Of a stretch of DNA of 61,244 bases, positions 1 through 61,244 are shown in pieces (the stretch's first letter is position 1; every line of letters starts with the position of its first letter). The DNA comes from a virus. The stretch is taken from positions 1-61,244 of the IMG/VR virus record IMGVR_UViG_3300034170_000071; one strand, given 5' to 3'. The notes below the pieces were generated by a model. It had not been told where the DNA came from. It did no database searches and saw only the letters and a list, made by a program, of their open reading frames with translations. A program made the position numbers and the translations under genes.

Positions 1-395
1 GCAAGGCTCCACTGGCCGACAAGATTCCGCAAATCATTTTCGGATTGAAATTTGGCGCCGATAGCCCGTGGCCGATCATCGACACACAGGAATTGTCGTA
101 TGACTTGCTGAACAAAATCCGCAACGCTTCGAACGCCAGCCTTTTTATCGTGGGCGCAGAACTGGCCGACCACCTTCGCTATATCCAAAGCGAAGAATAT
201 TTCGAAGCACACGGCGAAAGTCCGCTGTCACCGTGGCTGGACGTAGACCATAGCAAATCCGGGCGTGAATCCGGATACGTCGGCATGGTGCTGGGGCTGG
301 AAATTTACTCGCATCCTGATCTTGCACCGAACATGATTGTCGGTGTGCAGTTGGGCGTTAAAGCAACCGCCGTTATCGGCTATGTCAAAATCTGA
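1..395 (+). CDS. Unknown phage protein, 5' end outside the window
   Basis: The reading frame is open from base 3 to the TGA ending at 395, so the gene probably begins before the window and 130 residues are visible. A TTG at 45 could serve as a start, but the in-frame sequence before it (KAPLADKIPQIIFG) reads like ordinary protein, so truncation by the window edge is preferred. The product is soluble, with no membrane segment and no motif I recognise. It is followed after 15 bases by the YqeY-like gene and probably belongs to the same operon. Function is unknown. Confidence 0.7.
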   Translation, partial: KAPLADKIPQIIFGLKFGADSPWPIIDTQELSYDLLNKIRNASNASLFIVGAELADHLRYIQSEEYFEAHGESPLSPWLDVDHSKSGRESGYVGMVLGLEIYSHPDLAPNMIVGVQLGVKATAVIGYVKI

Positions 396-410
396 AAAAG
401 GAACAAGAAA

Positions 411-878
411 ATGACGCAAGTAGTTTTGGACCAAATCACGGCTGATCGTGCCACTGCACGCCTGCAAAGCCCGAAAGAAACCTACCCGATTCTGACTCGC
501 ATACTGGGCGATTACGAACTCGGTGCGAAAGCCAAAAAGCCACGCACTGGCGACGACGCGCTGATCGTGATCCTGAAAGACATGATCGCGAAGAACGCTG
601 AAGCCATCGGCCTGCTGGGCAAGACGCAAGGCGGCGAAAGCGAACACGCTGCTGAAATCCTGCGTCTGGAAAATCAAAGCCGTTTGCTGGCGAAATACAT
701 TCCTGCAAAAGTTGAAAAAGTCGAAGCGGAAACCGCCCTCGACGCTGATGCTCTGCGCGCTATCCTGACCGAAGGTAACTTTACTTCCGTTGGTTTTTTC
801 CAGAAGCATCTGAAAGAAAACTACAACGGCCAGTACAGCCCGAAAACTGCTACCGAAGTTTTCAACGGTAAAGCGTAA
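411..878 (+). CDS. YqeY/GatB-tail-like protein
   Basis: This 155-residue protein resembles the YqeY family, which shares its helical fold with the tRNA-binding tail of GatB amidotransferase. The family pattern is visible from about residue 40: a basic stretch, a helix (DDALIVILKDMIAKNAEAI), a second helix ending in the YIP motif (LLAKYIPAKVEKVEA), then a small C-terminal helical module with FFQKHLKENY. Length fits bacterial YqeY (about 150). YqeY-like genes occur in many large phages but their role is not established; a link to tRNA charging is inference only. A ribosome site (AAAGGAACAAG) precedes the ATG. Its stop overlaps the next ATG (TAATG). Confidence 0.7.
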   Translation: MTQVVLDQITADRATARLQSPKETYPILTRILGDYELGAKAKKPRTGDDALIVILKDMIAKNAEAIGLLGKTQGGESEHAAEILRLENQSRLLAKYIPAKVEKVEAETALDADALRAILTEGNFTSVGFFQKHLKENYNGQYSPKTATEVFNGKA

Positions 879-919
879 TGGGCATGCCAACGCTCGACGA
901 AATTTCTTTGAACGTGTGA
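878..919 (+). other. Candidate 13-codon leader ORF coupled to the DUF1289 gene
   Basis: The stop of the YqeY-like gene forms TAATG, opening a frame that encodes only MGMPTLDEISLNV before a TGA at 917-919. The DUF1289 gene starts at a GTG (916-918) overlapping this stop, an arrangement that would allow a terminating ribosome to restart. There is no clear Shine-Dalgarno sequence for the GTG itself. It may instead be chance or mark a frameshift that once fused the two frames. Confidence 0.3.
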
Positions 920-1122
920 GTGTATCCCGTCCGCGTAGCACTCCTTGCATTGGCAAATGTTCTCACAATGTGGGTGACGCCATTTGCAAGGGGTGCAAAC
1001 GCACCATCGCAGAAGTTCGGGATTGGAATCGTTTTTCTCCCGACGAAAAAATGCAACGGATGGAAGAATTAAAGGTTCGCGATATTACAACCTTCGTGAT
1101 ACCCATCGAAATATTAGACTGA
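916..1122 (+). CDS. DUF1289 family small Cys-containing protein
   Basis: This 68-residue protein has the DUF1289 signature near its start: TPCIGKC, then ICKGCKRTIAEVRDW and a following helix (FSPDEKMQRMEEL). The four cysteines (CxxxC and CxxC) probably bind a metal. DUF1289 proteins are small bacterial proteins of unknown function that also turn up in phages. GTG at 916 is chosen because no in-frame ATG lies upstream and the domain begins ten residues later. It overlaps a 13-codon frame that ends at 919. Assignment to the family is fairly safe; function is not known. Confidence 0.65.
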   Translation: MSVSRPRSTPCIGKCSHNVGDAICKGCKRTIAEVRDWNRFSPDEKMQRMEELKVRDITTFVIPIEILD

Positions 1123-1135
1123 TAGGAAATTCCAC

Positions 1136-1627
1136 ATGAGCATTGATTGGATTTCGTGGGATGCAGGCCTGACCACACCACTGAATCGGTTATCCGGGCA
1201 CCGCAGCGTCTCTTCCAACGTGTTTAATCACGCAGTCGATTGCCTGCCTGATAGTTTCCGTGGATTGAGTGTTACGGGCGGCGACCAGTTGGCAGATAAC
1301 GAACTGGCTTACGACTCTGTTGTGAGTATGCTTTGCTTTTTGCCAGTCGTATCGCTTGGTGATTTCTATGTGAGTTCCTACACGGATCTTGGCGATCCAC
1401 TGTACGGAAAATACCTGCATATCAACCTGTACAAAAACGATCACCGTGTGGAAATCGCGTTCAAAAACCATCGCGTTTCCGTGATGCTGTCTAAGCGGGC
1501 GTCTCCCGTTTATTACAAGCGTTATGCTTCCCGTGAATTCAGTCTGGAAACTCGTGCTGAAATGTTTTCCATGTTGGAAGCCATCCTCGCGAAACCTGCC
1601 AACGAAAATAACGAGGTGCCAGAATGA
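1136..1627 (+). CDS. Unknown protein, tandem paralogue A
   Basis: This 163-residue soluble protein has no domain I recognise. It appears to be a diverged duplicate of the gene that follows: both have a PxxFRGL motif (LPDSFRGLSV here), a central CxFLP segment (MLCFLPVVSLGDFYV), a region with H..R.E.AFK-type spacing and a late YYKRYASRE/YRKRIEGE element. Its ATG is preceded by GATAGGAAATTCC. The last four bases overlap the start of paralogue B, so the two are translationally coupled. Confidence 0.65.
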   Translation: MSIDWISWDAGLTTPLNRLSGHRSVSSNVFNHAVDCLPDSFRGLSVTGGDQLADNELAYDSVVSMLCFLPVVSLGDFYVSSYTDLGDPLYGKYLHINLYKNDHRVEIAFKNHRVSVMLSKRASPVYYKRYASREFSLETRAEMFSMLEAILAKPANENNEVPE

Positions 1628-2070
1628 GCATGTGGCAACAGTGGACAACCCAGTGCAAGAAAGTCAGCGAAGTTTTTGCGGGCAATAGCCAAACCCGTTA
1701 CAGCGCCGCTGAAGTAAAAGATTTTCTCTCAAAGATTCCAGAAGAATTTCGCGGCCTCGACATGGGTTTTGACGATGACTATTTCGTGTCGGCACAATCA
1801 TTCAAAGAGTTTTGCCGCTTCCTACCCCTGCTAAAGCACGGCGGCGGGTACGCCCTGCAATGCGTAGGGGATGAGATTATCGTGATCCTGTTTTCGCAAG
1901 ATCACAAAATGCGTTTCACTTTTCTGCATAGTGGCGGTTTCAGCTACACGATGTTTACCAAGTACGGTGGGCATTCGTTGTACCGCAAACGGATCGAAGG
2001 TGAACTGTATATCAACGACGATCAAGACCTTTACATCGTCGAGAAAGTTTTAAAATTCATGCTGCCTTGA
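1624..2070 (+). CDS. Unknown protein, tandem paralogue B
   Basis: This 148-residue protein has the same layout as its upstream neighbour: IPEEFRGLDM, then FCRFLPLLKHGGGY, then an HKMRFTF strand, and LYRKRIEGELYI before a C-terminal helix. Identity is low, so the duplication is old. It has no cysteine pairs typical of zinc sites and no membrane segment. Both proteins sit among small, presumably early genes, but their role is unknown. Confidence 0.65.
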   Translation: MSMWQQWTTQCKKVSEVFAGNSQTRYSAAEVKDFLSKIPEEFRGLDMGFDDDYFVSAQSFKEFCRFLPLLKHGGGYALQCVGDEIIVILFSQDHKMRFTFLHSGGFSYTMFTKYGGHSLYRKRIEGELYINDDQDLYIVEKVLKFMLP

Positions 2071-2078
2071 GGTGATAC

Positions 2079-2246
2079 ATGGTTGGCAAAAATAAACAGC
2101 GTGGCTTCTTAGACCTTTCCGGAATCGTTCCAATGCTCGTTGGCTTTGGCATCGTGGCCGGGATTGTGATCGGCGCCATTATCTTTAAAGGCATTCCGTG
2201 GCTGTGGGAAATCTCTAAGCCGTGGCTGCATTCCATCACAGGGTGA
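2079..2246 (+). CDS. Small single-span membrane protein
   Basis: A 55-codon frame starts at ATG 2079, eight bases after the previous stop, with GAGGTGATAC as ribosome site. After a short basic N-terminus (MVGKNKQRGF) there is one hydrophobic segment of about 22 residues (IVPMLVGFGIVAGIVIGAII), then KGIPWLWEISKPWL, an amphipathic Trp-rich tail. Basic residues before the span suggest the N-terminus stays in the cytoplasm. Such tiny phage membrane proteins can be inhibitors, lysis-related or exclusion factors; none of these can be chosen here. Confidence 0.65.
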   Translation: MVGKNKQRGFLDLSGIVPMLVGFGIVAGIVIGAIIFKGIPWLWEISKPWLHSITG

Positions 2247-2251
2247 AGACT

Positions 2252-2764
2252 ATGAGTCATTGCGGTATTACCGAAGAAGATTTGCGCGACTTTCTGGAAG
2301 ACGAAAATATCACCGATATTTCTTTCGTGGCACAGGGACAAATCCCAAGCCACAACGGTGTACAACTTCTGGAAAAAGAATACGTGGGACAAGGCCCCGA
2401 CGTAGACTTCGCAGTTGAAGATGCCATGGCTGCTTTCAGTGCGGAATATCGCGGCGAACGTGTCTACACTCGCGGCGTTCAAATCTCCAGCACCGGCGCT
2501 GGTATCCTCGCTGTATTCGTCGCAGCGATTCGACCGGCTCCGAAAGATTTCAGCCAAATCCTTTACGATTTGAAGAAAGGTGCATCGGCCCGCCGCGCAG
2601 GCTGGAACGGTGCAGGGCAATCTGTGTGGCTTACCACGCTCGGTAGTTCTGCTTTGCCATACCTGCCATGCTTCGTCCTGCAAAACGCACAGGGCGCAAT
2701 GCAACCGGGTTGGGTGCCGTCTATGGGTGACATGATGGCAGATGATTGGGAAATCTTGCCGTGA
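2252..2764 (+). CDS. Tad2-like (DUF2829) protein, candidate anti-Thoeris sponge
   Basis: This 170-residue protein has an unrecognised N-terminal half and a C-terminal DUF2829 domain from about residue 96: FSQILYDLKKGASARRAGWNG, then YLPCFVLQNAQG, then a closing MGDMMADDWEIL. The RxGWNG and DxxADDWE motifs are the family hallmarks. DUF2829 was shown in phage SPO1 to be Tad2, which binds the cyclic ADP-ribose isomer signal of Thoeris defence; binding here is inferred. Unlike typical single-domain Tad2 it has an extra N-terminal domain of about 95 residues. ATG 2252 is chosen for the ribosome site GGGTGAAG; an upstream in-frame start would overlap the membrane-protein gene. Confidence 0.65.
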   Translation: MSHCGITEEDLRDFLEDENITDISFVAQGQIPSHNGVQLLEKEYVGQGPDVDFAVEDAMAAFSAEYRGERVYTRGVQISSTGAGILAVFVAAIRPAPKDFSQILYDLKKGASARRAGWNGAGQSVWLTTLGSSALPYLPCFVLQNAQGAMQPGWVPSMGDMMADDWEILP

Positions 2765-3003
2765 TCAAAATCACCAGCATTGCCGCAGCGGATTTGAACG
2801 CACACATTGAAAAAATGAATGTGGAAACCCGTGCATGGACAGACCGGGCGGCACGCGGTGATTGCAGTTGGATTTGTGCCGATTGCTGCTGTACTTTTCC
2901 AGAGGGAATGCCTGACGATTGCGCACACGGGCACGACCTATGCACACAGATAATCCGACGTGACAAACAGCGCTCTATGCGTGACGGAAACGAGCCATCT
3001 TAA
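2761..3003 (+). CDS. Small Cys/His-rich protein, probable zinc binder
   Basis: This 80-residue protein starts at GTG 2761 in a GTGA overlap with the Tad2-like gene. It has a dense cluster of cysteines and histidines (CSWICADCCC, then DDCAHGHDLC) likely to hold one or two metal ions, followed by a basic tail (IIRRDKQRSMRDG). No family is recognised. Coupling to the previous gene suggests co-expression rather than a known joint function. Confidence 0.6.
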   Translation: MIKITSIAAADLNAHIEKMNVETRAWTDRAARGDCSWICADCCCTFPEGMPDDCAHGHDLCTQIIRRDKQRSMRDGNEPS

Positions 3004-3016
3004 CTAGGAGGAAACA

Positions 3017-4036
3017 ATGTCTGCTGATAAAAATATGACCGGTGAACAAATTCAGCAGATTATGGATATGTTTTTGTACAAAGCTCTTGAGCCTCTTGTC
3101 CTGTACACGAACATTTTCGACCCACAAGTCGAATACCTCCTACTGCTGGTGGCGACCAACCGTAAGCGCAAACTTAGTTCGTTGGATCGCGGGGAGGCCG
3201 TTGAAAAACTAGCGGCGTACCTGAGCGTTCCTGATCGTCGTCAGAAATTTGATTTCATCCGGGCCGCCCGTGTGGAACGCTTTTTCATCCACAAGTTTCT
3301 GATTTCGTTTACCGAACAAAATAAAGACTACGTGAAAAAGTACAAAGACTTCTTGCTGACTCCTACCAAGGAAAAGCAGATTGCTTTGGACAAGTACGCG
3401 GTACAGGTCGGGATGTGTGAACGCTCTGCGCTGTATAACACGATCAAGATTTGTGACGCCTACCTGAAACGTTTTTACGTGTACCGAAATTCCGTCGTTG
3501 ACCATTATGTGAAGAGCGCCAACAAGTGGGCGAAGGCTCACGTGATCGGTGCGCAAGGCCGGTCGAGTTTCAAAGACCTTGTGCAGTCGATTATCAAGGC
3601 TGTGATCACGGCGATGGATAAATACGACAGTAGAAAAGGTGCCTTAACTTCCTATGTTACGTTTTGGACAAAAAACGCAATGAAGGCATCCAAAGAACAC
3701 GAATACGGCGTGGCCTACACTGTGCCGCAAGCACAGAAGAAAAAGCTATTCGAGGGGACTAGCCATCACGTCAATTTCAGCGTAAGTCTCGATACCCTTT
3801 ACGGTGACGATGACGACGAAAATTCAAGCATGGCCCTGCATTCCATTTTGGCGCCGGGGCACACGCTGGAAAAGGGAATCGAAGTAGAGCAGAGTCGCAC
3901 GCTGGTGCAGATGCTAGCGAAGAAAGTAGATCCGATGGGCATCGCTCGGTTAAGTCTAGATATTGGCGAGTATTTTACGCCAAGCGAACAGGCAATTATG
4001 CACCAGCACATGCTCGAAGAAAAAACTGTAAATTAA
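3017..4036 (+). CDS. Divergent sigma-70-like transcription factor
   Basis: This 339-residue protein has a segment at about residues 155-230 that reads like sigma-70 region 2: VVDHYVKSANKWA, then SSFKDLVQSIIKAVITAMDKY, then KGALTSYVTFWTKNAM, matching the bacterial DLIQEG..GL..A..KFD..RG..FSTYA.WWI.QAI pattern. A likely role is to redirect host RNA polymerase to phage promoters. The rest is not recognisable and regions 3 and 4 are not obvious. A strong ribosome site (CTAGGAGGAAAC) precedes the ATG. It may be the factor that reads the repeated AAAACTGTAAAT motif, one copy of which covers its last codons; that is inference. Confidence 0.5.
   Translation: MSADKNMTGEQIQQIMDMFLYKALEPLVLYTNIFDPQVEYLLLLVATNRKRKLSSLDRGEAVEKLAAYLSVPDRRQKFDFIRAARVERFFIHKFLISFTEQNKDYVKKYKDFLLTPTKEKQIALDKYAVQVGMCERSALYNTIKICDAYLKRFYVYRNSVVDHYVKSANKWAKAHVIGAQGRSSFKDLVQSIIKAVITAMDKYDSRKGALTSYVTFWTKNAMKASKEHEYGVAYTVPQAQKKKLFEGTSHHVNFSVSLDTLYGDDDDENSSMALHSILAPGHTLEKGIEVEQSRTLVQMLAKKVDPMGIARLSLDIGEYFTPSEQAIMHQHMLEEKTVN
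4022..4033 (+). promoter_or_regulatory. Repeated 12-base motif AAAACTGTAAAT, copy 1
   Basis: An exact copy of the 12-mer lies over the last codons of the sigma-like gene, 16 bases before the next ATG. The same 12-mer recurs at 4821, 10584 and 22917, always reading toward the genes downstream. It is a candidate phage promoter element. Confidence 0.4.
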
Positions 4037-4048
4037 CGGTGAAGGAAC

Positions 4049-4234
4049 ATGAAAGCAAACAGTAATGTTGCAGTTGTCGATTTCAAAAACCCGCGTGACT
4101 CGAAAGGCAAGGTTGTTACTTTCCTGACGACTGAAGAGCGCGCCCGTCAGATTGCGGCAGACGCCTACGACAAAGCACTCAAACAAGTTCTGGCACGCGC
4201 AGCCGCTGTGTATTGGCCGGGCGATCCGAAATAA
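4049..4234 (+). CDS. Small unknown protein
   Basis: This 61-residue, mildly basic protein starts at ATG 4049 behind GGTGAAGGAAC. It has a short strand-rich N-terminus (NVAVVDFKNP) and one helix (ERARQIAADAYDKALKQVLARAAAVYW). No family is recognised. It is the first gene after motif copy 1. Confidence 0.55.
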   Translation: MKANSNVAVVDFKNPRDSKGKVVTFLTTEERARQIAADAYDKALKQVLARAAAVYWPGDPK

Positions 4235-4246
4235 AGGGATAACACC

Positions 4247-4822
4247 ATGAGCAATTTGCTTACCCACGCTGACCGCGAATTTGCGATTACCATTGCAAAC
4301 ATGCGCGCAGACGCCAGCATCGACCTCGACGAAGGCGATGTTGAAATGCAGGAACACATGCACCAAAACGTGCGTGAAATTCTTGAAGTGATTGCGGCGC
4401 AAGGTCACTCCGGTGGCAGTATCGGTTTCCTGTTGCACTATGTGCAGAAACTCGGGATGTACGAACCGCTTTCTCCGATCCGTGGCACTGACGATGAATG
4501 GATGGACGTTTCCGGTATCAGCGACGGCCAATCCCTTTGGCAGAACGTCCGCTGTAGCCACATTTTCAAAGACGGTTCTGCACAGGCCTACGATACGAGA
4601 GGGCGTATTTTTGTTGACGCCGACGGGGGAACTTTCACCGGGCGTAATAGCCGGGTGCCTGTTGTATTTCCATACACGCCGACCCGCGTCTATGCACCCT
4701 CCGACGAAGATCGCAGCCGTTTCGAAAGTGCAGGTATCGTGATCGGTGATTACGCATCCGCCAAGGAAGTAATCTACCTGTATTCGCTTTTGCAAATCAG
4801 CGAATCATCCGCAGACGAATAA
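4247..4822 (+). CDS. Conserved phage protein of unknown function (GTDDEW type)
   Basis: This 191-residue protein has a helical N-terminal third with SGGSIGFLLHYVQKL, then PLSPIRGTDDEWMDV, QNVRCSHIFKD, and VVFPYTPTRVY. I associate this order of motifs with a family found in many unrelated tailed phages, where it carries no known function; this recall cannot be checked here. There are no catalytic motifs of known enzymes. Ribosome site is AAAGGGATAAC. It precedes the single-stranded DNA-binding protein gene. Confidence 0.6.
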   Translation: MSNLLTHADREFAITIANMRADASIDLDEGDVEMQEHMHQNVREILEVIAAQGHSGGSIGFLLHYVQKLGMYEPLSPIRGTDDEWMDVSGISDGQSLWQNVRCSHIFKDGSAQAYDTRGRIFVDADGGTFTGRNSRVPVVFPYTPTRVYAPSDEDRSRFESAGIVIGDYASAKEVIYLYSLLQISESSADE

Positions 4823-4832
4823 AACTGTAAAT
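4821..4832 (+). promoter_or_regulatory. Repeated 12-base motif AAAACTGTAAAT, copy 2
   Basis: This exact copy begins at the stop codon of the preceding gene and lies 60 bases ahead of the DNA-binding protein gene. It is followed by the A/T-rich CATATCTATCTAG, which may provide a -10-like element. The 70-base gap also holds a second purine-rich ribosome site (AAGAGGAAG) just before ATG 4893. Confidence 0.5.
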
Positions 4833-4892
4833 CATATCTATCTAGGAGAGTAAAACTTTCCGGATAACCGACTTGAATTAAGAGGAAGAAAC

Positions 4893-6110
4893 ATGGCCGC
4901 CGTTTTTAAAGGCATGGGTAGCATTCGTACCAACGCAGGTAAGGGTGATTCGCTCCGCTTGGATGAGGTTGTTGATATCATCCAGTGGCCGAAGAACAAG
5001 TATTTCCTGTTCCGCATTCTGCCAATCATGCCGCTCCAAGTCCGTCAGGTCTGGATCAAGCTGTGGGCCGGTGGCAAGGGCAAAGAAAAACGCGAAGTGA
5101 ACATCCCGCGTTACGCAATCGACTTCGACCCGGCTGATCCGGAAACCCCGAAAAAAGGCGTGAAGTGCCCGTACATGGCGCTCGCTGAAAAGTTCAAAGG
5201 CGAGAAAGAAAAACCAGTTCGTGCTGGTGACTTCTGGCTGTTCAACGTGATCGACCGTGACACGCAGGAAGAAGGCCCACCGCGCAAAGCGTCGAAGCCA
5301 ACCAAGGAAGAAAAGAAATCCGGTTTCAAGGATATCAATTCGGAAACTTGGACCCCGGTTCGCGTTGCCCGTCTGACCATGACTTCGATCAACCGACTGC
5401 AAGAATTGTCGGAAGAAAACAAGATCAAGTCGAAGAAAACCGGCAAGACCGCGCAGTTCGACGTATCCGATGCGAAGTATGGTTTCGATACGAAACTGAA
5501 ATTCAAACCGGACGCAGCAGGCACCGACAAATACACCATCGACAAAGCGGACGGCCCTACCCCGCTGACCGACGAAGAGCAAGGCTACCTGACGTGGAAC
5601 CTCACGGAAGAGCTGCTGGACGCAACCGGTCGTTTGACTGAAAAAGCAGCACGTGAAGACGTGAAGCGTATGGAAATCATCGGCGCCGAGGAAATCGACG
5701 ACGAAGACGAAGAAGACGAAGACGACAAGCCGAAGAAAAAGAAAGGCAAGTCCACTTCGCTCGACGACGATGACGACGAAAAGCCGAAGAAAAAGAAGAA
5801 ATCGAAACCGGCATTCGACGACGACGATGACGAAGCCGAAAAGCCGAAGAAAAAGAAATCTTCCAAGGTTGAAGAAAAGCCGAAGAAGAAATCTTCCAAG
5901 GTGAAGGAAGAGGAAGCGCCGAAGAAAAAGAAAAAGGCGAAGGTAGAGGAAGAAGCGCCGAAAAAGAAAAAGAAAAAGGTAGTCGAGGAAGCTCCGAAAA
6001 AGAAAAAGAAATCCTCCGACAAGGAAGAGAAAGGCGGCGCCAAAAAGAAAGTGAAAACTGCTGACAAGAAAGTCGGCAGCAAGAAGAAAAAGTCGGCTTG
6101 GGAAGACTGA
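4893..6110 (+). CDS. Single-stranded DNA-binding protein with long Lys/Asp-rich tail
   Basis: This 405-residue protein has an N-terminal 250-residue domain resembling the OB-fold single-stranded DNA-binding proteins of large phages (gp32 role). It begins GMGSIRTNAGKGDSLRLDEV and has a FLFRILPI strand, basic surface loops and a conserved CPYMALAEKF with one cysteine. The last 140 residues are repeats of PKKKKK blocks alternating with runs of Asp/Glu, ending KKSAWED. Cellular and T4 single-stranded DNA-binding proteins use acidic tails to recruit partners; this mixed-charge tail is much longer. Its position right before the recombinase supports the role. The alternative is a non-specific DNA-condensing protein. 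Confidence 0.6.
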   Translation: MAAVFKGMGSIRTNAGKGDSLRLDEVVDIIQWPKNKYFLFRILPIMPLQVRQVWIKLWAGGKGKEKREVNIPRYAIDFDPADPETPKKGVKCPYMALAEKFKGEKEKPVRAGDFWLFNVIDRDTQEEGPPRKASKPTKEEKKSGFKDINSETWTPVRVARLTMTSINRLQELSEENKIKSKKTGKTAQFDVSDAKYGFDTKLKFKPDAAGTDKYTIDKADGPTPLTDEEQGYLTWNLTEELLDATGRLTEKAAREDVKRMEIIGAEEIDDEDEEDEDDKPKKKKGKSTSLDDDDDEKPKKKKKSKPAFDDDDDEAEKPKKKKSSKVEEKPKKKSSKVKEEEAPKKKKKAKVEEEAPKKKKKKVVEEAPKKKKKSSDKEEKGGAKKKVKTADKKVGSKKKKSAWED

Positions 6111-6126
6111 TCGGTAAGCGCTGTAC

Positions 6127-6146
6127 GGGCCTAGATGCTTAGGCCC
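6127..6146 (+). terminator. Perfect 7-bp hairpin between DNA-binding protein and recombinase genes
   Basis: GGGCCTA and TAGGCCC flank a six-base loop (GATGCT). No T-tract follows, so it is more likely an RNA-processing or attenuation hairpin than a full rho-independent terminator. Confidence 0.4.
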
Positions 6147-6175
6147 TATTCCAGAAACAATGCTGTGGAGAATGC

Positions 6176-7744
6176 ATGGCAAAAGCCGCTGTCAAGACCA
6201 AAAAGCTCAACCTTTCCGAAAAGGTTCTGAAGACTTCCACGTCTAAAGTTCCAGCCGTCGTGGAGAAAAAGACTGCTAAGTCTAAAGCTCCGGCAGTGAA
6301 GGGCGTTAAGAGCAGTTCAAAAGAAATTGCTGTAGCCGAAAAGGCTGGCAAATTCGTCTTCAATCCTTACGCGACATTCGAAGACGAAATCGACAACATG
6401 GAAAAAAAGGTCGGTCTGACCTCCATGTCTGTCAACGAAAAAGAGGACCGCTTGGGCACAGGCAGTCTTTGTGTGGATTTGCAAATGGCTGGCGGCCTTC
6501 TGGCTGGTGGCTGGTACACATTCTACGGTGCGGAACAGTCGTGTAAAACCACGCTCGCCACAACCGTTATGGGTGCCATTATCCGTAAAGCGGATTTCTT
6601 GGGGAAAGCGTTTTTCTTCGACTACGAAGGTTCGTTCTCCGCTGAATACGCAAACGCCATGTGGAAATACAACGGCGGAGGATCGACCGGTACTGTTGAA
6701 CAGGTTTTCGGCCTGCAAGGTAAAGATGGCGAGTGGATTATCCGCCCGCGTATCCGCAACTACGCACCGGCAGTTGGTGAAGACTTTTTCGACGCATTGG
6801 CCTCGACACTGAAAAAACTCCCATCGGTGCTGAAACTCGATGGCGATTTCTTCTACGTTTACGAAAACAACAAAGTAAACCAGAAGCTGTGCAAAGGTCA
6901 CTACGACACGAAGTATTTCAAGAAATTCAACAAGTTCAAAGTCCCGGCGCCACATGGTTTGCCGCAGGCTGTGTTCCTTGTGGATTCCTACCCGGCAATG
7001 CTCTCGCGTCGTGTTGACGAAAACGAGGAAGGCAAAGACGGTTTGGCCTCGCAAGCGCGTATGTTCTCTGACGGGATCAAACGTGTTAAAGGCCGCATGA
7101 AAGAAAAACGTGTTCTGGTTCTCGGCATTAACCAGCTGCGTTCGATTCCGATGGCAATGTACGGCCCAACAGAACAGGAACCGTGCGGCCAAGCGCTGCG
7201 TTATTTCTCTGACGCTCGTTTCCGTATGTCGCCAATTGCAATTCCTCACGGCGGCAAAGGCCCGCTGGAAGAAGAGCCGTCGATCAGTGGCGAAGGTGTT
7301 GATAACTATCGCTACATCAAGTGCCACGCTTTCAAAAACAAATTGGGTGGCCCACAAAAATCCAACATGATTTTGCGTCTGTACGTCGCGAATGAAAACG
7401 GTGAAGGCCTCGGCTTTGACCGCGTGTGGGATACGTGGATGTACCTGAAAGAAACTGGTCAAATTTCCGGCCAGCGCAACAAGATCAAATTCGGTGAAGG
7501 TACTCCGTTTGCTGGTAACGTCGTGTCGTGGATGGACATGAAGAAACTGGTCGATGGCAAAAAGGAATTGATCAAATCCTGCTGCGAGAAAATGAAGGTT
7601 AAGCCTATTCGTATCTACGAGTGGTGCCGCAAGCAAATCGAATCCGGCAAGGGCTACGATTTGTACCTTGATCAAATCAAAGCAACCCACACCAAAAAGG
7701 CTCTCAAGGCCGCCGCCAAACCAGATGGCGAAGACGAGGAATAA
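6176..7744 (+). CDS. RecA/UvsX-like recombinase
   Basis: This 522-residue protein has a Lys/Ala-rich N-terminal arm (residues 1-60) and then a RecA-type core: Walker A GAEQSCKTT at 118-126, a FFFDYEGSF strand, Walker B QAVFLVDSYPAML, and a VLGINQLRS motif like the RecA NQ(I/L)R sensor. It would form filaments for phage recombination and recombination-dependent replication. The invariant second Walker A glycine (normally GxxxxGKT) is a cysteine here. It is longer than RecA (about 350), with about 60 extra residues at the N-terminus and an insertion between Walker A and B. The C-terminal 100 residues lack a clear match. Ribosome site is TGTGGAGAATGC. Confidence 0.8.
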   Translation: MAKAAVKTKKLNLSEKVLKTSTSKVPAVVEKKTAKSKAPAVKGVKSSSKEIAVAEKAGKFVFNPYATFEDEIDNMEKKVGLTSMSVNEKEDRLGTGSLCVDLQMAGGLLAGGWYTFYGAEQSCKTTLATTVMGAIIRKADFLGKAFFFDYEGSFSAEYANAMWKYNGGGSTGTVEQVFGLQGKDGEWIIRPRIRNYAPAVGEDFFDALASTLKKLPSVLKLDGDFFYVYENNKVNQKLCKGHYDTKYFKKFNKFKVPAPHGLPQAVFLVDSYPAMLSRRVDENEEGKDGLASQARMFSDGIKRVKGRMKEKRVLVLGINQLRSIPMAMYGPTEQEPCGQALRYFSDARFRMSPIAIPHGGKGPLEEEPSISGEGVDNYRYIKCHAFKNKLGGPQKSNMILRLYVANENGEGLGFDRVWDTWMYLKETGQISGQRNKIKFGEGTPFAGNVVSWMDMKKLVDGKKELIKSCCEKMKVKPIRIYEWCRKQIESGKGYDLYLDQIKATHTKKALKAAAKPDGEDEE

Positions 7745-7747
7745 TTT

Positions 7748-7954
7748 ATGGACGGCGCAAACATTATCCGCACTGGTACGCTGGAAAATATCAGCGGAGT
7801 AATTCAGAATGTCGAGGATGAAATTGATATTCTGGAACGCGCCGCGAATAAAATTCGGATGAACGAACTCTCTGGTGGGCGGGAACTCGCTTTGGCGATT
7901 ACCAACCTACAGCAGGGTTTGTTGTGGCTGAAAGATTCCAAATCCAAAATCTGA
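7748..7954 (+). CDS. Acb2/Tad1 hairpin-like small protein, candidate immune-signal sponge
   Basis: This 68-residue, two-helix protein's second half (GGRELALAITNLQQGLLWLKDS) matches the pattern I know from the Acb2/Tad1 hairpin family (R-E-x-S-L-A-x-T-x-L-x-x-A-x-M-W). Acb2 proteins form hexamers that bind cyclic di- and trinucleotides and cyclic ADP-ribose isomers, blunting CBASS and Thoeris; Tad1 contains the same hairpin. The match rests on one short helix, so the call is tentative. It lies three bases after the recombinase gene and is the last gene before a terminator, so it would be expressed with replication genes. Confidence 0.5.
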   Translation: MDGANIIRTGTLENISGVIQNVEDEIDILERAANKIRMNELSGGRELALAITNLQQGLLWLKDSKSKI

Positions 7955-7969
7955 TGCTGTAAAAAGACT

Positions 7970-7989
7970 GGGGCCTTCGTGGCCCCTTT
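7970..7989 (+). terminator. Rho-independent terminator
   Basis: GGGGCC-TTCGT-GGCCCC stem-loop (7970-7986) is followed by TTTCTC and preceded by AAAAAGACT. It ends the transcript of the DNA-binding protein, recombinase and Acb2-like genes. Confidence 0.7.
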
Positions 7990-8018
7990 CTCAATTTTCA
8001 GGCCTAGTTGGTGTGCCC

Positions 8019-8273
8019 ATGAAAAACCCAATAATCAAACACGGCACTGTTACGCGTATCGGGGAATTGCTCGACGCCGACAACAAAACCTACGGGGAAG
8101 AGACACGCGAACGCAACGCACGCCATCGCAAGTGGGGGCAACCTGTACAGGCACGCCGTGAGTTCTACCGTGAACCCTATGACCTGCCCAGTGGCAGCGA
8201 TGCAACGATATTCGTCTTTTTCTTCTGCGTAGGTGTAGCCGCGCTCAGTAAATTGCTTGCCCTTATTGTTTGA
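8019..8273 (+). CDS. Small protein with C-terminal membrane segment
   Basis: This 84-residue product starts at ATG 8019 (GTG 8013 is an in-frame alternative; neither has a good ribosome site). The first 60 residues are polar and basic (EETRERNARHRKWG); the end is a hydrophobic span (ATIFVFFFCVGVAALSKLLALIV), giving a tail-anchored topology with the basic part in the cytoplasm. No family is recognised. Confidence 0.5.
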   Translation: MKNPIIKHGTVTRIGELLDADNKTYGEETRERNARHRKWGQPVQARREFYREPYDLPSGSDATIFVFFFCVGVAALSKLLALIV

Positions 8274-8302
8274 CTCAATCCGATAAAATCGTGGAGTAGG
8301 AC

Positions 8303-8788
8303 GTGGAACCAAAAACCAAATCTAAAGAAATCATGATTCTGCTGCGTGCTAATTCTGGTTTTGTGCTGAAGGCCTATCGCGTGATGGTGCCAAACTATTG
8401 CGAACAGGGTTTCTACCGTGACGCCCGTACACGTGAAGGTTTTTCAAATCGCGAACACAAACGCCGAGAAAAGAAAGGCGCCTGCGCAACTTACATCGTG
8501 CATCACGACCTACGCGATTACGATTCTTTTCAGGGCGGCTGGGAACGCACTTGCCAATCCATCGACGGCGATGTTCCCCAACGCAGTATCGACCCTAATT
8601 ATATTCGGATTCACAACGCGTTGATTCCGTACCCGACTTTTCAGGGTATGTTGGAGTTCTATAAGGAAATAGGTTTCGACCATACCCAAAACAAATACGC
8701 GCCCGATTCCTACGTGGTGCGATTGGAAACCGACGCAGAATTTTGCAGCGTAGAAATGCACCGCGCAGCATTTAACGCACGCGCCTAA
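8303..8788 (+). CDS. Unknown protein
   Basis: This 161-residue soluble protein starts at GTG 8303 behind GGAGTAGGAC. It is rich in Tyr, Arg and His with a basic patch (NREHKRREKKG) and four scattered cysteines. No domain is recognised. It stands alone: upstream is the membrane-anchored small protein and downstream is a 275-base non-coding stretch. Confidence 0.55.
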   Translation: MEPKTKSKEIMILLRANSGFVLKAYRVMVPNYCEQGFYRDARTREGFSNREHKRREKKGACATYIVHHDLRDYDSFQGGWERTCQSIDGDVPQRSIDPNYIRIHNALIPYPTFQGMLEFYKEIGFDHTQNKYAPDSYVVRLETDAEFCSVEMHRAAFNARA

Positions 8789-8826
8789 CCCCATGACGTT
8801 CGTCGGAACTCCGGTGCCACCTACGA

Positions 8827-8866
8827 GGCCACTAGTTGACAGGCACAGGCACACTGTGCTAGGGCC
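8827..8866 (+). other. Two-tier stem-loop in intergenic region
   Basis: In the 275-base gap 8789-9063, an outer stem (GGCC-A-CTA at 8827-8834 with TAGGGCC at 8860-8866) encloses an inner hairpin GCACAG-GCACA-CTGTGC (8843-8859). There is no T-tract. It could be an RNA structure at the end of the previous transcript or an operator. Apart from the promoter-like pair at 8931-8959, I see nothing else in this gap. Confidence 0.35.
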
Positions 8867-8930
8867 AGACACGCCCCAGCAGCCCCGGCCCGCGTGCGTC
8901 TCCGGGCATAACTTCCGATATAGCGTAACC

Positions 8931-8959
8931 TTGTCTAAGTCGTTGATTTTCAGTACAAT
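8931..8959 (+). promoter_or_regulatory. Host sigma-70-like promoter ahead of the GNAT gene
   Basis: TTGTCT (8931-8936) and TACAAT (8954-8959) are separated by exactly 17 bases, matching -35 in four of six and -10 in five of six positions. It reads toward the GNAT gene starting at 9064. This is the best host-type promoter I found in the window. Confidence 0.5.
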
Positions 8960-9063
8960 AGGTCGCTTGGGCGGCGTCGTCCAAGGCTTGACACTAACGG
9001 AATATGGGAAGTTTCATTTCCCTACAGTCCATGCATACAACCAGCAATTTGAAGGATCGGTAT

Positions 9064-9537
9064 ATGGATATCGACTATCAGACATTCATGGCGGGGGATT
9101 TTTCTTGCCTGCATGTAATGTCTAACGGATGCGCAGATTCAATCGGTTTTATTGCAGACCACATCCCACGCAAAGACAGTGTGATTGTGGTGGCGTCTCA
9201 TAAGAATAGTGAGTCGTCGGAAAAGGAACTGGCCGGGTACATCATGGCTACCGCAAACAACGAAAGCATTTACGTTCATAACGTTTTGGTGCTGGATAAG
9301 TTCCAACGCAAGGGCATTGCGTTGAAGCTACTGACGGAAATCGAAAAACTGATTTGGGAAGGCACAGCGTCATACCCGATTACGCTTTTCACAGGCGAGA
9401 AAAACGAAGCAGCAATGAATTGTTATGCGAAGGCAGGGTTTTCTATTGTCCTACGCGTTTCGAATTGCTGTGACTCCGGCGATGCACGAATAGCTCTGCG
9501 TAAAGACAGCAGCGTCGGCAGTCGTCGGTCGTCTTAA
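9064..9537 (+). CDS. GNAT-family N-acetyltransferase
   Basis: This 157-residue protein has the GNAT core: an IYVHNVLVLDKFQRKGIALKLL strand-loop-helix, where QRKGIA is the acetyl-CoA pyrophosphate-binding loop, followed by a strand (ITLFTGEKNEAAMNCYAKAGF) with the usual N-x-x-A-x-x-x-Y-x-K-x-G-F ending. The substrate is unknown. ATG 9064 is chosen (ribosome site GAAGGATC); further in-frame ATGs upstream would extend into the promoter region. The final residues (SSVGSRRSS) are disordered. It appears to be a single-gene unit with its own promoter. Confidence 0.75.
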   Translation: MDIDYQTFMAGDFSCLHVMSNGCADSIGFIADHIPRKDSVIVVASHKNSESSEKELAGYIMATANNESIYVHNVLVLDKFQRKGIALKLLTEIEKLIWEGTASYPITLFTGEKNEAAMNCYAKAGFSIVLRVSNCCDSGDARIALRKDSSVGSRRSS

Positions 9538-9551
9538 AAAGTGGTAGGAGC

Positions 9552-9572
9552 GAATGGTAATTTTATATTACC
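9552..9572 (+). promoter_or_regulatory. GGTAATTTTATA element with palindrome
   Basis: GGTAATTTTATA (9556-9567) also occurs exactly at 40456-40467, each time just after a gene and ahead of the next. Here it forms an inverted repeat GGTAAT-TTTAT-ATTACC. It is a candidate promoter or operator for the gene starting at 9621. Confidence 0.35.
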
Positions 9573-9620
9573 GGGGCAGTATCTAGGCCCATGCTACGTC
9601 TATAAACGGGGATTTACATA

Positions 9621-10913
9621 GTGGCTCATTCCAAATTCGATGACCTGATCAAAGCGCTGAATTTCTTTGAACAAGGCATGGCAGAAAACACGCTTACCAG
9701 AAAGTCCGATATCATCAAACGGCTTGAAGAAATTTCTAACCAAGCCACTATCCTGCTGAATCAGGGTAGCCTTCCTATGGGCAGCAAATCGACGCTTCTG
9801 AAGATCCGGAAACTGGTCAAAGAAACCGCCGAAGGTCTGCGCACGGATGTGTTCAGTTCCTTGGGACCGATCCGTCGTATTTCCCGCGACCATTTGGGCA
9901 CGCTCCACACTGCATTAACTTTGCAGCTTGGCGGCGGTTTGAATGCCGATGAGAAAACCCAAATCCGCGAAAACTATTCTTCGGATGAAGACACCACCAC
10001 CGAAATCGAACGGCTCGTTGCAGCCTTTGATCCGGGTTCGTTGCAGATTAGCGGTATCAAACGCAATCACGAAGACGCACTCAACGACGTGGCTTCATTT
10101 CTCGACCAGAATTTTACCCTTTCGCAACTCCGCTCTATCCAACCCTATACCGGTGCCGTTACACAGGACGGCCAGCCAGTCAAAAACCCTGACTGCGTTT
10201 GGAATGACCTCACGTATTCCGAAGTTTTGGCTGCATCTGAAAACACGCCGAAAGGCAAAACCAAATTGGCCGCGCTCAAGCGTGAACTGGTCAAGAAACA
10301 CGATGATGATTTGGCGTCTCTTTCCGAGTCGTACAAAGAACTGTCGCGCCGTTTGCCTCGCACCCTGAAACATCCTTTCGCCCCGATCTACTATCCCGTT
10401 GTACCCGTCTTTCAGGACATTGGCGTTTACAAAAACCCAACCCGTTTGGAAAATGCCGGTTTGAAAGTGACCCGCGTAGGTGATCACTTTATCGTTCTGG
10501 AAAACCAATTGCTGTTGTGTATCGACCTCGACCGCATTGGCGTTAAAGATTCGATTCGACTGACCCGCGACGGCCAGAAGATGAAAACTGTAAATAATAA
10601 CAATGAACTCGAAGCAAAGATCCGTGAGATTGTTGCACACATTAACGAGACAGCACGCCATTCGGGCACGGCGTTCGCGGTTGCTTCTGATACCGTTGTG
10701 CGTAACCCGAACAATAAACGTATTGCGCTCATTTGGTTGATTGAAGAGAAAGTGCGCAAGAAGCTCGCGAACACATTGTCCAACACCAAAGTTCAATGGG
10801 ATATTCCACGCCACATGAACGAAGCACCAAAATTGACCCACGGTAAAACCCCCGAGGCTACGCAAAAGTTGATTGAAGCGTCGATCCTCAAACACCATGG
10901 CGTCAAGCAGTGA
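9621..10913 (+). CDS. Large unknown protein at head of replication block
   Basis: This 430-residue soluble protein starts at GTG 9621. The N-terminal third is helical (FDDLIKALNFFEQGM; IIKRLEEISNQATILL), the middle has conserved-looking PFAPIYYPVVPVFQD, and the C-terminal part is basic with helices (IALIWLIEEKVRKKL). No known domain is recognised. One exact AAAACTGTAAAT motif lies inside the gene at 10584, so downstream genes may have an internal promoter. It is coupled to the HNH gene by a GTGA overlap. Confidence 0.6.
   Translation: MAHSKFDDLIKALNFFEQGMAENTLTRKSDIIKRLEEISNQATILLNQGSLPMGSKSTLLKIRKLVKETAEGLRTDVFSSLGPIRRISRDHLGTLHTALTLQLGGGLNADEKTQIRENYSSDEDTTTEIERLVAAFDPGSLQISGIKRNHEDALNDVASFLDQNFTLSQLRSIQPYTGAVTQDGQPVKNPDCVWNDLTYSEVLAASENTPKGKTKLAALKRELVKKHDDDLASLSESYKELSRRLPRTLKHPFAPIYYPVVPVFQDIGVYKNPTRLENAGLKVTRVGDHFIVLENQLLLCIDLDRIGVKDSIRLTRDGQKMKTVNNNNELEAKIREIVAHINETARHSGTAFAVASDTVVRNPNNKRIALIWLIEEKVRKKLANTLSNTKVQWDIPRHMNEAPKLTHGKTPEATQKLIEASILKHHGVKQ
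10584..10595 (+). promoter_or_regulatory. Repeated 12-base motif AAAACTGTAAAT, copy 3
   Basis: This is an exact copy inside the preceding coding region, followed by the A/T-rich AATAACAATG. It is oriented toward the HNH, sigma-like, helicase and terminase genes and could start an internal transcript. Confidence 0.4.
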
Positions 10914-11419
10914 CAGAAAAGTACAGTGAGGGAGATTGCACGATTTGCGAGAAGTACCAGTCGTTACTGCACTGGCACCACACAATTCCGCAATCAATGG
11001 GCGGTAAAAATAGCCTGCAAATTCCCTTATGTGCCCAATGTCACAACCTTCTGCACGCGCACGCTTTGTCTATCGTGTGCAGGATAAAAACAGGTCGTGC
11101 TAACCAGAAAAAATACTGGGCAACACCGACCATGGAACACAATGCGGGCCAGTGGTTAAAAATACTGGCAGAGGCGATATTGTCTGACGAAGCTGTGGTG
11201 GGTAAACAGTACGTCATGCAATTCAAAGCGTCCCCCGCGTTGCACACAGCACTGCAACTGTTCAAATCGGACAGCAACGTATCGTCGCTAGAGAAAGCGA
11301 TGGTGCTAGCACTTAGTGAACTTTTAAGAAATAGGGGCTATCTGGATAATGAGCGTTCAATCAGGGATCAAAGCACGGGTAACAAAGGCACTTCGAGAAG
11401 TAAGCCCGACCTGTGGTGA
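10910..11419 (+). CDS. HNH-type nuclease-like protein
   Basis: This 169-residue protein has an N-terminal zinc-HNH motif: CTICEK, then LHWHHTIPQSMGG, then IPLCAQCHNLLHAH. The two CxxC pairs bind zinc and HH...N...H form the catalytic face expected of a nicking or cutting nuclease. The C-terminal half is not recognised; its end (SSLEKAMVLALSELLRNRGYL) looks like a small helix-turn-helix or ribbon-helix-helix. It could be a free-standing homing nuclease or a replication/packaging nuclease. GTG 10910 overlaps the previous stop. Its last 71 bases overlap the next gene, longer than usual here. Confidence 0.65.
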   Translation: MTEKYSEGDCTICEKYQSLLHWHHTIPQSMGGKNSLQIPLCAQCHNLLHAHALSIVCRIKTGRANQKKYWATPTMEHNAGQWLKILAEAILSDEAVVGKQYVMQFKASPALHTALQLFKSDSNVSSLEKAMVLALSELLRNRGYLDNERSIRDQSTGNKGTSRSKPDLW

Positions 11420-12311
11420 TTGTAGCGGCCTACAAGACGACGTATTAGTCGAGGGGAATACGGTTCCCTGTGGCGTAGTTCCGAAAGGGAACTTGACCAA
11501 GAAAAATACGACGGAAAAAGGGAACGTATCGGCTAAAGAGTCCGCGAAAAACCGCGAACCAAAAACCGAGGCGTCTAGCACTTGTCCAAAGTTTTCGCCA
11601 AACACTCGCCCTGTCGGGGCGCTAGGCGATAGCAAGATTGCAGAACTCGCAAACCTGATCGGTAGCATTGACGCCAAGGCATTACGTGCCCTCGGCGTTT
11701 TGATGTTTAACGAACCAGCAACCCGCGATCAAGGCATGGTTTTCATGCAGAAAGTTTATGTGCGTTTTCGCGGCGCATCGAATCGCAATTACATTTCCAA
11801 TTTCATGCAAGCCTACGTGATGTACGCAACCTCGCAACAGTACAAACTAATGAGCGCCGATGGCCGCTGTGTCCTGACCTACGGGCCGCACTGCCGACCG
11901 GTGATTCATACCGAAGCCGAATTTAAACCCATGCATGACAGCATGATGGCTGCGGGTAAATTGCTCGACCCTGACGCGACAACTTTGATTTCTCGGCGCT
12001 GGCGCCATGAAGAGGAATTCAATCTAGGGATTTCGGATATTGCCGACAAAATGGCGAAAGACGGAATCGGTGTTTCTACGATTGACGATGTGTTCTCTTC
12101 AAACGGTGTGCGTAAAGGCCGCTCCAAGGGCCTGCCGGATCTTATTACGCTGGTGGCTGATGCTGCTGCCGGGTACGACGTGGACGGTCAAGCCGCAAAC
12201 TTTATGGAGCGTGATGTTAAGCGCGACAAAGGTAGCGAAGACGACGACGCGCCGAAGAAAAAACGTGGGTCAGCAGTTAAAGTTCGTAACGTTCGCGGGG
12301 GTGGGGAATAA
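11349..12311 (+). CDS. Unknown replication-block protein with acidic/basic tail
   Basis: This 320-residue protein has a Cys-containing, low-complexity first 90 residues (CGDCSGL, later CPKF), a helical middle (KIAELANLIGSIDAKALRALGVL; VFMQKVYVRFRGASNRNYISNF) and a tail GSEDDDAPKKKRGSAVKVR. The tail motif resembles those of the DNA-binding protein and helicase in this window, suggesting a shared partner. No enzymatic motif is recognised. Position between the HNH gene and the second sigma-like gene places it in the replication/transcription block. Confidence 0.5.
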   Translation: MSVQSGIKARVTKALREVSPTCGDCSGLQDDVLVEGNTVPCGVVPKGNLTKKNTTEKGNVSAKESAKNREPKTEASSTCPKFSPNTRPVGALGDSKIAELANLIGSIDAKALRALGVLMFNEPATRDQGMVFMQKVYVRFRGASNRNYISNFMQAYVMYATSQQYKLMSADGRCVLTYGPHCRPVIHTEAEFKPMHDSMMAAGKLLDPDATTLISRRWRHEEEFNLGISDIADKMAKDGIGVSTIDDVFSSNGVRKGRSKGLPDLITLVADAAAGYDVDGQAANFMERDVKRDKGSEDDDAPKKKRGSAVKVRNVRGGGE

Positions 12312-13417
12312 TGCTGGGTAAATACATCACTCAAATCGGAATTGATCCTCAGTCCCACGACGGACAGCGTTTGATCGAGGAATGTATTCTCTGTTTGTCC
12401 GGCGTTAATACTGCTTTTGATTTTCAGCGCAACGTCAAAACCATCGACCTGACCCCTACAGGTATGAGCGGAAAAGATGTGCGCCTTGGCCTCATGGGCA
12501 AATGCTACCTCACGGTGAACGTGAAATATGCGGCGCTGTTTCTCGCGCTTGTTCCAAACAACGCAGATGCATACGTGAAGCTGCAAGCGTATTTGAACGC
12601 CGAAGACATTGCGATTTTCCGCAATTACTTTTCGCGACGTTCGTTCAAATCTAACATGAAAGAATACGCGATTGGCCGTGGCCTGTGCGCTCGCGACGTT
12701 ACCATTCAAGCGATGCGCCAGGACAAGAAAGCATTCGACGACCTGCTGCAAAAAGCAACCCGCCACATCAAATCCCGTGTGCGGAAACGTTTGGGTTTCG
12801 TTGTGAAAGCCGACAACAACACCGACAAAGATTTCAGCGGTGATCTGACGTGCAAAGTGCTGCGCGCCTACCACTCGCTGATACCGACAAAGCAGCCTGA
12901 AGCCTACGTCGTCAACTACCTGCGCCGCTCGGCCTCTAACGAGACTGTGAACCTGATCGAGAAGCACACGACCGGCAAGCGCGGGCGTATGGTGGCTACT
13001 GGTGACGACGGCTACGGCGGCCAGAACTACGAAGTTATTTGTCGGTCGGAAAACCAGACCCACAAGGGCGAAGACGGCGAGTCGGAATTCGACATGCTCA
13101 TGGGTACTCAAATCGAGGACTCGACGCCCACGATTGAATCGTCAATTTTGATGAGCCGTTTGTACGGTAAATTCAAAGGCCGCAAACTAAAGATTCTCGA
13201 AATCCTTAGCGGCCAGAACGACGATGGTTTTACTCGGTTCCTGAAACGCAAAAATAAACTCGGTCGGGGTGTTGATCATACCGACTACCAACGCCGCGTG
13301 GCGCCACAAACGTTCCTGAATACACTCGCTGAATATGTCGGCGTTTACCGGGAAGCCTTCATGAAGTTTGTGCAATACATCGGTGGTGTACTTACTGCAC
13401 ACAAGGAGTTCGCTTAA
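12311..13417 (+). CDS. Second divergent sigma-like protein
   Basis: This 368-residue protein's segment from about residue 135 (FDDLLQKATRHIKSRVRKRLGF, then FSGDLTCKVLRAYHSL, then PEAYVVNYLRRSASNETVNLI) has the arrangement of sigma region 2: a core-binding helix, a D-L-x-x-x-x-hydrophobic helix, and a Y-x-x-N-Y-L-R-x-x helix in the place of the -10 recognition helix. The C-terminal 100 residues (FKGRKLKILEIL, FLKRKNKLG, TDYQRRVAPQTFL) may be a degenerate region 4. It may direct late transcription as T4 gp55 does; the similarity is weak and structural prediction would be needed. It overlaps the next gene's start by one base. Confidence 0.4.
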   Translation: MLGKYITQIGIDPQSHDGQRLIEECILCLSGVNTAFDFQRNVKTIDLTPTGMSGKDVRLGLMGKCYLTVNVKYAALFLALVPNNADAYVKLQAYLNAEDIAIFRNYFSRRSFKSNMKEYAIGRGLCARDVTIQAMRQDKKAFDDLLQKATRHIKSRVRKRLGFVVKADNNTDKDFSGDLTCKVLRAYHSLIPTKQPEAYVVNYLRRSASNETVNLIEKHTTGKRGRMVATGDDGYGGQNYEVICRSENQTHKGEDGESEFDMLMGTQIEDSTPTIESSILMSRLYGKFKGRKLKILEILSGQNDDGFTRFLKRKNKLGRGVDHTDYQRRVAPQTFLNTLAEYVGVYREAFMKFVQYIGGVLTAHKEFA

Positions 13418-13770
13418 TGGATGTGAAAGTCCACCTCAAGGACATGGAAGCAGACGCTCTGACCCTGTGGAAAGTGGATGCGCCGATTACCTACAAGCGC
13501 CAGATTATGAAAGAGCTGTATAACTTAATCCGGCTGCAACCAAACCAGACTGACGTGCGCCTTTTTAATGATCTGAAGCGCACGTGCTACAACGTGACTC
13601 GCGTCGAGTTTGACTGTGCATTGGCTAGCCTGAAATATTTCGATGTGATCGGGATTCATCCCGTACCACTGGCCGAGGGCGATGTTTTCCACGTCAACCG
13701 TAAGCGTCGCAGTGTCCCGCTTTGGAGAAAATACTTAAAACAACTGGGGGCCATCCCCGTGGCGTCGTAG
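13417..13770 (+). CDS. Small basic protein, possible winged helix
   Basis: This 117-residue, basic protein has a helix-turn-helix-like middle (MKELYNLIRLQPNQTDVRLFNDLKRT, then VTRVEFDCALASLKYFDVIGI) and strand-like VPLAEGDVFHVNRKRR, an order that suits a winged-helix fold. No family is recognised. Located between the sigma-like gene and the helicase, it could be a helicase loader or transcription accessory; both are guesses from context. Confidence 0.45.
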   Translation: MDVKVHLKDMEADALTLWKVDAPITYKRQIMKELYNLIRLQPNQTDVRLFNDLKRTCYNVTRVEFDCALASLKYFDVIGIHPVPLAEGDVFHVNRKRRSVPLWRKYLKQLGAIPVAS

Positions 13771-13780
13771 TAGGTAAACC

Positions 13781-15298
13781 ATGCAGATTCACAGTCAAAC
13801 CGCTGAACTCCGGGCGTTGCTAACCGTAACGACCAAAAAGATGAACGAAGAGAAGCGAACACTGTGGCTCGGCAAACTCAATAAAGATCATTTCCACACG
13901 CCGGTGATGCGACAAGCCTTCGAGCGAATCACATCACTGGCCCGGAAACGTTTCCAAATCGTAAGCTGGAAAAGTCTGGTAGAAGACCCCAGCCTCGACG
14001 AAGACATTCGCGATATCTTGGCGGAAACCAAGGAAAAGCCTTGCGTCAAGAAATCGCAGATGCGGGAGACGTTCGAGACTCTTGAAGAGTTCCGAAAAAT
14101 TCGAGTCATGCGGGACGTTGCGAATCTCATTTACGAATCGCTAGAGGGCACGGCAGTTGATGCCGACAACCTTCTGACCCACGTCCAGCAGAACATTACG
14201 AAAGCCACCGCCGCCAAACACCAAGACGTTTCTTTTCTGCGCTTTGGTAAGGACGCGAACAGTAAAGACGTAACCGACCGGATTTGTCGTAACGAAACCA
14301 TGCCCCGGATTAAAACGGGCATGACTGCATACGACATTTCCAACGGTGGTTTCCCGGATTCTGGTGTGGTGTTTTTGGCCGCGACAACTTCCGGTGGTAA
14401 ATCGACAGTCGCGATGAATATCGCACTGCACATGTTTTTGAATGAGCGCCTAAGCGTATTCCGTGTTTCCCTCGAAATGCAGGACATTCAAGAAACACAG
14501 CGGATGTATTCCCACCTGACGGGTATCCCGCTCAAACGGTTCAAGCATGCTATCTTGACCGAGGAAGACAAACGCAAAATTCGCAAGGTAGAAAAGAACC
14601 TCGCGAAGCACGGCGAAAAGTTCGGAATTCACCAGACGATTCACTGCCCGAAAGGCGGTTTGTCTATGGAAGAAACTCTGCAACTCGCGAAGCCGTTCGG
14701 CTACAAAGTAATCGTGATCGACTACATCGGTTTGCTCAACGAAGACAGTGGCAAAGATCAGTGGAAATCACTGATGGATGCTGCGCGTATCGCGAAGAAC
14801 TACACGCAAGAAACCGGCGCCCTCGTTATCCTGCTGGCACAGTTGGATGATGAAAAAGAAAGCATGCGTTATTCCAAAGGTATGAAGGAACACGCGGATA
14901 CGGTTATCCAGTGGAACTACACACGACCGGAACAACGTGAAGTGCGCCTGATTCCAATGTTCGTATCGAAAGATCGGGACGGCGAATCTAACTTCGGCTA
15001 TGACCTAGAAGAGCGGTTCGACATTATGACCGTCTTTAACCCCGGCCAGCAGAACGGCGGCACGGGCGGAGGAAACCTTGAGTTTGAAGAAGACGACAAG
15101 CCGAAAAAGAAAAAGCTCGGAGACGGGAAAAAGAAACTTAAATCCAAGTCAAAAGACTCCGACGAAGAAAAGCCCAAAAAGCTCAAGAAGAAAGGAACCA
15201 AGTCCCTCAAAGAAGAACTCAACCCAAGTAAAAAGAAAAAACCTAAATCCGGAACCAAACTTATCCGGTATGACGATGGGCCTGCCGCGCTCTCTTGA
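13781..15298 (+). CDS. DnaB/gp41-like replicative helicase
   Basis: This 505-residue protein has an N-terminal helical domain to about residue 170 and a RecA-fold motor: Walker A ATTSGGKST at 201-209, VFRVSLEMQ, Walker B VIVIDYIGLL, and ALVILLAQLDD, as in DnaB-family hexameric helicases. It would unwind the phage replication fork. After a conserved MFVSKDRDGE segment there is a 70-residue tail with DDKPKKKKLG, DSDEEKPKKLKKKG and SKKKKPK, very like the tail of the DNA-binding protein at 4893. The start ATG 13781 lies behind TAGGTAAACC. No primase fusion is seen. Confidence 0.8.
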   Translation: MQIHSQTAELRALLTVTTKKMNEEKRTLWLGKLNKDHFHTPVMRQAFERITSLARKRFQIVSWKSLVEDPSLDEDIRDILAETKEKPCVKKSQMRETFETLEEFRKIRVMRDVANLIYESLEGTAVDADNLLTHVQQNITKATAAKHQDVSFLRFGKDANSKDVTDRICRNETMPRIKTGMTAYDISNGGFPDSGVVFLAATTSGGKSTVAMNIALHMFLNERLSVFRVSLEMQDIQETQRMYSHLTGIPLKRFKHAILTEEDKRKIRKVEKNLAKHGEKFGIHQTIHCPKGGLSMEETLQLAKPFGYKVIVIDYIGLLNEDSGKDQWKSLMDAARIAKNYTQETGALVILLAQLDDEKESMRYSKGMKEHADTVIQWNYTRPEQREVRLIPMFVSKDRDGESNFGYDLEERFDIMTVFNPGQQNGGTGGGNLEFEEDDKPKKKKLGDGKKKLKSKSKDSDEEKPKKLKKKGTKSLKEELNPSKKKKPKSGTKLIRYDDGPAALS

Positions 15299-16028
15299 TA
15301 AACTGACGCGCAGTGAACACATCGACATTGTTGCAGGCAATACTCGCGTGGGGCCTAACGACGTGTTTCCAACGAAACGCGTTTTCCGCGTCGAACATCT
15401 TCCGGTGCCTAACGGAACTTTCCGTGCAGACCCGACCATTCCGCCTTGGCGATATGCAAACGCATTAGCCATGGACGTTCCCCAAGATATTCCCCGCACC
15501 ATGCACGAAAATATCCACTACTACGACGACCGAGAATCCCCGCTCGCAATGAACGAGTTCGAGGTTCCCGATTCTGAATTAGTGGATTTCAACGCGGAAA
15601 CTTCGCGGGAACAGGATCGCTACAAAAAACTTTTCTATAAAAACGCTGCGTCTCTTAGTGCTTTGCACGATGCAGCGGAATACGTTGAGGCTGCTTTGAG
15701 TAGCGGCCTCGATATCGAACTCGACATGGATCTAGCGCTGCTTAACGCCTTTGTCCCGCTGTCCCGGCTTGATGCCCTCGCTACTATGGTGCGCGCCACA
15801 TCACTGACTGGTGCGCAACAAGAATCCTACGTTGAAAAACTAACTGCATTCCTTGCTGAAAAAACTGTCCACGCTCTCGATAAATACGATGCGGGTGTGG
15901 CTGCACGCAAGGGATTTGAACATGCTAAGGAACTTTATGCACGCGTACTCTCGAAAGAACAATCTGCGCAAAACCAAGCCGACGCACCGCAAACAATGTG
16001 GGGCGTTAGAGGAACACGCCGACAATGA
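15270..16028 (+). CDS. Unknown protein immediately upstream of terminase
   Basis: This 252-residue protein starts at ATG 15270 (15276 is also possible), overlapping the end of the helicase. It is acidic in the middle (MNEFEVPDSELVDFNAETSREQD) and helical at the C-terminus (TAFLAEKTVHALDKYDAGVAARKGFEHAKELY). Its stop overlaps the terminase ATG. Position would suit a small terminase, but I see no DNA-binding helix-turn-helix and do not claim that. Confidence 0.5.
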   Translation: MTMGLPRSLDKLTRSEHIDIVAGNTRVGPNDVFPTKRVFRVEHLPVPNGTFRADPTIPPWRYANALAMDVPQDIPRTMHENIHYYDDRESPLAMNEFEVPDSELVDFNAETSREQDRYKKLFYKNAASLSALHDAAEYVEAALSSGLDIELDMDLALLNAFVPLSRLDALATMVRATSLTGAQQESYVEKLTAFLAEKTVHALDKYDAGVAARKGFEHAKELYARVLSKEQSAQNQADAPQTMWGVRGTRRQ

Positions 16029-18925
16029 AAATGAAGAAAACGAAAGGGGGCTTATTAGTCCCGGATAAGCGCATTGTCGTGCAGCAAGAAAACCCGTTCG
16101 ATTACCTTCTGAATTTGAAGGAACACGGACGGGTGCCTGCCCACGACGATATCGAACACATGGGCAAATCCGCTGCATCCATGATCACCAGCTTGGACGT
16201 GGATTCAGAAATCAACATTTCGAAAACCATTCGTGAATTGATGGATTCGAAAGTTGTAATCCCGAAAGACATGAAAATCGACGACGGGGATTTGCCGACT
16301 GCGAAGAACTTTTACGAATGGGTCACACAAGACAAATTCGGAACCATCGGTGATGAGCGGCCCTTTCTTGAGCAGTTGATTTGGGGCCTGATCGGATTTA
16401 ACGATGTGTGTTATTCGTGTTCGGATATGCAGTGGCTGCTGCACGATCACAAAGTTGACGACACGTATAACAAACTTGAGCGTAAAGTCGCGATTCTGGA
16501 AGAGGGCGTGTGTCCTCACTGTAAGCGCGGGCGATCAGAGGCCGTTAACGCAGGCCTCATGCCGTATTACAACGAACTGGCAATCAACGCCGGTCAACGT
16601 TGCGTAGTCGGTAGCACGCCAGTCCTGACGCGCTGGGGCCTGCTGCATATTGACGAAACAAACCCCAATGCACCGTTAGGGTTTTCTGATTTCACGGTCT
16701 CCATTCACAACGGCACCAAATTCGAAACCACGTCGCAGTATTTTGTCGCTGAACCAGAATTGGTTTATTCGGTAAATACTGCACGTGGTTTCTGTGTTAC
16801 TGGCACAACTGATCACCCAATCGACACGGAATTTGGTTTCGTGAAAATTGGTGAGCTGGTGCCCAACACGCAACTGCAAATGCACTACGGCCAGCGTTGT
16901 TTCGGTCAAGGTGTGTTGCGTGATACTCGACAACTAGGCTGCAACTTTTTTAATACGGTTCTTCCTCTTAATATTCGCACAGCGTGTGAATCGGATGTAA
17001 TCGAATTTCTGCAAGGCCTCTTCCGCGAAGCGCGGCGCGTATTTGTGGGCACCAGTGCCCTTCGCGACGTTAGCGCACTTCTTCTGAATGCTGGTTATCC
17101 TCACTCGATTGACGGCCCAGCAATTCAACTCGAAACTGCCACGTTTGAGAATCTGAAAACGGATTCTTGGATCGCTGGCACATTTACCGATAGCATCACC
17201 GATGTAACAGAATTCGGTGTGATGCCAACCTACGATTTTACCCTTCCCGCAACCCACCAATTCATCACGGCGGGTTTCCTGTCGCACAACTCCGGCAAAT
17301 CTCACACCGTGGGCACGTATCTAGCGCCCTATCACCTTCACCGTTTGCTCAAGCTGCAAAAACCTGCGCAGTTCTACGGCCTGTCGCGTACCACGATGCT
17401 GCAAGGGACGTTCGCGGCCCTGACCTATACGCAGGCAAAGGACACTCTGTGGACGCCGTTCTATGGCGCGCTGATTGAGTCCAATTGGTTCAAGCAATAC
17501 CATGGCATGCTCAAGCACTACGAAAACGTTTACGGCGAACGTCTTTTCAAACTGACTGATACCTTCGTCGATTACCGTGTTCGTGGTTTGCAGTATCACC
17601 CGATGGGGCCTGACAAGCGGGTAATGCGTGGACGGACACGCGTATTTTTCTCGATAGATGAAATCGCTTACTTCGATGCCGAAAAGGATTCGGGGAAAGT
17701 GAAAATCAACGCCTACGAAGTTTACGACGCATTGGCGAACAGCTTGCTTACCGTGCGCGGTGCTGCTGACGCTTTGATCGGTCGTGGCTTCGACGACGTG
17801 CTGTCAGCCTACGCAATGAACGTGAGTTCTCCCACCGCAAAAAACGACATGATCCATGTGCTGCTGGAACGTGCAAAAGAATCCCAATCCATTTACGGGA
17901 TTCACCGGCCAACGTGGGAAGTAAACCCGAACTTCAAACGCGATTCCAAAGTAATTATTGATGCGTACCGCAAAGATCCGGAATCTGCTGAAAAGAACTT
18001 CGGCGCCAACCCACCGTTGATTGCAAACCCGTTCCTCGCGAACCACAAGTTCATTATGGATACGGAAGACACGTCGCGGAAAAACCCGATTCGTCTTGTT
18101 ACCAGATTCATTAACAGCAAGAAACTCGGCCAGTCGCAGATGTATGCGCAAATCGAGAAAATCAAGAAGAGTGGCCGCCCGTCCATTCTCGCAATCGACG
18201 CAGGCGAGAAAGACAACAGCTTTTCTATGTGTGGCGGTACTATCGACGAAGACTTTAATTTAAACGTAGACCTTGTGTGCGAAATCATTCCGTTGCCGGG
18301 ATACCGCATTAACTTCACAAAGGTTTATTCGGAAGTAATCCTGCCGATCATGCAAGCGCGTAACGTAAAAGTGCTGCTGGCTGACCGATGGAACTCCCGA
18401 ACGTTTTTGAGCGATGCTGAAAGCGATATGGGTAATCCGGACGATGATTCGGAAACGCCTAGCTTTATCGCCAAGCAATACAGTTTGAAATACGTGGACA
18501 TGGTGGGCGTGCGCACGCGGATGGAACAGGGCCAAGTCCGGTTGCCTAAATCGGAAATCAAAGTGAATTCTTTGATCGACGCACTGGATTCGAACTACCG
18601 CGATTTCTACCACGAAAAACCAATTGCTCACTTGTACAAACAGATGTTTACCATTCGCGACCAGCTTAAAGGCGTTGGTAAAGGCGATGGTTATACCGAT
18701 GATAACTGGCGCGCAATGGCCCTGCTTTTATGGGGCTTGATGGAAGAGGAATTCATGGCTCTGCTCATGGCGGAACCTATGGATATGACTCTAGCGCGCC
18801 CTAATGCGCTGGCTGCTTCGAAACTCGGTGCAGGCGGTGGCATGTCGGTCGGTAATGGTGGCGGGGGCCTGACCACACAAAACGGTGCGCCACTCATGGT
18901 TATGAGTTCTGGCCGTACCCGTTAA
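16025..18925 (+). CDS. Terminase large subunit, interrupted by an intein
   Basis: This is a 966-residue precursor. The packaging ATPase/nuclease is split: residues 1-192 end NAGQR and residues 423-966 begin SGKSHT, so removing residues 193-422 rebuilds the Walker A motif GQRSGKSHT. Downstream are a Walker B-like VFFSIDEIAYFD and the nuclease-type LAIDAGEKDNSFSM. The N-terminal part includes a zinc-like pair (CPHCKRG). The mature protein would be 736 residues, larger than T4 gp17 (610). The C-terminus is Gly-rich and disordered. It drives DNA into the prohead through the portal encoded 2 kb downstream. ATG 16025 overlaps the previous stop. Confidence 0.85.
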   Translation: MKMKKTKGGLLVPDKRIVVQQENPFDYLLNLKEHGRVPAHDDIEHMGKSAASMITSLDVDSEINISKTIRELMDSKVVIPKDMKIDDGDLPTAKNFYEWVTQDKFGTIGDERPFLEQLIWGLIGFNDVCYSCSDMQWLLHDHKVDDTYNKLERKVAILEEGVCPHCKRGRSEAVNAGLMPYYNELAINAGQRCVVGSTPVLTRWGLLHIDETNPNAPLGFSDFTVSIHNGTKFETTSQYFVAEPELVYSVNTARGFCVTGTTDHPIDTEFGFVKIGELVPNTQLQMHYGQRCFGQGVLRDTRQLGCNFFNTVLPLNIRTACESDVIEFLQGLFREARRVFVGTSALRDVSALLLNAGYPHSIDGPAIQLETATFENLKTDSWIAGTFTDSITDVTEFGVMPTYDFTLPATHQFITAGFLSHNSGKSHTVGTYLAPYHLHRLLKLQKPAQFYGLSRTTMLQGTFAALTYTQAKDTLWTPFYGALIESNWFKQYHGMLKHYENVYGERLFKLTDTFVDYRVRGLQYHPMGPDKRVMRGRTRVFFSIDEIAYFDAEKDSGKVKINAYEVYDALANSLLTVRGAADALIGRGFDDVLSAYAMNVSSPTAKNDMIHVLLERAKESQSIYGIHRPTWEVNPNFKRDSKVIIDAYRKDPESAEKNFGANPPLIANPFLANHKFIMDTEDTSRKNPIRLVTRFINSKKLGQSQMYAQIEKIKKSGRPSILAIDAGEKDNSFSMCGGTIDEDFNLNVDLVCEIIPLPGYRINFTKVYSEVILPIMQARNVKVLLADRWNSRTFLSDAESDMGNPDDDSETPSFIAKQYSLKYVDMVGVRTRMEQGQVRLPKSEIKVNSLIDALDSNYRDFYHEKPIAHLYKQMFTIRDQLKGVGKGDGYTDDNWRAMALLLWGLMEEEFMALLMAEPMDMTLARPNALAASKLGAGGGMSVGNGGGGLTTQNGAPLMVMSSGRTR
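16601..17290 (+). mobile_element. Intein in the terminase Walker A loop (degenerate endonuclease)
   Basis: This in-frame protein-splicing element of 230 residues has Cys1 in CVVGSTPVLTRWGLLHI (block A), TGTTDHPIDTEFGFVKI (block B with the TxxH motif), and at the end YDFTLPATHQFITAGFLSHN followed by Ser as the first C-extein residue (blocks F and G, HN|S). All residues needed for splicing are present. The middle about 110 residues contain IEFLQGLFREARRVF and LRDVSALLLNAGYPHSI, resembling one LAGLIDADG half in which the catalytic acid of the helix (normally L-F-x-A-D-G) is gone, so a decayed homing endonuclease is likely. Confidence 0.85.
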
Positions 18926-18930
18926 AAAGG

Positions 18931-18963
18931 AGCGCTCCAATCGGGGCGCTTTCTAATTCTTTT
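18931..18963 (+). terminator. Rho-independent terminator after terminase
   Basis: AGCGCTCC-AATC-GGGGCGCT forms an 8-bp stem with one G-U pair, followed by TTCTAATTCTTTT. It ends the replication and packaging transcript. Confidence 0.75.
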
Positions 18964-19020
18964 CTGCTGGTGACGAAATGTTAGAAACTTTGCAATCCAA
19001 GTTTTTCGAGGAATCCCCCA

Positions 19021-20316
19021 ATGTCGCTAAACCTGACCCAGTTCAAATGGTTTCAGTATGACGAAAACGCGGCGGAACTGGCCTTTGATCAGGATCGCCA
19101 CAATGAAGACTATGTGCTGGAACTTCACCCCGGAAATATTTACGGCGTAAAGAAACGTGCGCACGGTATTTTCGTCGTACACAAAAACAGTCCTGACATT
19201 CAGTTTTCGCTGAATGAAGCGGAATACATGCGGATCGTTACGCACTCCAAAGGCTGGTCTGGAAAGATCAAGCGCGTGGCAGTGAAAGCGGGCGTAGGTG
19301 GCATGGACAAACCTGTCGATAGCCTGCCTGACGGCTGGATTCGAATGCAGGTTGATAGCTCCAACCTCAACACCGTTATTTATGATTCGAAGCGCCAAGT
19401 TTTGTACGTCGCATTCCACAACGGTGCTTCGTGGGCATACGAAAATGTGACCAAGCGCGAATACGAAGAAATGGAAGCCGCTGAATCGCGTGGCCGTTTC
19501 TTTATCTACCGCATTAAATACGTGAAGCCTCAATACAAACTGGGGAACAACTTCGATCAGCCGCCGTATGACGTTACGCAAACCAGCCCAAGCGTTATGC
19601 CTGAAAAATCGCCTGCTGCAAAAGAAAAAGCGGCTTCGCTCCCGCCTGAAAAATCTGTAAAGAAACCAAAGGTAGCGGCATTTGAAATACCTGCTGGAAT
19701 GAAAGTTAATGGCCGTGCAAAAATCTCCATTACGCATTCCGGACACCCCGGCAAATCCACTGTTAAAACGTGGTCGGGTGTTGGGTTCGAATGGCTGGGT
19801 TCTAAAAATCCAGAGTTGGGCCGTCTGCTTGGGGATCTTGCCACCACGGGTAAGGCTGAATACGTTGACGATAAGGGCACTGCGTACCTGACTCTCGATG
19901 ATCAGATTTTGATTCCTGATGAAAACGCACCTGCCGCGAAAAAACCAGCGGCGAAATCTACAAAGAAACCAGCGTCGAAATCTACAAAACCTGCACTGCA
20001 AATTCCGCGTGGCGCTAGCGATACGTGGCTAGCTTCGGAAGAAAGTTATGTAGGTAAAAAACCGCTGGCTAAAAAAGTCATTGCTATTCTGAAGGGTGGT
20101 AAGGTCAACAGCGAATCCGATATGTTCTCGCTGCTGGAATCCCTGAAAGATGGCGGGTTGGCACTGTACGATAAGCGAGCGTTTAACACCGCTGCTAAAT
20201 CGCTGCTGTCTACGGCGGATGAATACGCATTCTCTGAAAAAGGTGCGTTGGCGTATAAGCCTGTCCGTGAACTGATCATGACAATGATCAAGAAATCCGC
20301 ACTTCATTTTATGTAG
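19021..20316 (+). CDS. KTSC-domain protein
   Basis: This 431-residue protein has a KTSC domain at about residues 111-172, with VDSSNLNTVIYD, YVAFHNGASWAYENV and the closing AAESRGRFFIYRIKY matching the family order (S-S-N-I, Y-D, F-x-x-G-x-x-Y-x-Y, A-x-S-x-G). KTSC domains are small, usually one per protein and of unknown role, common in phages. Around it are an N-terminal beta domain (residues 30-64) that resembles the start of the SprT-like protein at 26678, an Ala/Lys/Pro linker, and a helical C-terminal domain. Located between terminase and portal, it may be a virion protein; that is inference. Ribosome site is CGAGGAATC. Confidence 0.65.
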   Translation: MSLNLTQFKWFQYDENAAELAFDQDRHNEDYVLELHPGNIYGVKKRAHGIFVVHKNSPDIQFSLNEAEYMRIVTHSKGWSGKIKRVAVKAGVGGMDKPVDSLPDGWIRMQVDSSNLNTVIYDSKRQVLYVAFHNGASWAYENVTKREYEEMEAAESRGRFFIYRIKYVKPQYKLGNNFDQPPYDVTQTSPSVMPEKSPAAKEKAASLPPEKSVKKPKVAAFEIPAGMKVNGRAKISITHSGHPGKSTVKTWSGVGFEWLGSKNPELGRLLGDLATTGKAEYVDDKGTAYLTLDDQILIPDENAPAAKKPAAKSTKKPASKSTKPALQIPRGASDTWLASEESYVGKKPLAKKVIAILKGGKVNSESDMFSLLESLKDGGLALYDKRAFNTAAKSLLSTADEYAFSEKGALAYKPVRELIMTMIKKSALHFM

Positions 20317-20323
20317 GAACAAA

Positions 20324-20962
20324 ATGCCAATCCTAGCCGATGCACTGGTCGAACCGATCAAAGAAGACGAAGGCCGTTATTTGCAGATGATTGCAGACGG
20401 CGATCTTGAAGAAAATGGCCTGTTCACTTTTAAGGGGATCGGGTACAAACTTTTTGTAGGCACTGACCGCCATATTCAGGGCCTGTCTGGTTGCCGGTTG
20501 ATCGTCCTGTTCAAAGGCGATGATTGCGTTTATTCCTGCTATTACAAAATGGCGGAAAATCAATACTTCGGAAACCGTGTGGTGCAAATAGAGGTTCGGC
20601 AATCTCAATCGTTGCCGGGCCTTGCACGTCATGTGATGCGCAATTATTTCCTGCGTCATTACGATTCAATTCGCACCGATCTTTCCAGTACGCCGCAAGG
20701 CCGGAACATGTGGCAGCAATTCTACATCGACCACCGGAAAGAAAAAGAACTGTTCTTTTATCAAGGACTGGTGAACATCGACCTACGAAAATCGGATGGG
20801 TCGAATAATCAGGATGCTTCCTGTCCAGAGCTGGTATTTGATGTGCGCGCTATGCGCAACGCATGCACCGTACTGCGTGAAGGGATGTGGCACGACAATA
20901 AGCAGGGTAACGTTGTGGTTATCTACGCATCCAATAAACCTCTATGGACAAAAACGAAATGA
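20324..20962 (+). CDS. Unknown protein before portal
   Basis: This 212-residue soluble mixed alpha/beta protein starts at ATG 20324 behind TAGGAAC. The sequence around RHYDSIRTDLSSTPQGRNMWQQF resembles a segment seen in several phage proteins of unknown function (S-D-x-x-Q-S-x-x-G-x-x-x-W), sometimes proposed to have an acetyltransferase-like fold; I cannot confirm this. Its end overlaps the portal start by 19 bases. Confidence 0.5.
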   Translation: MPILADALVEPIKEDEGRYLQMIADGDLEENGLFTFKGIGYKLFVGTDRHIQGLSGCRLIVLFKGDDCVYSCYYKMAENQYFGNRVVQIEVRQSQSLPGLARHVMRNYFLRHYDSIRTDLSSTPQGRNMWQQFYIDHRKEKELFFYQGLVNIDLRKSDGSNNQDASCPELVFDVRAMRNACTVLREGMWHDNKQGNVVVIYASNKPLWTKTK

Positions 20963-22899
20963 AATTGAGAAAAACCAATCGCACACCGATTGCGCAGTCA
21001 CCGCAAAATCGCAGTCCGCAATCCATGGGTACGTCGAAGCAGTATTACCCGAAAACCGATCAGCAAAAGATCGACGATTATCTGGCTACCGCAGGCAGCG
21101 GTGGCAACGCGCAAATGTCGCAGATGCCGATTGAAATCGACATTGACCCGATGTTGAAAGATATCGTGTTTTCCGAAGACCTTGAACAGAAAAAACTGGT
21201 CATGCGGATTTACACGGACATGTATTACAACGATTCCATCGGCGGTTCGATTGTCGATATCAAATCGCAGCTGATGTTCTCTGACTTCACCATTTCCGGA
21301 ATCATGGACCGCAAGGTTATGGATGATTTCATGGAAAACGTGGATCGTCTGGATATCCGCAACCTGATGCCCGATGTGGCAATCGACTACAACGTGAAAG
21401 GCGGTTTCATCGGATCGCTTTTGTACAACGAAAAATCGCAAGTGTTCTCGCGCATCATGCCGCACGCGTATGAAAACACAAAGATCGACATGCTACCTTT
21501 CCACGGCACCGATCCGCTGATTACTGTAGCGTTTCCCGAATACATCCGGGCGACCATGGCTTCCGATAGTCCACGCGTGAAAGCACTGCGTGAATTCCTC
21601 GGCGCCGACGTAATGAAACAGCTGTCAAACGAAGCGCTGGAACTCGATCAGAAATCCACCGTTTACGTTCCGCGCCGTTCGGGTAGCTCTTCGACTGGCA
21701 CCAGTTATTACCGCCGAATTATGCCGTGGTATTTGCTGGAGAAAAACCTTTTCCGTGGCACGCTTGTTCGTTCTGCCATGCGTCAAAAAGGTATTCTCCA
21801 CGTAACGCTTGACGGTGCGGGCGAATGGGAACCAACACTGGCCGATATGCAGGCCGTGATGGATATGTTCATGAACGCCGACGCTGACCCGGTTGGCGCC
21901 GTAGTTGCAACACGTGGCGGTATTTCCACCGAGGAAATTCGCGATCCACAAGGCGGTTGGACGATCTTCGATAACAAGGATGCGATTGATTCGATTAAAA
22001 TGAAAGCACTCGGTATTTCCGATGCATTCCTTTCGGGTGACGCGACTTATGCGAACGGCGATACTTCGACCTCGTTCTTTATCGACGCAATTCGTACCGA
22101 ACGTGATTGGCTGACCCGCAAGACTTTGTACAGCCGAATTTTCCCGATGATTTCCGCGCTGAAAGGCTACACGCTGAACCGCGACGGCAAATTGATTACT
22201 CGCGGTAACTCGCTGGATAAACTCGATCCGATGGGCAGTTTCGAACGGCTCAACGACGGCACCCGTTTGTTGATTCCGACGATCCATTGGGAAAAGACTT
22301 TGCAGCCGGAAGGCGATCAGCAATACATGGATATGCTGCAAGCCATGTCGGACAAAGGTGTACCGGTTCCCCTGCGCGTTATGGCAGCGGCTGGCGGCCT
22401 GAACCTTGACCGTTTGCTGGCTGGTCAAGATTCCGATTTGCTGGCGCAAGAATCGCTTTATCAATACCAGAAGAAAATCAAAGACCTCAAAAAGAAATAC
22501 GGTATTGATGACGCCGCTGATATGGGCGGTGGTGGTATGGGCGGTGGCGGTTTCGCTTCGACAGCAGCAAGCTATGACCATCAAATGATGGCTATGGCGC
22601 GCACTAATCCCGGCCTGTTCAATGCATTCCGTGCTGAAGCGCAATCGCACTACAACCTAAACCTCGACCGCACACAATCCGATGTTCTGGCCCGTAATAA
22701 CGGTCAAATCGTTGGCTTGGCGAATCGTGAATTTGGTGAAATGTCCGAGGCTTATGGCTATACGCACGACGGTAAGAAACGTCCACTTTCCAACCAAAAG
22801 CTGGCGCATGAACGTCAGAATGAAAAGATCGTTAAAATGCTTCGCAATCGTGATGCACAAACCGGCGTCGGCGCAAAGCGTTCGCGCACACGTTTGTAA
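20944..22899 (+). CDS. Portal protein
   Basis: This 651-residue protein has features of phage portals: a disordered N-terminus, a helical wing with MYYNDSIGGSIVDI, a clip/stem-like central region (RRIMPWYLLEKNLFRGTLVRSAM), an acidic crown and a Gly-rich C-terminal stretch (DMGGGGMGGGGF) before a basic tail (GAKRSRTRL). It would form the dodecameric ring through which terminase pumps DNA. Being the first large structural gene after terminase supports the call. ATG 20944 gives residue 1; ATG 20959, in an ATGA overlap with the previous stop, is equally plausible. Confidence 0.7.
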   Translation: MDKNEMKLRKTNRTPIAQSPQNRSPQSMGTSKQYYPKTDQQKIDDYLATAGSGGNAQMSQMPIEIDIDPMLKDIVFSEDLEQKKLVMRIYTDMYYNDSIGGSIVDIKSQLMFSDFTISGIMDRKVMDDFMENVDRLDIRNLMPDVAIDYNVKGGFIGSLLYNEKSQVFSRIMPHAYENTKIDMLPFHGTDPLITVAFPEYIRATMASDSPRVKALREFLGADVMKQLSNEALELDQKSTVYVPRRSGSSSTGTSYYRRIMPWYLLEKNLFRGTLVRSAMRQKGILHVTLDGAGEWEPTLADMQAVMDMFMNADADPVGAVVATRGGISTEEIRDPQGGWTIFDNKDAIDSIKMKALGISDAFLSGDATYANGDTSTSFFIDAIRTERDWLTRKTLYSRIFPMISALKGYTLNRDGKLITRGNSLDKLDPMGSFERLNDGTRLLIPTIHWEKTLQPEGDQQYMDMLQAMSDKGVPVPLRVMAAAGGLNLDRLLAGQDSDLLAQESLYQYQKKIKDLKKKYGIDDAADMGGGGMGGGGFASTAASYDHQMMAMARTNPGLFNAFRAEAQSHYNLNLDRTQSDVLARNNGQIVGLANREFGEMSEAYGYTHDGKKRPLSNQKLAHERQNEKIVKMLRNRDAQTGVGAKRSRTRL

Positions 22900-22916
22900 T
22901 TTATTGATAGCAGCCA

Positions 22917-22928
22917 AAAACTGTAAAT
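22917..22928 (+). promoter_or_regulatory. Repeated 12-base motif AAAACTGTAAAT, copy 4
   Basis: This exact copy lies 17 bases after the portal stop and just ahead of the structured non-coding region. Here it extends to a palindrome, ACTGT-AAAT-ACAGT (22920-22933). It is the clearest case where the motif stands alone in non-coding DNA. Confidence 0.55.
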
Positions 22929-22937
22929 ACAGTACAT

Positions 22938-23139
22938 GGAATAGAGGGATGTTCGGCACTAGCCAGACTTAAAGGCCGGGGATCGGAGGTAGGCGCTACG
23001 GCTCAGCTAGCCAATACGAATGCCTGCCTCCACTTGGCCCATACTGAAACGCGGAACATTCCCTCGATTCTCCTTTTGCTTAGGCAAAGGTGGTACAACC
23101 CAACCGCGCCCTGTGAGCAATTGCACGGCGCGGTTTTTT
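22938..23139 (+). ncRNA. Candidate structured phage RNA
   Basis: The 257 bases between portal and the next gene hold no gene but a nested fold. An outer helix pairs 22938-22954 (GGAAT-A-GAGGGATGTTC) with 23054-23071 (GAACATTCCCTC-G-ATTCT), with one mismatch and one bulge. Inside, GGCC (22974) may pair with GGCC (23036). A perfect 10-bp helix joins 22985-22994 (GGAGGTAGGC) with 23022-23031 (GCCTGCCTCC), capped by GGCT-CAGCT-AGCC (23000-23012). A second hairpin (CCTTTTGC/GCAAAGG, 23072-23090) and a terminator follow. A promoter-like motif precedes it. No tRNA cloverleaf or known class is recognised. Confidence 0.6.
23102..23139 (+). terminator. Strong rho-independent terminator
   Basis: AACCGCGCC (23102-23110) pairs perfectly with GGCGCGGTT (23127-23135), followed by an unbroken T run (23134-23139). 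It would end the structured RNA 17 bases before the next start codon. Confidence 0.85.
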
Positions 23140-23156
23140 CGTTTCTGGAGCCGATT

Positions 23157-23456
23157 ATGTGGGACGAATATACATCCGAAGAACAACTGAAATTCCTGAC
23201 TGAATTATGCAGAGTTTCCAGCGGCTATCCGACGATTGATCACGAGCTGGTTTATCTCGGTGAAGCAGCCCTGACCAATAAACAACGCCTGCTTTATGTG
23301 GATCACATGAGTGGCACGATTGCAGACCACACCTATCGCCGTATTGATTCCGATCACCCGGACGCGGCCTCTCATTACTACTTCAATATGATGCATGCTG
23401 ATATTGAATTGCGTGCGAAAATGATTTGGTGTGCAGTAACGGGGAACGCACCGTAA
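23157..23456 (+). CDS. Small unknown protein, coupled to spike gene
   Basis: This 99-residue acidic protein starts at ATG 23157, just after the terminator (ribosome site TCTGGAGCC). In-frame codons further upstream lie in the structured RNA and are not used. It has DHMSGTIADHTYRRID and a His-rich SHYYFNMMHADIELRAKM. No family is recognised. It overlaps the gp5-like gene by one base (TAATG), suggesting joint translation with a baseplate protein. Confidence 0.55.
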   Translation: MWDEYTSEEQLKFLTELCRVSSGYPTIDHELVYLGEAALTNKQRLLYVDHMSGTIADHTYRRIDSDHPDAASHYYFNMMHADIELRAKMIWCAVTGNAP

Positions 23457-24232
23457 TGGCCGGTTCACCGCTTAACTCGACAAAGCATTTGCAACGGCAG
23501 GGCCTCGATTCGAAAATCATTCACGCTGGCGTTGTGGTGGATAACCTCGACCCGCGCAAGAATGGCCGCGTGCGTGTACGTGTTCCCGGTATCTTTCCGG
23601 ACGCAATTCCTGATAAGCATTTGCCGTGGGCATTGCCGATGAATCAGGACTACGCAACGAACGAGGATCAGCCTACGCGTTCCGGTTTTATGAACGTTCC
23701 GCCAGTCGGTGCAAAGGTTGGCGTTCGCTTCCCAAAAGGCGATCCGCACAAGCCTGAATTAGCCCCGTATCCCGGCGACAAAAAGACCATTTCTTCGTTG
23801 GCCTCGGTCAATTATCCATTCCGCGTTGTAATGGAATTAGAGAATGGTTGTGCCATTATTGCCGATAAGAAAACCAACGAAGTATTCGTCACTAATCCGG
23901 GCGATGCACACTTTGTTTTCCTCGGTGATTACAGCAAAACGATTGTAGGTTCCTGCACAGAAATCATCACCGGTTCAAAGGGTGATGTTCCCGGCTATTT
24001 GACGAATGCTTCCAACAGCAAAATCAGCGAAGTGCAGGCAAAGTCTGCTGGCGGTGTGAGCAAAGGGAAGGGCAACAAATACGAAAAGATTACCGGTAAT
24101 TACACGCTGGAAATCGGTGGCAATCGAATCGTTAAAGTCAATGGTAATGACCAGCTATCTGTCGGTCGTAACCGTGACGAAAAAGTCGGTGGCAACCACA
24201 AAATTCAATCCTCCCGTTCCGATACGAACTGA
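23456..24232 (+). CDS. gp5/VgrG-like baseplate spike protein
   Basis: This 258-residue protein's first half is the OB-fold module of T4 gp5 and VgrG: IIHAGVVVDNLDPRKNGRVRVRV, later PPVGAKVGVRFPKGDPHKP. The second half ends in short repeats (ITGNYTLEIGGNRIVKVNGND, VGRNRDEKVGGNH) of the triangular beta-helix that forms the membrane-piercing needle. There is no lysozyme domain between them, unlike T4 gp5. It would form the trimeric spike at the tail tip, capped by the PAAR protein encoded at 51204. Start ATG 23456 is fixed by the TAATG overlap. Confidence 0.8.
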   Translation: MAGSPLNSTKHLQRQGLDSKIIHAGVVVDNLDPRKNGRVRVRVPGIFPDAIPDKHLPWALPMNQDYATNEDQPTRSGFMNVPPVGAKVGVRFPKGDPHKPELAPYPGDKKTISSLASVNYPFRVVMELENGCAIIADKKTNEVFVTNPGDAHFVFLGDYSKTIVGSCTEIITGSKGDVPGYLTNASNSKISEVQAKSAGGVSKGKGNKYEKITGNYTLEIGGNRIVKVNGNDQLSVGRNRDEKVGGNHKIQSSRSDTN

Positions 24233-24243
24233 GGCTACACAAA

Positions 24244-24864
24244 ATGCCTACACCAATTGCATCGCGGTTGCTGCGCACAGGCGATACCTACCTGTTAGAG
24301 GATACCGATCTAGCCGGTGGTTATCGCAGCGTGTCCACCATTGCCGCCCGAAACAATATTCCGCTTAGCGCCCGCCGTATCGGTATGGCTGTTTATTGCA
24401 TTGCAGATAAAACCGAATATCAGCTGCTGAATTCACTGGTTAATGCCAGTTGGACACAGCGCCCTTTGTTCAGCGGTAAGGCCCACGCAATTGCGCAGGT
24501 TGTGGCGGTTGATCCACTGCTGCAATACGGCCCTCAAACGTTCGAACAGTACGCAATGGCAAAGGTGCGCGAATGGTTCAATGCGTTGCCCTCTGAAAAT
24601 CGCGTGTTGAATAAGCCGATCTATTACTTCAAGATCGTGTGCGGATCAGGCGCCACTTCGCTGGATGCAGGAACCATTCTGCCGCCGCCTGCTGAATACA
24701 TCGGTGACGCGACATTCATCTATGACAGTGCAGCGAATACCGCGCCTGTTATTCTCGATAATTCCGCATTGGTTTGCATTGCAAAAACATTGGTGCCGTT
24801 GGGTGACGCGGTAATCAAGGCAATGGACGAATACGCGGATCGTAAAGCAGCGGGGATTCCATAA
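24244..24864 (+). CDS. Tail/fibre-associated protein with duplicated N-terminal domain
   Basis: This 206-residue protein's first 50 residues (LLRTGDTYLLEDTDLAGGYR, then SVSTIAARNNIPLSARRIGM) are clearly homologous to the start of the S74 fibre at 25402. The rest differs: a helical part (FEQYAMAKVREWFNAL) and a strand-rich segment, ending in an amphipathic helix (DAVIKAMDEYADRKAAG). The shared domain probably attaches each protein to the same virion site. It is coupled to the next small gene by TAATG. Confidence 0.6.
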   Translation: MPTPIASRLLRTGDTYLLEDTDLAGGYRSVSTIAARNNIPLSARRIGMAVYCIADKTEYQLLNSLVNASWTQRPLFSGKAHAIAQVVAVDPLLQYGPQTFEQYAMAKVREWFNALPSENRVLNKPIYYFKIVCGSGATSLDAGTILPPPAEYIGDATFIYDSAANTAPVILDNSALVCIAKTLVPLGDAVIKAMDEYADRKAAGIP

Positions 24865-25043
24865 TGGCTTCTGTCGAATACACACGGACATTTCTTTCTG
24901 GTGAATTGCTGGCAGGTAATCGTCGCGGTGATCCACACGGCATTCGTTGGATCAAAGAACCAATACCAACCGAGAATAAAAAACGAATGACTCGCGCAGT
25001 CGGGCGTTACCTCTCTGATGATCCATCCACCTACATGAAATAA
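24864..25043 (+). CDS. Small basic protein
   Basis: A 59-codon frame starts at the TAATG overlap with the previous gene and ends at a terminator. It is basic and rich in Arg (ELLAGNRRGDPHG; TENKKRMTRAVGRYLSDD). No family is recognised. Position and overlap make translation likely; a tail-associated role is inferred from context alone. Confidence 0.55.
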   Translation: MASVEYTRTFLSGELLAGNRRGDPHGIRWIKEPIPTENKKRMTRAVGRYLSDDPSTYMK

Positions 25044-25070
25044 CCCACTTAATCGTGGGTTTTTGTGTTT
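25042..25070 (+). terminator. Rho-independent terminator
   Basis: AACCCAC-TTAATC-GTGGGTT (25042-25061) is followed by a T-rich tract (TTTTGTGTTTT). The stem starts within the stop codon of the small gene before it. Just after it, AATGGTAAGTTTATG (25083-25097) resembles the GGTAATTTTATA element. Confidence 0.8.
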
Positions 25071-25094
25071 TCCCGCTAATTTAATGGTAAGTTT

Positions 25095-25412
25095 ATGACT
25101 AAACTATATGAACCACGTGTGCTTGGGGCAGGCATTACAATCGAAGAAAAGCCAACGCTGCCAAACCACGGCGCTCGGCTGGTGGACGTTCAGAGCTACG
25201 CCACAATTACGAAGGCACAAATAACCAACGTATTAGAAGTGGCGATCCCTGTTCGTTCTCCTGATTATATCGTTCAATGCTTTGACCAAACGAAACAAAT
25301 CATTTATCCGGATAGTGTCCAAGAAGTCGGTGCGAATATCGAGATTAAATTCCTCGAACCTCAATCTGGCGAAGTAAGGGTGCTGTTCGTCGGAGGCGAC
25401 AGTGGCGACTAA
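25095..25412 (+). CDS. Small beta-rich tail-region protein
   Basis: This 105-residue protein consists mainly of strands (AITNVLEVAIPVRSPDYIVQCF-like region, NIEIKFLEPQSGEVRVLFVGG). It may be a small fibre-attachment or carbohydrate-binding domain, judged only by its neighbours. It overlaps the S74 fibre gene by 11 bases. No family is recognised. Confidence 0.5.
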   Translation: MTKLYEPRVLGAGITIEEKPTLPNHGARLVDVQSYATITKAQITNVLEVAIPVRSPDYIVQCFDQTKQIIYPDSVQEVGANIEIKFLEPQSGEVRVLFVGGDSGD

Positions 25413-26229
25413 TATTTCGCAGCGGTTTGTAAAAACCGGTGACTTTTACCTGTTGGTGGATACTGACCTTCGCGGTGGTTTCCGGATTGTAAGTAGCTTG
25501 GCAGAACGGGATGCAATTCCGATTCAAGCGCGTAAACAGGGCATGATGGTTCGGGTAATCGAAGCATCGGGAATTACCAACTGGGAACTAGGTTTCGGTA
25601 AACCGATTACCAACGCCGGTTGGGTAGAGGCTTCGCTGGGAGGCAAAGGGGACTACATTCCAATTGCAGGCGGGCCGTTGCAAGGCGAAATCAAAGCGGA
25701 TGAGTTCGGTTCGGTCAATTTCAATGACACGCTGAAACTGGAGCCGCTGGACGGCAATCTGCAAATGACGCGCATGACTCCGCAGGCCACGGATGATCCG
25801 GAACCACGCGGTATGCTGACGTTCAACAACGGTCTCGAAAACACCGTTGAAATCAATACTGAAATCGGTCAAATAGTTTGTAAAACCGAAGTGGCGCTGT
25901 CGTCTGATCGCACGCTGAAAACCGATATCACCCGTATCGAAGGTGCATTGAAAAAGCTCCGTCGTTTGTACGGCTACACGTTCAAGAAAGTCGGTGCCGG
26001 TAATCGCATGTTTATGGGTGTGATTGCGCAGGAAGTAAAACAGGTTATGCCTGAAGCAATCACCAACACGTCGGATGGCAAACTGGCTGTTTTCTACGGC
26101 TCGCTGGCTGGCGTATTTGTTGAAGCCTTCCACGAAATCGACGACCGCCTGAAAGCAGTGGAAACTTCCGTTGCCGAAATTCGTTTGCATCTTGACCTCG
26201 ACAAGGACGCTGCAAGCGATGGGGTGTGA
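25402..26229 (+). CDS. Tail fibre/spike with C-terminal S74 intramolecular chaperone
   Basis: This 275-residue protein starts at GTG 25402. The N-terminal domain (FVKTGDFYLLVDTDLRGGFR) matches that of the protein at 24244. A short middle carries the virion domain. From about residue 170 is the S74 peptidase/chaperone domain: SSDRTLKTDITRIEGALKKL, YGYTFKKV, FMGVIAQEVKQVMPEA, VFYGSLAGVFVEAFHEI, then a coiled coil. In this family the Ser of SD cleaves the chaperone off after it has trimerised the fibre. The fibre part is short, suggesting a small appendage rather than a long receptor fibre. Confidence 0.8.
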   Translation: MATNISQRFVKTGDFYLLVDTDLRGGFRIVSSLAERDAIPIQARKQGMMVRVIEASGITNWELGFGKPITNAGWVEASLGGKGDYIPIAGGPLQGEIKADEFGSVNFNDTLKLEPLDGNLQMTRMTPQATDDPEPRGMLTFNNGLENTVEINTEIGQIVCKTEVALSSDRTLKTDITRIEGALKKLRRLYGYTFKKVGAGNRMFMGVIAQEVKQVMPEAITNTSDGKLAVFYGSLAGVFVEAFHEIDDRLKAVETSVAEIRLHLDLDKDAASDGV

Positions 26230-26677
26230 ATACGGCCCCAGCCCAATTTTTACGGTTGTTGCTTCGGACATTCCCAATGCAGGCAAACGACCAGATACAC
26301 CGAAACCCGAAATAAGCGAAGTAGGCGAGAGCGCATGTGTTACCGGGCTTTCCAGTTTGGCGCAACGCCTGACGCAGGATATTCTGATCGCACACGAGCG
26401 CCAGCATTACGGGTTCCCAATGCCGGAATTCCTTTTGCTCGCGCACGAATGGGAATTTGCGCACCCGGATTTAATGATTAGTCAGCAGCTGTTCCAATAC
26501 GTGGATTTCCGGGATATCACAATCGGTTATCCGCTGTCGATCAATGCGTATTTGTATATCACTGATCCAGCGGCTTATGGATTGCCACGCGGCCTGACAG
26601 AAGAAGAGGTGCTGAATAGTTTTCTTCGGAATTCTGTGCGGATTACCTACATCGTCAAAAACACGGATTTGAAATAA
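26219..26677 (+). CDS. Unknown protein
   Basis: This 152-residue protein starts at ATG 26219 overlapping the fibre stop (ribosome site AAGGACG); a longer frame upstream would sit inside the S74 domain. The N-terminal 40 residues are Pro-rich and disordered. The rest has helices and aromatic-rich parts (HERQHYGFPMPEFLLLAHEWEF; INAYLYITDPAAYGLP). No family is recognised. Its stop abuts the SprT-like gene. Confidence 0.5.
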   Translation: MGCEYGPSPIFTVVASDIPNAGKRPDTPKPEISEVGESACVTGLSSLAQRLTQDILIAHERQHYGFPMPEFLLLAHEWEFAHPDLMISQQLFQYVDFRDITIGYPLSINAYLYITDPAAYGLPRGLTEEEVLNSFLRNSVRITYIVKNTDLK

Positions 26678-28003
26678 ATGGCCAACTACCGATATATGGA
26701 TGCGCGTGACCTAGAATACGGGTCAGCTAACGACGACTATGATTTGCATATCGTGCAAGGTGATCGGTTCACCATGTACCGCCATGGGCAAGTCTACATT
26801 GTGCAGCATGGAACCGAGCCGGATATCCTGTTTAAACTGACACTGAAAGAAGGCAACGCTTTGCACAATATGAGCGAAGAACTTCTGTCGGTGGAAGTCG
26901 ATCCGGACAACCCGCCGTACATGCTGTTCAAGCCGAAATTCGAAATGGTATCCCTGCTTTACGATTATCTAAATCACACGTATTTCAACGACGAATGTCC
27001 GGTTGTGAAATTCCGCAAGACCACGAAAAGCAGCGTGTGGGGAATGGCGCAATTGGAGTTCCTGCGCGGGAAGCCGGTCTACACTTTCTTCGTGAACGAA
27101 AGTTCCATGATTGACCGCGTGCTGTTCATGAATACCGTCGCGCACGAAATGATCCACCTGCGTAACTTTGCGAAGGGTTACAAACTCCACAAGGTTGATC
27201 CGCAGGCCGGTAAGGATTATCTGCACGACGATCACGGCCCGCACTTCCAAGACGAAATGCGCCGCATGAACGCGCAAGGCTTCCACATTCTGCTGGCCGC
27301 AACACACGAAGAATTTAAACGTGAAGCGACCGAAGAATTTTATGCAATCGTGGCCCTTGAAACCCTCGCAGGGCGCGTTGCCTCGTGGAATGCGTGGTAC
27401 ACAGCCCAACCGCTTACCGAAGACGACACAGAGCGTCTGGCGGCCCAGCTGAAGGACATTAACCCGCACTCGGAATACACGATCAAGCTGATCAAGACAA
27501 AAGACCGCAACGTCACGCACGCGAACCACATCAAATCCACGAAGACGTTCACAGAATCGACGCTCAAAAAGAAAATTGCGGGCGATATCGACCTGAAGAA
27601 CGCAGAGGTTTTGTACACGGTTTATTTGCGTCCGTCGATTCACGTTGAGTTGCCGGATTACAAAGACGTGCCGGACCTGTACGCGTTGCCGCTGGATGGT
27701 TTCTACCGCTCTATGCGTTCGTACACCGACGACCGATTGGTGCTGCGTGCGAAGTGGATGAAATTCCCCGGTAAACAATTGAGTTCGCAAATCGACAAGA
27801 AATTCAGTTCGTTGATTGGGCGGATGGGTCGCAACGCAATTCACGATGACGACGTTGTAAATACTCTTAACGATATGCGCGCAGCCTATGCGGATCGTTT
27901 CAGCTACCAACAATATGTGAGTGCCATGCTGGCATTCATTGATAAATACGATAGAAAAGGCTTGCTTGCAGAGTACGCCAAGATTATGAAACTTATTGCG
28001 TGA
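26678..28003 (+). CDS. SprT-like zinc metalloprotease
   Basis: This 441-residue protein has a SprT-type domain at about residues 90-210: a helix (VSLLYDYLNHTYFND), a strand pair (VWGMAQLEF, YTFFVNESS), the HEMIH zinc motif at 156-160 in NTVAHEMIHLRN, and a downstream HDDHGPHFQDEMRRMN that supplies the third ligand. SprT/Spartan proteases cut proteins bound or cross-linked to DNA; a phage role could be clearing such adducts or virion maturation. The N-terminal 60 residues resemble part of the KTSC protein. The C-terminal 200 residues are unknown. It is intact in all zinc ligands. Confidence 0.75.
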   Translation: MANYRYMDARDLEYGSANDDYDLHIVQGDRFTMYRHGQVYIVQHGTEPDILFKLTLKEGNALHNMSEELLSVEVDPDNPPYMLFKPKFEMVSLLYDYLNHTYFNDECPVVKFRKTTKSSVWGMAQLEFLRGKPVYTFFVNESSMIDRVLFMNTVAHEMIHLRNFAKGYKLHKVDPQAGKDYLHDDHGPHFQDEMRRMNAQGFHILLAATHEEFKREATEEFYAIVALETLAGRVASWNAWYTAQPLTEDDTERLAAQLKDINPHSEYTIKLIKTKDRNVTHANHIKSTKTFTESTLKKKIAGDIDLKNAEVLYTVYLRPSIHVELPDYKDVPDLYALPLDGFYRSMRSYTDDRLVLRAKWMKFPGKQLSSQIDKKFSSLIGRMGRNAIHDDDVVNTLNDMRAAYADRFSYQQYVSAMLAFIDKYDRKGLLAEYAKIMKLIA

Positions 28004-28018
28004 CCAAGGGGATTGACG

Positions 28019-28597
28019 GTGGCTTACACACGACGTAAACGCAGAACCAGTACGAAACAATCGCGTGCTAAAAAAGCCTACGATAAGGCAACAGCTGTCC
28101 CAGAATCATCGGTTAAAATGTCCCGTAGTGATATCACAGGCGCGCTTATGCAGGCGCTGACTTATTACTACGTGAAGAAAACCTGTTCCGTCCACAAAGA
28201 AGTGGGCGTGGTGCCGTGGGGCCGGTCGCGATTGGATGCATTGGTGATCGACTATCCCGGCAATTTCCATGGGATTGAAATCAAAAGCTGCCTAGCGGAT
28301 TTCCGCGCTGATAAGAAATGGCGCGATTATCTGCCACACGTGAACAAGATGTATTTTTTGTTTGCACCGTCAATTACCCAATCGCGTTGCTATCCGGAAA
28401 TTCGCGCAGAACTGAAAGCAGAGGGTGTGGGCATTCTGGTTCTGAGCGAAACAACCGGGCGCATATCCTGTAGCCAAAAGGCAAAGCATCGGCAGGTCGC
28501 AATCACCGCGAAATATCGCATGTACCGGAAACTTGCTTGGCTTGCCGGTGACGCGAAGCACACCATTACCAGAACGCAGCGGGTGTTTTTGAAATGA
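28019..28597 (+). CDS. PD-(D/E)xK nuclease, MmcB-like
   Basis: This 192-residue protein has a basic start (TRRKRRTSTKQSRAKK), then ITGALMQALTYYYVKK and the nuclease core RSRLDALVIDY followed by FHGIEIKSCLADF and a W-x-D-Y-x-x-x-V/N-x-x-Y-F pattern. D...EIK gives the PD-(D/E)xK active site; the layout resembles MmcB-type DNA repair nucleases and phage homologues. GTG 28019 is chosen because AAGGGGA lies six bases ahead; TTG 28013 is an alternative. It is coupled to thymidylate kinase by ATGA. Confidence 0.65.
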   Translation: MAYTRRKRRTSTKQSRAKKAYDKATAVPESSVKMSRSDITGALMQALTYYYVKKTCSVHKEVGVVPWGRSRLDALVIDYPGNFHGIEIKSCLADFRADKKWRDYLPHVNKMYFLFAPSITQSRCYPEIRAELKAEGVGILVLSETTGRISCSQKAKHRQVAITAKYRMYRKLAWLAGDAKHTITRTQRVFLK

Positions 28598-29205
28598 CTG
28601 GGAAATTTATTGCACTGGAATCCATCGAAGCCGCAGGCAAAGGAACAGCCTCGATTTACGTTGGCGATCACGCAAAGAAACGCGGGTTGGAAATGATCTT
28701 TACCCGTGAACCGGGCGGCACTCCATTTGCCGAAGCGATCCGCGCCCTGATGCTTGATAACGAAGGGAAAATTCCCGCGTTGTGCCAGCCTTTCCTGTCG
28801 TATGCTTCCCGCATTCAACACACCGAACATTTGATTCGCCCAGCGTTGGAACGTGGCGCGCATGTTTTCAGTGAGCGCTATTACTGGTCGGCACTCGCCT
28901 ACCAAACGCGCACCTGTGATAAGACGTGGGCCATTCACGAAATGTGTGCTGATCATCTGATAAAACCGGATCTAACAATTCTGTTGGATTTGCCACCAGA
29001 AGTCAGCTTTCAACGTATGCACGAATCCCGCGTTGCAAAGGGAATCGCTCTCGATGAATTCGAGAAAAAACCTTTGTCTTATTTCGCTGAAGTGCGTGAG
29101 GCCTACCACAATCTGATAGACGATTCGTGGGTAGTGATCGACGCACAGCAGCCCCTTGAAGAAGTGCAGCGTCAAGTGTTGGCGCTGATCGACCGAACGG
29201 TATAA
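28594..29205 (+). CDS. tmk: Thymidylate kinase
   Basis: This 203-residue enzyme phosphorylates dTMP to dTDP with ATP. Visible motifs are the P-loop ESIEAAGKGTAS near residue 9 (family FEGxDGxGKST), TREPGGTPFAEAIR for dTMP binding, SERYYWSALAYQ in place of the usual DRYxxSxxAYQ, and PDLTILLDLPPEV. Length matches bacterial Tmk (about 210). Two positions are unusual: Lys-Gly-Thr rather than Lys-Ser/Thr in the P-loop and Glu for Asp in DRY. It complements the DHFR and thymidylate synthase encoded on the other strand. Confidence 0.85.
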   Translation: MTGKFIALESIEAAGKGTASIYVGDHAKKRGLEMIFTREPGGTPFAEAIRALMLDNEGKIPALCQPFLSYASRIQHTEHLIRPALERGAHVFSERYYWSALAYQTRTCDKTWAIHEMCADHLIKPDLTILLDLPPEVSFQRMHESRVAKGIALDEFEKKPLSYFAEVREAYHNLIDDSWVVIDAQQPLEEVQRQVLALIDRTV

Positions 29206-29207
29206 AA

Positions 29208-29633
29208 ATGAAAATGATGCTCGCACTGGCGGCCAGCGCTAAGAAGTATTTGCCGGGCGGCCTGATGATTCGACTGGCCCGGAACTATCCGGATTTGCGG
29301 GACTTGGGCAACCGATTACTGCGCCTGCCAATTATCCCACGCGGCAATTTCGTTCCGAAGCTGCCAAAGTTTGATAACGATTTGATTGTGTACGCACAGC
29401 AGAATAAATTCGCGCTGTACTACGGTTATCGGATCTACAAAACCGAAGACAACAAAGACCAACTGGAACCGCTGCTGATGTGCGTAGACGATAAGGGCCG
29501 CGTAGTTGAGCCCGAAAAGAATCGTCTGGATAGCACGTTTTATTATGTGGGTATTCGCATTCCCGCAGACGATATCCAAAGCCGTCGCTACGCCAATAAA
29601 TTTAACCGAATGGATTATCTGAAGGACCACTGA
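29208..29633 (+). CDS. Leader-bearing protein 1, unknown
   Basis: This 141-residue basic protein has the leader MKMMLALAA, then a basic helix region (SAKKYLPGGLMIRLARNY), and a beta-rich C-terminal part (NKFALYYGYRIYKTEDN; STFYYVGIRIPADDIQ). No family is recognised. It is the first of 16 genes in the block where the leader recurs, two bases after thymidylate kinase, and its stop overlaps the next ATG. Expected role, by analogy only, is an internal virion protein. Confidence 0.6.
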   Translation: MKMMLALAASAKKYLPGGLMIRLARNYPDLRDLGNRLLRLPIIPRGNFVPKLPKFDNDLIVYAQQNKFALYYGYRIYKTEDNKDQLEPLLMCVDDKGRVVEPEKNRLDSTFYYVGIRIPADDIQSRRYANKFNRMDYLKDH

Positions 29634-31702
29634 TGGAAATGTCGATTGCTGTGAGTGTGTCCGATGATCCGCGCAAGTGGGAACTAAAAAATAAACACCG
29701 AGCTAATCGTCGCAATAAGCCTACTCACACCGTCAAGCATGGGGCCTACGTTCTGGAATGGTTCGACGGCAAGGGCGCGGATGATTTAGCAGGCCAGATT
29801 TTCGCGATTGATTCCGCGTCGGATGAGGTTGTGGGCGATGCGATGGGATTCATCGACGGTACGAAGTTGGTAGGCACCATCGAAGTGCGTAAAGACTTCC
29901 GTCGTAAAGGTCTAGCGACCCTGATGTATGACCAAATCGAAAAAGAAAGCGGTATGCGTTTTCGACCCGATGACTCTCACACAAAAGACGCTGCCGCATT
30001 CTGGAAAAATCGTATGAAAATTGATATTGCTACGGCTGCGTCAATCGCGCCACCGGGTGCAGCGGATGCTTTCATTAAGCTGCTGATTGCGATCTACAAG
30101 GCGAACGAATTCGACTACGGCACGAATTTCCAAGTCAAACTGAAGAAATGGAACGAAGAGGCTCAACCGTTCCTAGACCAGTACGCAATCAAGCGCACCT
30201 TTACCAAAACGCTGACAATGCTGGTCAACGGTGACGATGTATCGGATGAGAAATATTCGATTATTGTTGCAGGCTGCTTTGATTCCCTCAAGAAGAAAAA
30301 GAAAGCATTCGACAAAGACAAAGGATTATCCAAGTTGCAATTGGGTTTCCTGAATGACGTGCGTCTGGCCTACAAAGGATCGGAAGGCGCGGGCAAGCGC
30401 ATTATGCAGAACGTGGGATACTTCAAAGACTCCCATATCAGCAAGATGTTTTTACATGAAGAATCACAAGTGAATACTTCGGCACAAACTACGCTGTACG
30501 ATCGGTTAGAGCAGCACGTGAAAACCCACGGCAAAGTCAGTGGTCACGTAATGCCGAATACCACGCTTGAGAAATGGCGTGATAAGGCTAAGGAAGTCGG
30601 CGGTAATCTGACCGAACACCAAGACTATTTGGACATGCGCCGCCAGCGTAAAGCCATGGCAGACAAAGCGATTGCAAACATCGTCCGGGCCTCTGGTGAA
30701 CACATTGTGGACGTGGATGTAATCCGCGAACAAATGAACGGAATCCAGCACGATATTCCTGATTGGTTTGTCGGTAAGATCGACGACAAAGGGAATTACT
30801 TCACGACTGACGGATTGCAGCTGCTGAATAAACCGATTGGCGAAGGCCACATGAACCCGAATTACAAAGCGGGATCGACGGTTTATTATTGCCAGTACAA
30901 GGCGCCCTTTGCCGCCAACATGTCGAACGTGTACACGATTGCAGCGCGTACCGAAGGCCGTGTGCAGTCTTTCAACGTCGTGCAAAACATGCTGCCGGAC
31001 GTAACGAAGTATGTGAAAAAATGGCTGCCTGATTTGGCTAAGGGACCGGGCTCGTTGCGTGGCGTTGCTGCTGCTGTTTGTGAAACGATTTATCAGACAA
31101 GTGCGCGTATTGGTTCGACCCGTGGTAATACCGCTGGCGTCACCACCTACGGCATTTCTACACTGCTGCGCAAGCATGCCCTGTTTAACGATCAGCGCGT
31201 AATTTTTAAGTACGACGGGAAGAAAGGCGGTGCCCAAAAGCACGTGATCAAATTCGATGAACAGCGGACACAAATGCTACACGCTGCACTCGATGAATTC
31301 CTGTTTGAAAAGAAACCTACGGAATACATTTTCACTTTCCGTGGCAAACCGCTGTCGAACTCACAAGTGAACGGTTATCTACGCGACCTCGGATTTCCTG
31401 AAGGTTTCAGCATCCACAAATTCCGGAAACTTCGCGGTACAGCAATGGCGAAAGTGCTAATGGATAAATGTCCGTTTGGTGCCCGCGCCCGTGATGCAGA
31501 CGTTAACAAATGGATCGAGAAACAGTGCCTGACTATCGGTAAGGAACTCGGCCACATGGCAGGTACGGAAGTGACGGCCACTACGGCAATCGCGAACTAT
31601 ATCGACCCGTCTGTTTTCCTGCCGGTTTATGAGAAAACGAATACGCGCCCAAACTCCAAAATCCAAAAGGCGATTGACCTCGCCACGAAGAGTGCAGAAT
31701 AA
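29633..31702 (+). CDS. GNAT-topoisomerase IB fusion with leader
   Basis: This 689-residue protein begins with the leader MEMSIAVSV. Residues about 35-130 form a GNAT acetyltransferase (TKLVGTIEVRKDFRRKGLATLMY). A helical middle follows. From about residue 400 is a type IB topoisomerase: GSTRGNTAGVTTYGISTLLRKH, FKYDGKKGG, FTFRGKPLSNSQVNGYL, SIHKFRKLRGTAMA, KELGHMAG and a catalytic-type ANYIDP. The Arg, Lys, Arg, His and Tyr expected for cleavage-religation are all present. It would relax supercoils by transient 3'-phosphotyrosine bonds. Vaccinia and mimivirus package such an enzyme. A tyrosine recombinase is the alternative but motif order and spacing favour TopIB. Confidence 0.75.
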   Translation: MEMSIAVSVSDDPRKWELKNKHRANRRNKPTHTVKHGAYVLEWFDGKGADDLAGQIFAIDSASDEVVGDAMGFIDGTKLVGTIEVRKDFRRKGLATLMYDQIEKESGMRFRPDDSHTKDAAAFWKNRMKIDIATAASIAPPGAADAFIKLLIAIYKANEFDYGTNFQVKLKKWNEEAQPFLDQYAIKRTFTKTLTMLVNGDDVSDEKYSIIVAGCFDSLKKKKKAFDKDKGLSKLQLGFLNDVRLAYKGSEGAGKRIMQNVGYFKDSHISKMFLHEESQVNTSAQTTLYDRLEQHVKTHGKVSGHVMPNTTLEKWRDKAKEVGGNLTEHQDYLDMRRQRKAMADKAIANIVRASGEHIVDVDVIREQMNGIQHDIPDWFVGKIDDKGNYFTTDGLQLLNKPIGEGHMNPNYKAGSTVYYCQYKAPFAANMSNVYTIAARTEGRVQSFNVVQNMLPDVTKYVKKWLPDLAKGPGSLRGVAAAVCETIYQTSARIGSTRGNTAGVTTYGISTLLRKHALFNDQRVIFKYDGKKGGAQKHVIKFDEQRTQMLHAALDEFLFEKKPTEYIFTFRGKPLSNSQVNGYLRDLGFPEGFSIHKFRKLRGTAMAKVLMDKCPFGARARDADVNKWIEKQCLTIGKELGHMAGTEVTATTAIANYIDPSVFLPVYEKTNTRPNSKIQKAIDLATKSAE

Positions 31703-32080
31703 ATGGAAATGCTACTGACCGTAACACCTACCAATACCAAGCTCGACAAAAGCAATTTGATTCCGACCGGGATGAAAATCCAAGCCTTTTCGATCCACGA
31801 TCAGTACACGGATAAATACCTCGGCGCCGGTTCGCATTCCCCGTGCAGTGCTGCTGTTGCGCTGAAGAAAATCAAAGAATATACGTCGAAACTCGGCGCG
31901 GTGAACGTGATGTTTGACCTGCTGGATAATGACGGTCGTGTGATTCGTTCGAAACGTTCTTACCGCATAAGAGGCGGTGATTTGGTCCAACCGTATCCGG
32001 GTGCCGATAGCATCCTGAAAGATATCATGACGCCCACACCGAAGCCGACCAATCAGGCGAAAGCAATCCGGAACATTTAA
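31703..32080 (+). CDS. Leader-bearing protein 3, unknown
   Basis: This 125-residue protein starts immediately after the fusion gene's stop. The start MEMLLTVTP is a variant of the leader (Thr in place of the first Ala). The middle alternates strand and helix (MKIQAFSIHDQYTDKYLGAG; AAVALKKIKEYTSKLG; NVMFDLLDNDGRVI), a beta-alpha-beta pattern of a small domain. The tail is Pro/Lys-rich. No family is recognised. Confidence 0.55.
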   Translation: MEMLLTVTPTNTKLDKSNLIPTGMKIQAFSIHDQYTDKYLGAGSHSPCSAAVALKKIKEYTSKLGAVNVMFDLLDNDGRVIRSKRSYRIRGGDLVQPYPGADSILKDIMTPTPKPTNQAKAIRNI

Positions 32081-32081
32081 A

Positions 32082-32474
32082 ATGGCCTTGGCAACTCTCG
32101 AAGAATGTTTTCCATCGTGGGAAGAAATAATGGGATCATATGTTGCGGGTTCGATTGGTCCGGGGTATGTGCCGGATGTAAAAGCGTTGCAACGGCTGGA
32201 ATCGTATCCAGTAACAATAATTGTCGATGATTTGATTGATTTCGGATTTCATCCGTCAATAATTGAAAGTTTGCGCCAATACCAAACGGTCGTTTCGAAT
32301 GCGCAGGTTCGTGCGTGGCTCGAACGCGGTATTCCAGATATCGGCCCCACTGGCTGCCCGAAAGGCCCGGAAGGCCCTGAAGGTCCACGTGGTGTGGTGT
32401 CGGCTAAGGGGGAGTTGCCATGGTACGTCGAGCATCTGATGCGACAACAGCGGCGACAACAACGGATGACCTAA
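32082..32474 (+). CDS. Protein with a short collagen-like stretch
   Basis: This 130-residue protein lacks the leader. The first 95 residues are mixed helix and strand (TIIVDDLIDFGFHPSIIESL); then a run of G-x-y triplets (GPTGCPKGPEGPEGPRG), too short for a stable collagen helix alone but typical of virion fibre linkers; then a basic end (RQQRRQQRMT). It probably belongs with the structural protein that follows. No family is recognised. Confidence 0.5.
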   Translation: MALATLEECFPSWEEIMGSYVAGSIGPGYVPDVKALQRLESYPVTIIVDDLIDFGFHPSIIESLRQYQTVVSNAQVRAWLERGIPDIGPTGCPKGPEGPEGPRGVVSAKGELPWYVEHLMRQQRRQQRMT

Positions 32475-32517
32475 ACGAAAAGGATTTCCACCATATTTTA
32501 ACGGAAACTCCAGACCC

Positions 32518-33249
32518 ATGAAAGTTAACGGCAATATCACACTTTCCGAAGGTGGCGTAGTTAATAATCTCACGCTACCACGCGGCACAGCATTTCCGGC
32601 CAACGCAAACGTCGGTGAGAAATTTCGACTGACAACTGCAATCGACGCCAACACACCCGCTGGTGAATACTCCCACGATGGTACTAGCTGGCACAATCAG
32701 CCTACATTGGAAGAGGTAAAAACACTGGTTTCAAACGCAGGCGGTGCAGTTGCGTATTACCGGATAATCGGGGAAGCACGCACCGGTTTTGGTACACAGG
32801 CCGCAGGGCATTACATTTTCACAAACGCTGGTGCTAACGCGCTCACGGCAGGCACAGGTATTGTCAACTTTTCCGCGAGTATTACCGTCCCTTTCCTTTG
32901 GATTGACCCTGCGGATTATCCTGTTGGTACAAAATTCCGACTTCGTGCGCAAATATACTCAAACATTGCGACCGTTTCGGACTTCGTAATCAGCCTGCGT
33001 AAAGTGACCCGTACCGCTGCGTCACAGAGTAACGGGTCTTCGCTTTCGTTCACCGTTGATTTGACCAACCAGATTGGCCCAGTTTCCTTTACTGGTGGGC
33101 AGGCGTCCGGTGTGATTCGTACCGGTGTATCTGCGGACTTCACAATGCCAGCGACCGCTGATTTGTACTGTCTTGCGTTTGTGCAGACCAATACCATGAC
33201 CGCCAACTCCGCATGCTTGATAGAGGCTCAAATTCAAGCGAAATATTAA
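32518..33249 (+). CDS. Virion appendage/fibre-type protein
   Basis: This 243-residue, strand-rich protein's N-terminal 60 residues (NNLTLPRGTAFPANANVGEKF, later GEYSHDGTSWH) match a recurring fibre/structural module with F-P-x-N-x-x-x-G-x-x-F and Y-x-x-D-G-T-S-W. The rest is a jelly-roll-like sequence of alternating strands (GIVNFSASITVPFLWIDP; SSLSFTVDLTNQIG). It lacks the leader. It could be a head decoration or fibre tip. The 43-base gap before it has no clear promoter. Confidence 0.5.
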   Translation: MKVNGNITLSEGGVVNNLTLPRGTAFPANANVGEKFRLTTAIDANTPAGEYSHDGTSWHNQPTLEEVKTLVSNAGGAVAYYRIIGEARTGFGTQAAGHYIFTNAGANALTAGTGIVNFSASITVPFLWIDPADYPVGTKFRLRAQIYSNIATVSDFVISLRKVTRTAASQSNGSSLSFTVDLTNQIGPVSFTGGQASGVIRTGVSADFTMPATADLYCLAFVQTNTMTANSACLIEAQIQAKY

Positions 33250-33259
33250 GGTGAAAAAT

Positions 33260-33637
33260 ATGGAAGTTAGTATCGCACTGGGCGCCAATCGCCGCGAGCG
33301 TGATTACCTTTTCGGACGGCTGGCAGAACGTGGCTTCGTCGTTAGCAATCAAGAACGCCGCAAAAATGGCAGTGTCAAAATGAGCAAGGAATATTCCGAT
33401 GCTGCTACCGGTGAATTCCGCGCCCGTGTGAACCTGACGGCCATCGGCCTCAACGGTGGCGACAACGCCTTCGAATACAGCCTGTACGTGGAAACCCACG
33501 CACATGATTCCGTTACCGGCGAAAGCGTGGCGGAAGGCAATTCCATGGAAATGGCAACCCAGCAACAATACCGCATGGAAAAATTCGTGCTTTTTATTGA
33601 TTCTGCGCTGATGGCCCCGGCCTGTGTGGTGAAGTAA
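33260..33637 (+). CDS. Leader-bearing protein 4, unknown
   Basis: This 125-residue protein starts at ATG 33260, placed six bases after AAGGTGA; a GTG nine bases upstream is rejected because it is part of that ribosome site. The leader is MEVSIALGA, followed by a basic helix (NRRERDYLFGRLAERGF) and a beta-sheet-like C-terminus (FRARVNLTAIGLNGG; FEYSLYVETHAHDS). No family is recognised. Its stop overlaps the next ATG. Confidence 0.6.
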   Translation: MEVSIALGANRRERDYLFGRLAERGFVVSNQERRKNGSVKMSKEYSDAATGEFRARVNLTAIGLNGGDNAFEYSLYVETHAHDSVTGESVAEGNSMEMATQQQYRMEKFVLFIDSALMAPACVVK

Positions 33638-33969
33638 TGGAAATCATGCTCGCCCTTGCGGCCACCGAAAAACCCGAAGCTCCAAACCTCACGAAAACCA
33701 CAATCAATTACGCGACCAAACGCGGATTCGATTTGACGGTCGAGGAAATGAAAGACCAGACCCAACTTTGGATTTGGGATACCAACGAAGACAGCGAGCC
33801 GTTTTGCATTTACAGCGGTATGCCTGACGGTTGGCACTTTCACGGAAATGTTTATCTGAAAAAGGCGATTGTTTCACAACTGCCCAAGATGATTGCTGAC
33901 GACAAAGCTCTGCGCAAAGTCCTCGACTTCCTAAAGACGAACGTTCTCGACAAACGGAAACCTAAATGA
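33637..33969 (+). CDS. Leader-bearing protein 5, unknown
   Basis: This 110-residue protein has the leader MEIMLALAA. The rest is a small alpha/beta domain: KTTINYATKRGFDLTVEEM, QLWIWDTNEDSEPFCIYSG, then a C-terminal helix bundle (VSQLPKMIADDKALRKVLDFL) and a basic end. No family is recognised. The leader is identical in seven of nine positions to that of protein 1, yet five of the nine codons differ. Confidence 0.6.
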   Translation: MEIMLALAATEKPEAPNLTKTTINYATKRGFDLTVEEMKDQTQLWIWDTNEDSEPFCIYSGMPDGWHFHGNVYLKKAIVSQLPKMIADDKALRKVLDFLKTNVLDKRKPK

Positions 33970-34142
33970 TCCGGGCATTCAACGTAGACGACCTGCACAA
34001 ACAGTACGCGAATGAAACGCCAGAACAGAAGGCCGTTCGCTGTGCAGAAAACAAAGAACGCACCGAACGCTTTCTGAATCGCTGGAAAGCATTCGAGGCC
34101 AAATATCCGGAACACGCAAAAGACATGGTGTGCCACGCATGA
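33966..34142 (+). CDS. Small charged helical protein
   Basis: A 58-codon frame overlaps the previous stop and ends in an ATGA overlap with the next gene, so it is well fixed by its neighbours. It is highly charged and helical (LHKQYANETPEQKAVRCAENK; ERTERFLNRWKAFEAKYPEH). It lacks the leader. It may be a chaperone or assembly factor; no family is recognised. Confidence 0.6.
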   Translation: MIRAFNVDDLHKQYANETPEQKAVRCAENKERTERFLNRWKAFEAKYPEHAKDMVCHA

Positions 34143-34570
34143 AAATGGAACTCGCAACAGCAGCCGAACCCACTTCGCTGCCAAGCCGTTACGCCATTGG
34201 CGAACCGGTTTACTTTCACCCGGCAATCCACGATTTCACGCCGGACCAAGTACAGCAACACGCACTGAAAGCCAAAATCATGGCGGTGCGTTTCACGAAA
34301 TCGAAAGTGCTTTACGAACTGGCACTGGATACTGCGCTTGATCCGGGGCCTGCCGAGTATTACGAAGCAATTCCGCTGGCCGATGTGGATTCGTATTTCG
34401 TCCTCAACGCAGCAGATGCAATGGATGGCGACCGCCTGTTGGCCGACGTTTCCTACATGGCGACTGGTTCCAACCAATCCCGCACGCCTCAAGAAATTCG
34501 TCAGTTTGCACAATACTTTTTGGCGGTCGCTTCTGACCTTCCTGAACTACGGAAAGAACAGGGTAAATAA
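34139..34570 (+). CDS. Leader-bearing protein 6, unknown
   Basis: This 143-residue protein starts at ATG 34139 (ATGA with the previous stop) rather than the in-frame GTG nine bases earlier. The leader is MKMELATAA. A beta domain follows (YAIGEPVYFHPAIHDFTPDQV; AKIMAVRFTKSKVLYELAL, like a small SH3-type barrel), then a helical C-terminus (TPQEIRQFAQYFLAVASDL). No family is recognised. Confidence 0.6.
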   Translation: MKMELATAAEPTSLPSRYAIGEPVYFHPAIHDFTPDQVQQHALKAKIMAVRFTKSKVLYELALDTALDPGPAEYYEAIPLADVDSYFVLNAADAMDGDRLLADVSYMATGSNQSRTPQEIRQFAQYFLAVASDLPELRKEQGK

Positions 34571-34572
34571 AC

Positions 34573-34875
34573 ATGGCAAAGTCCCATTGGTTTCACGCTA
34601 AAGCCTCCAACGCTAAAAAGAAATACCTAAAGAAACATCCGGGTTCGATTTATGCTGGTGCCCGTGCTGGTGCAACCAATGGGAACGGCGCTGCTGCATA
34701 CCGCGCACAGGTTGAACACATGCGTGCGGAAATCCTACAGATTAAAAAGCAACTTCAAGAAACTCACGAATCCGACTCTGCACATGACGGGTTGATGCGC
34801 CGGTTGATGGCTCTGCAAAGAAAGCTCACGATGTTTAAACGGGCTGCCATGGCGACCGCACGTTCGAGGAAATAA
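34573..34875 (+). CDS. Small basic coiled-coil protein
   Basis: This 100-residue, very basic protein has an N-terminal Lys/Ala-rich part (HAKASNAKKKYLKKHPGSIYAGARAG) and then a long helix (AQVEHMRAEILQIKKQLQETHE; LMRRLMALQRKLTMFKRA). It lacks the leader. Composition suits a DNA-binding or scaffold-core protein. No family is recognised. Confidence 0.55.
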   Translation: MAKSHWFHAKASNAKKKYLKKHPGSIYAGARAGATNGNGAAAYRAQVEHMRAEILQIKKQLQETHESDSAHDGLMRRLMALQRKLTMFKRAAMATARSRK

Positions 34876-34876
34876 A

Positions 34877-35788
34877 ATGAAAATGTTCGTAGCCCTTGCC
34901 AAGGATTTTGGCAGTGTATTTCACGGCACATCGCTAATCAATGCTGGTGCGATTTTCAGCAGTGACAAACTCCAGCTGTCGCAAGTTGCAGGCAAAGAAG
35001 CGGAAGCACAATTCGCTAAGCAGCCTTTCTTTTTGAGCGTCCGGCGTAACCGCCTGCTGGCCTCTCAAAACTTCTACGACGTAACGCTGGAATTCAAAGA
35101 GCAGCTGTTGCAATCCAAGATGAAACGGGAATCCGTGGACTACTGGGGCGCAACCGACAAGGGCACCAGCATCGAACAGGAAGACCGATATTATTTCGCG
35201 AAAGCTAACCTGCCGAAAGCTACAAAATACATTCGCGCAATTCACATTGATTTGTCCAACTATGACCCGGCCCGTCGTGGCAAGCTCATGCGCGAACTGA
35301 TCATGTCTGCAAAACGCCTCGGTATCAAAGTTTATTTGTACCGCGACAAGAAAGCCTACGGCATGTTGAATACCCGTAAAACCGTTGCGTTATCGACGAT
35401 GGAATACGGCGGTAAATCGGTGAATCTTTTCCGCACTCGCACGCCGGAAGAGGCTGAGCAGGAAAGCGAAGACCAGAAGTACAAAGGCATGCGCGCTAAA
35501 CGCGATATGTACCGCGACATTAAATTCTTCGTGGATATCCTGTACGGCAATACCCCACCGGTTAATGACAAAACCAAGTACCTGCGCGAACGCTACGGCT
35601 ACGTGTACGGCGAATACGATTTGGTATCGCAATTCAAAGTGGAAATTCACAATTCGTCGAATAGTCAGGCGCCGAAAGATAAGCAGATGGCCGCCCGGAT
35701 TCAGGCGTGGATGCGCGACAACAAAATGGACCTCAAAGAAACGGCTTATCGCATCCGTGAAAACATCCGCAAGGCAGACGGTGAGTAA
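34877..35788 (+). CDS. ADP-ribosyltransferase-like protein with leader
   Basis: This 303-residue protein has the leader MKMFVALAK. It continues GSVFHGTSLINAGAIFSSDKLQLS, resembling the NAD-binding H-G-T start of ADP-ribosyltransferase folds, then FFLSVRRNRLLAS, VDYWGATDKG, SIEQEDRYYFAKA (an E-x-E-like turn) and YIRAIHIDLS. I recall a family of phage proteins sharing this order of HGT, SxxRS, VDYWG, EDR and IHI. T4 Alt is a leader-bearing, head-packaged ADP-ribosyltransferase, so the parallel is notable. The C-terminal 130 residues are basic and helical. Enzymatic activity is unproven; catalytic residues are assigned by pattern only. Confidence 0.45.
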   Translation: MKMFVALAKDFGSVFHGTSLINAGAIFSSDKLQLSQVAGKEAEAQFAKQPFFLSVRRNRLLASQNFYDVTLEFKEQLLQSKMKRESVDYWGATDKGTSIEQEDRYYFAKANLPKATKYIRAIHIDLSNYDPARRGKLMRELIMSAKRLGIKVYLYRDKKAYGMLNTRKTVALSTMEYGGKSVNLFRTRTPEEAEQESEDQKYKGMRAKRDMYRDIKFFVDILYGNTPPVNDKTKYLRERYGYVYGEYDLVSQFKVEIHNSSNSQAPKDKQMAARIQAWMRDNKMDLKETAYRIRENIRKADGE

Positions 35789-37696
35789 ATGGAAATTCAA
35801 ATAGCATTAGCCGCAGTAAAGCTGGGCATTGCACGGCCCCTCGTTAAGGGCTGGAATAAAAACGGCTTGGGTGCGCAGGTAATCAAACGCTTCCTGCCGA
35901 AGAACAAGAAACAAAAGAAAAATGCGTACCGTATTTATCTGCCGATCAAACCCACTAAGCAAGTGATCAAGGTTCCAAAACCGATCCTGCATGCGTTGTC
36001 GGCCAAGGGTTACGCGGTAGATGATTACGTGACCGGCATTGCAGTCGATCAGACGGGCAAACGCCGGATGCGAATCGGCAAGCTGTTGAAAGATGCAGCA
36101 TTGCTCAAAGAATTCATGAACGATCCGCAATGCGCCGCACACAAAGATGAATTTACGTGCGTTATTTCCTGCCATCCGTATGACGTGTTGGCAATGAGTA
36201 CCGGGCGCCGTTGGGACGCAACCAGCTGTATGCGTCTCGATCAACCGGGCGTAGCACGTGGTGGTGTTAATCAGGCGATTGTTAAAAACGATATTGCGGA
36301 AGGCACATTGGTTGCCTACGCGATTTCCCCGCATGACCAGAATATCAATAAGCCTCATGCGCGCCTGTTGATTAAACCTTTTGTCGGCCCGAACGGCGGC
36401 ATTCTTTTCCGTGTCGAAACTTCGATTTACGGCACGCCTATTCCGGGTTTCCGCGAAACGATTTCTAAGTGGTTGCGCAAAGTGAATCAGGGTGCATCCG
36501 CTGGCCTGTACCATTTGGTCGGTGGCCTGTATGACGACGGTGTGGGCAATATTTTCGCACACGCTGACTATGATTCGACCGTGGATAAAATTGCAGCGTT
36601 GCGCAGTTTCAAAGCGAAAACCGATAGCTCTGTGCGCGCCCTTTATGACTTGCTGCTAAGTGATAAACGCTGGCTTGCGGACTGGCTCAAGTACGCCATT
36701 GAAATCTACCACAATGACGAAATGGAAGCGGCTTATCAGGTAAGCACTTTCTACGGAACCATGCGCAAAACCGGCGACATGAAAGCTCGTATTACAGCTT
36801 CGGCATTTGGTAAAGCGCTAGACGATCATTTGGACGAAGAGCTATTCCTTAGCTTGTCTGAAATGCTGGCGCCGTTGGAATGGCGTGCTGAATTGGTTAA
36901 GGCCAGTAAAAAGCTCGCAGATTATGCAGAACAGCTTTACGATTTCAAACACTTCGACGGTGAACCGCAAGCGCCTGAATTTATCCTGAATAACGTCGCT
37001 TATTACGATTCGCGCTGGCTCGCCACAATGGATGGCCCAATCGAACCGGCCAAAGTGGCTTCGGCTTGGCGTGGGTTTCTGGCAGGCATGTACAAGTGGA
37101 CTCCGGAACTCGCTAAATCGACCATGCCGGGTTCTGTACAGCTGCGCGAACAGGTTGGTTTCTTGTGTGCCATGCTTTCCGTAGCAGACCAGAAAACCCT
37201 GCGCGTGAACCGCGATACGCTCGCTAAACTGATGAAGAAATTCCCGGTTGACTATTACTACACGGAAGCGATGGATAAATTCCTGCGTGACGTGCGGTAC
37301 ACCGGTATTTTCAAACGCTATGTTAGCCAGCCAGCGGAAAGCCTGCTGTGTGCCCTCGATAAATCGTGGCCTGCACAGAATCCAGAATTGATTTCGTTTA
37401 GTGACATTTCGATTTTCCGGAAAGGCATTTTCGAAAACCTGATGAAAGCCAACGTGGCCGACCTCGACACAGCGCTTTTCATTAAGCTGCGTGATGTGAG
37501 CCACCGCATGAGCCTAAGCGCCAGTGAATGGAAAAACCGATACCCGTGGACACTGCCGCTGATCAACAAGATCGCACGCGGGCCGGGTGATGATCGCACC
37601 ATGAACTGGGCCAAAACATTCTTGGAAGAAATCCGTAAATCGGAAGCCGACCTAGACGACATTTTCAAAGAACTCGACGGGTGGGATAAGAACTAA
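35789..37696 (+). CDS. STGR-SCM domain protein, paralogue 1, with leader
   Basis: This 635-residue protein has the leader MEIQIALAA. A shared N-terminal domain of about 250 residues has FTCVISCHPYDVLAMSTGRRWDA, SCMRL, DIAEGTLVAYAIS, DQNINKPHARLLIKPF, VETSIYGTPIPGF, WLRKVNQG and LYDDGVGN. Most of these blocks are also in paralogues 2 and 3. Conserved Cys, His, Arg and Asp residues suggest a binding or catalytic site, but I cannot name the family. The remaining 380 residues are helical and differ from the paralogues. Its stop overlaps the next ATG. Confidence 0.6.
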   Translation: MEIQIALAAVKLGIARPLVKGWNKNGLGAQVIKRFLPKNKKQKKNAYRIYLPIKPTKQVIKVPKPILHALSAKGYAVDDYVTGIAVDQTGKRRMRIGKLLKDAALLKEFMNDPQCAAHKDEFTCVISCHPYDVLAMSTGRRWDATSCMRLDQPGVARGGVNQAIVKNDIAEGTLVAYAISPHDQNINKPHARLLIKPFVGPNGGILFRVETSIYGTPIPGFRETISKWLRKVNQGASAGLYHLVGGLYDDGVGNIFAHADYDSTVDKIAALRSFKAKTDSSVRALYDLLLSDKRWLADWLKYAIEIYHNDEMEAAYQVSTFYGTMRKTGDMKARITASAFGKALDDHLDEELFLSLSEMLAPLEWRAELVKASKKLADYAEQLYDFKHFDGEPQAPEFILNNVAYYDSRWLATMDGPIEPAKVASAWRGFLAGMYKWTPELAKSTMPGSVQLREQVGFLCAMLSVADQKTLRVNRDTLAKLMKKFPVDYYYTEAMDKFLRDVRYTGIFKRYVSQPAESLLCALDKSWPAQNPELISFSDISIFRKGIFENLMKANVADLDTALFIKLRDVSHRMSLSASEWKNRYPWTLPLINKIARGPGDDRTMNWAKTFLEEIRKSEADLDDIFKELDGWDKN

Positions 37697-40452
37697 TGAA
37701 ACTCGAATTGGCTTTGGCCGCCGTGTCCATGAAAACGGCATTGAAATACCGCCGCAATTGGAACCACAAAGCTCCAATTGTGAAGCTGCTACAAAACCTG
37801 ATGCCAGCGGGGCCGGGACGCAAAGGCTACCGCCTGTATTTCGATATCGGCACCAATCACAAAAACCACTACACGATTCCGCCTGCCGTGCGCTCTGCAT
37901 TGCAAAAAGCAGGCTTCGTTGCCACCGATTATCTGGCGAAGAAATGCGTCAAGATCGCTGACAAGGATCAGAAAAACGTTTTCAATATCGGCAAGGTAAT
38001 CGGTAAAGATCCACACGCGAAAATGGCGTTCGACAATGATCCACAATTGCAGAACACTAAACAGGGTGCAATGCAGGTTGTAATCAGCTGTCACCCATAC
38101 GACATTATCGGCATGAGTACCGGGCGTGACTGGGACAAAATGTCGTGCATGCGCCTCGCTGACGGTGAACACCGATTCAACCCCGGTTCGAACCAGCATT
38201 ACGTGCGCAATGACGTGTCAGAAGGTACGTTGGTTGCTTACGTGGTTTCTGCCGACGATCAGAACATCCAGAAGCCGAAAGCCCGCTGCTTGCTGAAGCC
38301 GTTTTACAACGACGAAGGCCAAGTGTTGTACCGTCGTGAAACCACTGTTTACGGCAACCCGGTTCCCGGTTTCGATTTGATCCTTTCGCGTTTTCTGCGC
38401 AAGATCAATCAGAACATTCCGGAAGGCACTTTCAAAATGCCTAACAACCTGTACAACGATGGCATGGGCACCGAGCATTACCACAACGCATCCGACGACG
38501 ATAACCTGTCGATCCGTGATGTAGTGATGGATACCGCGCAGGCTGTGCAATTCGTACAGCAGCAATTGGCCGCAATGACCGATGATGCAACACGTGACAA
38601 GCATTCTGAAAACATCATTGAATTCCTGAATGATGAATCGGTGGAAACCCGTCTGAAAGAAACGCAGATTGACGAAATTGTCGAGGCGTTGAAAGGCACC
38701 AAGGCAGTGGTTAACGGCATTCATTTGCTGGCCTACAAAAATAAACCGCTGACCTCTGCACTGGCGGAAGTCGGGCGCCGCATTGGCTCATTCGACAAAA
38801 CCAAAGGATTTAAACCGGAAGTTTTGAGAGCGCTGGACGACGACAAAGTTCACGACCTTTCCTACGGTGGTGGCAACCCAGTAATCGAAGCGCTTAGCCG
38901 CGTAGAAACTTTGAGCGATCACGAACTACGTAATAACACTCGCATTTTCAAAATGATCCTGACGGGTAAAGCCCCAGTCCCATCGAAAGCAGAGCTGGAA
39001 GCATTGCCAAATTGCGCACGTATTTTGAATACTGCTGCGCATGCTGCCCGCCATATGACAATGTTCGGTGACGACTCGATGCAGAAAGGCGCGTATGCCA
39101 TTCTCGACCTCGGAATCGACGTTGAAAACCCAATCTGGTGGGGAGCGGATGCATCCGACATGATGTATGCAACGGGCGGTGTGAATCTGTTCCTTAGCTA
39201 CGTGATGGATAACCCCGGCAAATTGAGTTCGGATGCATTGTGGGCGTGTGACCCGTATGTGACTGCGCAGGCCTTGGCGAATCGCCGTGTATTCCGTTAC
39301 ATCGACAAGATGGAAGACCGTCAAATTTCGTACATGATGGATCACGTGAAACTGGAACAACTCAAACTGATTTTGACCAGTCCGTTTTCTGCGCAGAACT
39401 TCAAAGACAACAAAGCCGCGCTCGTTAAATACCTCGACGAAAACACCGAAGTAATCAACACCATTTTGGACAACTGGGAACCTAAGAACGTTAAAGCTCT
39501 GGCGGACTACCACTTGCCTGCCGTGATGCATTTGACTGACAACGGTATCATTTTCGGTTCGCAAATGGCTGATACCATTCAGGCTCTCATTCCGCCTGTG
39601 ATGGCGTGGACAGGACCGAAACTGAATCCAGAAACGGTGGATATCGAGAACGCAATTCAGTACATGGTGCAGGCCGGTAATCTGCTGGATAAACCGCTGC
39701 ATTTGGAACGCAAATTCGACGAAGACTATTTCGAACTACGTGACATTACCGACGTTGCCGATCACTTCCGCGATACGTGGGCAAACAAGCGTCACAGCCG
39801 CACCGATTCGTTCCCGTCGCTGATGAACAAACTGGATTTCGACGGCCAGCGTCCGGACATTTCGCATTCCAATGAATTAATGGATCATTTGGGCGCCGAT
39901 GCGTTCGGTTGGGTTCCTACCGAGAAACTACCGGGTGAAGTTCCAAACTTCCTGAAAATGGTTCGCGGCATGGAATTGGAGCCCGCGATTAGCGCCCTGT
40001 ACAGTCTGGTTAATGCCACAAGCCTGTTGCCTCTTGTGGATATCGAGGCGGGTATTGAAAACCGCATGAATGATCTGGAAATCGGCTATCCAGATGAGGA
40101 CGAAATGGACCCAGACGATTTCGCAGAGGCCATGGAGCTTTACGACGAAAAGCGCACGGAAATCGAAGATTCTTTGGCCGAAGACAATATCAAAATCATT
40201 CGTCTAAATCAGAAGCTGGTTGGTGCCCTCGAAAAGATTAAAGATTTCGTAGGCTTTGATGAGGACGCCGAGTATTGGGACGAAGACGCGCCAAACGATC
40301 CGTTCAACGCGGATATGGCAGACGTTACAGAATCCGATTACGAAGACCATGCACAGGCCCTGCGCGACCTGCGTGCTGAATTGAAAACCGAATGGGAATC
40401 CCGCCCTGATGCACTTCAGGAAATGATTAGCGACTCGGGTTTCAGTGATTAA
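37696..40452 (+). CDS. STGR-SCM domain protein, paralogue 2, with leader
   Basis: This 918-residue protein has the leader MKLELALAA, then VSMKTALKYRRNW, nearly the same as paralogue 3. Conserved blocks are ATDYLAKKCVKIADKDQKNVF, VISCHPYDIIGMSTGRDWDK, SCMRL, EGTLVAYVVS, DDQNIQKPKARCLLKPF, ETTVYGNPVPGFD and LYNDGMG. The long C-terminal region is helical with no repeats I can define and ends in an acidic stretch (YPDEDEMDPDDF; FGFDEDAEYWDEDAPND-like). It is followed by a promoter-like element and a terminator, so it closes one transcript. Confidence 0.6.
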   Translation: MKLELALAAVSMKTALKYRRNWNHKAPIVKLLQNLMPAGPGRKGYRLYFDIGTNHKNHYTIPPAVRSALQKAGFVATDYLAKKCVKIADKDQKNVFNIGKVIGKDPHAKMAFDNDPQLQNTKQGAMQVVISCHPYDIIGMSTGRDWDKMSCMRLADGEHRFNPGSNQHYVRNDVSEGTLVAYVVSADDQNIQKPKARCLLKPFYNDEGQVLYRRETTVYGNPVPGFDLILSRFLRKINQNIPEGTFKMPNNLYNDGMGTEHYHNASDDDNLSIRDVVMDTAQAVQFVQQQLAAMTDDATRDKHSENIIEFLNDESVETRLKETQIDEIVEALKGTKAVVNGIHLLAYKNKPLTSALAEVGRRIGSFDKTKGFKPEVLRALDDDKVHDLSYGGGNPVIEALSRVETLSDHELRNNTRIFKMILTGKAPVPSKAELEALPNCARILNTAAHAARHMTMFGDDSMQKGAYAILDLGIDVENPIWWGADASDMMYATGGVNLFLSYVMDNPGKLSSDALWACDPYVTAQALANRRVFRYIDKMEDRQISYMMDHVKLEQLKLILTSPFSAQNFKDNKAALVKYLDENTEVINTILDNWEPKNVKALADYHLPAVMHLTDNGIIFGSQMADTIQALIPPVMAWTGPKLNPETVDIENAIQYMVQAGNLLDKPLHLERKFDEDYFELRDITDVADHFRDTWANKRHSRTDSFPSLMNKLDFDGQRPDISHSNELMDHLGADAFGWVPTEKLPGEVPNFLKMVRGMELEPAISALYSLVNATSLLPLVDIEAGIENRMNDLEIGYPDEDEMDPDDFAEAMELYDEKRTEIEDSLAEDNIKIIRLNQKLVGALEKIKDFVGFDEDAEYWDEDAPNDPFNADMADVTESDYEDHAQALRDLRAELKTEWESRPDALQEMISDSGFSD

Positions 40453-40467
40453 AACGGTAATTTTATA
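40451..40467 (+). promoter_or_regulatory. AAAACGGTAATTTTATA element
   Basis: It contains the exact GGTAATTTTATA seen at 9556 and its first 12 bases match the AAAACTGTAAAT motif in 10 of 12 positions, linking both motif groups. It lies between the stop of paralogue 2 and a terminator, so if it is a promoter the transcript would be very short unless read-through occurs. Confidence 0.35.
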
Positions 40468-40476
40468 GTATGTTAC

Positions 40477-40511
40477 GCCGGGTTGGTTTAGGCTAATCCG
40501 GCTTTCTTTTT
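40477..40511 (+). terminator. Rho-independent terminator between paralogues 2 and 3
   Basis: GCCGGGTT (40477-40484) pairs with AATCCGGC (40495-40502), including one G-U pair, followed by TTTCTTTTT. It splits the leader block into two transcripts or attenuates the downstream part. Confidence 0.8.
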
Positions 40512-40525
40512 ATGGATCAAAAGAC

Positions 40526-43195
40526 ATGCTAATTGACTTGGCTTTTATTGGCACAGCAGCGGTTTCAATGCGGAGTGCTTTGAAGTACCGCCGCAACTGG
40601 GATAAGAACGGCCCGACCGTTCAACTACTTCGCAAATTTATGCCGCGTGGTTCCAAAGGGTTCCGCGTTTATACGCCCATTGGGCACGCACACGCAATCA
40701 GCGCAATCAATATTCCGTTGCCTGTTCGTTTGGCCGTCCGCAAAGCTGGTTTCCGTATCACGGATTATCTGGCGAAGAAATGCGTAAAGCTGAACGATAA
40801 AGATCAGAGAAACGTGTTCAATATTGGTAAGGTTATTTCCAAGGATGCTGTGGCTAAAGCCGCATTCGACAATGACCCACAATTGCAGAACAGTTCCACC
40901 GCCGAATTTACGCTGGTTGTGTCCTGTCACCCGTATGACATTATCGGTATGTCTACTGGCCGCGACTGGGATGAAACCAGCTGCATGCGCATGAAAGATT
41001 ATCGCGATAAAACAAACGATGGTTCTAACATTCGCTACCTAGAACACGACGTGGCGGAAGGTACTTTAGTTGCCTACGCAATTCGCAGTGAAGACACCAA
41101 CATTGAAAAACCGTTGGGCCGCTGCCTATTGAAACCTTTCCTGCGCGACGATGATTCAGGGACGATTTTCTACCGCCGTGAAACCGACGTATACGGCAAC
41201 CCAGTTCCGGGCATGTCCGAGACGCTGGCACGCTTCCTGCGCAAACTGAATGCCGGTGTGCCTGCTGGTATTTACAAACGCAACGAAAAACTCTACGACG
41301 ACGGCGTGGGGGATCAAGCTGAAAACGAAGGATCTTCTGACGACAATTCGATTGATTGGTCGATGGTTGACGATCAGCAGAAATTGCGCGAACGTCCTGA
41401 ATTGTTTGTGGATTTCGCAAGCTATTTGGTGAAACGGAATAAGGAGGGGGTTACAGACGCAAACGTCGTGATCAATATCCTGATCGACCATGCGAAAACA
41501 ATCGACGCCCGTTTCGTTAAGCCCGTTGCCCGTCTAATCGCGCAGCCTAAATTTGCTGCTGCTTTCTTCGAGCATGCAGCCGCTACCTTTGCCGATTCAG
41601 ACAGTGAGGCGATTGCGAAATTCATGCAATCCCGTGACCTGCGCCATGCGGTTAAGCGTGCGGAAAAGGAAAGTGGAGAGGCGCCGGATTCGTACCTATC
41701 GCTTTCGTTCCTCAGTCCTGCACACGCACACCGTTATTTCCTGCGTGAAGTGAAGCACAACGAGGATAACCTGAATTTCGCAGCACTTAGCGCCGCGTGT
41801 GGTACTGCGCATTTGAATGCCAAGGATATCGAGTCGATTCCGCAGCTGCATAAATACGTGTGGAAATATGCGGAGTTAATTCGCGAAGGTTCCGTGTATG
41901 GTTCGAAAACATTCCAAGAATCCGCGCACCGTATCCTTTCCACCGTGAAGCCATACGTCGGCCCCTACGAATCGTCAGATATTGAAGACATTGGGGAGAC
42001 ACTGGCCGAGGATAAAGACCTCTACAAAGCGCTGGTCGCTTGGTACATCAACTCGATCACCAACAACAAAGACAATTCCACCACCACGAATATTCTGACG
42101 AACATTATCGGTTATCGCCGGTTCTACCGGATGCTGAAAGATCGCCGCGTTCGTAAGCGTTTGCTGGGCCTGAAAAACATTCCAGAAGACGCCCGCGCAA
42201 TTATCGTTCGCGCTATCGGTGGTATCTTTGGTGATCATGACGACCGCGATGCACAGAGTATTCAGCGCGAATTGATTACGCACATTAAGCGCAATCCGAT
42301 GGACTGCCTTTCGTTCGAAACGTACATGGAAATCCTATCGAATGCGGACCTGCTTTATCCGTATATCTGGTTTTCCAATGAAAACGAAATCAATACCGAA
42401 ACCGTTGAACGTTTCCTGCACCGTGCGACAACCCTGCGTAATGCAGCGGCTGAATTTCCGTTTGCCGTTCCGCTCAACGAATGGCAAGAACGCATTTTCC
42501 GTGTGGCAAAAACCTTTGCACTGGTAATTGGCGAGCCTACCGCCGAAGACCAAGAGAATATGCAGGTTGACCCGGCAGTAATGGATATTCTGGTCAAACA
42601 GGGCGGCCTCATGCGTGCCTTGGGTCACTACCGGGTAAACCTTGCCGATTACCCGCAATTGTTGAACGCGGCTACTTATTCCAGTGCAGGCGTGTATCCG
42701 TATGACCTGATCGCAGACGACGACGGCGCGGCGTTTATCCAGAGCCTCAACGGTAAAGACTTGGACGCTACCGCTAGCCTGTTGGGCGCTATGGCCGCAG
42801 ACTTCGGTTCGTTCGGTGTGCCAGTCAGCGCAGCCGCTGGAATGAATCGCGTACTTACCGATATTGCCGCCCCTAAAAAGATCGGTGATTTGGTTCAGGC
42901 AACTCCGGAATATGCGGTGAAACGTTTCAATCTTTTTATCGACGCGATTCGTAAAACTGATCGTTTCATTGCGAAGTTTCCGGAAAACGGTACGCTCGCA
43001 GATTGGCAGAAAGTATTGCCGCAAATGGATGAACAGCACGTCGCACAATTCAACGAGCTTTCCGAGCGCATGCGTAAGGAATCGAAGAGCGTCAAACCTG
43101 TCGCGCAGATGTTTATTATGTTCGCGCATGGCGAAGCTAAGGACGCCCTGAAAGCTGTCATTCCGCCCGACTGGCTGACGATTGAGGATTTGTAA
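40526..43195 (+). CDS. STGR-SCM domain protein, paralogue 3, with variant leader
   Basis: This 889-residue protein's start, MLIDLAFIGTAAVSM, aligns with that of paralogue 2 if three or four residues are inserted between LAF and AAVSM. Then SALKYRRNWDK, ITDYLAKKCVKLNDKDQRNVF, VVSCHPYDIIGMSTGRDWDE, SCMRMKD, EGTLVAYAIR, DTNIEKPLGRCLLKPF, ETDVYGNPVPGM and LYDDGVGD follow. It is closer to paralogue 2 than to 1 in the N-terminal 300 residues; the helical C-terminal part is diverged. It follows the terminator at 40477. Its stop abuts the next gene. Confidence 0.6.
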   Translation: MLIDLAFIGTAAVSMRSALKYRRNWDKNGPTVQLLRKFMPRGSKGFRVYTPIGHAHAISAINIPLPVRLAVRKAGFRITDYLAKKCVKLNDKDQRNVFNIGKVISKDAVAKAAFDNDPQLQNSSTAEFTLVVSCHPYDIIGMSTGRDWDETSCMRMKDYRDKTNDGSNIRYLEHDVAEGTLVAYAIRSEDTNIEKPLGRCLLKPFLRDDDSGTIFYRRETDVYGNPVPGMSETLARFLRKLNAGVPAGIYKRNEKLYDDGVGDQAENEGSSDDNSIDWSMVDDQQKLRERPELFVDFASYLVKRNKEGVTDANVVINILIDHAKTIDARFVKPVARLIAQPKFAAAFFEHAAATFADSDSEAIAKFMQSRDLRHAVKRAEKESGEAPDSYLSLSFLSPAHAHRYFLREVKHNEDNLNFAALSAACGTAHLNAKDIESIPQLHKYVWKYAELIREGSVYGSKTFQESAHRILSTVKPYVGPYESSDIEDIGETLAEDKDLYKALVAWYINSITNNKDNSTTTNILTNIIGYRRFYRMLKDRRVRKRLLGLKNIPEDARAIIVRAIGGIFGDHDDRDAQSIQRELITHIKRNPMDCLSFETYMEILSNADLLYPYIWFSNENEINTETVERFLHRATTLRNAAAEFPFAVPLNEWQERIFRVAKTFALVIGEPTAEDQENMQVDPAVMDILVKQGGLMRALGHYRVNLADYPQLLNAATYSSAGVYPYDLIADDDGAAFIQSLNGKDLDATASLLGAMAADFGSFGVPVSAAAGMNRVLTDIAAPKKIGDLVQATPEYAVKRFNLFIDAIRKTDRFIAKFPENGTLADWQKVLPQMDEQHVAQFNELSERMRKESKSVKPVAQMFIMFAHGEAKDALKAVIPPDWLTIEDL

Positions 43196-43621
43196 ATGGA
43201 ACTTTTCATTGCGTTGGCCGCAGAGGATGTGGGCGCACGGATTTCTGATGGTGTGCGTACCATCCTGAAAAAGTCGTACAGTTCGTTGTTCGCAAACGTG
43301 TTTGTGCGTGTGTACGATATTGAGGACCGCAGTAAATCGGATATCACAATCGTAAAGGAAATGGAAAAGGAATATGCGCCGGTAATGGTGGCGGTCGAGA
43401 ATGCTATTCACGATAATGTGGTATTCATTTTCGCTGTACCAGTTCGGGCGCCTATGCTGCACATGACCAATTCCCCACTGGCATACGCAATTCACGGCAA
43501 CAAAATCGACAGTTTCAAACTTGAGTCGCGTGTTGTACAGGTGCGCGGTGCTGATTACGCAATCGCTGCCACTATTGCGCGCCGGACGCCAAACTTTATT
43601 GATATCGGAATCTCCAAATAA
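43196..43621 (+). CDS. Leader-bearing protein 11, unknown
   Basis: This 141-residue protein has the leader MELFIALAA, followed by a helix (VGARISDGVRTILKKSYSSLF) and a beta-rich domain (VFVRVYDIEDRSKSD; DNVVFIFAVPVRAPMLHM; ESRVVQVRGADYAIAA). No family is recognised. It begins directly after paralogue 3 and its stop overlaps the next ATG. Confidence 0.6.
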   Translation: MELFIALAAEDVGARISDGVRTILKKSYSSLFANVFVRVYDIEDRSKSDITIVKEMEKEYAPVMVAVENAIHDNVVFIFAVPVRAPMLHMTNSPLAYAIHGNKIDSFKLESRVVQVRGADYAIAATIARRTPNFIDIGISK

Positions 43622-43842
43622 TGGAAATACTGATCGCTTTGGCGCGTGCCGGGTCAGCTGAACGATGGGACGCCTTGCCTAGTGTACGTTTCGACCGTGC
43701 AAAGAAGGGGCGCCCGTTGGATGCTGACGGAACGATTAAAAAGAAACGCCGTAGAAAACTGAAAAGTGGACTGATCGACACGCCGTTAAAAGGCGCAGAG
43801 AAACGGCAAATGGATATTCAGGACACGGTTAGATGCCCGTGA
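43621..43842 (+). CDS. Leader-bearing protein 12, small and very basic
   Basis: This 73-residue protein starts with the leader MEILIALAR. The rest is strongly basic (FDRAKKGRPLDADGTIKKKRRRKLKSG), as expected for a small DNA-associated internal head protein, and it resembles T4 internal proteins in size and charge though not in sequence. It is the last leader-bearing gene. No family is recognised. Confidence 0.6.
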   Translation: MEILIALARAGSAERWDALPSVRFDRAKKGRPLDADGTIKKKRRRKLKSGLIDTPLKGAEKRQMDIQDTVRCP

Positions 43843-43849
43843 GGTAGTT

Positions 43850-44113
43850 ATGCCAAAACTGACAATTAAAGGCCGTGCAAAACAAACGGACGGCGTACAA
43901 AACCCGGAACATGATGGCTCTCGCATCTTGCGTTGGGAAGACGACGACAAAATGATGCGCGATGTACCGAAGGCTAAAAAGGCTTCGCTGCTGAAAGACC
44001 GCACACGTTCCGGGCAGCAAGGCGCAATGGCTTTCCCGCACGATTACATCGACAAAATGCACGTGTCCAAATCCAATTGGTTGGGCCGTCTTGAGCGTGG
44101 GCGCCAACGGTGA
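43850..44113 (+). CDS. Small basic protein
   Basis: This 87-residue, basic, largely disordered protein (LTIKGRAKQTDGVQN; SRILRWEDDDKMMRD; KAKKASLLKDRTRSG) has a W-L-x-R-L-x-R-G-R-Q-R end. It lacks the leader. Its stop forms GTGA with the next gene. No family is recognised. Confidence 0.5.
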   Translation: MPKLTIKGRAKQTDGVQNPEHDGSRILRWEDDDKMMRDVPKAKKASLLKDRTRSGQQGAMAFPHDYIDKMHVSKSNWLGRLERGRQR

Positions 44114-44862
44114 CAGAGATAATCATTGACGGCTTCGCCTGCGACAACGAAGACAAAGGACCAGTCGAATCGACCGGTGATTTTCGTGCAATATTTGGCG
44201 ACCCCTTCAAAGACTTTCGGGCTATGACTGCGCCCAAGAACCAGTGGCAAGAAATTGAAATTGATTTGAATCCAATTCCAACCCCAAATCCGTTTTCGCC
44301 GGAAAGTTTCGAGCAAACTTTTCAGCAGGTTTCTAAACCACGTGTAAAAGGTATCGGTGAAGACTGGTTCCGCAACCTGCTGCGTAGTGGTCTACATAAC
44401 GCGGAGCGCAACAAAGAAATCAATCAGAAACGTGCGGAATTGTCGCAGGACGATTTTACGAAATGGTTGGATAGCGCTTATCGCGACGGTAGCGTGGGTG
44501 ATGAACCGAAGTTCACCAAACACAATATGGAAGTGGCCTATCAGGCAGGTGCTGCGAAGAACATCGCAACGGCAAGTGATCCAACGTCGAAGCAGCAACA
44601 TGGCGATCATAAAACCGACATTAAAATTGCGGAGAAAACTAAAACTTCGCAAGATCACAAGATGAAAAAGCAGCGGGCTTTGCAGGCGGCAATCAAACGG
44701 CTGGCCGCAATTAACGGCAAGCGTCCGAAAGATCCAACCAAGATAAAGGCGTGGTCTGATCGTCGGCAAGCGCTGGTGAAACAGATTCAGGAAAAGCGCG
44801 AATCAATTCGTTTTTCTGACAAGCGCGTTTCAGGACTACGGGAGGAACGCCGTGGAAATTGA
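44110..44862 (+). CDS. Unknown protein with basic coiled-coil C-terminus
   Basis: This 250-residue protein starts at GTG 44110 overlapping the previous stop. It has an acidic, Pro-rich N-terminal third (DLNPIPTPNPFSPESFEQTF), a central helical part with FTKWLDSAYRDGSVGDEPKF and HNMEVAYQAGAAKNIA, and a long basic helix at the end (MKKQRALQAAIKRLAAINGKR; RRQALVKQIQEKRESIRF). It overlaps the next gene by 11 bases. No family is recognised; a scaffold-like role is possible but unsupported. Confidence 0.5.
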   Translation: MTEIIIDGFACDNEDKGPVESTGDFRAIFGDPFKDFRAMTAPKNQWQEIEIDLNPIPTPNPFSPESFEQTFQQVSKPRVKGIGEDWFRNLLRSGLHNAERNKEINQKRAELSQDDFTKWLDSAYRDGSVGDEPKFTKHNMEVAYQAGAAKNIATASDPTSKQQHGDHKTDIKIAEKTKTSQDHKMKKQRALQAAIKRLAAINGKRPKDPTKIKAWSDRRQALVKQIQEKRESIRFSDKRVSGLREERRGN

Positions 44863-45238
44863 AATGGAGTTTAAACAGCCTAGCGCGCTAGAACTCAGCA
44901 CCTTGAGTAATCTGGCTTCCATGCTCACCGAGTTCATGCCCGACTGGACAGTTAATTACGTGCGCTGTGAAACGCCTGTCGATCTACGGGATTTCTTCCT
45001 GAATGGTCGCATGTTTAATCGCGCAACGTTCCAAATGTTCCGGTACGATCAGGAATTCTTCGTACATGTGGACTTCCGCGATGCCGTGGAAATCTACGTG
45101 GTTCAAAAGCGATTGTCGGAAGTTATCCGGCGTAAACTTTACATTGTGGATAGGCCGGATAGCCTGAAACTTTTCCGCATAATTACCGATGAATTGGAGA
45201 CTGCCACCAATGGCTATAAAGAAACCCAAGCCGATTAA
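44852..45238 (+). CDS. Unknown small protein
   Basis: This 128-residue protein starts at GTG 44852, translating MEIEMEFKQPSALEL. The first residues faintly resemble the leader but lack the A-[LV]-A part, so it is not counted. The body has strand and helix elements (WTVNYVRCETPVDLRDFFL; FFVHVDFRDAVEIYVVQKRL). No family is recognised. Ribosome site is CTACGGGAGGAAC. Confidence 0.5.
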   Translation: MEIEMEFKQPSALELSTLSNLASMLTEFMPDWTVNYVRCETPVDLRDFFLNGRMFNRATFQMFRYDQEFFVHVDFRDAVEIYVVQKRLSEVIRRKLYIVDRPDSLKLFRIITDELETATNGYKETQAD

Positions 45239-45650
45239 AAAGGCTGTTAAGAAATCGGGCAAGAAACCAAAGGTCAGTGCTGTCGCGGCCCGTGCGCGTA
45301 AACTCGGTTTGACCTCGCACGGTTATGGCCGGTGGGGTAAGAATGGGCGCATCACGCACCGCACGACCGGCAATAAACTGGTCGAGGTGAAGGACAGCAA
45401 ACACAACCGCGTAATGACCAAAGAAGGCCGGGACAAAGCAAAAACCATCCTCGCTAAAATGGGTCAGGAACACACGCAAAAAATGGTGAAAATCAAAATG
45501 GCCCTCAAGAAAGCTGAAGGCCGTGACGATAAAGAAGCCGTCGCCAATCTGAAACAGCTGCTTGCCAAGTCCCAAAAGGAAATGGAAAAAGCACGGGAAC
45601 GTACTTTGAAACTGCACGGTCGCCCGAAGAAACCGGCAGGCGCCGCGTAA
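45210..45650 (+). CDS. Basic helical protein ending the left + strand block
   Basis: This 146-residue, very basic protein (pI clearly high) has an N-terminal Lys-rich tail (KKPKPIKKAVKKSGKKPK), a short conserved-looking RKLGLTSHGYGRWGKNGRITHRTTG, and a long C-terminal helix (KMVKIKMALKKAEGRDDKEAV; LAKSQKEMEKARERTLKLHG). ATG 45210 is preferred for its GGAGACTG ribosome site; ATG 45189 is the alternative. It probably binds DNA. It ends at the bidirectional terminator. Confidence 0.5.
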   Translation: MAIKKPKPIKKAVKKSGKKPKVSAVAARARKLGLTSHGYGRWGKNGRITHRTTGNKLVEVKDSKHNRVMTKEGRDKAKTILAKMGQEHTQKMVKIKMALKKAEGRDDKEAVANLKQLLAKSQKEMEKARERTLKLHGRPKKPAGAA

Positions 45651-45658
45651 CAACACCA

Positions 45659-45710
45659 GAAACGAAAAAAGCCCCGTTTCCTTAATTGGATTCGGGGCTT
45701 TTTTCGTTTC
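45659..45710. terminator. Bidirectional terminator, 18-bp perfect inverted repeat
   Basis: The arms 45659-45676 (GAAACGAAAAAAGCCCCG) and 45693-45710 (CGGGGCTTTTTTCGTTTC) are perfectly complementary around a 16-base loop. The GC core is followed by six T residues on each strand, so it stops transcripts from both the + strand block and the convergent - strand operon. Confidence 0.9.
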
Positions 45711-46012
45711 TACTCGACGATCAGTGCAGACTTTTCAACGAGCCGGATATAACACTCGGTGCCACGCGCGTGCTGTGTAGGGTGAATGAACATGTGCAGC
45801 GTTTCCATGTGACGTGGAATGCCGTGTTCATTTCCCAAATAAACGTGATCACCGAAATCGAAATCAGGGCACCAGTCCAAGATCAGCGCCTTCAATTTCT
45901 CGGCCACTTCCGGCGTACTGCGAAACGTCAAATTGCGACGATCCAACAGAGCCGTAAATGATTTAATGAGCTTTCCGTCTTCGAGGATTTGATGCGTAGG
46001 AAGTAATTCCAT
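45710..46012 (-). CDS. Unknown small protein, last gene of the - strand operon
   Basis: This 100-residue protein has segments KSFTALLDRRNLTFRS and LILDWCPDFDFGDHVYLG followed by HMFIHPTQHARGTECYI, which has clustered histidines and one cysteine. No family is recognised. The stop codon touches the terminator stem, so the operon ends here. Confidence 0.5.
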   Translation of the reverse strand: MELLPTHQILEDGKLIKSFTALLDRRNLTFRSTPEVAEKLKALILDWCPDFDFGDHVYLGNEHGIPRHMETLHMFIHPTQHARGTECYIRLVEKSALIVE

Positions 46013-46019
46013 AAGTCTC

Positions 46020-46340
46020 CTAGAGTTCGATCCGCCCGCAACAGCTGATGATCAGAGTCTGGCCGTGATCGCTTCCGCTGGTGATAACCACGTCGTTAGA
46101 GCGTAGCGCATAATTACCCGTTACCAAGTTGCGGAATTCGTTGTCGCTGAACGCAATGCAGTTGTCGAATTGCTTCGTGAAATCTGCATGAGTATCCAGC
46201 TTACCGCTTACGTACATTACCACAGGAATACGTGCCGACATGGTGCGAAACATTTCGTCGATTTGATCAATGCTCAACGCATCGGATTGGAAAACCGTTT
46301 TGTACGTGTCGATTTTCTTCACGTCGTTCAAAATACTCAC
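46020..46340 (-). CDS. Unknown small protein
   Basis: This 106-residue soluble protein (SILNDVKKIDTYKTVFQSD; IPVVMYVSGKLDTHADF; NDVVITSGSDHGQTLIISC) is mainly beta at the C-terminus, ending CCGRIEL. Its ATG overlaps the DHFR stop, so it is translated with DHFR. No family is recognised. Confidence 0.5.
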   Translation of the reverse strand: MSILNDVKKIDTYKTVFQSDALSIDQIDEMFRTMSARIPVVMYVSGKLDTHADFTKQFDNCIAFSDNEFRNLVTGNYALRSNDVVITSGSDHGQTLIISCCGRIEL

Positions 46341-46858
46341 ATCAAATACTCCGTCACGTTGTAGCGTTCATGTTCTGCAACCGTTTTCCATTCCAGCCGG
46401 TTGACCATTATGTGGTGGAAGAACGACGGATGCACTTTCGCATCACAATCGAACACATCGTGAATATGCGTCACGCGGATTTTCTGCGCACGCATGCGGG
46501 CGTCCTGAATCAGGCGCACACCACCGATAACCCACGCCCATTCTTTCTGCGTGCTTTCGCAAATTACGGTCGCGATTTGAATTGCTTCTTCGAGCGATTT
46601 GGCAACGAAGAAATTCTCGCCACGGCGGATCGACGGAACCACGAAACTTTCACCCGGTGCAGAAGTGACCACGATATGCGGGCGACCGGGAAGCATACGC
46701 CCACCGAAAGATTCCCACGTCTTGCGGCCCATGATCATAGGCTGGCCCATCGTTTGTTCTTTGAACTGCTGCAAATCCCCCGGAAAGTGCCACGGCATTT
46801 TACCGTCTTTGCCGATACCACCGTCTTCGTCACACGCGAAAATAATGCCGAGTTTCAT
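46337..46858 (-). CDS. Dihydrofolate reductase
   Basis: This 173-residue enzyme reduces dihydrofolate with NADPH and so regenerates the cofactor consumed by thymidylate synthase encoded upstream in the same operon. Motifs are IIFACDEDGGIGKDGKMPWH, PGDLQQFKEQT with the substrate-binding acid, MIMGRKTWESFGGRMLPGR (NADPH site), VVTSAPGE and WVIGGVRLIQDA. Length agrees with bacterial DHFR (about 160-170). Start ATG 46858 overlaps the previous stop. No unusual replacement is seen in the active site. Confidence 0.9.
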   Translation of the reverse strand: MKLGIIFACDEDGGIGKDGKMPWHFPGDLQQFKEQTMGQPMIMGRKTWESFGGRMLPGRPHIVVTSAPGESFVVPSIRRGENFFVAKSLEEAIQIATVICESTQKEWAWVIGGVRLIQDARMRAQKIRVTHIHDVFDCDAKVHPSFFHHIMVNRLEWKTVAEHERYNVTEYLM

Positions 46859-47151
46859 TTCAGAATCTCCGGATTAATTTGGCCCACGAAAATGTCACCG
46901 GCATGCTGATTGATCGGGCGCTTTACACGCACGTGAATCATGCCGCGTTGCATATTGGCAGGCGTGGATTTAGGCACCTCGAATTCCTCCGAAATATTCT
47001 TCCGGAAAATCTCAACCGTTGCAGGTGCGCCGCTAACTTCCACCACGTACAGCTTGGAATTGCACAGGGTGCGCAGTAAATGCTGCGTAGCGTCGATTAC
47101 AGGCTGGCGCGGATTTTTGAATGGGCTGGGGCGTTCGTCTTGTTCCCTCAT
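46855..47151 (-). CDS. Unknown small protein
   Basis: This 98-residue protein's polar, Pro-containing N-terminus is followed by an alpha/beta region (PVIDATQHLLRTLCNSKLYVV; PATVEIFRKNISEEFEV; GMIHVRVKRPINQHAG). It overlaps DHFR by four bases and the next upstream gene by four, so the three are coupled. No family is recognised. Confidence 0.5.
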   Translation of the reverse strand: MREQDERPSPFKNPRQPVIDATQHLLRTLCNSKLYVVEVSGAPATVEIFRKNISEEFEVPKSTPANMQRGMIHVRVKRPINQHAGDIFVGQINPEILK

Positions 47152-47450
47152 GCGGCCACCTTACGGCGCTTCGCTTTAGGCACCGTAATGTAGGAATGTT
47201 CCCAATAGCCGGTGATCATTACATGGCCTTCGGGAACTTTGTCACAGGGCGCCACGTAAATATTTGCGTTCTCGCCCTGAAAGCTGGAGACATATTCGTA
47301 ATACGGCGTCTGGTCACGCGGTACGTTCGGGCGGCATTTGTCGATAACGGAAGTAACATCCAAATCGACCTGACCGTCCGTTGTTACCCACGAAACATCA
47401 CCGATGGAAAGCGCCCGTTTTGTTTTATCGCAAACGAGGTAAAGTTTCAC
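47148..47450 (-). CDS. Unknown small protein
   Basis: This 100-residue protein has strand-rich segments (MKLYLVCDKTKRALSIGDV; NIYVAPCDKVPEGHVMITG) and a basic C-terminus (VPKAKRRKVAA). Two cysteines are in CDK triplets that may mirror each other. ATGA-type overlaps link it with both neighbours. No family is recognised. Confidence 0.5.
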   Translation of the reverse strand: MKLYLVCDKTKRALSIGDVSWVTTDGQVDLDVTSVIDKCRPNVPRDQTPYYEYVSSFQGENANIYVAPCDKVPEGHVMITGYWEHSYITVPKAKRRKVAA

Positions 47451-47779
47451 TGGAATTTCTCCAAGATTGTGAGCGCTTGGCGATTCACGGTGGTGATCAG
47501 CCGGATAGGTGCGCCCGTCTTGAACGAAATGCTCGGGTTGAAAACCGGAATGCCTTTGTAGAAACCGACGTGGCCCTCTTCCCGCGATTCAGCTTCGAAG
47601 TAAACATGCTGCTGCATTTCTTTGAACAGCGGAGAGATACGGCAAATCACGATTGCTTTCACAACCTGATCCGGCTTGTCCAATTGCTCCGCAGTGGGCA
47701 GCGCGTAGGCTTGCGTCCAACCGTTGGTGTGTTCGTAGATACGGTCGGAAATGTGGCACGGCATCGCGTAATTTTTCAT
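47447..47779 (-). CDS. Unknown protein with YKGIPV motif
   Basis: This 110-residue protein starts at ATG 47779; a longer frame exists but would run through the neighbouring gene. The C-terminal part has EGHVGFYKGIPVFN, matched by NGHIGWYKGIPVYT near the end of the protein at 48046. It also has VVKAIVICRISPLFKEMQ. The shared motif suggests that part of one gene derives from the other or that both bind a common partner. Function is unknown. Confidence 0.5.
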   Translation of the reverse strand: MKNYAMPCHISDRIYEHTNGWTQAYALPTAEQLDKPDQVVKAIVICRISPLFKEMQQHVYFEAESREEGHVGFYKGIPVFNPSISFKTGAPIRLITTVNRQALTILEKFQ

Positions 47780-47781
47780 GT

Positions 47782-48042
47782 TTACTCCAGTATGACAGCA
47801 CGGTCGTTTCGTTGGATTATTTTCGTTACTTTGCAACCGGTAACAATCTTGGTGCTTCCAAGGTGGAATACCGGCTGCTTTAACAAGTTCTTTTTCTGCA
47901 ACAACTGAAAGCAGCCCTTGGGCCACACGTTGAGGCTCAACAGGATTTCTTCATCGGCTGCCGAAAGCTGTACTTCTTGCGGGCAGAAAATATAATGCAT
48001 GAGAAATTCTTTGCGGCGCTTTGCAAACTGTTCGGCAGTCAT
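47782..48042 (-). CDS. Unknown small protein
   Basis: This 86-residue basic protein has a helical N-terminus (TAEQFAKRRKEFLMHYIFC; SAADEEILLSLNV) and a beta C-terminus (VFHLGSTKIVTGCKVTKII). It lies three bases from each neighbour in a close-packed operon. No family is recognised. Confidence 0.5.
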   Translation of the reverse strand: MTAEQFAKRRKEFLMHYIFCPQEVQLSAADEEILLSLNVWPKGCFQLLQKKNLLKQPVFHLGSTKIVTGCKVTKIIQRNDRAVILE

Positions 48043-48045
48043 TGA

Positions 48046-48750
48046 TTAATCCTTTCGCGGTTGACCCATATGCCATTGATAGTGGACTTCGATCAAATCT
48101 TCGTCGTTGATCATACGGCGGTGCATGTACGAATCCGTATAAACCGGAATGCCTTTGTACCAGCCAATGTGGCCGTTGAATTGCTGTTCGATAGTCGAGC
48201 TATCACCACGGCGCAATTCCCAATCTACGGCGGAAACAACATTGTAAAAATCCGGAAGAAACCGCTGTGGAATCAGAATGTGTTCCGGACGGGAAGTGGA
48301 GCCGCTGAACAGGCTGTCGTCAAACACTTCGCTCTTTTGAGGCACGCAGTATTTAGCGCTGTCTTTTTTCGCCGTGTAATAGGGCGTGCGGGTGTATTCC
48401 AAATCACGGCTGAACTTGCCACCCCACTGGCCGAAAATGATCGGTGCGCCACGCACATAAGAAAACTCTGGAATGGCGTAAACGTCCGAAAAGATTTCAA
48501 CGGAATTTGCTGTACCGATGAAACCACCGGCCACGTTATCCGCAGTCATGGGCGCCAGTTGGATCATGTTCGTTTCGCTCTCCCACTTAATCAGCAAATC
48601 CATGTAAGGCGATGGCAGCAGAACATAGGTGGCGTTTGCTGTCATGTCGAGGAACAGCGCCAGCGATTCTTGGTTGTCTTTTGCGAAGAACGTCTGCCCA
48701 TCGCGGGGCAAGTCCAAGTAGTTGAATTGGTCTTCTATTGACTTATTCAC
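48046..48750 (-). CDS. Unknown protein with YKGIPV motif, larger relative
   Basis: This 234-residue protein starts at GTG 48750 with N-terminal MNKSIEDQFNYLDLP. The body includes ATYVLLPSPYMDLLIKW, GGFIGTANSVEIFSD, FSYVRGAPIIFGQWGGKF and the C-terminal motif NGHIGWYKGIPVYTDSYMH. The SVEIFSD...GQWGGKF region is reminiscent of phage structural proteins but not conclusive. A one-mismatch copy of AAAACTGTAAAT (48745-48756) overlaps the start codon. Function is unknown. Confidence 0.5.
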   Translation of the reverse strand: MNKSIEDQFNYLDLPRDGQTFFAKDNQESLALFLDMTANATYVLLPSPYMDLLIKWESETNMIQLAPMTADNVAGGFIGTANSVEIFSDVYAIPEFSYVRGAPIIFGQWGGKFSRDLEYTRTPYYTAKKDSAKYCVPQKSEVFDDSLFSGSTSRPEHILIPQRFLPDFYNVVSAVDWELRRGDSSTIEQQFNGHIGWYKGIPVYTDSYMHRRMINDEDLIEVHYQWHMGQPRKD

Positions 48751-48762
48751 AGTTTTTAATTC

Positions 48763-49200
48763 CTACAGAAAATAATCGGAAAGGCGAGCCTGTGACTGGC
48801 GCATTTCCACCTTGTGTGGCGTTGGATCGTTCCAGCAGGTTGTGAGAAATACATCCCACATTTTCATCATCGTATCGACCATGGGTTGCGGACTGCCGCG
48901 ATCCACATAACGCTTGTGGTAATCGCTGCACAAGTCTGCACTCGGGTAGAACAGTGCGTAGGGGATTTGCAGGTTCCACAATTCCGTGCGCAGGTTCAAC
49001 CACGTCGGCAACAGCACCGTAACACCCGGAATTTTCAGGGCTGATTTGATGCGCACGATGTATGCAGGAATATCGTTTTTGAGGTCTGGAAAATCCAGAT
49101 CAATAAACGAAAGGTTTTGCTGCGTCAGCCGAGATTTGCCAATGCCGGGAAACCCGCAGATAACCCGCACACCTTGGGGCAGTTGGTAGTTACCAGACAT
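48763..49200 (-). CDS. P-loop NTP-binding protein (GFPGIGKS type)
   Basis: This 145-residue protein has Walker A GFPGIGKSRLTQQ at about residues 17-29, then LSFIDLDFPDL, a DxD-like element, PAYIVRIKSALKIPGVTVLLPTW, and YALFYPSADLCSDYHKRYVDRGSP. I know this layout from a family of small phage and gut-bacterial P-loop proteins resembling nucleoside or adenylate kinases; the substrate is not known. Its place between thymidylate synthase and DHFR makes a nucleotide-kinase role plausible. The start ATG overlaps the previous stop (TAATG). Confidence 0.6.
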   Translation of the reverse strand: MSGNYQLPQGVRVICGFPGIGKSRLTQQNLSFIDLDFPDLKNDIPAYIVRIKSALKIPGVTVLLPTWLNLRTELWNLQIPYALFYPSADLCSDYHKRYVDRGSPQPMVDTMMKMWDVFLTTCWNDPTPHKVEMRQSQARLSDYFL

Positions 49201-49712
49201 TAGTCGGCTCCAAAAAATACAGGTTCTGTTTCTACGCCCTTTGGAGCCAACGGAATCTCTTCGTCGTCGGCCAGTTCACGCACGCGCAGTTCCATGGAAT
49301 ACCAAACCGTCATGTAATGTTCACTGTCTTTGTATTCGTCACCATCGCGCACGTGCCGGTGGGCGTCGTCTTGAACCTCTTCCCAATAATAAAACCAGCG
49401 CCCGGTTTTACCTGCAAACATATCGTCGATGATTTGGGCCAACGCTCGCTGTGCGTGGAACGCTTTCACGTTACGATTGGTCAGCAGCTTTTTATCGAAG
49501 TTCACATACGTCGAAAACTCCGGAATTTGATTGTCGTAAAGCTCAACCAGCCAGCCCATTTGTTCGAGCATTTCCGACCATGCCCAAATGTCGTTGGTGA
49601 ACTCGCCACAATCACCACGGGCCTTCCAACGCTTTTTAAAATCCGCGTTGAACTCGGCTTTAGCACGCTGCGCCAGTTCTTCCGCGCTCGGAAAATCAGA
49701 AACGCTTGGCAT
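49200..49712 (-). CDS. Unknown protein downstream of thymidylate synthase
   Basis: This 170-residue acidic protein starts at ATG 49712, a base from the thymidylate synthase stop. Longer in-frame reading would overlap that gene by over 100 bases and is rejected. It has helices (SAEELAQRAKAEFNADFKKRW; AFHAQRALAQIIDDMFAG) and a central WAWSEMLEQMGWLVELYDN. Numerous tryptophans suggest a compact fold. No family is recognised. Confidence 0.5.
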   Translation of the reverse strand: MPSVSDFPSAEELAQRAKAEFNADFKKRWKARGDCGEFTNDIWAWSEMLEQMGWLVELYDNQIPEFSTYVNFDKKLLTNRNVKAFHAQRALAQIIDDMFAGKTGRWFYYWEEVQDDAHRHVRDGDEYKDSEHYMTVWYSMELRVRELADDEEIPLAPKGVETEPVFFGAD

Positions 49713-49713
49713 G

Positions 49714-51102
49714 TTAATTCCCCGCAATCGGCGCTTTGATCGAATCGTAGGATTCATAACCGACCAACGAAACGTCGTCAGTGCGAATATCACGAATCGA
49801 CGTGCGCGGGATTGGGCAATCTGCAATATGCAGCTTCGGCGCCTTGTGAATAATCAGACGCTGCAATTGTTCGGCAACCTGATCGACATGGTTCGCGTAA
49901 ATGTGCGCATCGCCCACCGTCACGTGGTAATGGCGAGCGCGCAGGCCGTGGACGTTTGCCAGCATTTCGGTAAGCAACGCGTACTGCGCAACGTTAAACG
50001 GATTGCCGAGGAAAATATCGTTCGAACGCAGGTACAATTTGCAATCGAGGAAATGCTTCCCGTCCGAGTCAGTATTCGAACTGACGTACCACTGTGCCAG
50101 CGTGTGGCAAGGAGGCAACGACATTTCGTCAAGCTGTGCAACGTTCCAGCCTGTCAGGATAATGCGACGGCCAGCGGAATGCTTTGGCAACTCGCCTTTA
50201 TGGAAAAGCACTTCGTCTTTGATTGCTTTTTCGATCAATGCAATCTGATCAATTTCGCGACGAACTACAACCTGATTTGCGTCTTCGAAACCGGTGTAAA
50301 CAAAATCCCGTGAACCCCATTTTTCGTAGGCATCAACACGACCTAAAATGTCGCCTGCTGGGATAATGCGAATGTCTTCCCACGCACACCATTGCTTGCC
50401 GTAGATTTCACCAAGGTGGCCGTCGCTCAAAGCGCGTTCCGGAATGCCCCAGTTATTCAGCTTGGCTTCGATTGCAAACGTGTGGTCTTGCGTGCGCTCG
50501 CTCAACTGGAAGTCGCGGCCACCGTCTTCTGTACGCATGAAAGGAACGCCGATTTCTTCGAGAAAATCGTTCATCACTTTCTGCTGATTGCTGCCCAACA
50601 AAAGTAGGCGTTGCAGCAGGTCGAGTTCTTTCCCTTCGTAAACTTCAGTACCGGGATAAACGTTCTGATCCCAAATACCGACGCCCAAATCTTTCAGGGT
50701 TTTCAGGTCGGTTTTACCTTTGAGCATCCAGTCGATGGTTTCGATTTTCATCGTTTTGAATGCGAGACGCTTACCGGTAATGGCCGGGAAATTCTCACGC
50801 AAATCGAACTTGAAATTCACGTCACCGAAAGCAGAAATGGTTCCGGTTTTGGTACGGTCGTCGCGGCGCTCGCCATTCGCCATGATGTAACGCAACCAGT
50901 TGTTGTACTGGTGGTCGAATGGGTTGTCTTCGTAGCTGACTTGGCCGCCAACGTATACCAACTTTTTTGTAATGGTGTGGGTGATTTCAACCGGGCGCCC
51001 ATCTGCCAGCGTTGCCTCCCCGAAAGCGACGGCGTGTTCTTCGCCAACGTTCGCATACCCTTTTTGTTCGAAGTTTCCGACTGGTAGTTTGCCTAAATGC
51101 AT
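49714..51102 (-). CDS. thyA: Thymidylate synthase (ThyA type) with large insertions
   Basis: This 462-residue enzyme methylates dUMP with methylene-tetrahydrofolate. Motifs are RRDDRTKTGTISAFG (phosphate-binding Arg), ENFPAITGKRL, HLGEIYGKQWCAW, AGRRIILTGWNVAQLDEM, the catalytic Cys in PPCHTLAQWYV, SNDIFLGNPFNVAQYALL and VGDAHIYANH. It is much longer than E. coli ThyA (264): about 75 extra N-terminal residues, some 65 between the D-N and Y-G-K-Q motifs and some 35 before the R-R-I-I motif. The usual QWRAW has Cys for Arg. ATG 51102 is chosen since TGGAG lies before it; ATG 51117 adds five residues. Confidence 0.85.
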   Translation of the reverse strand: MHLGKLPVGNFEQKGYANVGEEHAVAFGEATLADGRPVEITHTITKKLVYVGGQVSYEDNPFDHQYNNWLRYIMANGERRDDRTKTGTISAFGDVNFKFDLRENFPAITGKRLAFKTMKIETIDWMLKGKTDLKTLKDLGVGIWDQNVYPGTEVYEGKELDLLQRLLLLGSNQQKVMNDFLEEIGVPFMRTEDGGRDFQLSERTQDHTFAIEAKLNNWGIPERALSDGHLGEIYGKQWCAWEDIRIIPAGDILGRVDAYEKWGSRDFVYTGFEDANQVVVRREIDQIALIEKAIKDEVLFHKGELPKHSAGRRIILTGWNVAQLDEMSLPPCHTLAQWYVSSNTDSDGKHFLDCKLYLRSNDIFLGNPFNVAQYALLTEMLANVHGLRARHYHVTVGDAHIYANHVDQVAEQLQRLIIHKAPKLHIADCPIPRTSIRDIRTDDVSLVGYESYDSIKAPIAGN

Positions 51103-51149
51103 CGTTAACAACTCCATTAAGAAGGCATTAATTGCCTGTTGTGCGTAAT

Positions 51150-51176
51150 TTACTCATATATGATATTTACAGTATT
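51150..51176 (-). promoter_or_regulatory. Promoter-like motif ahead of the - strand operon
   Basis: Read on the - strand, AATACTGTAAAT (51176 down to 51165) matches the repeated 12-mer in 11 of 12 positions, followed by ATCATATATGAG. It lies about 50 bases upstream of thymidylate synthase in the divergent 86-base gap and is correctly oriented for the operon. The + strand side of the gap shows only the ribosome site GGGGGA for the PAAR gene. Confidence 0.5.
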
Positions 51177-51203
51177 AGCACGCCATGCACGGGGGAACGC
51201 TAC

Positions 51204-51497
51204 ATGGGCCAACCGAACGTTCGTATCAATACCGACATGTCTAGCGGGCACGGGTGCTGGCCGCCCACGCTCCCTATTCAAGCGTCGATGAATGTGTTTT
51301 GCAATGGGCTGGCCGAAGTGCGTGTAGGTGACGCCTACATGGTCCACTTGTGTCCGGGCAAAGGTGCCCACCAAGGTAAGGCATTAACAGGCGCCACAAA
51401 AACGTTCACCAATGGCAAATTGGTACACACCGTGGGCGGCGCGATTGATTGCGGCGACATGGCGCAGAACGGCAGCCCTAACGTATTCTCGGGATAA
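51204..51497 (+). CDS. PAAR-type tail-tip protein
   Basis: This 97-residue protein starts at ATG 51204 (ribosome site GGGGGAACG). The sequence has the small PAAR repeat arrangement: SSGHGCWPPTLPI, NVFCNGLAEVRVGDAYMVHLCPG and AIDCGDMAQNGSPNV, with conserved Cys and His that bind a metal at the tip. It would cap the gp5-like trimer (gene at 23456) as the sharpened point of the contractile tail. Neighbouring gp25-like and gp6-like genes support a baseplate role. Confidence 0.75.
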   Translation: MGQPNVRINTDMSSGHGCWPPTLPIQASMNVFCNGLAEVRVGDAYMVHLCPGKGAHQGKALTGATKTFTNGKLVHTVGGAIDCGDMAQNGSPNVFSG

Positions 51498-51500
51498 ATC

Positions 51501-51887
51501 ATGGTTGATAAAACATATCGGTATTCAGACGTAAGCCTGTACGCCGAACAGACACAAAACGCTTTGGTTTTCGACGAATATTCCGTCAACCAAAATATCC
51601 TGATGATTCTGGCAACGCCCATTCGTAGCGCATGGTTCAACCCTTCGATTGGTTGTCTCATTCCAGAATTTCTTTTTGATCCGGTGGACGAATTCACTGC
51701 GGACAAAATCAAAGACGAAATCATTAACGTGCTTCCGCGCAATATGGAAACACGTGTGGTCGTCACCGGGTGTATTGTTATTCCAATGCCAGACGACGGC
51801 ATGTTCTATGTCACCATCCAATACGATGCGCCTGACCTGAATAAAACTAAAATCGTATTCAACTTTAACTTGGGTCGGACACTATGA
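51501..51887 (+). CDS. gp25-like baseplate wedge protein
   Basis: This 128-residue protein has features of the gp25/W lysozyme-like wedge family: an N-terminal strand, NQNILMILATPIRSAWFNPSIGC (the family's R-x-x-x-x-P-x-x-G element), a helix ADKIKDEIINVLPRNMETRV, and strands with VVTGCIVIPMPDDGMFYVTI. In T4, gp25 joins gp6 and the sheath. The three-base spacing from PAAR and the overlap with the gp6-like gene give the usual order of these genes. Confidence 0.75.
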   Translation: MVDKTYRYSDVSLYAEQTQNALVFDEYSVNQNILMILATPIRSAWFNPSIGCLIPEFLFDPVDEFTADKIKDEIINVLPRNMETRVVVTGCIVIPMPDDGMFYVTIQYDAPDLNKTKIVFNFNLGRTL

Positions 51888-53344
51888 GTGATGATCGCGA
51901 CATTTTCCCTACCGCAATTGTTGACCTCGACGAAGCTGCATTATTCTTCGCGGACAAACTGAAAGAAACCGGCGTGTGGGACGACATGCTGCCAACCAAC
52001 GTTGGTGCATTTATTCAACGGATGTTTTCGGGTGCTGCTGTCGGCCACCAGCATTCGATCCACACCGCCGCACGTAACGCCTTTTTCCAAACCGCCCAGC
52101 GCGATTCCAGCATCTATGCACTGACACGCGGGCAAGGCGTATTCATGGAACGTCGGGCCGGGGCTTCCACCACTGCGCGCATGCGTAACGGCTACTCGAC
52201 CACGATGTTTATTCCGCCGTTTAGCCAGCACGTTGTGGACTCGGTTCCGTTTTATAACCCATCGCAGTATTACGTTATTTCCGGCCAAACAGCGGACGTA
52301 ATTCTGACCCAAGGCGTTATCAAAACGAAGGCGTTCGACCTCGACACAATCACCGATCTTAACCTGTACGAATTCCTTTTGGGCGAGCCGGGTTTTAACG
52401 TGAGTGCAGAACTTTACGTTACGGTCACGGATAAAAACACGGGTAACGTGCGCCAGTGGGAACAGACAAAGCGCGGCCTGTACGAATACACGGCAGACGA
52501 TTACATTTATTTCCACAGCACCACCGCAACCGGTGACGTTTCGCTGACTTTCGGTACGGGTGAATACGGCGCGAAGCTCCCGACTAAATCGACGCTGAAT
52601 ATTCGCTACGTCGTTAACGAAGGCACCAAACACAACGCGATTTTCCCCGGTGTGCGAACCACCTACATTGCGAACCCTATGATTCAGGGCGAAACGCTGG
52701 AAACCTCGGCGGGCGGTGCTGATCCGAAAGAGGCTGCTTACTACCGCACTTATTCGCCGGTTCTTTATCGTGCGAAAGACAAGTGGATTTCGGTTGAAGA
52801 AATCGCGGCAGGTATTCGCAAATATCCGGGCGTTGCTGACTGTGCGGTATTGGGTCAGCGGGATATCGCGCCAGAAGACAAAACGTGGATGAACACCGTG
52901 CGCATTTGCGTACTGCCACGCAACACGGATAACTGGGGCGGATCGAATCCAAACCCTAAATCGGCCAGCTGGCAAACCTTCGTTAAATGGTTGCAACCAA
53001 AGATCCACGGATCGCTGGAAATCCAAGCGTGGAACCCAACGCAAGTACCGGTGAAAGTGCAGGTGCAGATTGCGTTCTACAGCTGGGCTGCAACCAACGT
53101 TGATAAGCTGGTGCAAACAATTGAAGAACGGATTTACAAGCTATTCGAGAAACGCCAAGGCATTTTGAAACGTCGGATTTCCAAATCTGATATCGAAAAA
53201 GCCTGTCGAATTGACGGTGTGGATTACATCGAAATTCTCAGCCCAATTGAACGCTCTATTGTTCTGGAAGATCCTACTTCCTATTGTGTGCTGGCCGAAA
53301 AGCCTCTGATCATCCCTTCGATTTCGGAGCGCGTTGATGAATAA
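51884..53344 (+). CDS. gp6/J-like baseplate wedge protein
   Basis: This 486-residue protein is a candidate for the gp6-like wedge protein that builds the ring of the baseplate. Segments NAFFQTAQRDSSIYALTRGQG near residue 65 match the N-terminal S-x-x-x-x-A-x-x-x-G signature of gp6/BppJ proteins; later TFGTGEYGAKLPTKSTLNIRY and, from residue 275, ADPKEAAYYRTYSPVLYR, WISVEEIAAGIRKYPGVADC and KSDIEKACRIDGVDYIEI follow. The order gp25-like then gp6-like matches P2, Mu and T4-type baseplate clusters. Confidence 0.75.
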   Translation: MSDDRDIFPTAIVDLDEAALFFADKLKETGVWDDMLPTNVGAFIQRMFSGAAVGHQHSIHTAARNAFFQTAQRDSSIYALTRGQGVFMERRAGASTTARMRNGYSTTMFIPPFSQHVVDSVPFYNPSQYYVISGQTADVILTQGVIKTKAFDLDTITDLNLYEFLLGEPGFNVSAELYVTVTDKNTGNVRQWEQTKRGLYEYTADDYIYFHSTTATGDVSLTFGTGEYGAKLPTKSTLNIRYVVNEGTKHNAIFPGVRTTYIANPMIQGETLETSAGGADPKEAAYYRTYSPVLYRAKDKWISVEEIAAGIRKYPGVADCAVLGQRDIAPEDKTWMNTVRICVLPRNTDNWGGSNPNPKSASWQTFVKWLQPKIHGSLEIQAWNPTQVPVKVQVQIAFYSWAATNVDKLVQTIEERIYKLFEKRQGILKRRISKSDIEKACRIDGVDYIEILSPIERSIVLEDPTSYCVLAEKPLIIPSISERVDE

Positions 53345-56300
53345 GATTGATTTTTCCGAACTCGACGTAGAGTTCATCCGGGAACAACCATTGTGGGGCG
53401 CCTTTCTGGAGGCCCTGCAAGAATTCATGACGGTGCAGATTCGTGACCCGTTGTCGCAGGTGCATAAAATCCGTGATATCTCGGCCAAGACGCCGCTGGT
53501 ATTCGTTAAACAGGCACTGCGCGACCTCGGTATCACCCTGCCACCGGATATGATCGTGGACCCGGAACGTTTGTACAATTCGGTCTACATGATCCCATTG
53601 ATTCACCAGTTGACCGGCCTCGAATCTGCCACGCGAATGATTGCCTATATCTTGGGCCGTCGCGTGGTTTCGCGTGACCTTTACACCGAGGATTACATCG
53701 GTTTTTATGAAGAGCCATTAGGTGCGCTGCGCATTGACGGCGGCACGTGGTACAAGACAACGCATATCAATCTGGAAATGCAGAAAGTTCCCGCCGACCA
53801 GACTATCACCCTGCCCACTGGCACAACGCTGAAGGATCGCTTCCTGTCGGCGTTTTTCTCGTTGGCGCCTGTGAATCTCGTTATTGATCAATTCTTTTTC
53901 AGTATTGAAATCGAAAACAAAGACGATTTTGCGATGCAGGGCGTGGTGTACAAACAGCCGGTTCGCCGGTTGGTTTGCGATTCAGATTATTCGCTGGAAA
54001 ATGCGGTGTTTGCAATCGACGGCCCGGACCACGTGAACAGCGGGGAATCCGCAAGCTATCGGCTGATCGCCAAAGGGCAGGAATTCGAAAGCAACGATTG
54101 GACTTCTACGCATCCCGGTTTTGTTTCGGTTAAACAGGGATTTGCGACGTTCTCCGGATTCCAACAGGATACGCTGATTACTTTGCAGGCCACCATTCGC
54201 GGTCAAGTTGTCACCAAAAACGTGACGGTTAATCTTGGCATGCAAGATATTCGAATGCTGAATATCGACGGCCCGGACGAAATCCTTTCTACGCAAACCG
54301 GTGATTACCGTGTGGTCGTTTATCACGCGATGGGCAACGACGTTATTCCGGTTGACCTGAAAGTTTTGAGCCCCTACGCGTATTTCATTGGCGACACTTT
54401 GCACGGGCGCAATCTGACTGCGGATCAAGAAGTTGTAGTTAACTGCAAAGTCTCGATTAATGGCATTGCCTACAGCGCTTCGAAACACGTGAAATTGCGG
54501 TATGTTGATCCGTCCGTGCATTTGACGGGCCTCAGTATCTCGGGCTCTAGCCGTTTGAAAGAGGCGAGCGCTTCGCAGCTGTATGCAACCGCGTTTTTCT
54601 CGGATGGTTCCAGCGCCGATGTAACGTCGTATTGGAATTCGAGTTCGCCGGTTGTTGTAGTGGATAACGGATTGGCTTCGACCATGCTTGTGAGTGGCGA
54701 AACTAAGGTGGAAATCACTGCTGAATATGGTTTCCGGCAAGTGGTGTTAACCGCGCAGCACGACGCCGTGGTTTATCCTGAATTCCTACAACAGGCAGGC
54801 CTGACAATCATCGGCCCAACAATGGTTAACGAATTGGAACGGGTGCAATATACCTGTTTCGCCATTATGTCCGATGGCACTTCGACCACCGTTGTTCCTG
54901 ATTGGTTTGTTACCGATTTTTCTATCACGCCGACCGGTACGTTTACCGCTGGTTACGTGAATGATCAAATCAATATGGAAGTGCGCGCCTCCTATGGCGG
55001 AATGTCGCAAGTTCTTCAGGTCACAGTGCAGCGCCCACCGGTTACATTGCAACAGCTGCTGATCGTGGGGGCCGATACAGTCAAAGAAGGCACCGTTTAT
55101 AAATACGAGGCTTACGCGCAATATACCGATGGCCGGATTATTCCAATTGTGCCGCTTTGGACCCTCAACCCAGTTATCGAATGGGCAACCCTGATCGACG
55201 GCGAACTGTTGATTGAAGCGCCTGACGAACCGCTGATTAATATGCAGGTTTCATATGCAGAAAATGGGCGTGTTTATCAGCAGACGAAAACAATTGTCTG
55301 CCAAGGTGCAACGAACAGCATTCAAGGCCTGATGATTACCGGCCCGAACGAAGTAAATGCACTGGACCGCATTATCCTGACGGCGACCGCGATGTATGAG
55401 GATGGTTCTTTTGCAACGGTGCATCCGCAATGGGAAATCTACAGCCTCGACGTGAACGCGGATTATGTGGCGGCTGACATTGCAGGTTACGGCGTAGTGA
55501 CTGGGCGCGTAGTTGATCAAGATATGTTGGTGACTGTGCGTGCCACGTATTTTCAGGAAACTGCGGAATATTCGGTGCTGGTTAAATACGTTGCAATCAA
55601 AGGCCCCGACGTTCCAGTGAGTTCGCGTATTATCGGCAACCCTGTTATTTATTCGACGCAAATTGCCTCGTTTAGCCAAGCGATTCTGTTCAAACAGTGC
55701 CCGGCTGAATTGTTGGTATCGTCGGATTGGACTGTCGATAACACTGATGTAATTGTCGATGAAAACGGTTTCGTTACCTGCAAACTCAATCAGGATATGA
55801 CGTTCACCATTACGGCCACGTGGTCGTGCGGTGGCTATACCGTTACCGATTCGATGGCGGTGGTAGTTGTCCCGGTTGACGCTGCTTATATTGGCCTCGG
55901 TATTAGCGGCCCGGAAACAATTCAAATCGGCGTTAAAGAACGCTACGCAGCCGAAGCCTACACACCGGATACCGGTATCGTTGTTGGGCAGGGGATTGTG
56001 GTTACGCCGAAATGGACGATTTTGACCGATGCGCTGAATATTCACATGTTCGACGACGGCCAAGTAATGGTGCAGAACGCGGTGGTAAACCAGACGTTCA
56101 CAATTGGTGCTGAATTCCAATTCGAAAACACCATTGTTTCCAGTACGAAAACCGTTCGTGTATTGGGCAGCGGCCCGATCTATTGCACAGGTCAAACGGA
56201 AACCGTTGATTATTCCACACTGTTCTCCAAAAGCATCATGATTTCCGAACAGGCTTTCCGCGATGATTTCGTGGGTTACGGTTACATGCTGGTGCCCTCT

Positions 56301-56486
56301 ATATTCGGGCGTGTGCGTTTCTATGACGCAGTGACCGGTACAGAAGGTGGATGGGCAGGCCCGGACGGTTCTAATGTTCCAGCAATTCACAAAGAAACCG
56401 TGAATGACGTAGAGGTCAGCTGGTACGTTTATCGCACGATCAGCCACGACATGGGACAGAAGTCCTACAGGATCACATTCGGATGA
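53337..56486 (+). CDS. Baseplate/appendage protein with eight Ig-like repeats
   Basis: This 1049-residue protein's first about 200 residues (MNKIDFSELDVEFIREQPLW; KQALRDLGITLPPDM; ATRMIAYILGRRV) look like a tail-attachment domain next to gp6, in the place of gpI/gp7-type wedge proteins. From about residue 220 come eight immunoglobulin-like modules of roughly 85-100 residues, each opening with a hydrophobic-x-I-x-G pattern: FAIDGPD, LNIDGPDE, LSISGSS, LTIIGPT, LLIVGAD, LMITGPN, VAIKGPD, LGISGPE. Ig-like modules on virions often aid weak surface binding. The last 100 residues form a separate domain. ATG 53337 overlaps the previous stop. Confidence 0.7.
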   Translation: MNKIDFSELDVEFIREQPLWGAFLEALQEFMTVQIRDPLSQVHKIRDISAKTPLVFVKQALRDLGITLPPDMIVDPERLYNSVYMIPLIHQLTGLESATRMIAYILGRRVVSRDLYTEDYIGFYEEPLGALRIDGGTWYKTTHINLEMQKVPADQTITLPTGTTLKDRFLSAFFSLAPVNLVIDQFFFSIEIENKDDFAMQGVVYKQPVRRLVCDSDYSLENAVFAIDGPDHVNSGESASYRLIAKGQEFESNDWTSTHPGFVSVKQGFATFSGFQQDTLITLQATIRGQVVTKNVTVNLGMQDIRMLNIDGPDEILSTQTGDYRVVVYHAMGNDVIPVDLKVLSPYAYFIGDTLHGRNLTADQEVVVNCKVSINGIAYSASKHVKLRYVDPSVHLTGLSISGSSRLKEASASQLYATAFFSDGSSADVTSYWNSSSPVVVVDNGLASTMLVSGETKVEITAEYGFRQVVLTAQHDAVVYPEFLQQAGLTIIGPTMVNELERVQYTCFAIMSDGTSTTVVPDWFVTDFSITPTGTFTAGYVNDQINMEVRASYGGMSQVLQVTVQRPPVTLQQLLIVGADTVKEGTVYKYEAYAQYTDGRIIPIVPLWTLNPVIEWATLIDGELLIEAPDEPLINMQVSYAENGRVYQQTKTIVCQGATNSIQGLMITGPNEVNALDRIILTATAMYEDGSFATVHPQWEIYSLDVNADYVAADIAGYGVVTGRVVDQDMLVTVRATYFQETAEYSVLVKYVAIKGPDVPVSSRIIGNPVIYSTQIASFSQAILFKQCPAELLVSSDWTVDNTDVIVDENGFVTCKLNQDMTFTITATWSCGGYTVTDSMAVVVVPVDAAYIGLGISGPETIQIGVKERYAAEAYTPDTGIVVGQGIVVTPKWTILTDALNIHMFDDGQVMVQNAVVNQTFTIGAEFQFENTIVSSTKTVRVLGSGPIYCTGQTETVDYSTLFSKSIMISEQAFRDDFVGYGYMLVPSIFGRVRFYDAVTGTEGGWAGPDGSNVPAIHKETVNDVEVSWYVYRTISHDMGQKSYRITFG

Positions 56487-57934
56487 TTGCGAATACTCCC
56501 AATCTGCGGTTTGTTAAGCCGCTTTCCAAATATATGGCGCTGCGTATTCGGATGTACGGACGCCAGCGCTTTGCCAAAACCTATACGGTGACGGGTGCAA
56601 ACCTGAACACCGTTACGCTTCCATTCACACCGAACAGCCCGGAAACGCTTGAGCTTTATTTGAATAGCATACGGGTTCTCGATGGTTACAACGTTAATGG
56701 GGCGGTGATTAAATTCACGCCTCCATTGGCGGGTAAACTCGAATGTGTTGACGATGATGTTTTCGTTGATATGAACGAGAAATGGTTGAGTGTTCCGTTG
56801 CCCAATTTGCTGCAATCGAATGACACGGCGAACACCGCATATGGCACGGATCGCCGCGAAGGCCAGCAGGTTGCAACGCACGCACACCCTGTATGCATTA
56901 CGCAGGGTGCTATCGGGTTCGCTCGCCCTAGTCCGGACAGTGAACAGCTGCTGTACTGCCCGTATTACGGAATGTATGGGCGTGACTCGATTACCTACGC
57001 AATTAAAACGGACTTGGGCCAATTGTCTGACTTCCGTTGCATTGATATTCGCGTGCGTGATCCTGCGTTTGTCCCGACAATGCGTATGGCTCTGCTGTCG
57101 TCTGTAGCCAGCCCCGTTAAAGTGAATGGCGTGTTAAAAGATGTGGTGCCGAACGATTCTTATCAAATCTACGGCGACACTCTTTCTGGCGGTAAATTCC
57201 TATTGCCTAACCGCGATTCGGATGAACCAAAAGAATACCATTTCGTTATTCAGGGTTCGGATGAAAATGGCGATTGGTTTGAACCTGAAGAGTATTTCGA
57301 TCCGGGTTCTTTCTCGATTGACGCACTGACGCAAACGGGATTCACCGTTACCTATATCGGGTCGGCTGTGGATTACGGTTTCGAGAATGCCACGCTTATT
57401 TCCGTTATGTGTGATCGTAACGGGGCCACGTTGCCTATCAGCTTGAAATATATGGGAACTACGCTGCTGCAATGCACAGTTACCAGCAACAAACCTACGG
57501 CGTTGGAAACCTTCCTGCTTAACGTTGAAAATCCATTGGTTACATTGGATAAAGGCACGGCCACAACTGCGGAATGGGTTTACAACGACGATTGGATCAC
57601 GACTGACGGAATTAACCTCAATACTGTGTGGGGAAATACTGCATTCGAATCTGTCCACGTGAGCGCCACCATGTCGTTTACGTTGCCGATCAATATGTAT
57701 GATCCAAAAACGCAATTGGCTGTTGCACCAATCGCCTATTCCAAAACGGTTACAGGTGCTTTCCTTACGGACGAAGATCCAGCGAACAACAAAGTGGTTC
57801 AACCACGTAACACAGAACAGACGTTGCTTTCTGGCGTCTATTGGAAAACTGCCGATCCATTCTCGGATCTATACGCTGGAAATATCGTATTGAAATCGAC
57901 ATTCGATTGGCAAATTGTGGTTGCGACTCCATAA
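56483..57934 (+). CDS. Large structural protein, probably baseplate or fibre connector
   Basis: This 483-residue strand-rich protein has no catalytic motif: TYTVTGANLNTVTLPFTPNSP, VIKFTPPLAGKLEC, GFTVTYIGSAVDYGFENATL. An internal Asp/Glu-rich part (GSDENGDWFEPEEYFDPG) and a C-terminal beta domain (FDWQIVVATP) are seen. The gene is coupled to the Ig-like protein by ATGA. Its position between wedge genes and fibre genes suits a connector such as T4 gp8-gp10, without sequence support for a particular one. Confidence 0.5.
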   Translation: MIANTPNLRFVKPLSKYMALRIRMYGRQRFAKTYTVTGANLNTVTLPFTPNSPETLELYLNSIRVLDGYNVNGAVIKFTPPLAGKLECVDDDVFVDMNEKWLSVPLPNLLQSNDTANTAYGTDRREGQQVATHAHPVCITQGAIGFARPSPDSEQLLYCPYYGMYGRDSITYAIKTDLGQLSDFRCIDIRVRDPAFVPTMRMALLSSVASPVKVNGVLKDVVPNDSYQIYGDTLSGGKFLLPNRDSDEPKEYHFVIQGSDENGDWFEPEEYFDPGSFSIDALTQTGFTVTYIGSAVDYGFENATLISVMCDRNGATLPISLKYMGTTLLQCTVTSNKPTALETFLLNVENPLVTLDKGTATTAEWVYNDDWITTDGINLNTVWGNTAFESVHVSATMSFTLPINMYDPKTQLAVAPIAYSKTVTGAFLTDEDPANNKVVQPRNTEQTLLSGVYWKTADPFSDLYAGNIVLKSTFDWQIVVATP

Positions 57935-57945
57935 TTTAAAGACAA

Positions 57946-57969
57946 AGGGCATTCCATTGTGAGTGCCCT
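57946..57969 (+). terminator. Hairpin between structural genes
   Basis: AGGGCATTC (57946-57954) pairs with GAGTGCCCT (57961-57969) with one G-U pair and a six-base loop, but only AACTCATTAATA follows, with no T-tract. It may be a weak terminator, processing site or mRNA stabiliser. The rest of this 59-base gap holds the ribosome site GGGGGCAA. Confidence 0.45.
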
Positions 57970-57993
57970 AACTCATTAATAACTGGGGGCAAA

Positions 57994-58236
57994 ATGTCCA
58001 AATTCATTAATCCGCTGACTGTGCTTCGTCAGCAGAAAGAAGCAAAAGCACAACAAATCGCCGTTGCTTCCGCCTCTGAATTACAGGCGCAGGAATTGGC
58101 AACGGCCAGCGCATTGACGAACATTGATCCGTCTATGTGCCCTAAGTGCGGTCGTAAAATGGGTTTCGGTCTTTTGTATGATCGTACCCGCGTTTACTAC
58201 TGTGACGTTGATCGCGTTTCGCAGCCGATGGAATGA
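57994..58236 (+). CDS. Small zinc-ribbon protein
   Basis: This 80-residue protein's N-terminal half is a helix rich in Ala and Gln (RQQKEAKAQQIAVASASELQ), and the C-terminal half is a rubredoxin-like half ribbon (MCPKCGRKMGFGLLYDRT, then YYCDVDRV) with three cysteines; a His or Asp may complete the metal site. Its place in a fibre gene cluster suggests a small adaptor, but no family is recognised. Confidence 0.55.
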   Translation: MSKFINPLTVLRQQKEAKAQQIAVASASELQAQELATASALTNIDPSMCPKCGRKMGFGLLYDRTRVYYCDVDRVSQPME

Positions 58237-58241
58237 ATTAA

Positions 58242-60563
58242 ATGACTGATAAGCTGGTTTTACTCGACGCCGGGGAGCAGGCGCTAAATAACGCTAGCGC
58301 TGGCGGCATTCTGATCAAACCTGTTTCGTTCCGCATGGGCGACTCGGATTTGTACGCCGCTAGTACCCAACATACCGATATCGTCGGGCAATTCGTTTGC
58401 GGTGGGATTATCCACCACGTCGAAACTTTGAGTGCCCGCGTCTGCCGTTTCGTTCTGACAATCGACACTCGATTGCTTACCGCGCCGACCGAAGTTAAAG
58501 AGGTTGTTGTTTTCTTTGAAGGCAGCGTAGCGTTTGGTCGTGCAGTATTTGCCGTGCCTTATATCCTCAATCCAAATGAGCCTGTTCGACTTTCTGTTGT
58601 GCTGGCAACTTCGCGTGCTGACCTGACCACAATTAATGTGAGCGTGGGCGAACACGAATCCATCCCTAGCACCGCATTTCTTTACCGTTTGCCAAGTCCT
58701 GCAAACTCGGATTTTGCCGCTATTTCTGTATTGAATGGCAAACGAAATCCGGATGGCACTTCCAGCCCTGTAATCGCAACGCGGTACGGGGCAGGTTCGT
58801 TTCAGTGGGGTTTCACAGACCATAATCGGGTGTTTAACGGCAAGCCTACATCTGCCACCAGCACCACGTTTAAAATCAGTAGCTCGCTGCAATGGGCCGC
58901 TGACGAACAGGTAATTGTTCACGTTGTTGCGGGTTCTGGCGAAGGGCAAACGCGCCGTTTCCGTTGGAACGCAGGCGCCCAAGAATTCCGCGATCCGGAT
59001 GCACAGGCATTGCCGAATTTGGCGAATGCAACGATTGGTATTTGGAAACTCATTACCAGTTCGACCGGCCAGTCTGGCGGCCCCGGTGATGGCGGCGGAA
59101 GTCTGGTAATTCCACCGACTGTTGAAATCCCACAAGATTGGGTTTTGACTCCGGGCTCTGACGGCACGCTGGTATGGCAACCGCCTAAAGCTGCATCGCG
59201 CATTATTTCCACGCTTTACACCGGCCCGTCGAAACTCGATGTGCATGCCCTGAACTTTATGGGCAGCGGTGACGTTGCGCGGTATTCGACTGGTGAATTA
59301 GTCGCAGAAAACGCGAACTACATTTACCCGGCTGTTGGTTTGACCACGCAGCACCGTTCGGCTTTCCAATTGTCTGCGTCGGAACTGGAATTCGCGGAGA
59401 ATATTCCGTCTTCTGTTCCAATTGATTTGCGCGTATTTACCAAATCGCCATCGACCGGTACGCGTGCGGTTTTCACCACGTTGGAATTCACCGGTGACAG
59501 CCAGACAATCGAATATGATTTGGGCCAAGCGGTAGAAAGCAATTCGCATGTGTTTGCGTTTGTGCAATCGACGTTGCAACCGATCACCACGTACAGCATT
59601 GATCAAACGACCAATAAGCTGCGCATGATTGCCCCGGTTGAAGCTGGTTTGGACGTTGAACTCAAGCTGCTTTCGTACATTCAGGAAACCGGTTACAGCA
59701 CACGCGTAGTCACCAAGACGTATAGCATTCAGGGCGAAACGTATTACCTGAAACTTCCAACCAGTCCACAATCCATCGAACAGGTTTTTGTTAGCCAGTC
59801 CGGTGCGCATATTCACCAGAAAAACTACAGCCTAATCGACGACGCGTTGGTATTTACCTCCACGCTGGAACCCGATGTTGAAGTTGAAGTAATGGTGTTC
59901 GAAAACATTCAGTCGCAAGGCTCGGAACAAACTGGTCTGAATGGCATTGTGATTGACGGTTACGTTTCGCACAAAAACCTTGTGCTGTTGCGCCACGGTG
60001 CGCCGCCTGTTGAGTTGCCAATCCCTGCACCGAAAATTGCAGTGGGCGACGGCCTGACAATCGACAACGCTACCGGCACCGCAATGATTTCGCTTAACGC
60101 GGATGCATTTCCATCGCTGCGCAATTTCCGTTCGTGGTCGGTTGAACAATCGTCGAAAATCGCAACTGTTGCAGCTACGCAAACCGTAACGCTGACGCCT
60201 TCGCACGCGTCGATTTATCAAGTGGTTGCGGATTTCAGCGCGAAGCTCGGCCCCGGTTATCAGAGTGCGGAAGGTACTGAAAATATCGAGTTTGTTATCG
60301 GTATTCGCAGCGCTCAATCCAAAGAACCTGACTTCGGTCGGCAGATTCGCGGTACGGGCACAGCGGGTGTTGTTTCCAACAATGCGAAAGGCGGCACCGC
60401 ATTCTCCAATGCCAGCATGACGCAGTTGTTTAAAATTGACCCTGCAAACCACACCGCAGACACGATTGATATCGTTGCAAAAATGCGTGTGAATAATGCG
60501 AACACTGCACAGTTTGGTGTGCTGCTTTCTATCAACCTGAGCATTATCGAGATTCCAATATGA
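58242..60563 (+). CDS. Long tail fibre protein
   Basis: This 773-residue protein starts MTDKLVLLDAGEQALNNASAGGILIKPVSFRMGDSD, the opening of tail-collar/fibre proteins that attach to the baseplate (compare L-T-x-A-G-x-x-L-N-x-A-x-x-x-G). It has a Gly-rich hinge (GQSGGPGDGGGSLVIPP) near residue 290, repeated beta-strand segments with V-P-I-D-L-R, V-E-L-K-L-L and V-E-V-M-V-F, and a C-terminal receptor-type beta domain (FEVIGIRSAQSK-like, GFDVVLLS-like ends, IIEIPI). No chaperone domain is seen. The function would be host surface recognition. Confidence 0.65.
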   Translation: MTDKLVLLDAGEQALNNASAGGILIKPVSFRMGDSDLYAASTQHTDIVGQFVCGGIIHHVETLSARVCRFVLTIDTRLLTAPTEVKEVVVFFEGSVAFGRAVFAVPYILNPNEPVRLSVVLATSRADLTTINVSVGEHESIPSTAFLYRLPSPANSDFAAISVLNGKRNPDGTSSPVIATRYGAGSFQWGFTDHNRVFNGKPTSATSTTFKISSSLQWAADEQVIVHVVAGSGEGQTRRFRWNAGAQEFRDPDAQALPNLANATIGIWKLITSSTGQSGGPGDGGGSLVIPPTVEIPQDWVLTPGSDGTLVWQPPKAASRIISTLYTGPSKLDVHALNFMGSGDVARYSTGELVAENANYIYPAVGLTTQHRSAFQLSASELEFAENIPSSVPIDLRVFTKSPSTGTRAVFTTLEFTGDSQTIEYDLGQAVESNSHVFAFVQSTLQPITTYSIDQTTNKLRMIAPVEAGLDVELKLLSYIQETGYSTRVVTKTYSIQGETYYLKLPTSPQSIEQVFVSQSGAHIHQKNYSLIDDALVFTSTLEPDVEVEVMVFENIQSQGSEQTGLNGIVIDGYVSHKNLVLLRHGAPPVELPIPAPKIAVGDGLTIDNATGTAMISLNADAFPSLRNFRSWSVEQSSKIATVAATQTVTLTPSHASIYQVVADFSAKLGPGYQSAEGTENIEFVIGIRSAQSKEPDFGRQIRGTGTAGVVSNNAKGGTAFSNASMTQLFKIDPANHTADTIDIVAKMRVNNANTAQFGVLLSINLSIIEIPI

Positions 60564-60979
60564 GCCACTGGGTCGTCAACGGCACTTTGAGAAAAGGCGA
60601 TTGGATTGAAGGCGCAGTCGAGATTAGCGAAGAACATTATCGTTATTTCCTCGACAATTATGACCTTCTGACAATCAGCGTCGTAGACGGCAAGGTGCGC
60701 CACACTGTTGATATTGTGGCGTATCGGCGGGCTGCTGTTGCCAAACTTGAAAACGTGAATTACATCTTCGTGGATGATCGTAAATATTACGACGATGAAC
60801 TCCCGTATTTGAGTGAGCATTATTATTTGCGCAGCGGTGGCCCTTGCCTACTCACGAAGGAACAGATGATTAAGCTGGTGACTGAAAGAAATCGTGATTA
60901 CACACTTCGGCGCAGCGGCATCCAAACTGCTAAAACGCCGGAAGAGGTGGATGGGTATCTGACATGTCGAACTCTCTAA
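60560..60979 (+). CDS. Small fibre-region protein
   Basis: This 139-residue acidic protein overlaps the fibre gene by ATGA (60560-60563). It has HWVVNGTLRKGDWIEGAVEI, YFLDNYDLLTISVVDG, VNYIFVDDRKYYDDEL and a helical basic C-terminus (LTKEQMIKLVTERNRDYTLRR). No family is recognised; the position suggests a fibre assembly chaperone or attached subunit, without sequence proof. It overlaps the last gene by 16 bases. Confidence 0.5.
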   Translation: MSHWVVNGTLRKGDWIEGAVEISEEHYRYFLDNYDLLTISVVDGKVRHTVDIVAYRRAAVAKLENVNYIFVDDRKYYDDELPYLSEHYYLRSGGPCLLTKEQMIKLVTERNRDYTLRRSGIQTAKTPEEVDGYLTCRTL

Positions 60980-61244
60980 CAATTGCGGTATTAGACAATA
61001 AATCGGTAACGGTTCCAATCGGTGTAACGGTTCTGACAAACATCAAACGTCAGAACTCATTAAAGGTGCAGGCTGCGCAAACCGGCACCGAAGTTGTGGC
61101 CCCGAATTATACGGCCATTGACGCACCCGGTTATGACGGTGAACAGGCGTATCGAACTGACGCCGATGAGGTTTATTTCTCAACACCGTCTGCCCGTAGT
61201 GCATTGCGCTTGGCTGAAATCGTTTTTGACGATCAAACTGGCGT
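60964..61244 (+). CDS. Partial structural protein running off the window
   Basis: An open frame from ATG 60964 to the window edge encodes 93 complete codons with no stop. It begins MSNSLTIAVLDNKSVTVPIG, followed by strand-like VTVLTNIKRQNSLKV and a TDADEVYFSTPSARSAL segment. The N-terminal beta pattern would fit another fibre or structural subunit. The true length and function cannot be seen. Confidence 0.55.
   Translation, partial: MSNSLTIAVLDNKSVTVPIGVTVLTNIKRQNSLKVQAAQTGTEVVAPNYTAIDAPGYDGEQAYRTDADEVYFSTPSARSALRLAEIVFDDQTG

Follow-up and report, generated by a model that had tools for sequence, protein, structure and literature searches.

A short N-terminal leader on unrelated jumbo-phage proteins as a probable counterpart of the T4 capsid-targeting sequence

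In phage T4, IPI, IPII, IPIII and the Alt propeptide carry a short N-terminal capsid-targeting sequence (CTS) and are substrates of gp21 (PMC9026906); Alt is an injected ADP-ribosyltransferase (PMC9026906). The head propeptides of SPN3US and phiKZ are cut by gp245 and gp175, respectively (PMC10052503, PMC9026906). In SPN3US cleavage occurs after Glu (A-x-E), and the propeptides mostly comprise 111-254 residues, with two of 20-24 (PMC10052503, PMC9026906). Polyvalent proteins, finally, are predicted injected phage effectors in which many domains are united in one long protein (PMC5512222). To establish which proteins a jumbo phage packs and injects, proteomics is normally required.

Here we analyse a window of 61,244 nucleotides (positions 1 to 61,244 of the IMG/VR record IMGVR_UViG_3300034170_000071), which represents part of the genome of a jumbo phage with Lu11, HRDY3, PaBG, Yoloswag and JA13 as kin. 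An earlier note on this DNA had claimed that twelve of its proteins share an N-terminal leader, and all twelve could be located at named genes, two of them with corrected starts. As judged from sequence comparison, this leader is very probably a capsid-targeting propeptide, i.e. a functional counterpart of the T4 CTS.

The leader and its bearers

The leader, M-[EK]-φ-x-φ-[A]-φ-[A/S], opens 12 of the 15 genes between positions 29208 and 43842 (genes 32082, 32518 and 34573 have none), and a thirteenth copy, MKIDIATAA at 30014, is internal and marks a GNAT/TopIB junction. A short shared N-terminal peptide on unrelated proteins, which in the T4 CTS has about 10 residues, is found on 12 proteins and once internally. 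It is, as a rule, 8 residues long, conservation peaks at the small residues of positions 6 and 8, and its final residue in the window is always A, S, G or T. On inspection the leaders contain no hydrophobic run of at least 7 residues, and position 2 is mostly Glu or Lys. The rest of the window yielded no further convincing N-terminal match.

All genes of the block lie on the plus strand; in the sequences below an arrow marks the end of the leader, where, after position 8, alignment predicts the cleavage site. The first gene (29208..29633) encodes a 141-aa protein of the PaBG gp86 family with relatives in HRDY3, Lu11, PaBG and NCTB (leader MKMMLALA↓A, 29208-29231). The fused gene 29633-31702 consists of a GNAT-like part (29633..30013; MEMSIAVS↓V, 29633-29656) and a type IB topoisomerase part (30014..31702; internal leader MKIDIATA↓A, 30014-30037). 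Of the GNAT-TopIB fusion named in the earlier note, the topoisomerase half matches phrog_23460 (E 3e-251) and the GNAT half gives a weak Pfam match (E 0.001); in HRDY3 both parts are separate genes with their own leaders, as is the topoisomerase in Lu11. A 125-aa protein (31703..32080) follows with the degenerate leader MEMLLTVT↓P (31703-31726), which, with Pro at the predicted P1' position, could not undergo a normal cut; its orthologues have the leaders MEMMLAVA↓E and MKIMLATA↓A.

For two genes the mechanical ORF starts, GTG 33251 and GTG 34130, were corrected to ATG 33260 and ATG 34139, where the leaders begin, giving a 125-aa protein (33260..33637; MEVSIALG↓A, 33260-33283) and a 143-aa protein (34139..34570; MKMELATA↓A, 34139-34162). 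Between them lies a 110-aa phrog_6147 protein (33637..33969) to which the leader MEIMLALA↓A (33637-33660) has been added; phrog_6147, a family with matches in 376 phage records, is without leader in three unrelated phages examined. The 303-aa protein at 34877..35788 (MKMFVALA↓K, 34877-34900) had been called ADP-ribosyltransferase-like, a call that the HGT motif backs and Pfam did not confirm. Three large paralogues follow, with 635 aa (35789..37696; MEIQIALA↓A, 35789-35812; HPYD...MSTxRxW domain), 918 aa (37696..40452; MKLELALA↓A, 37696-37719) and 889 aa (40526..43195; longer leader MLIDLAFIGTA↓A, 40526-40558). In the AlphaFold model of the 918-aa paralogue the leader is disordered and the first helix starts at residue 12, i.e. 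the fold begins only after the leader; for the HPYD domain no significant structural match was obtained, only weak GNAT-like ones with E of about 0.1 or above. The block ends with a 141-aa protein (43196..43621; MELFIALA↓A, 43196-43219) and a basic 73-aa protein (43621..43842; MEILIALA↓R, 43621-43644).

Conservation of the peptide and phage-specific forms

As the core pattern occurs inside proteins at a rate of about 0.0001 per residue, some 0.01 N-terminal matches are expected by chance among the 69 genes of the window; a conservative set of genes without overlaps contains 7, and direct inspection brings the count to 12. In loci of the phage group 88 of 587 genes carry the leader, compared with 0 of 968 in other loci with an HPYD-type domain. 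Past the leader the proteins differ greatly, as the earlier note had stated: the mature parts show no mutual similarity apart from the three paralogues (BLASTP, E<=1e-3), resulting in about 11 unrelated families. Among 222 same-residue pairs of leader positions 80 use the same codon, with 75 expected from local codon usage, and therefore conservation acts on the peptide rather than on the DNA, also as claimed before. On this codon test an origin as a translation signal was rejected. More generally, the clustering of the genes, many of which overlap their neighbours by a few bases, might suggest that the leader serves translation initiation, reflects some property of the mRNA or is left over from recent gene duplication, but with codon use at expectation, unrelated mature parts and an internal copy surviving at the GNAT-TopIB junction the probability of this explanation is negligible.

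Signal peptidase I sites resemble [A/S]-x-[A/S], a similarity that would fit a secretion signal or, likewise, an N-terminal degradation signal. The leaders, however, have only 8 residues with alternating small residues, position 2 being usually Glu or Lys, and they lack the combination of basic n-region and long hydrophobic core before A-x-A that defines Sec/Tat signals; the earlier note, too, considered them too short for normal secretion. Since neither kind of signal would explain the exchange with T4-type CTSs described below, we give this possibility almost no weight.

Unrelated proteins bear leaders in all of Lu11, HRDY3, PaBG, Yoloswag and JA13, members of a group that comprises some dozens of public genomes in addition to numerous metagenomic contigs (HRDY3 is not mentioned in the papers searched). 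Each phage has its own version, e.g. MKIQLAVA in Lu11, MEMMLALA in HRDY3 and MEIxVSLSA in Yoloswag. Leaders on different proteins of the same phage are 56% identical, versus 35% when phage labels are shuffled (0 of 2000 shuffles reach 56%), whereas the leaders of Lu11/HRDY3 orthologues agree in merely 40%, which together points to a trans-acting recogniser. Head targeting would have been called into question, according to the earlier note, if homologues dropped the leader without pattern or if it occurred on cytoplasmic proteins such as the polymerase. Within the group homologues keep the leader, and when six complete genomes were scanned for the pattern in all six frames, no polymerase, helicase, primase or other replication protein was recognised among the carriers. 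No described motif like this leader was found in the literature searched.

One shared domain, two leader types and two head proteases

In unrelated phages the domain of the three large paralogues carries a T4-type CTS of equal length ending in E↓A (MKIKQITE↓ALKPSQYR), whereas in the leader group the same domain starts with MEIVVSLS↓ALPPSLYR. All 47 aligned copies have an N-terminal leader, usually of 8-9 residues, and then a conserved Ala. The final leader residue is Glu in 19/19 T4-type copies and Ala or Ser in 28/28 copies of the other type, all of which belong to this phage group except two on one unassigned contig (L122, L126). A homologue of the domain with a T4-type CTS (AUZ95153.1) is encoded by Atu_ph07, a phage with published virion proteomics (PMC6102473). 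At the end of the leader of this phage group neither the gp21 cleavage motif [L/I]-x-E nor the Glu of phiKZ/SPN3US-type cleavage (A-x-E) is found.

The head-maturation protease phrog_18299 is present in 11/11 leader-type and 0/11 T4-type records; the S77 (T4 gp21 type) protease occurs in 0/11 and 8/11, respectively, and also in 4/10 shorter T4-type contigs. As the genomes within each class are related, the contrast of 11 against 11 represents fewer independent events. Neither S77 nor S78 was found in leader-group genomes, the S77 search including the complete genomes of HRDY3, Lu11, JA13 and Yoloswag, and PaBG and NCTB being searched for S78 and phrog_18299 only. In the informative genomes leader type thus matches head-protease type without exception, the two pairings being mutually exclusive. 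The phrog_18299 gene adjoins head genes in every complete leader-type genome (family match E 2e-95 in HRDY3, where the protein is XDJ15232.1, and 2e-128 in Yoloswag), and in distant relatives its neighbours are portal or capsid genes; the window, a 61-kb fragment, does not contain it. Its role as head-maturation protease is taken from annotation and gene position; the best Foldseek matches of its model (pLDDT 76) are herpesvirus assemblins, weakly (E >= 0.2), and the papers searched contain no description of its substrate specificity. BcepSauron, SKa-4 and PhiXhv possess the protease family, yet the regions read contain no leader gene, and the presence of the protease is therefore not sufficient to predict the leader.

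The leader might also direct proteins to the prohead uncleaved, as a permanent encapsulation tag like those of encapsulin or microcompartment cargo. The varied residues past the predicted site in 31703 (T↓P), 34877 (A↓K) and 43621 (A↓R) would suit such a tag, but the leader ends where the T4-type signal has its E↓A boundary, positions 6 and 8 with their small residues vary least and every case comes with a head-maturation protease, and we regard a permanent tag as improbable.

Outside the cluster, leader genes neighbour the head protease as well as the ATPase/gp81/major-capsid block, as seen in HRDY3, Lu11, NCTB and PaBG and in the contigs L193, L199 and L200. Phage-specific forms require merely some trans-acting partner, and a topoisomerase IB could serve replication, so that the leader might dock proteins to another phage-made assembly (a replication compartment, a membrane site or a shared scaffold) rather than the head. 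This is very unlikely, however, given T4-type CTSs in the exact place of the leader on homologues, the clustering of leader genes with head genes, the co-variation of the leader with the head protease and the lack of recognised polymerase, helicase or primase carriers. The T4-like head targeting proposed in the earlier note is instead supported by the T4-type CTS at the identical position on the same domain, the protease pairing and the head-gene adjacency.

ART-PolyVal (E 2e-27) and Nudix domains are found behind the leaders, kinds that are expected among injected host-takeover proteins. For PaBG 14 stained bands of the virion have been published (PMC7412058); their proteins were matched by mass and none was recognised as leader-bearing, although low-copy cargo would escape this approach. 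The literature on PaBG and the Dickeya JA phages gives no further virion data. The major capsid proteins share a LALSS-like stretch near residue 33, missing from BcepSauron, that resembles the leader end. We set it aside as evidence because this site does not fit the 20% by which, according to published work, the PaBG capsid protein is shortened.

A candidate head-import code and its relation to known systems

Based on these findings we propose that the leader, through its alternating hydrophobic residues (positions 3, 5 and 7), may bind the prohead core or scaffold while the head assembles, drawing the protein inside, where the phrog_18299-type protease would cut past position 8, behind [A/S]-x-[A/S] and usually in front of Ala. 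The mature topoisomerase IB, GNAT, ADP-ribosyltransferase, Nudix, HPYD and small proteins would then remain in the head and might enter the host along with the DNA. It is likely that tailed phages have a second, independently specified head-import code. In this code the propeptide would end in [A/S]-x-[A/S]↓, have a phrog_18299-type protease as its reader and take the place of the Glu-specific T4 code on homologous cargo, and the leaders of one phage would all change in step with the recogniser. A Glu-ending and an Ala/Ser-ending code on one cargo domain, each with a different protease, would be a natural case of coordinated change of signal and reader. Should the leader indeed be such a code, sequence would suffice to read the virion cargo of this group, including anti-host enzymes and many proteins of unknown function. 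With a true second code, the proteins that a jumbo phage injects could be listed straight from its genome. The leader is also a candidate for a new peptide with which to load proteins into large phage heads.

Like the T4 CTS, the leader is a short N-terminal peptide on otherwise unrelated proteins, has the same length and position on a common cargo domain followed by Ala, is associated with a phage head protease and has ADP-ribosyltransferases among its cargo. It differs in ending with [A/S]-x-[A/S] instead of [L/I]-x-E, in going with phrog_18299 instead of an S77/gp21-type protease, and in the much greater diversity of its cargo, with about 11 families in a single cluster. With SPN3US and phiKZ it has in common giant-phage head or ejection proteins that a head protease processes, as predicted here, at a short motif, although their propeptides are mostly long and cut after Glu, whereas a common peptide of 8 residues is found here. 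ART-PolyVal domains behind the leader recall the polyvalent proteins, but here the domains mostly reside on proteins of their own with one leader apiece, instead of being united in one long multidomain protein.

A shared leader on unrelated proteins

By gene order and protein similarity the window is placed with the jumbo myoviruses HRDY3, a Pseudomonas phage (80% identity for topoisomerase IB, 79% for thymidylate kinase), and Lu11 (79% and 62%, respectively), whose group also contains PaBG, NCTB, Yoloswag, and the Dickeya JA phages (PMC7412058). The 61,244-base virus record holds, at 29208-43842, 15 genes, all forward, 12 of which start with the leader M-[EK]-[ILMV]-x-[ILV]-[AT]-[LVT]-[ASGT] or a close variant; those at 32082, 32518, and 34573 lack it, and all gene counts are lower bounds from mechanical ORF calling. 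Within 32082-33249 one leaderless gene has a collagen-like Gly-x-y stretch and weak tail-fibre PHROG matches, and the second, without a PHROG match, may encode a fibre protein.

The earlier note's observation of a shared leader is confirmed. The mature parts of the leader proteins have no detectable mutual similarity, except for three large paralogues (35789, 37696, 40526). As the core pattern occurs at about 1 per 8,000 internal positions, the window should by chance contain only about 0.01 N-terminal matches. Codons are alike in 80 of 222 same-residue leader pairs, with 75 expected from local codon usage, confirming the claim that the leaders use different codons. The repetition is neither chance nor DNA-level.

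The carriers comprise a type IB topoisomerase (TopIB), a GNAT-like protein, an ART-PolyVal ADP-ribosyltransferase (JA13, E 2e-27; Lu11 weaker), and a Nudix protein (Yoloswag, E 5e-11). The small leader protein at 33637 belongs to phrog_6147, a family with matches in 376 phage records, whose members in the E. coli phages E26, Ro121, and JohannLBurckhardt have no leader. The earlier note had named the same start on clearly cytoplasmic proteins, such as the polymerase, as evidence against head targeting; when six complete genomes were scanned in six frames for the pattern, no polymerase, primase, or helicase was recognised among the carriers. Carriers lacking an assigned function may have other roles, and among 14 virion bands of PaBG none was recognised as a leader-bearing protein.

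HRDY3 encodes GNAT and TopIB in two distinct genes, with a leader on each. Comparison of the junctions (29980-30060) reveals that a small deletion in the window fused them, bringing the GNAT end (FWKNRMK) onto the TopIB leader, which is now an extra, internal copy (MKIDIATAA, at 30014) in the GNAT-TopIB frame. The fusion seems recent, and the internal leader could still act as start or cleavage site.

Leader type across phages and the head protease

About 75 IMG/VR loci contain the domain that the paralogues share (HPYD...MSTxRxW..SCM), and comparing its starts across phages provides what we regard as the deciding control. In phages outside this group it starts, for example, with MKIKQITE/ALKPSQYRPLVKGW or MRATEFIIE/ALKPSEYR (slash, predicted cleavage point) and in Atu_ph07 with MQYTDLIE/ALKPSEYRLFVKGW, starts that have the form of the T4 capsid-targeting sequence (CTS), which ends in [L/I]-x-E and is cut off by gp21 (PMC9026906). 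By contrast, Yoloswag has MEIVVSLS/ALPPSLYRKFVKGW, and contig L111 has MINISTS/ALKPSQYRQYVKGW. Of 47 aligned copies, 19 have Glu as the final leader residue and 28 have Ala/Ser, two of the latter (L122, L126) coming from a single contig whose loci have no other leaders; Ala follows in 43 of the 47. T4-type loci carry Glu-ending starts on other proteins, too (e.g. MQTFKQFLSE/S, MRYTEFIIE/S), and the strict leader pattern is found in 88 of 587 genes in this group's loci versus 0 of 968 in other loci with the same domain. In an AlphaFold model of the 37696 domain, whose fold has no significant PDB match, the first helix begins at residue 12, after a disordered leader.

The head protease changes together with leader type. 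The gp21 family, S77, is present in 8 of 11 T4-type records and absent from every leader-type record searched for it; a model of phrog_18299, a head maturation protease family, matched a gene in 11/11 leader-type (E about 1e-93 to 1e-119) and 0/11 T4-type records. Neither set of counts represents independent events, since phages within each class are related. Three T4-type records, contigs of 70-144 kb, have neither protease, and of a further ten, shorter T4-type contigs four have S77. The window is a fragment that does not include its phage's own protease gene. The phrog_18299 family adjoins portal or capsid genes in distant phages, which fits its annotation; a structural model of the protease has herpesvirus assemblins as its top matches, which would fit the prohead-protease superfamily, but none is significant. 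BcepSauron, SKa-4, and PhiXhv have related proteases and no leaders in the regions read. In the PaBG, NCTB, PhiXhv, Motura, and Rhizobium phage genomes TopIB and phrog_18299 tend to co-occur, even without the leader.

Phage-specific forms and the head block

Each phage has its own form: MKIQLAVA in Lu11 (on many proteins), MEMMLALA in HRDY3, M[EQ]ILISLSK in JA13, MEIIVSLSA in Yoloswag, and MKIKISLSA in contig L199. In leader rows hand-picked from earlier scans, different proteins of one phage agree by 56% at positions 2-8, versus 35% with shuffled phage labels (0 of 2000 shuffles reach 56%), and Lu11 and HRDY3 orthologues by only 40%. Thus, leaders within one genome change jointly, as expected with one phage-encoded reader for all. 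Contigs L111 and L118 (130 and 230 kb) represent a further, metagenome-only large-phage group with MKIQLSLS-form leaders and the same protease.

Leader genes outside the main cluster lie within the head block. The HRDY3 gene at 226324 (MEMMIALAA) has the protease gene (224776) on one side and, on the other (226749-230626), those for the ATPase, structural, and major head proteins; Lu11 is arranged in the same way. In NCTB and PaBG leader genes directly adjoin the protease or capsid block, and six lie within a run of twelve genes upstream of the L199 protease. Some leader proteins of Yoloswag, JA13, and NCTB are acidic and core-like. The phrog_20988 'ATPase' of HRDY3 (226749-228724; L186:21750-23725), unusually acidic, split into two frames, and just upstream of the capsid genes, may be a scaffold or core protein and hence a candidate leader receptor. 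A stretch of the form QKxYLKxHPxSKY recurs near the N-terminus of several proteins, some leader-bearing and near the head protease (window 34573-34875; HRDY3 223205; Yoloswag from 106556; PaBG 179714; BcepSauron L230:20994-22724), and could represent another element that head proteins share.

A probable head-targeting propeptide beside known systems

The leader is most likely a head-targeting propeptide, and we infer that its carriers are packaged, cleaved, and injected. On this reading, the leader would attach to some core or scaffold component through its hydrophobic positions (3, 5, and 7), and the small residues at positions 6 and 8 would direct the cut ahead of residue 9. No description of the motif was found in the literature searched, in which coverage of subscription papers was thin. 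In the T4 CTS, residues 4 and 7 of the first part serve targeting and residues 8 and 10 of the last part serve processing (PMC9026906), a division resembling the one proposed here, and the leader would share the function of the CTS. The earlier note's idea of T4-like head targeting is supported by the T4-type CTSs at the start of the same domain elsewhere, by the protease that goes with leader type, and by the leader genes beside head genes. By sequence the leader falls outside the T4 CTS class, as it lacks the Glu-specific cleavage motif and no S77 protease was found in the leader-type records searched for it. Propeptides of the phiKZ and SPN3US type likewise end in Glu (PMC9026906, PMC10052503).
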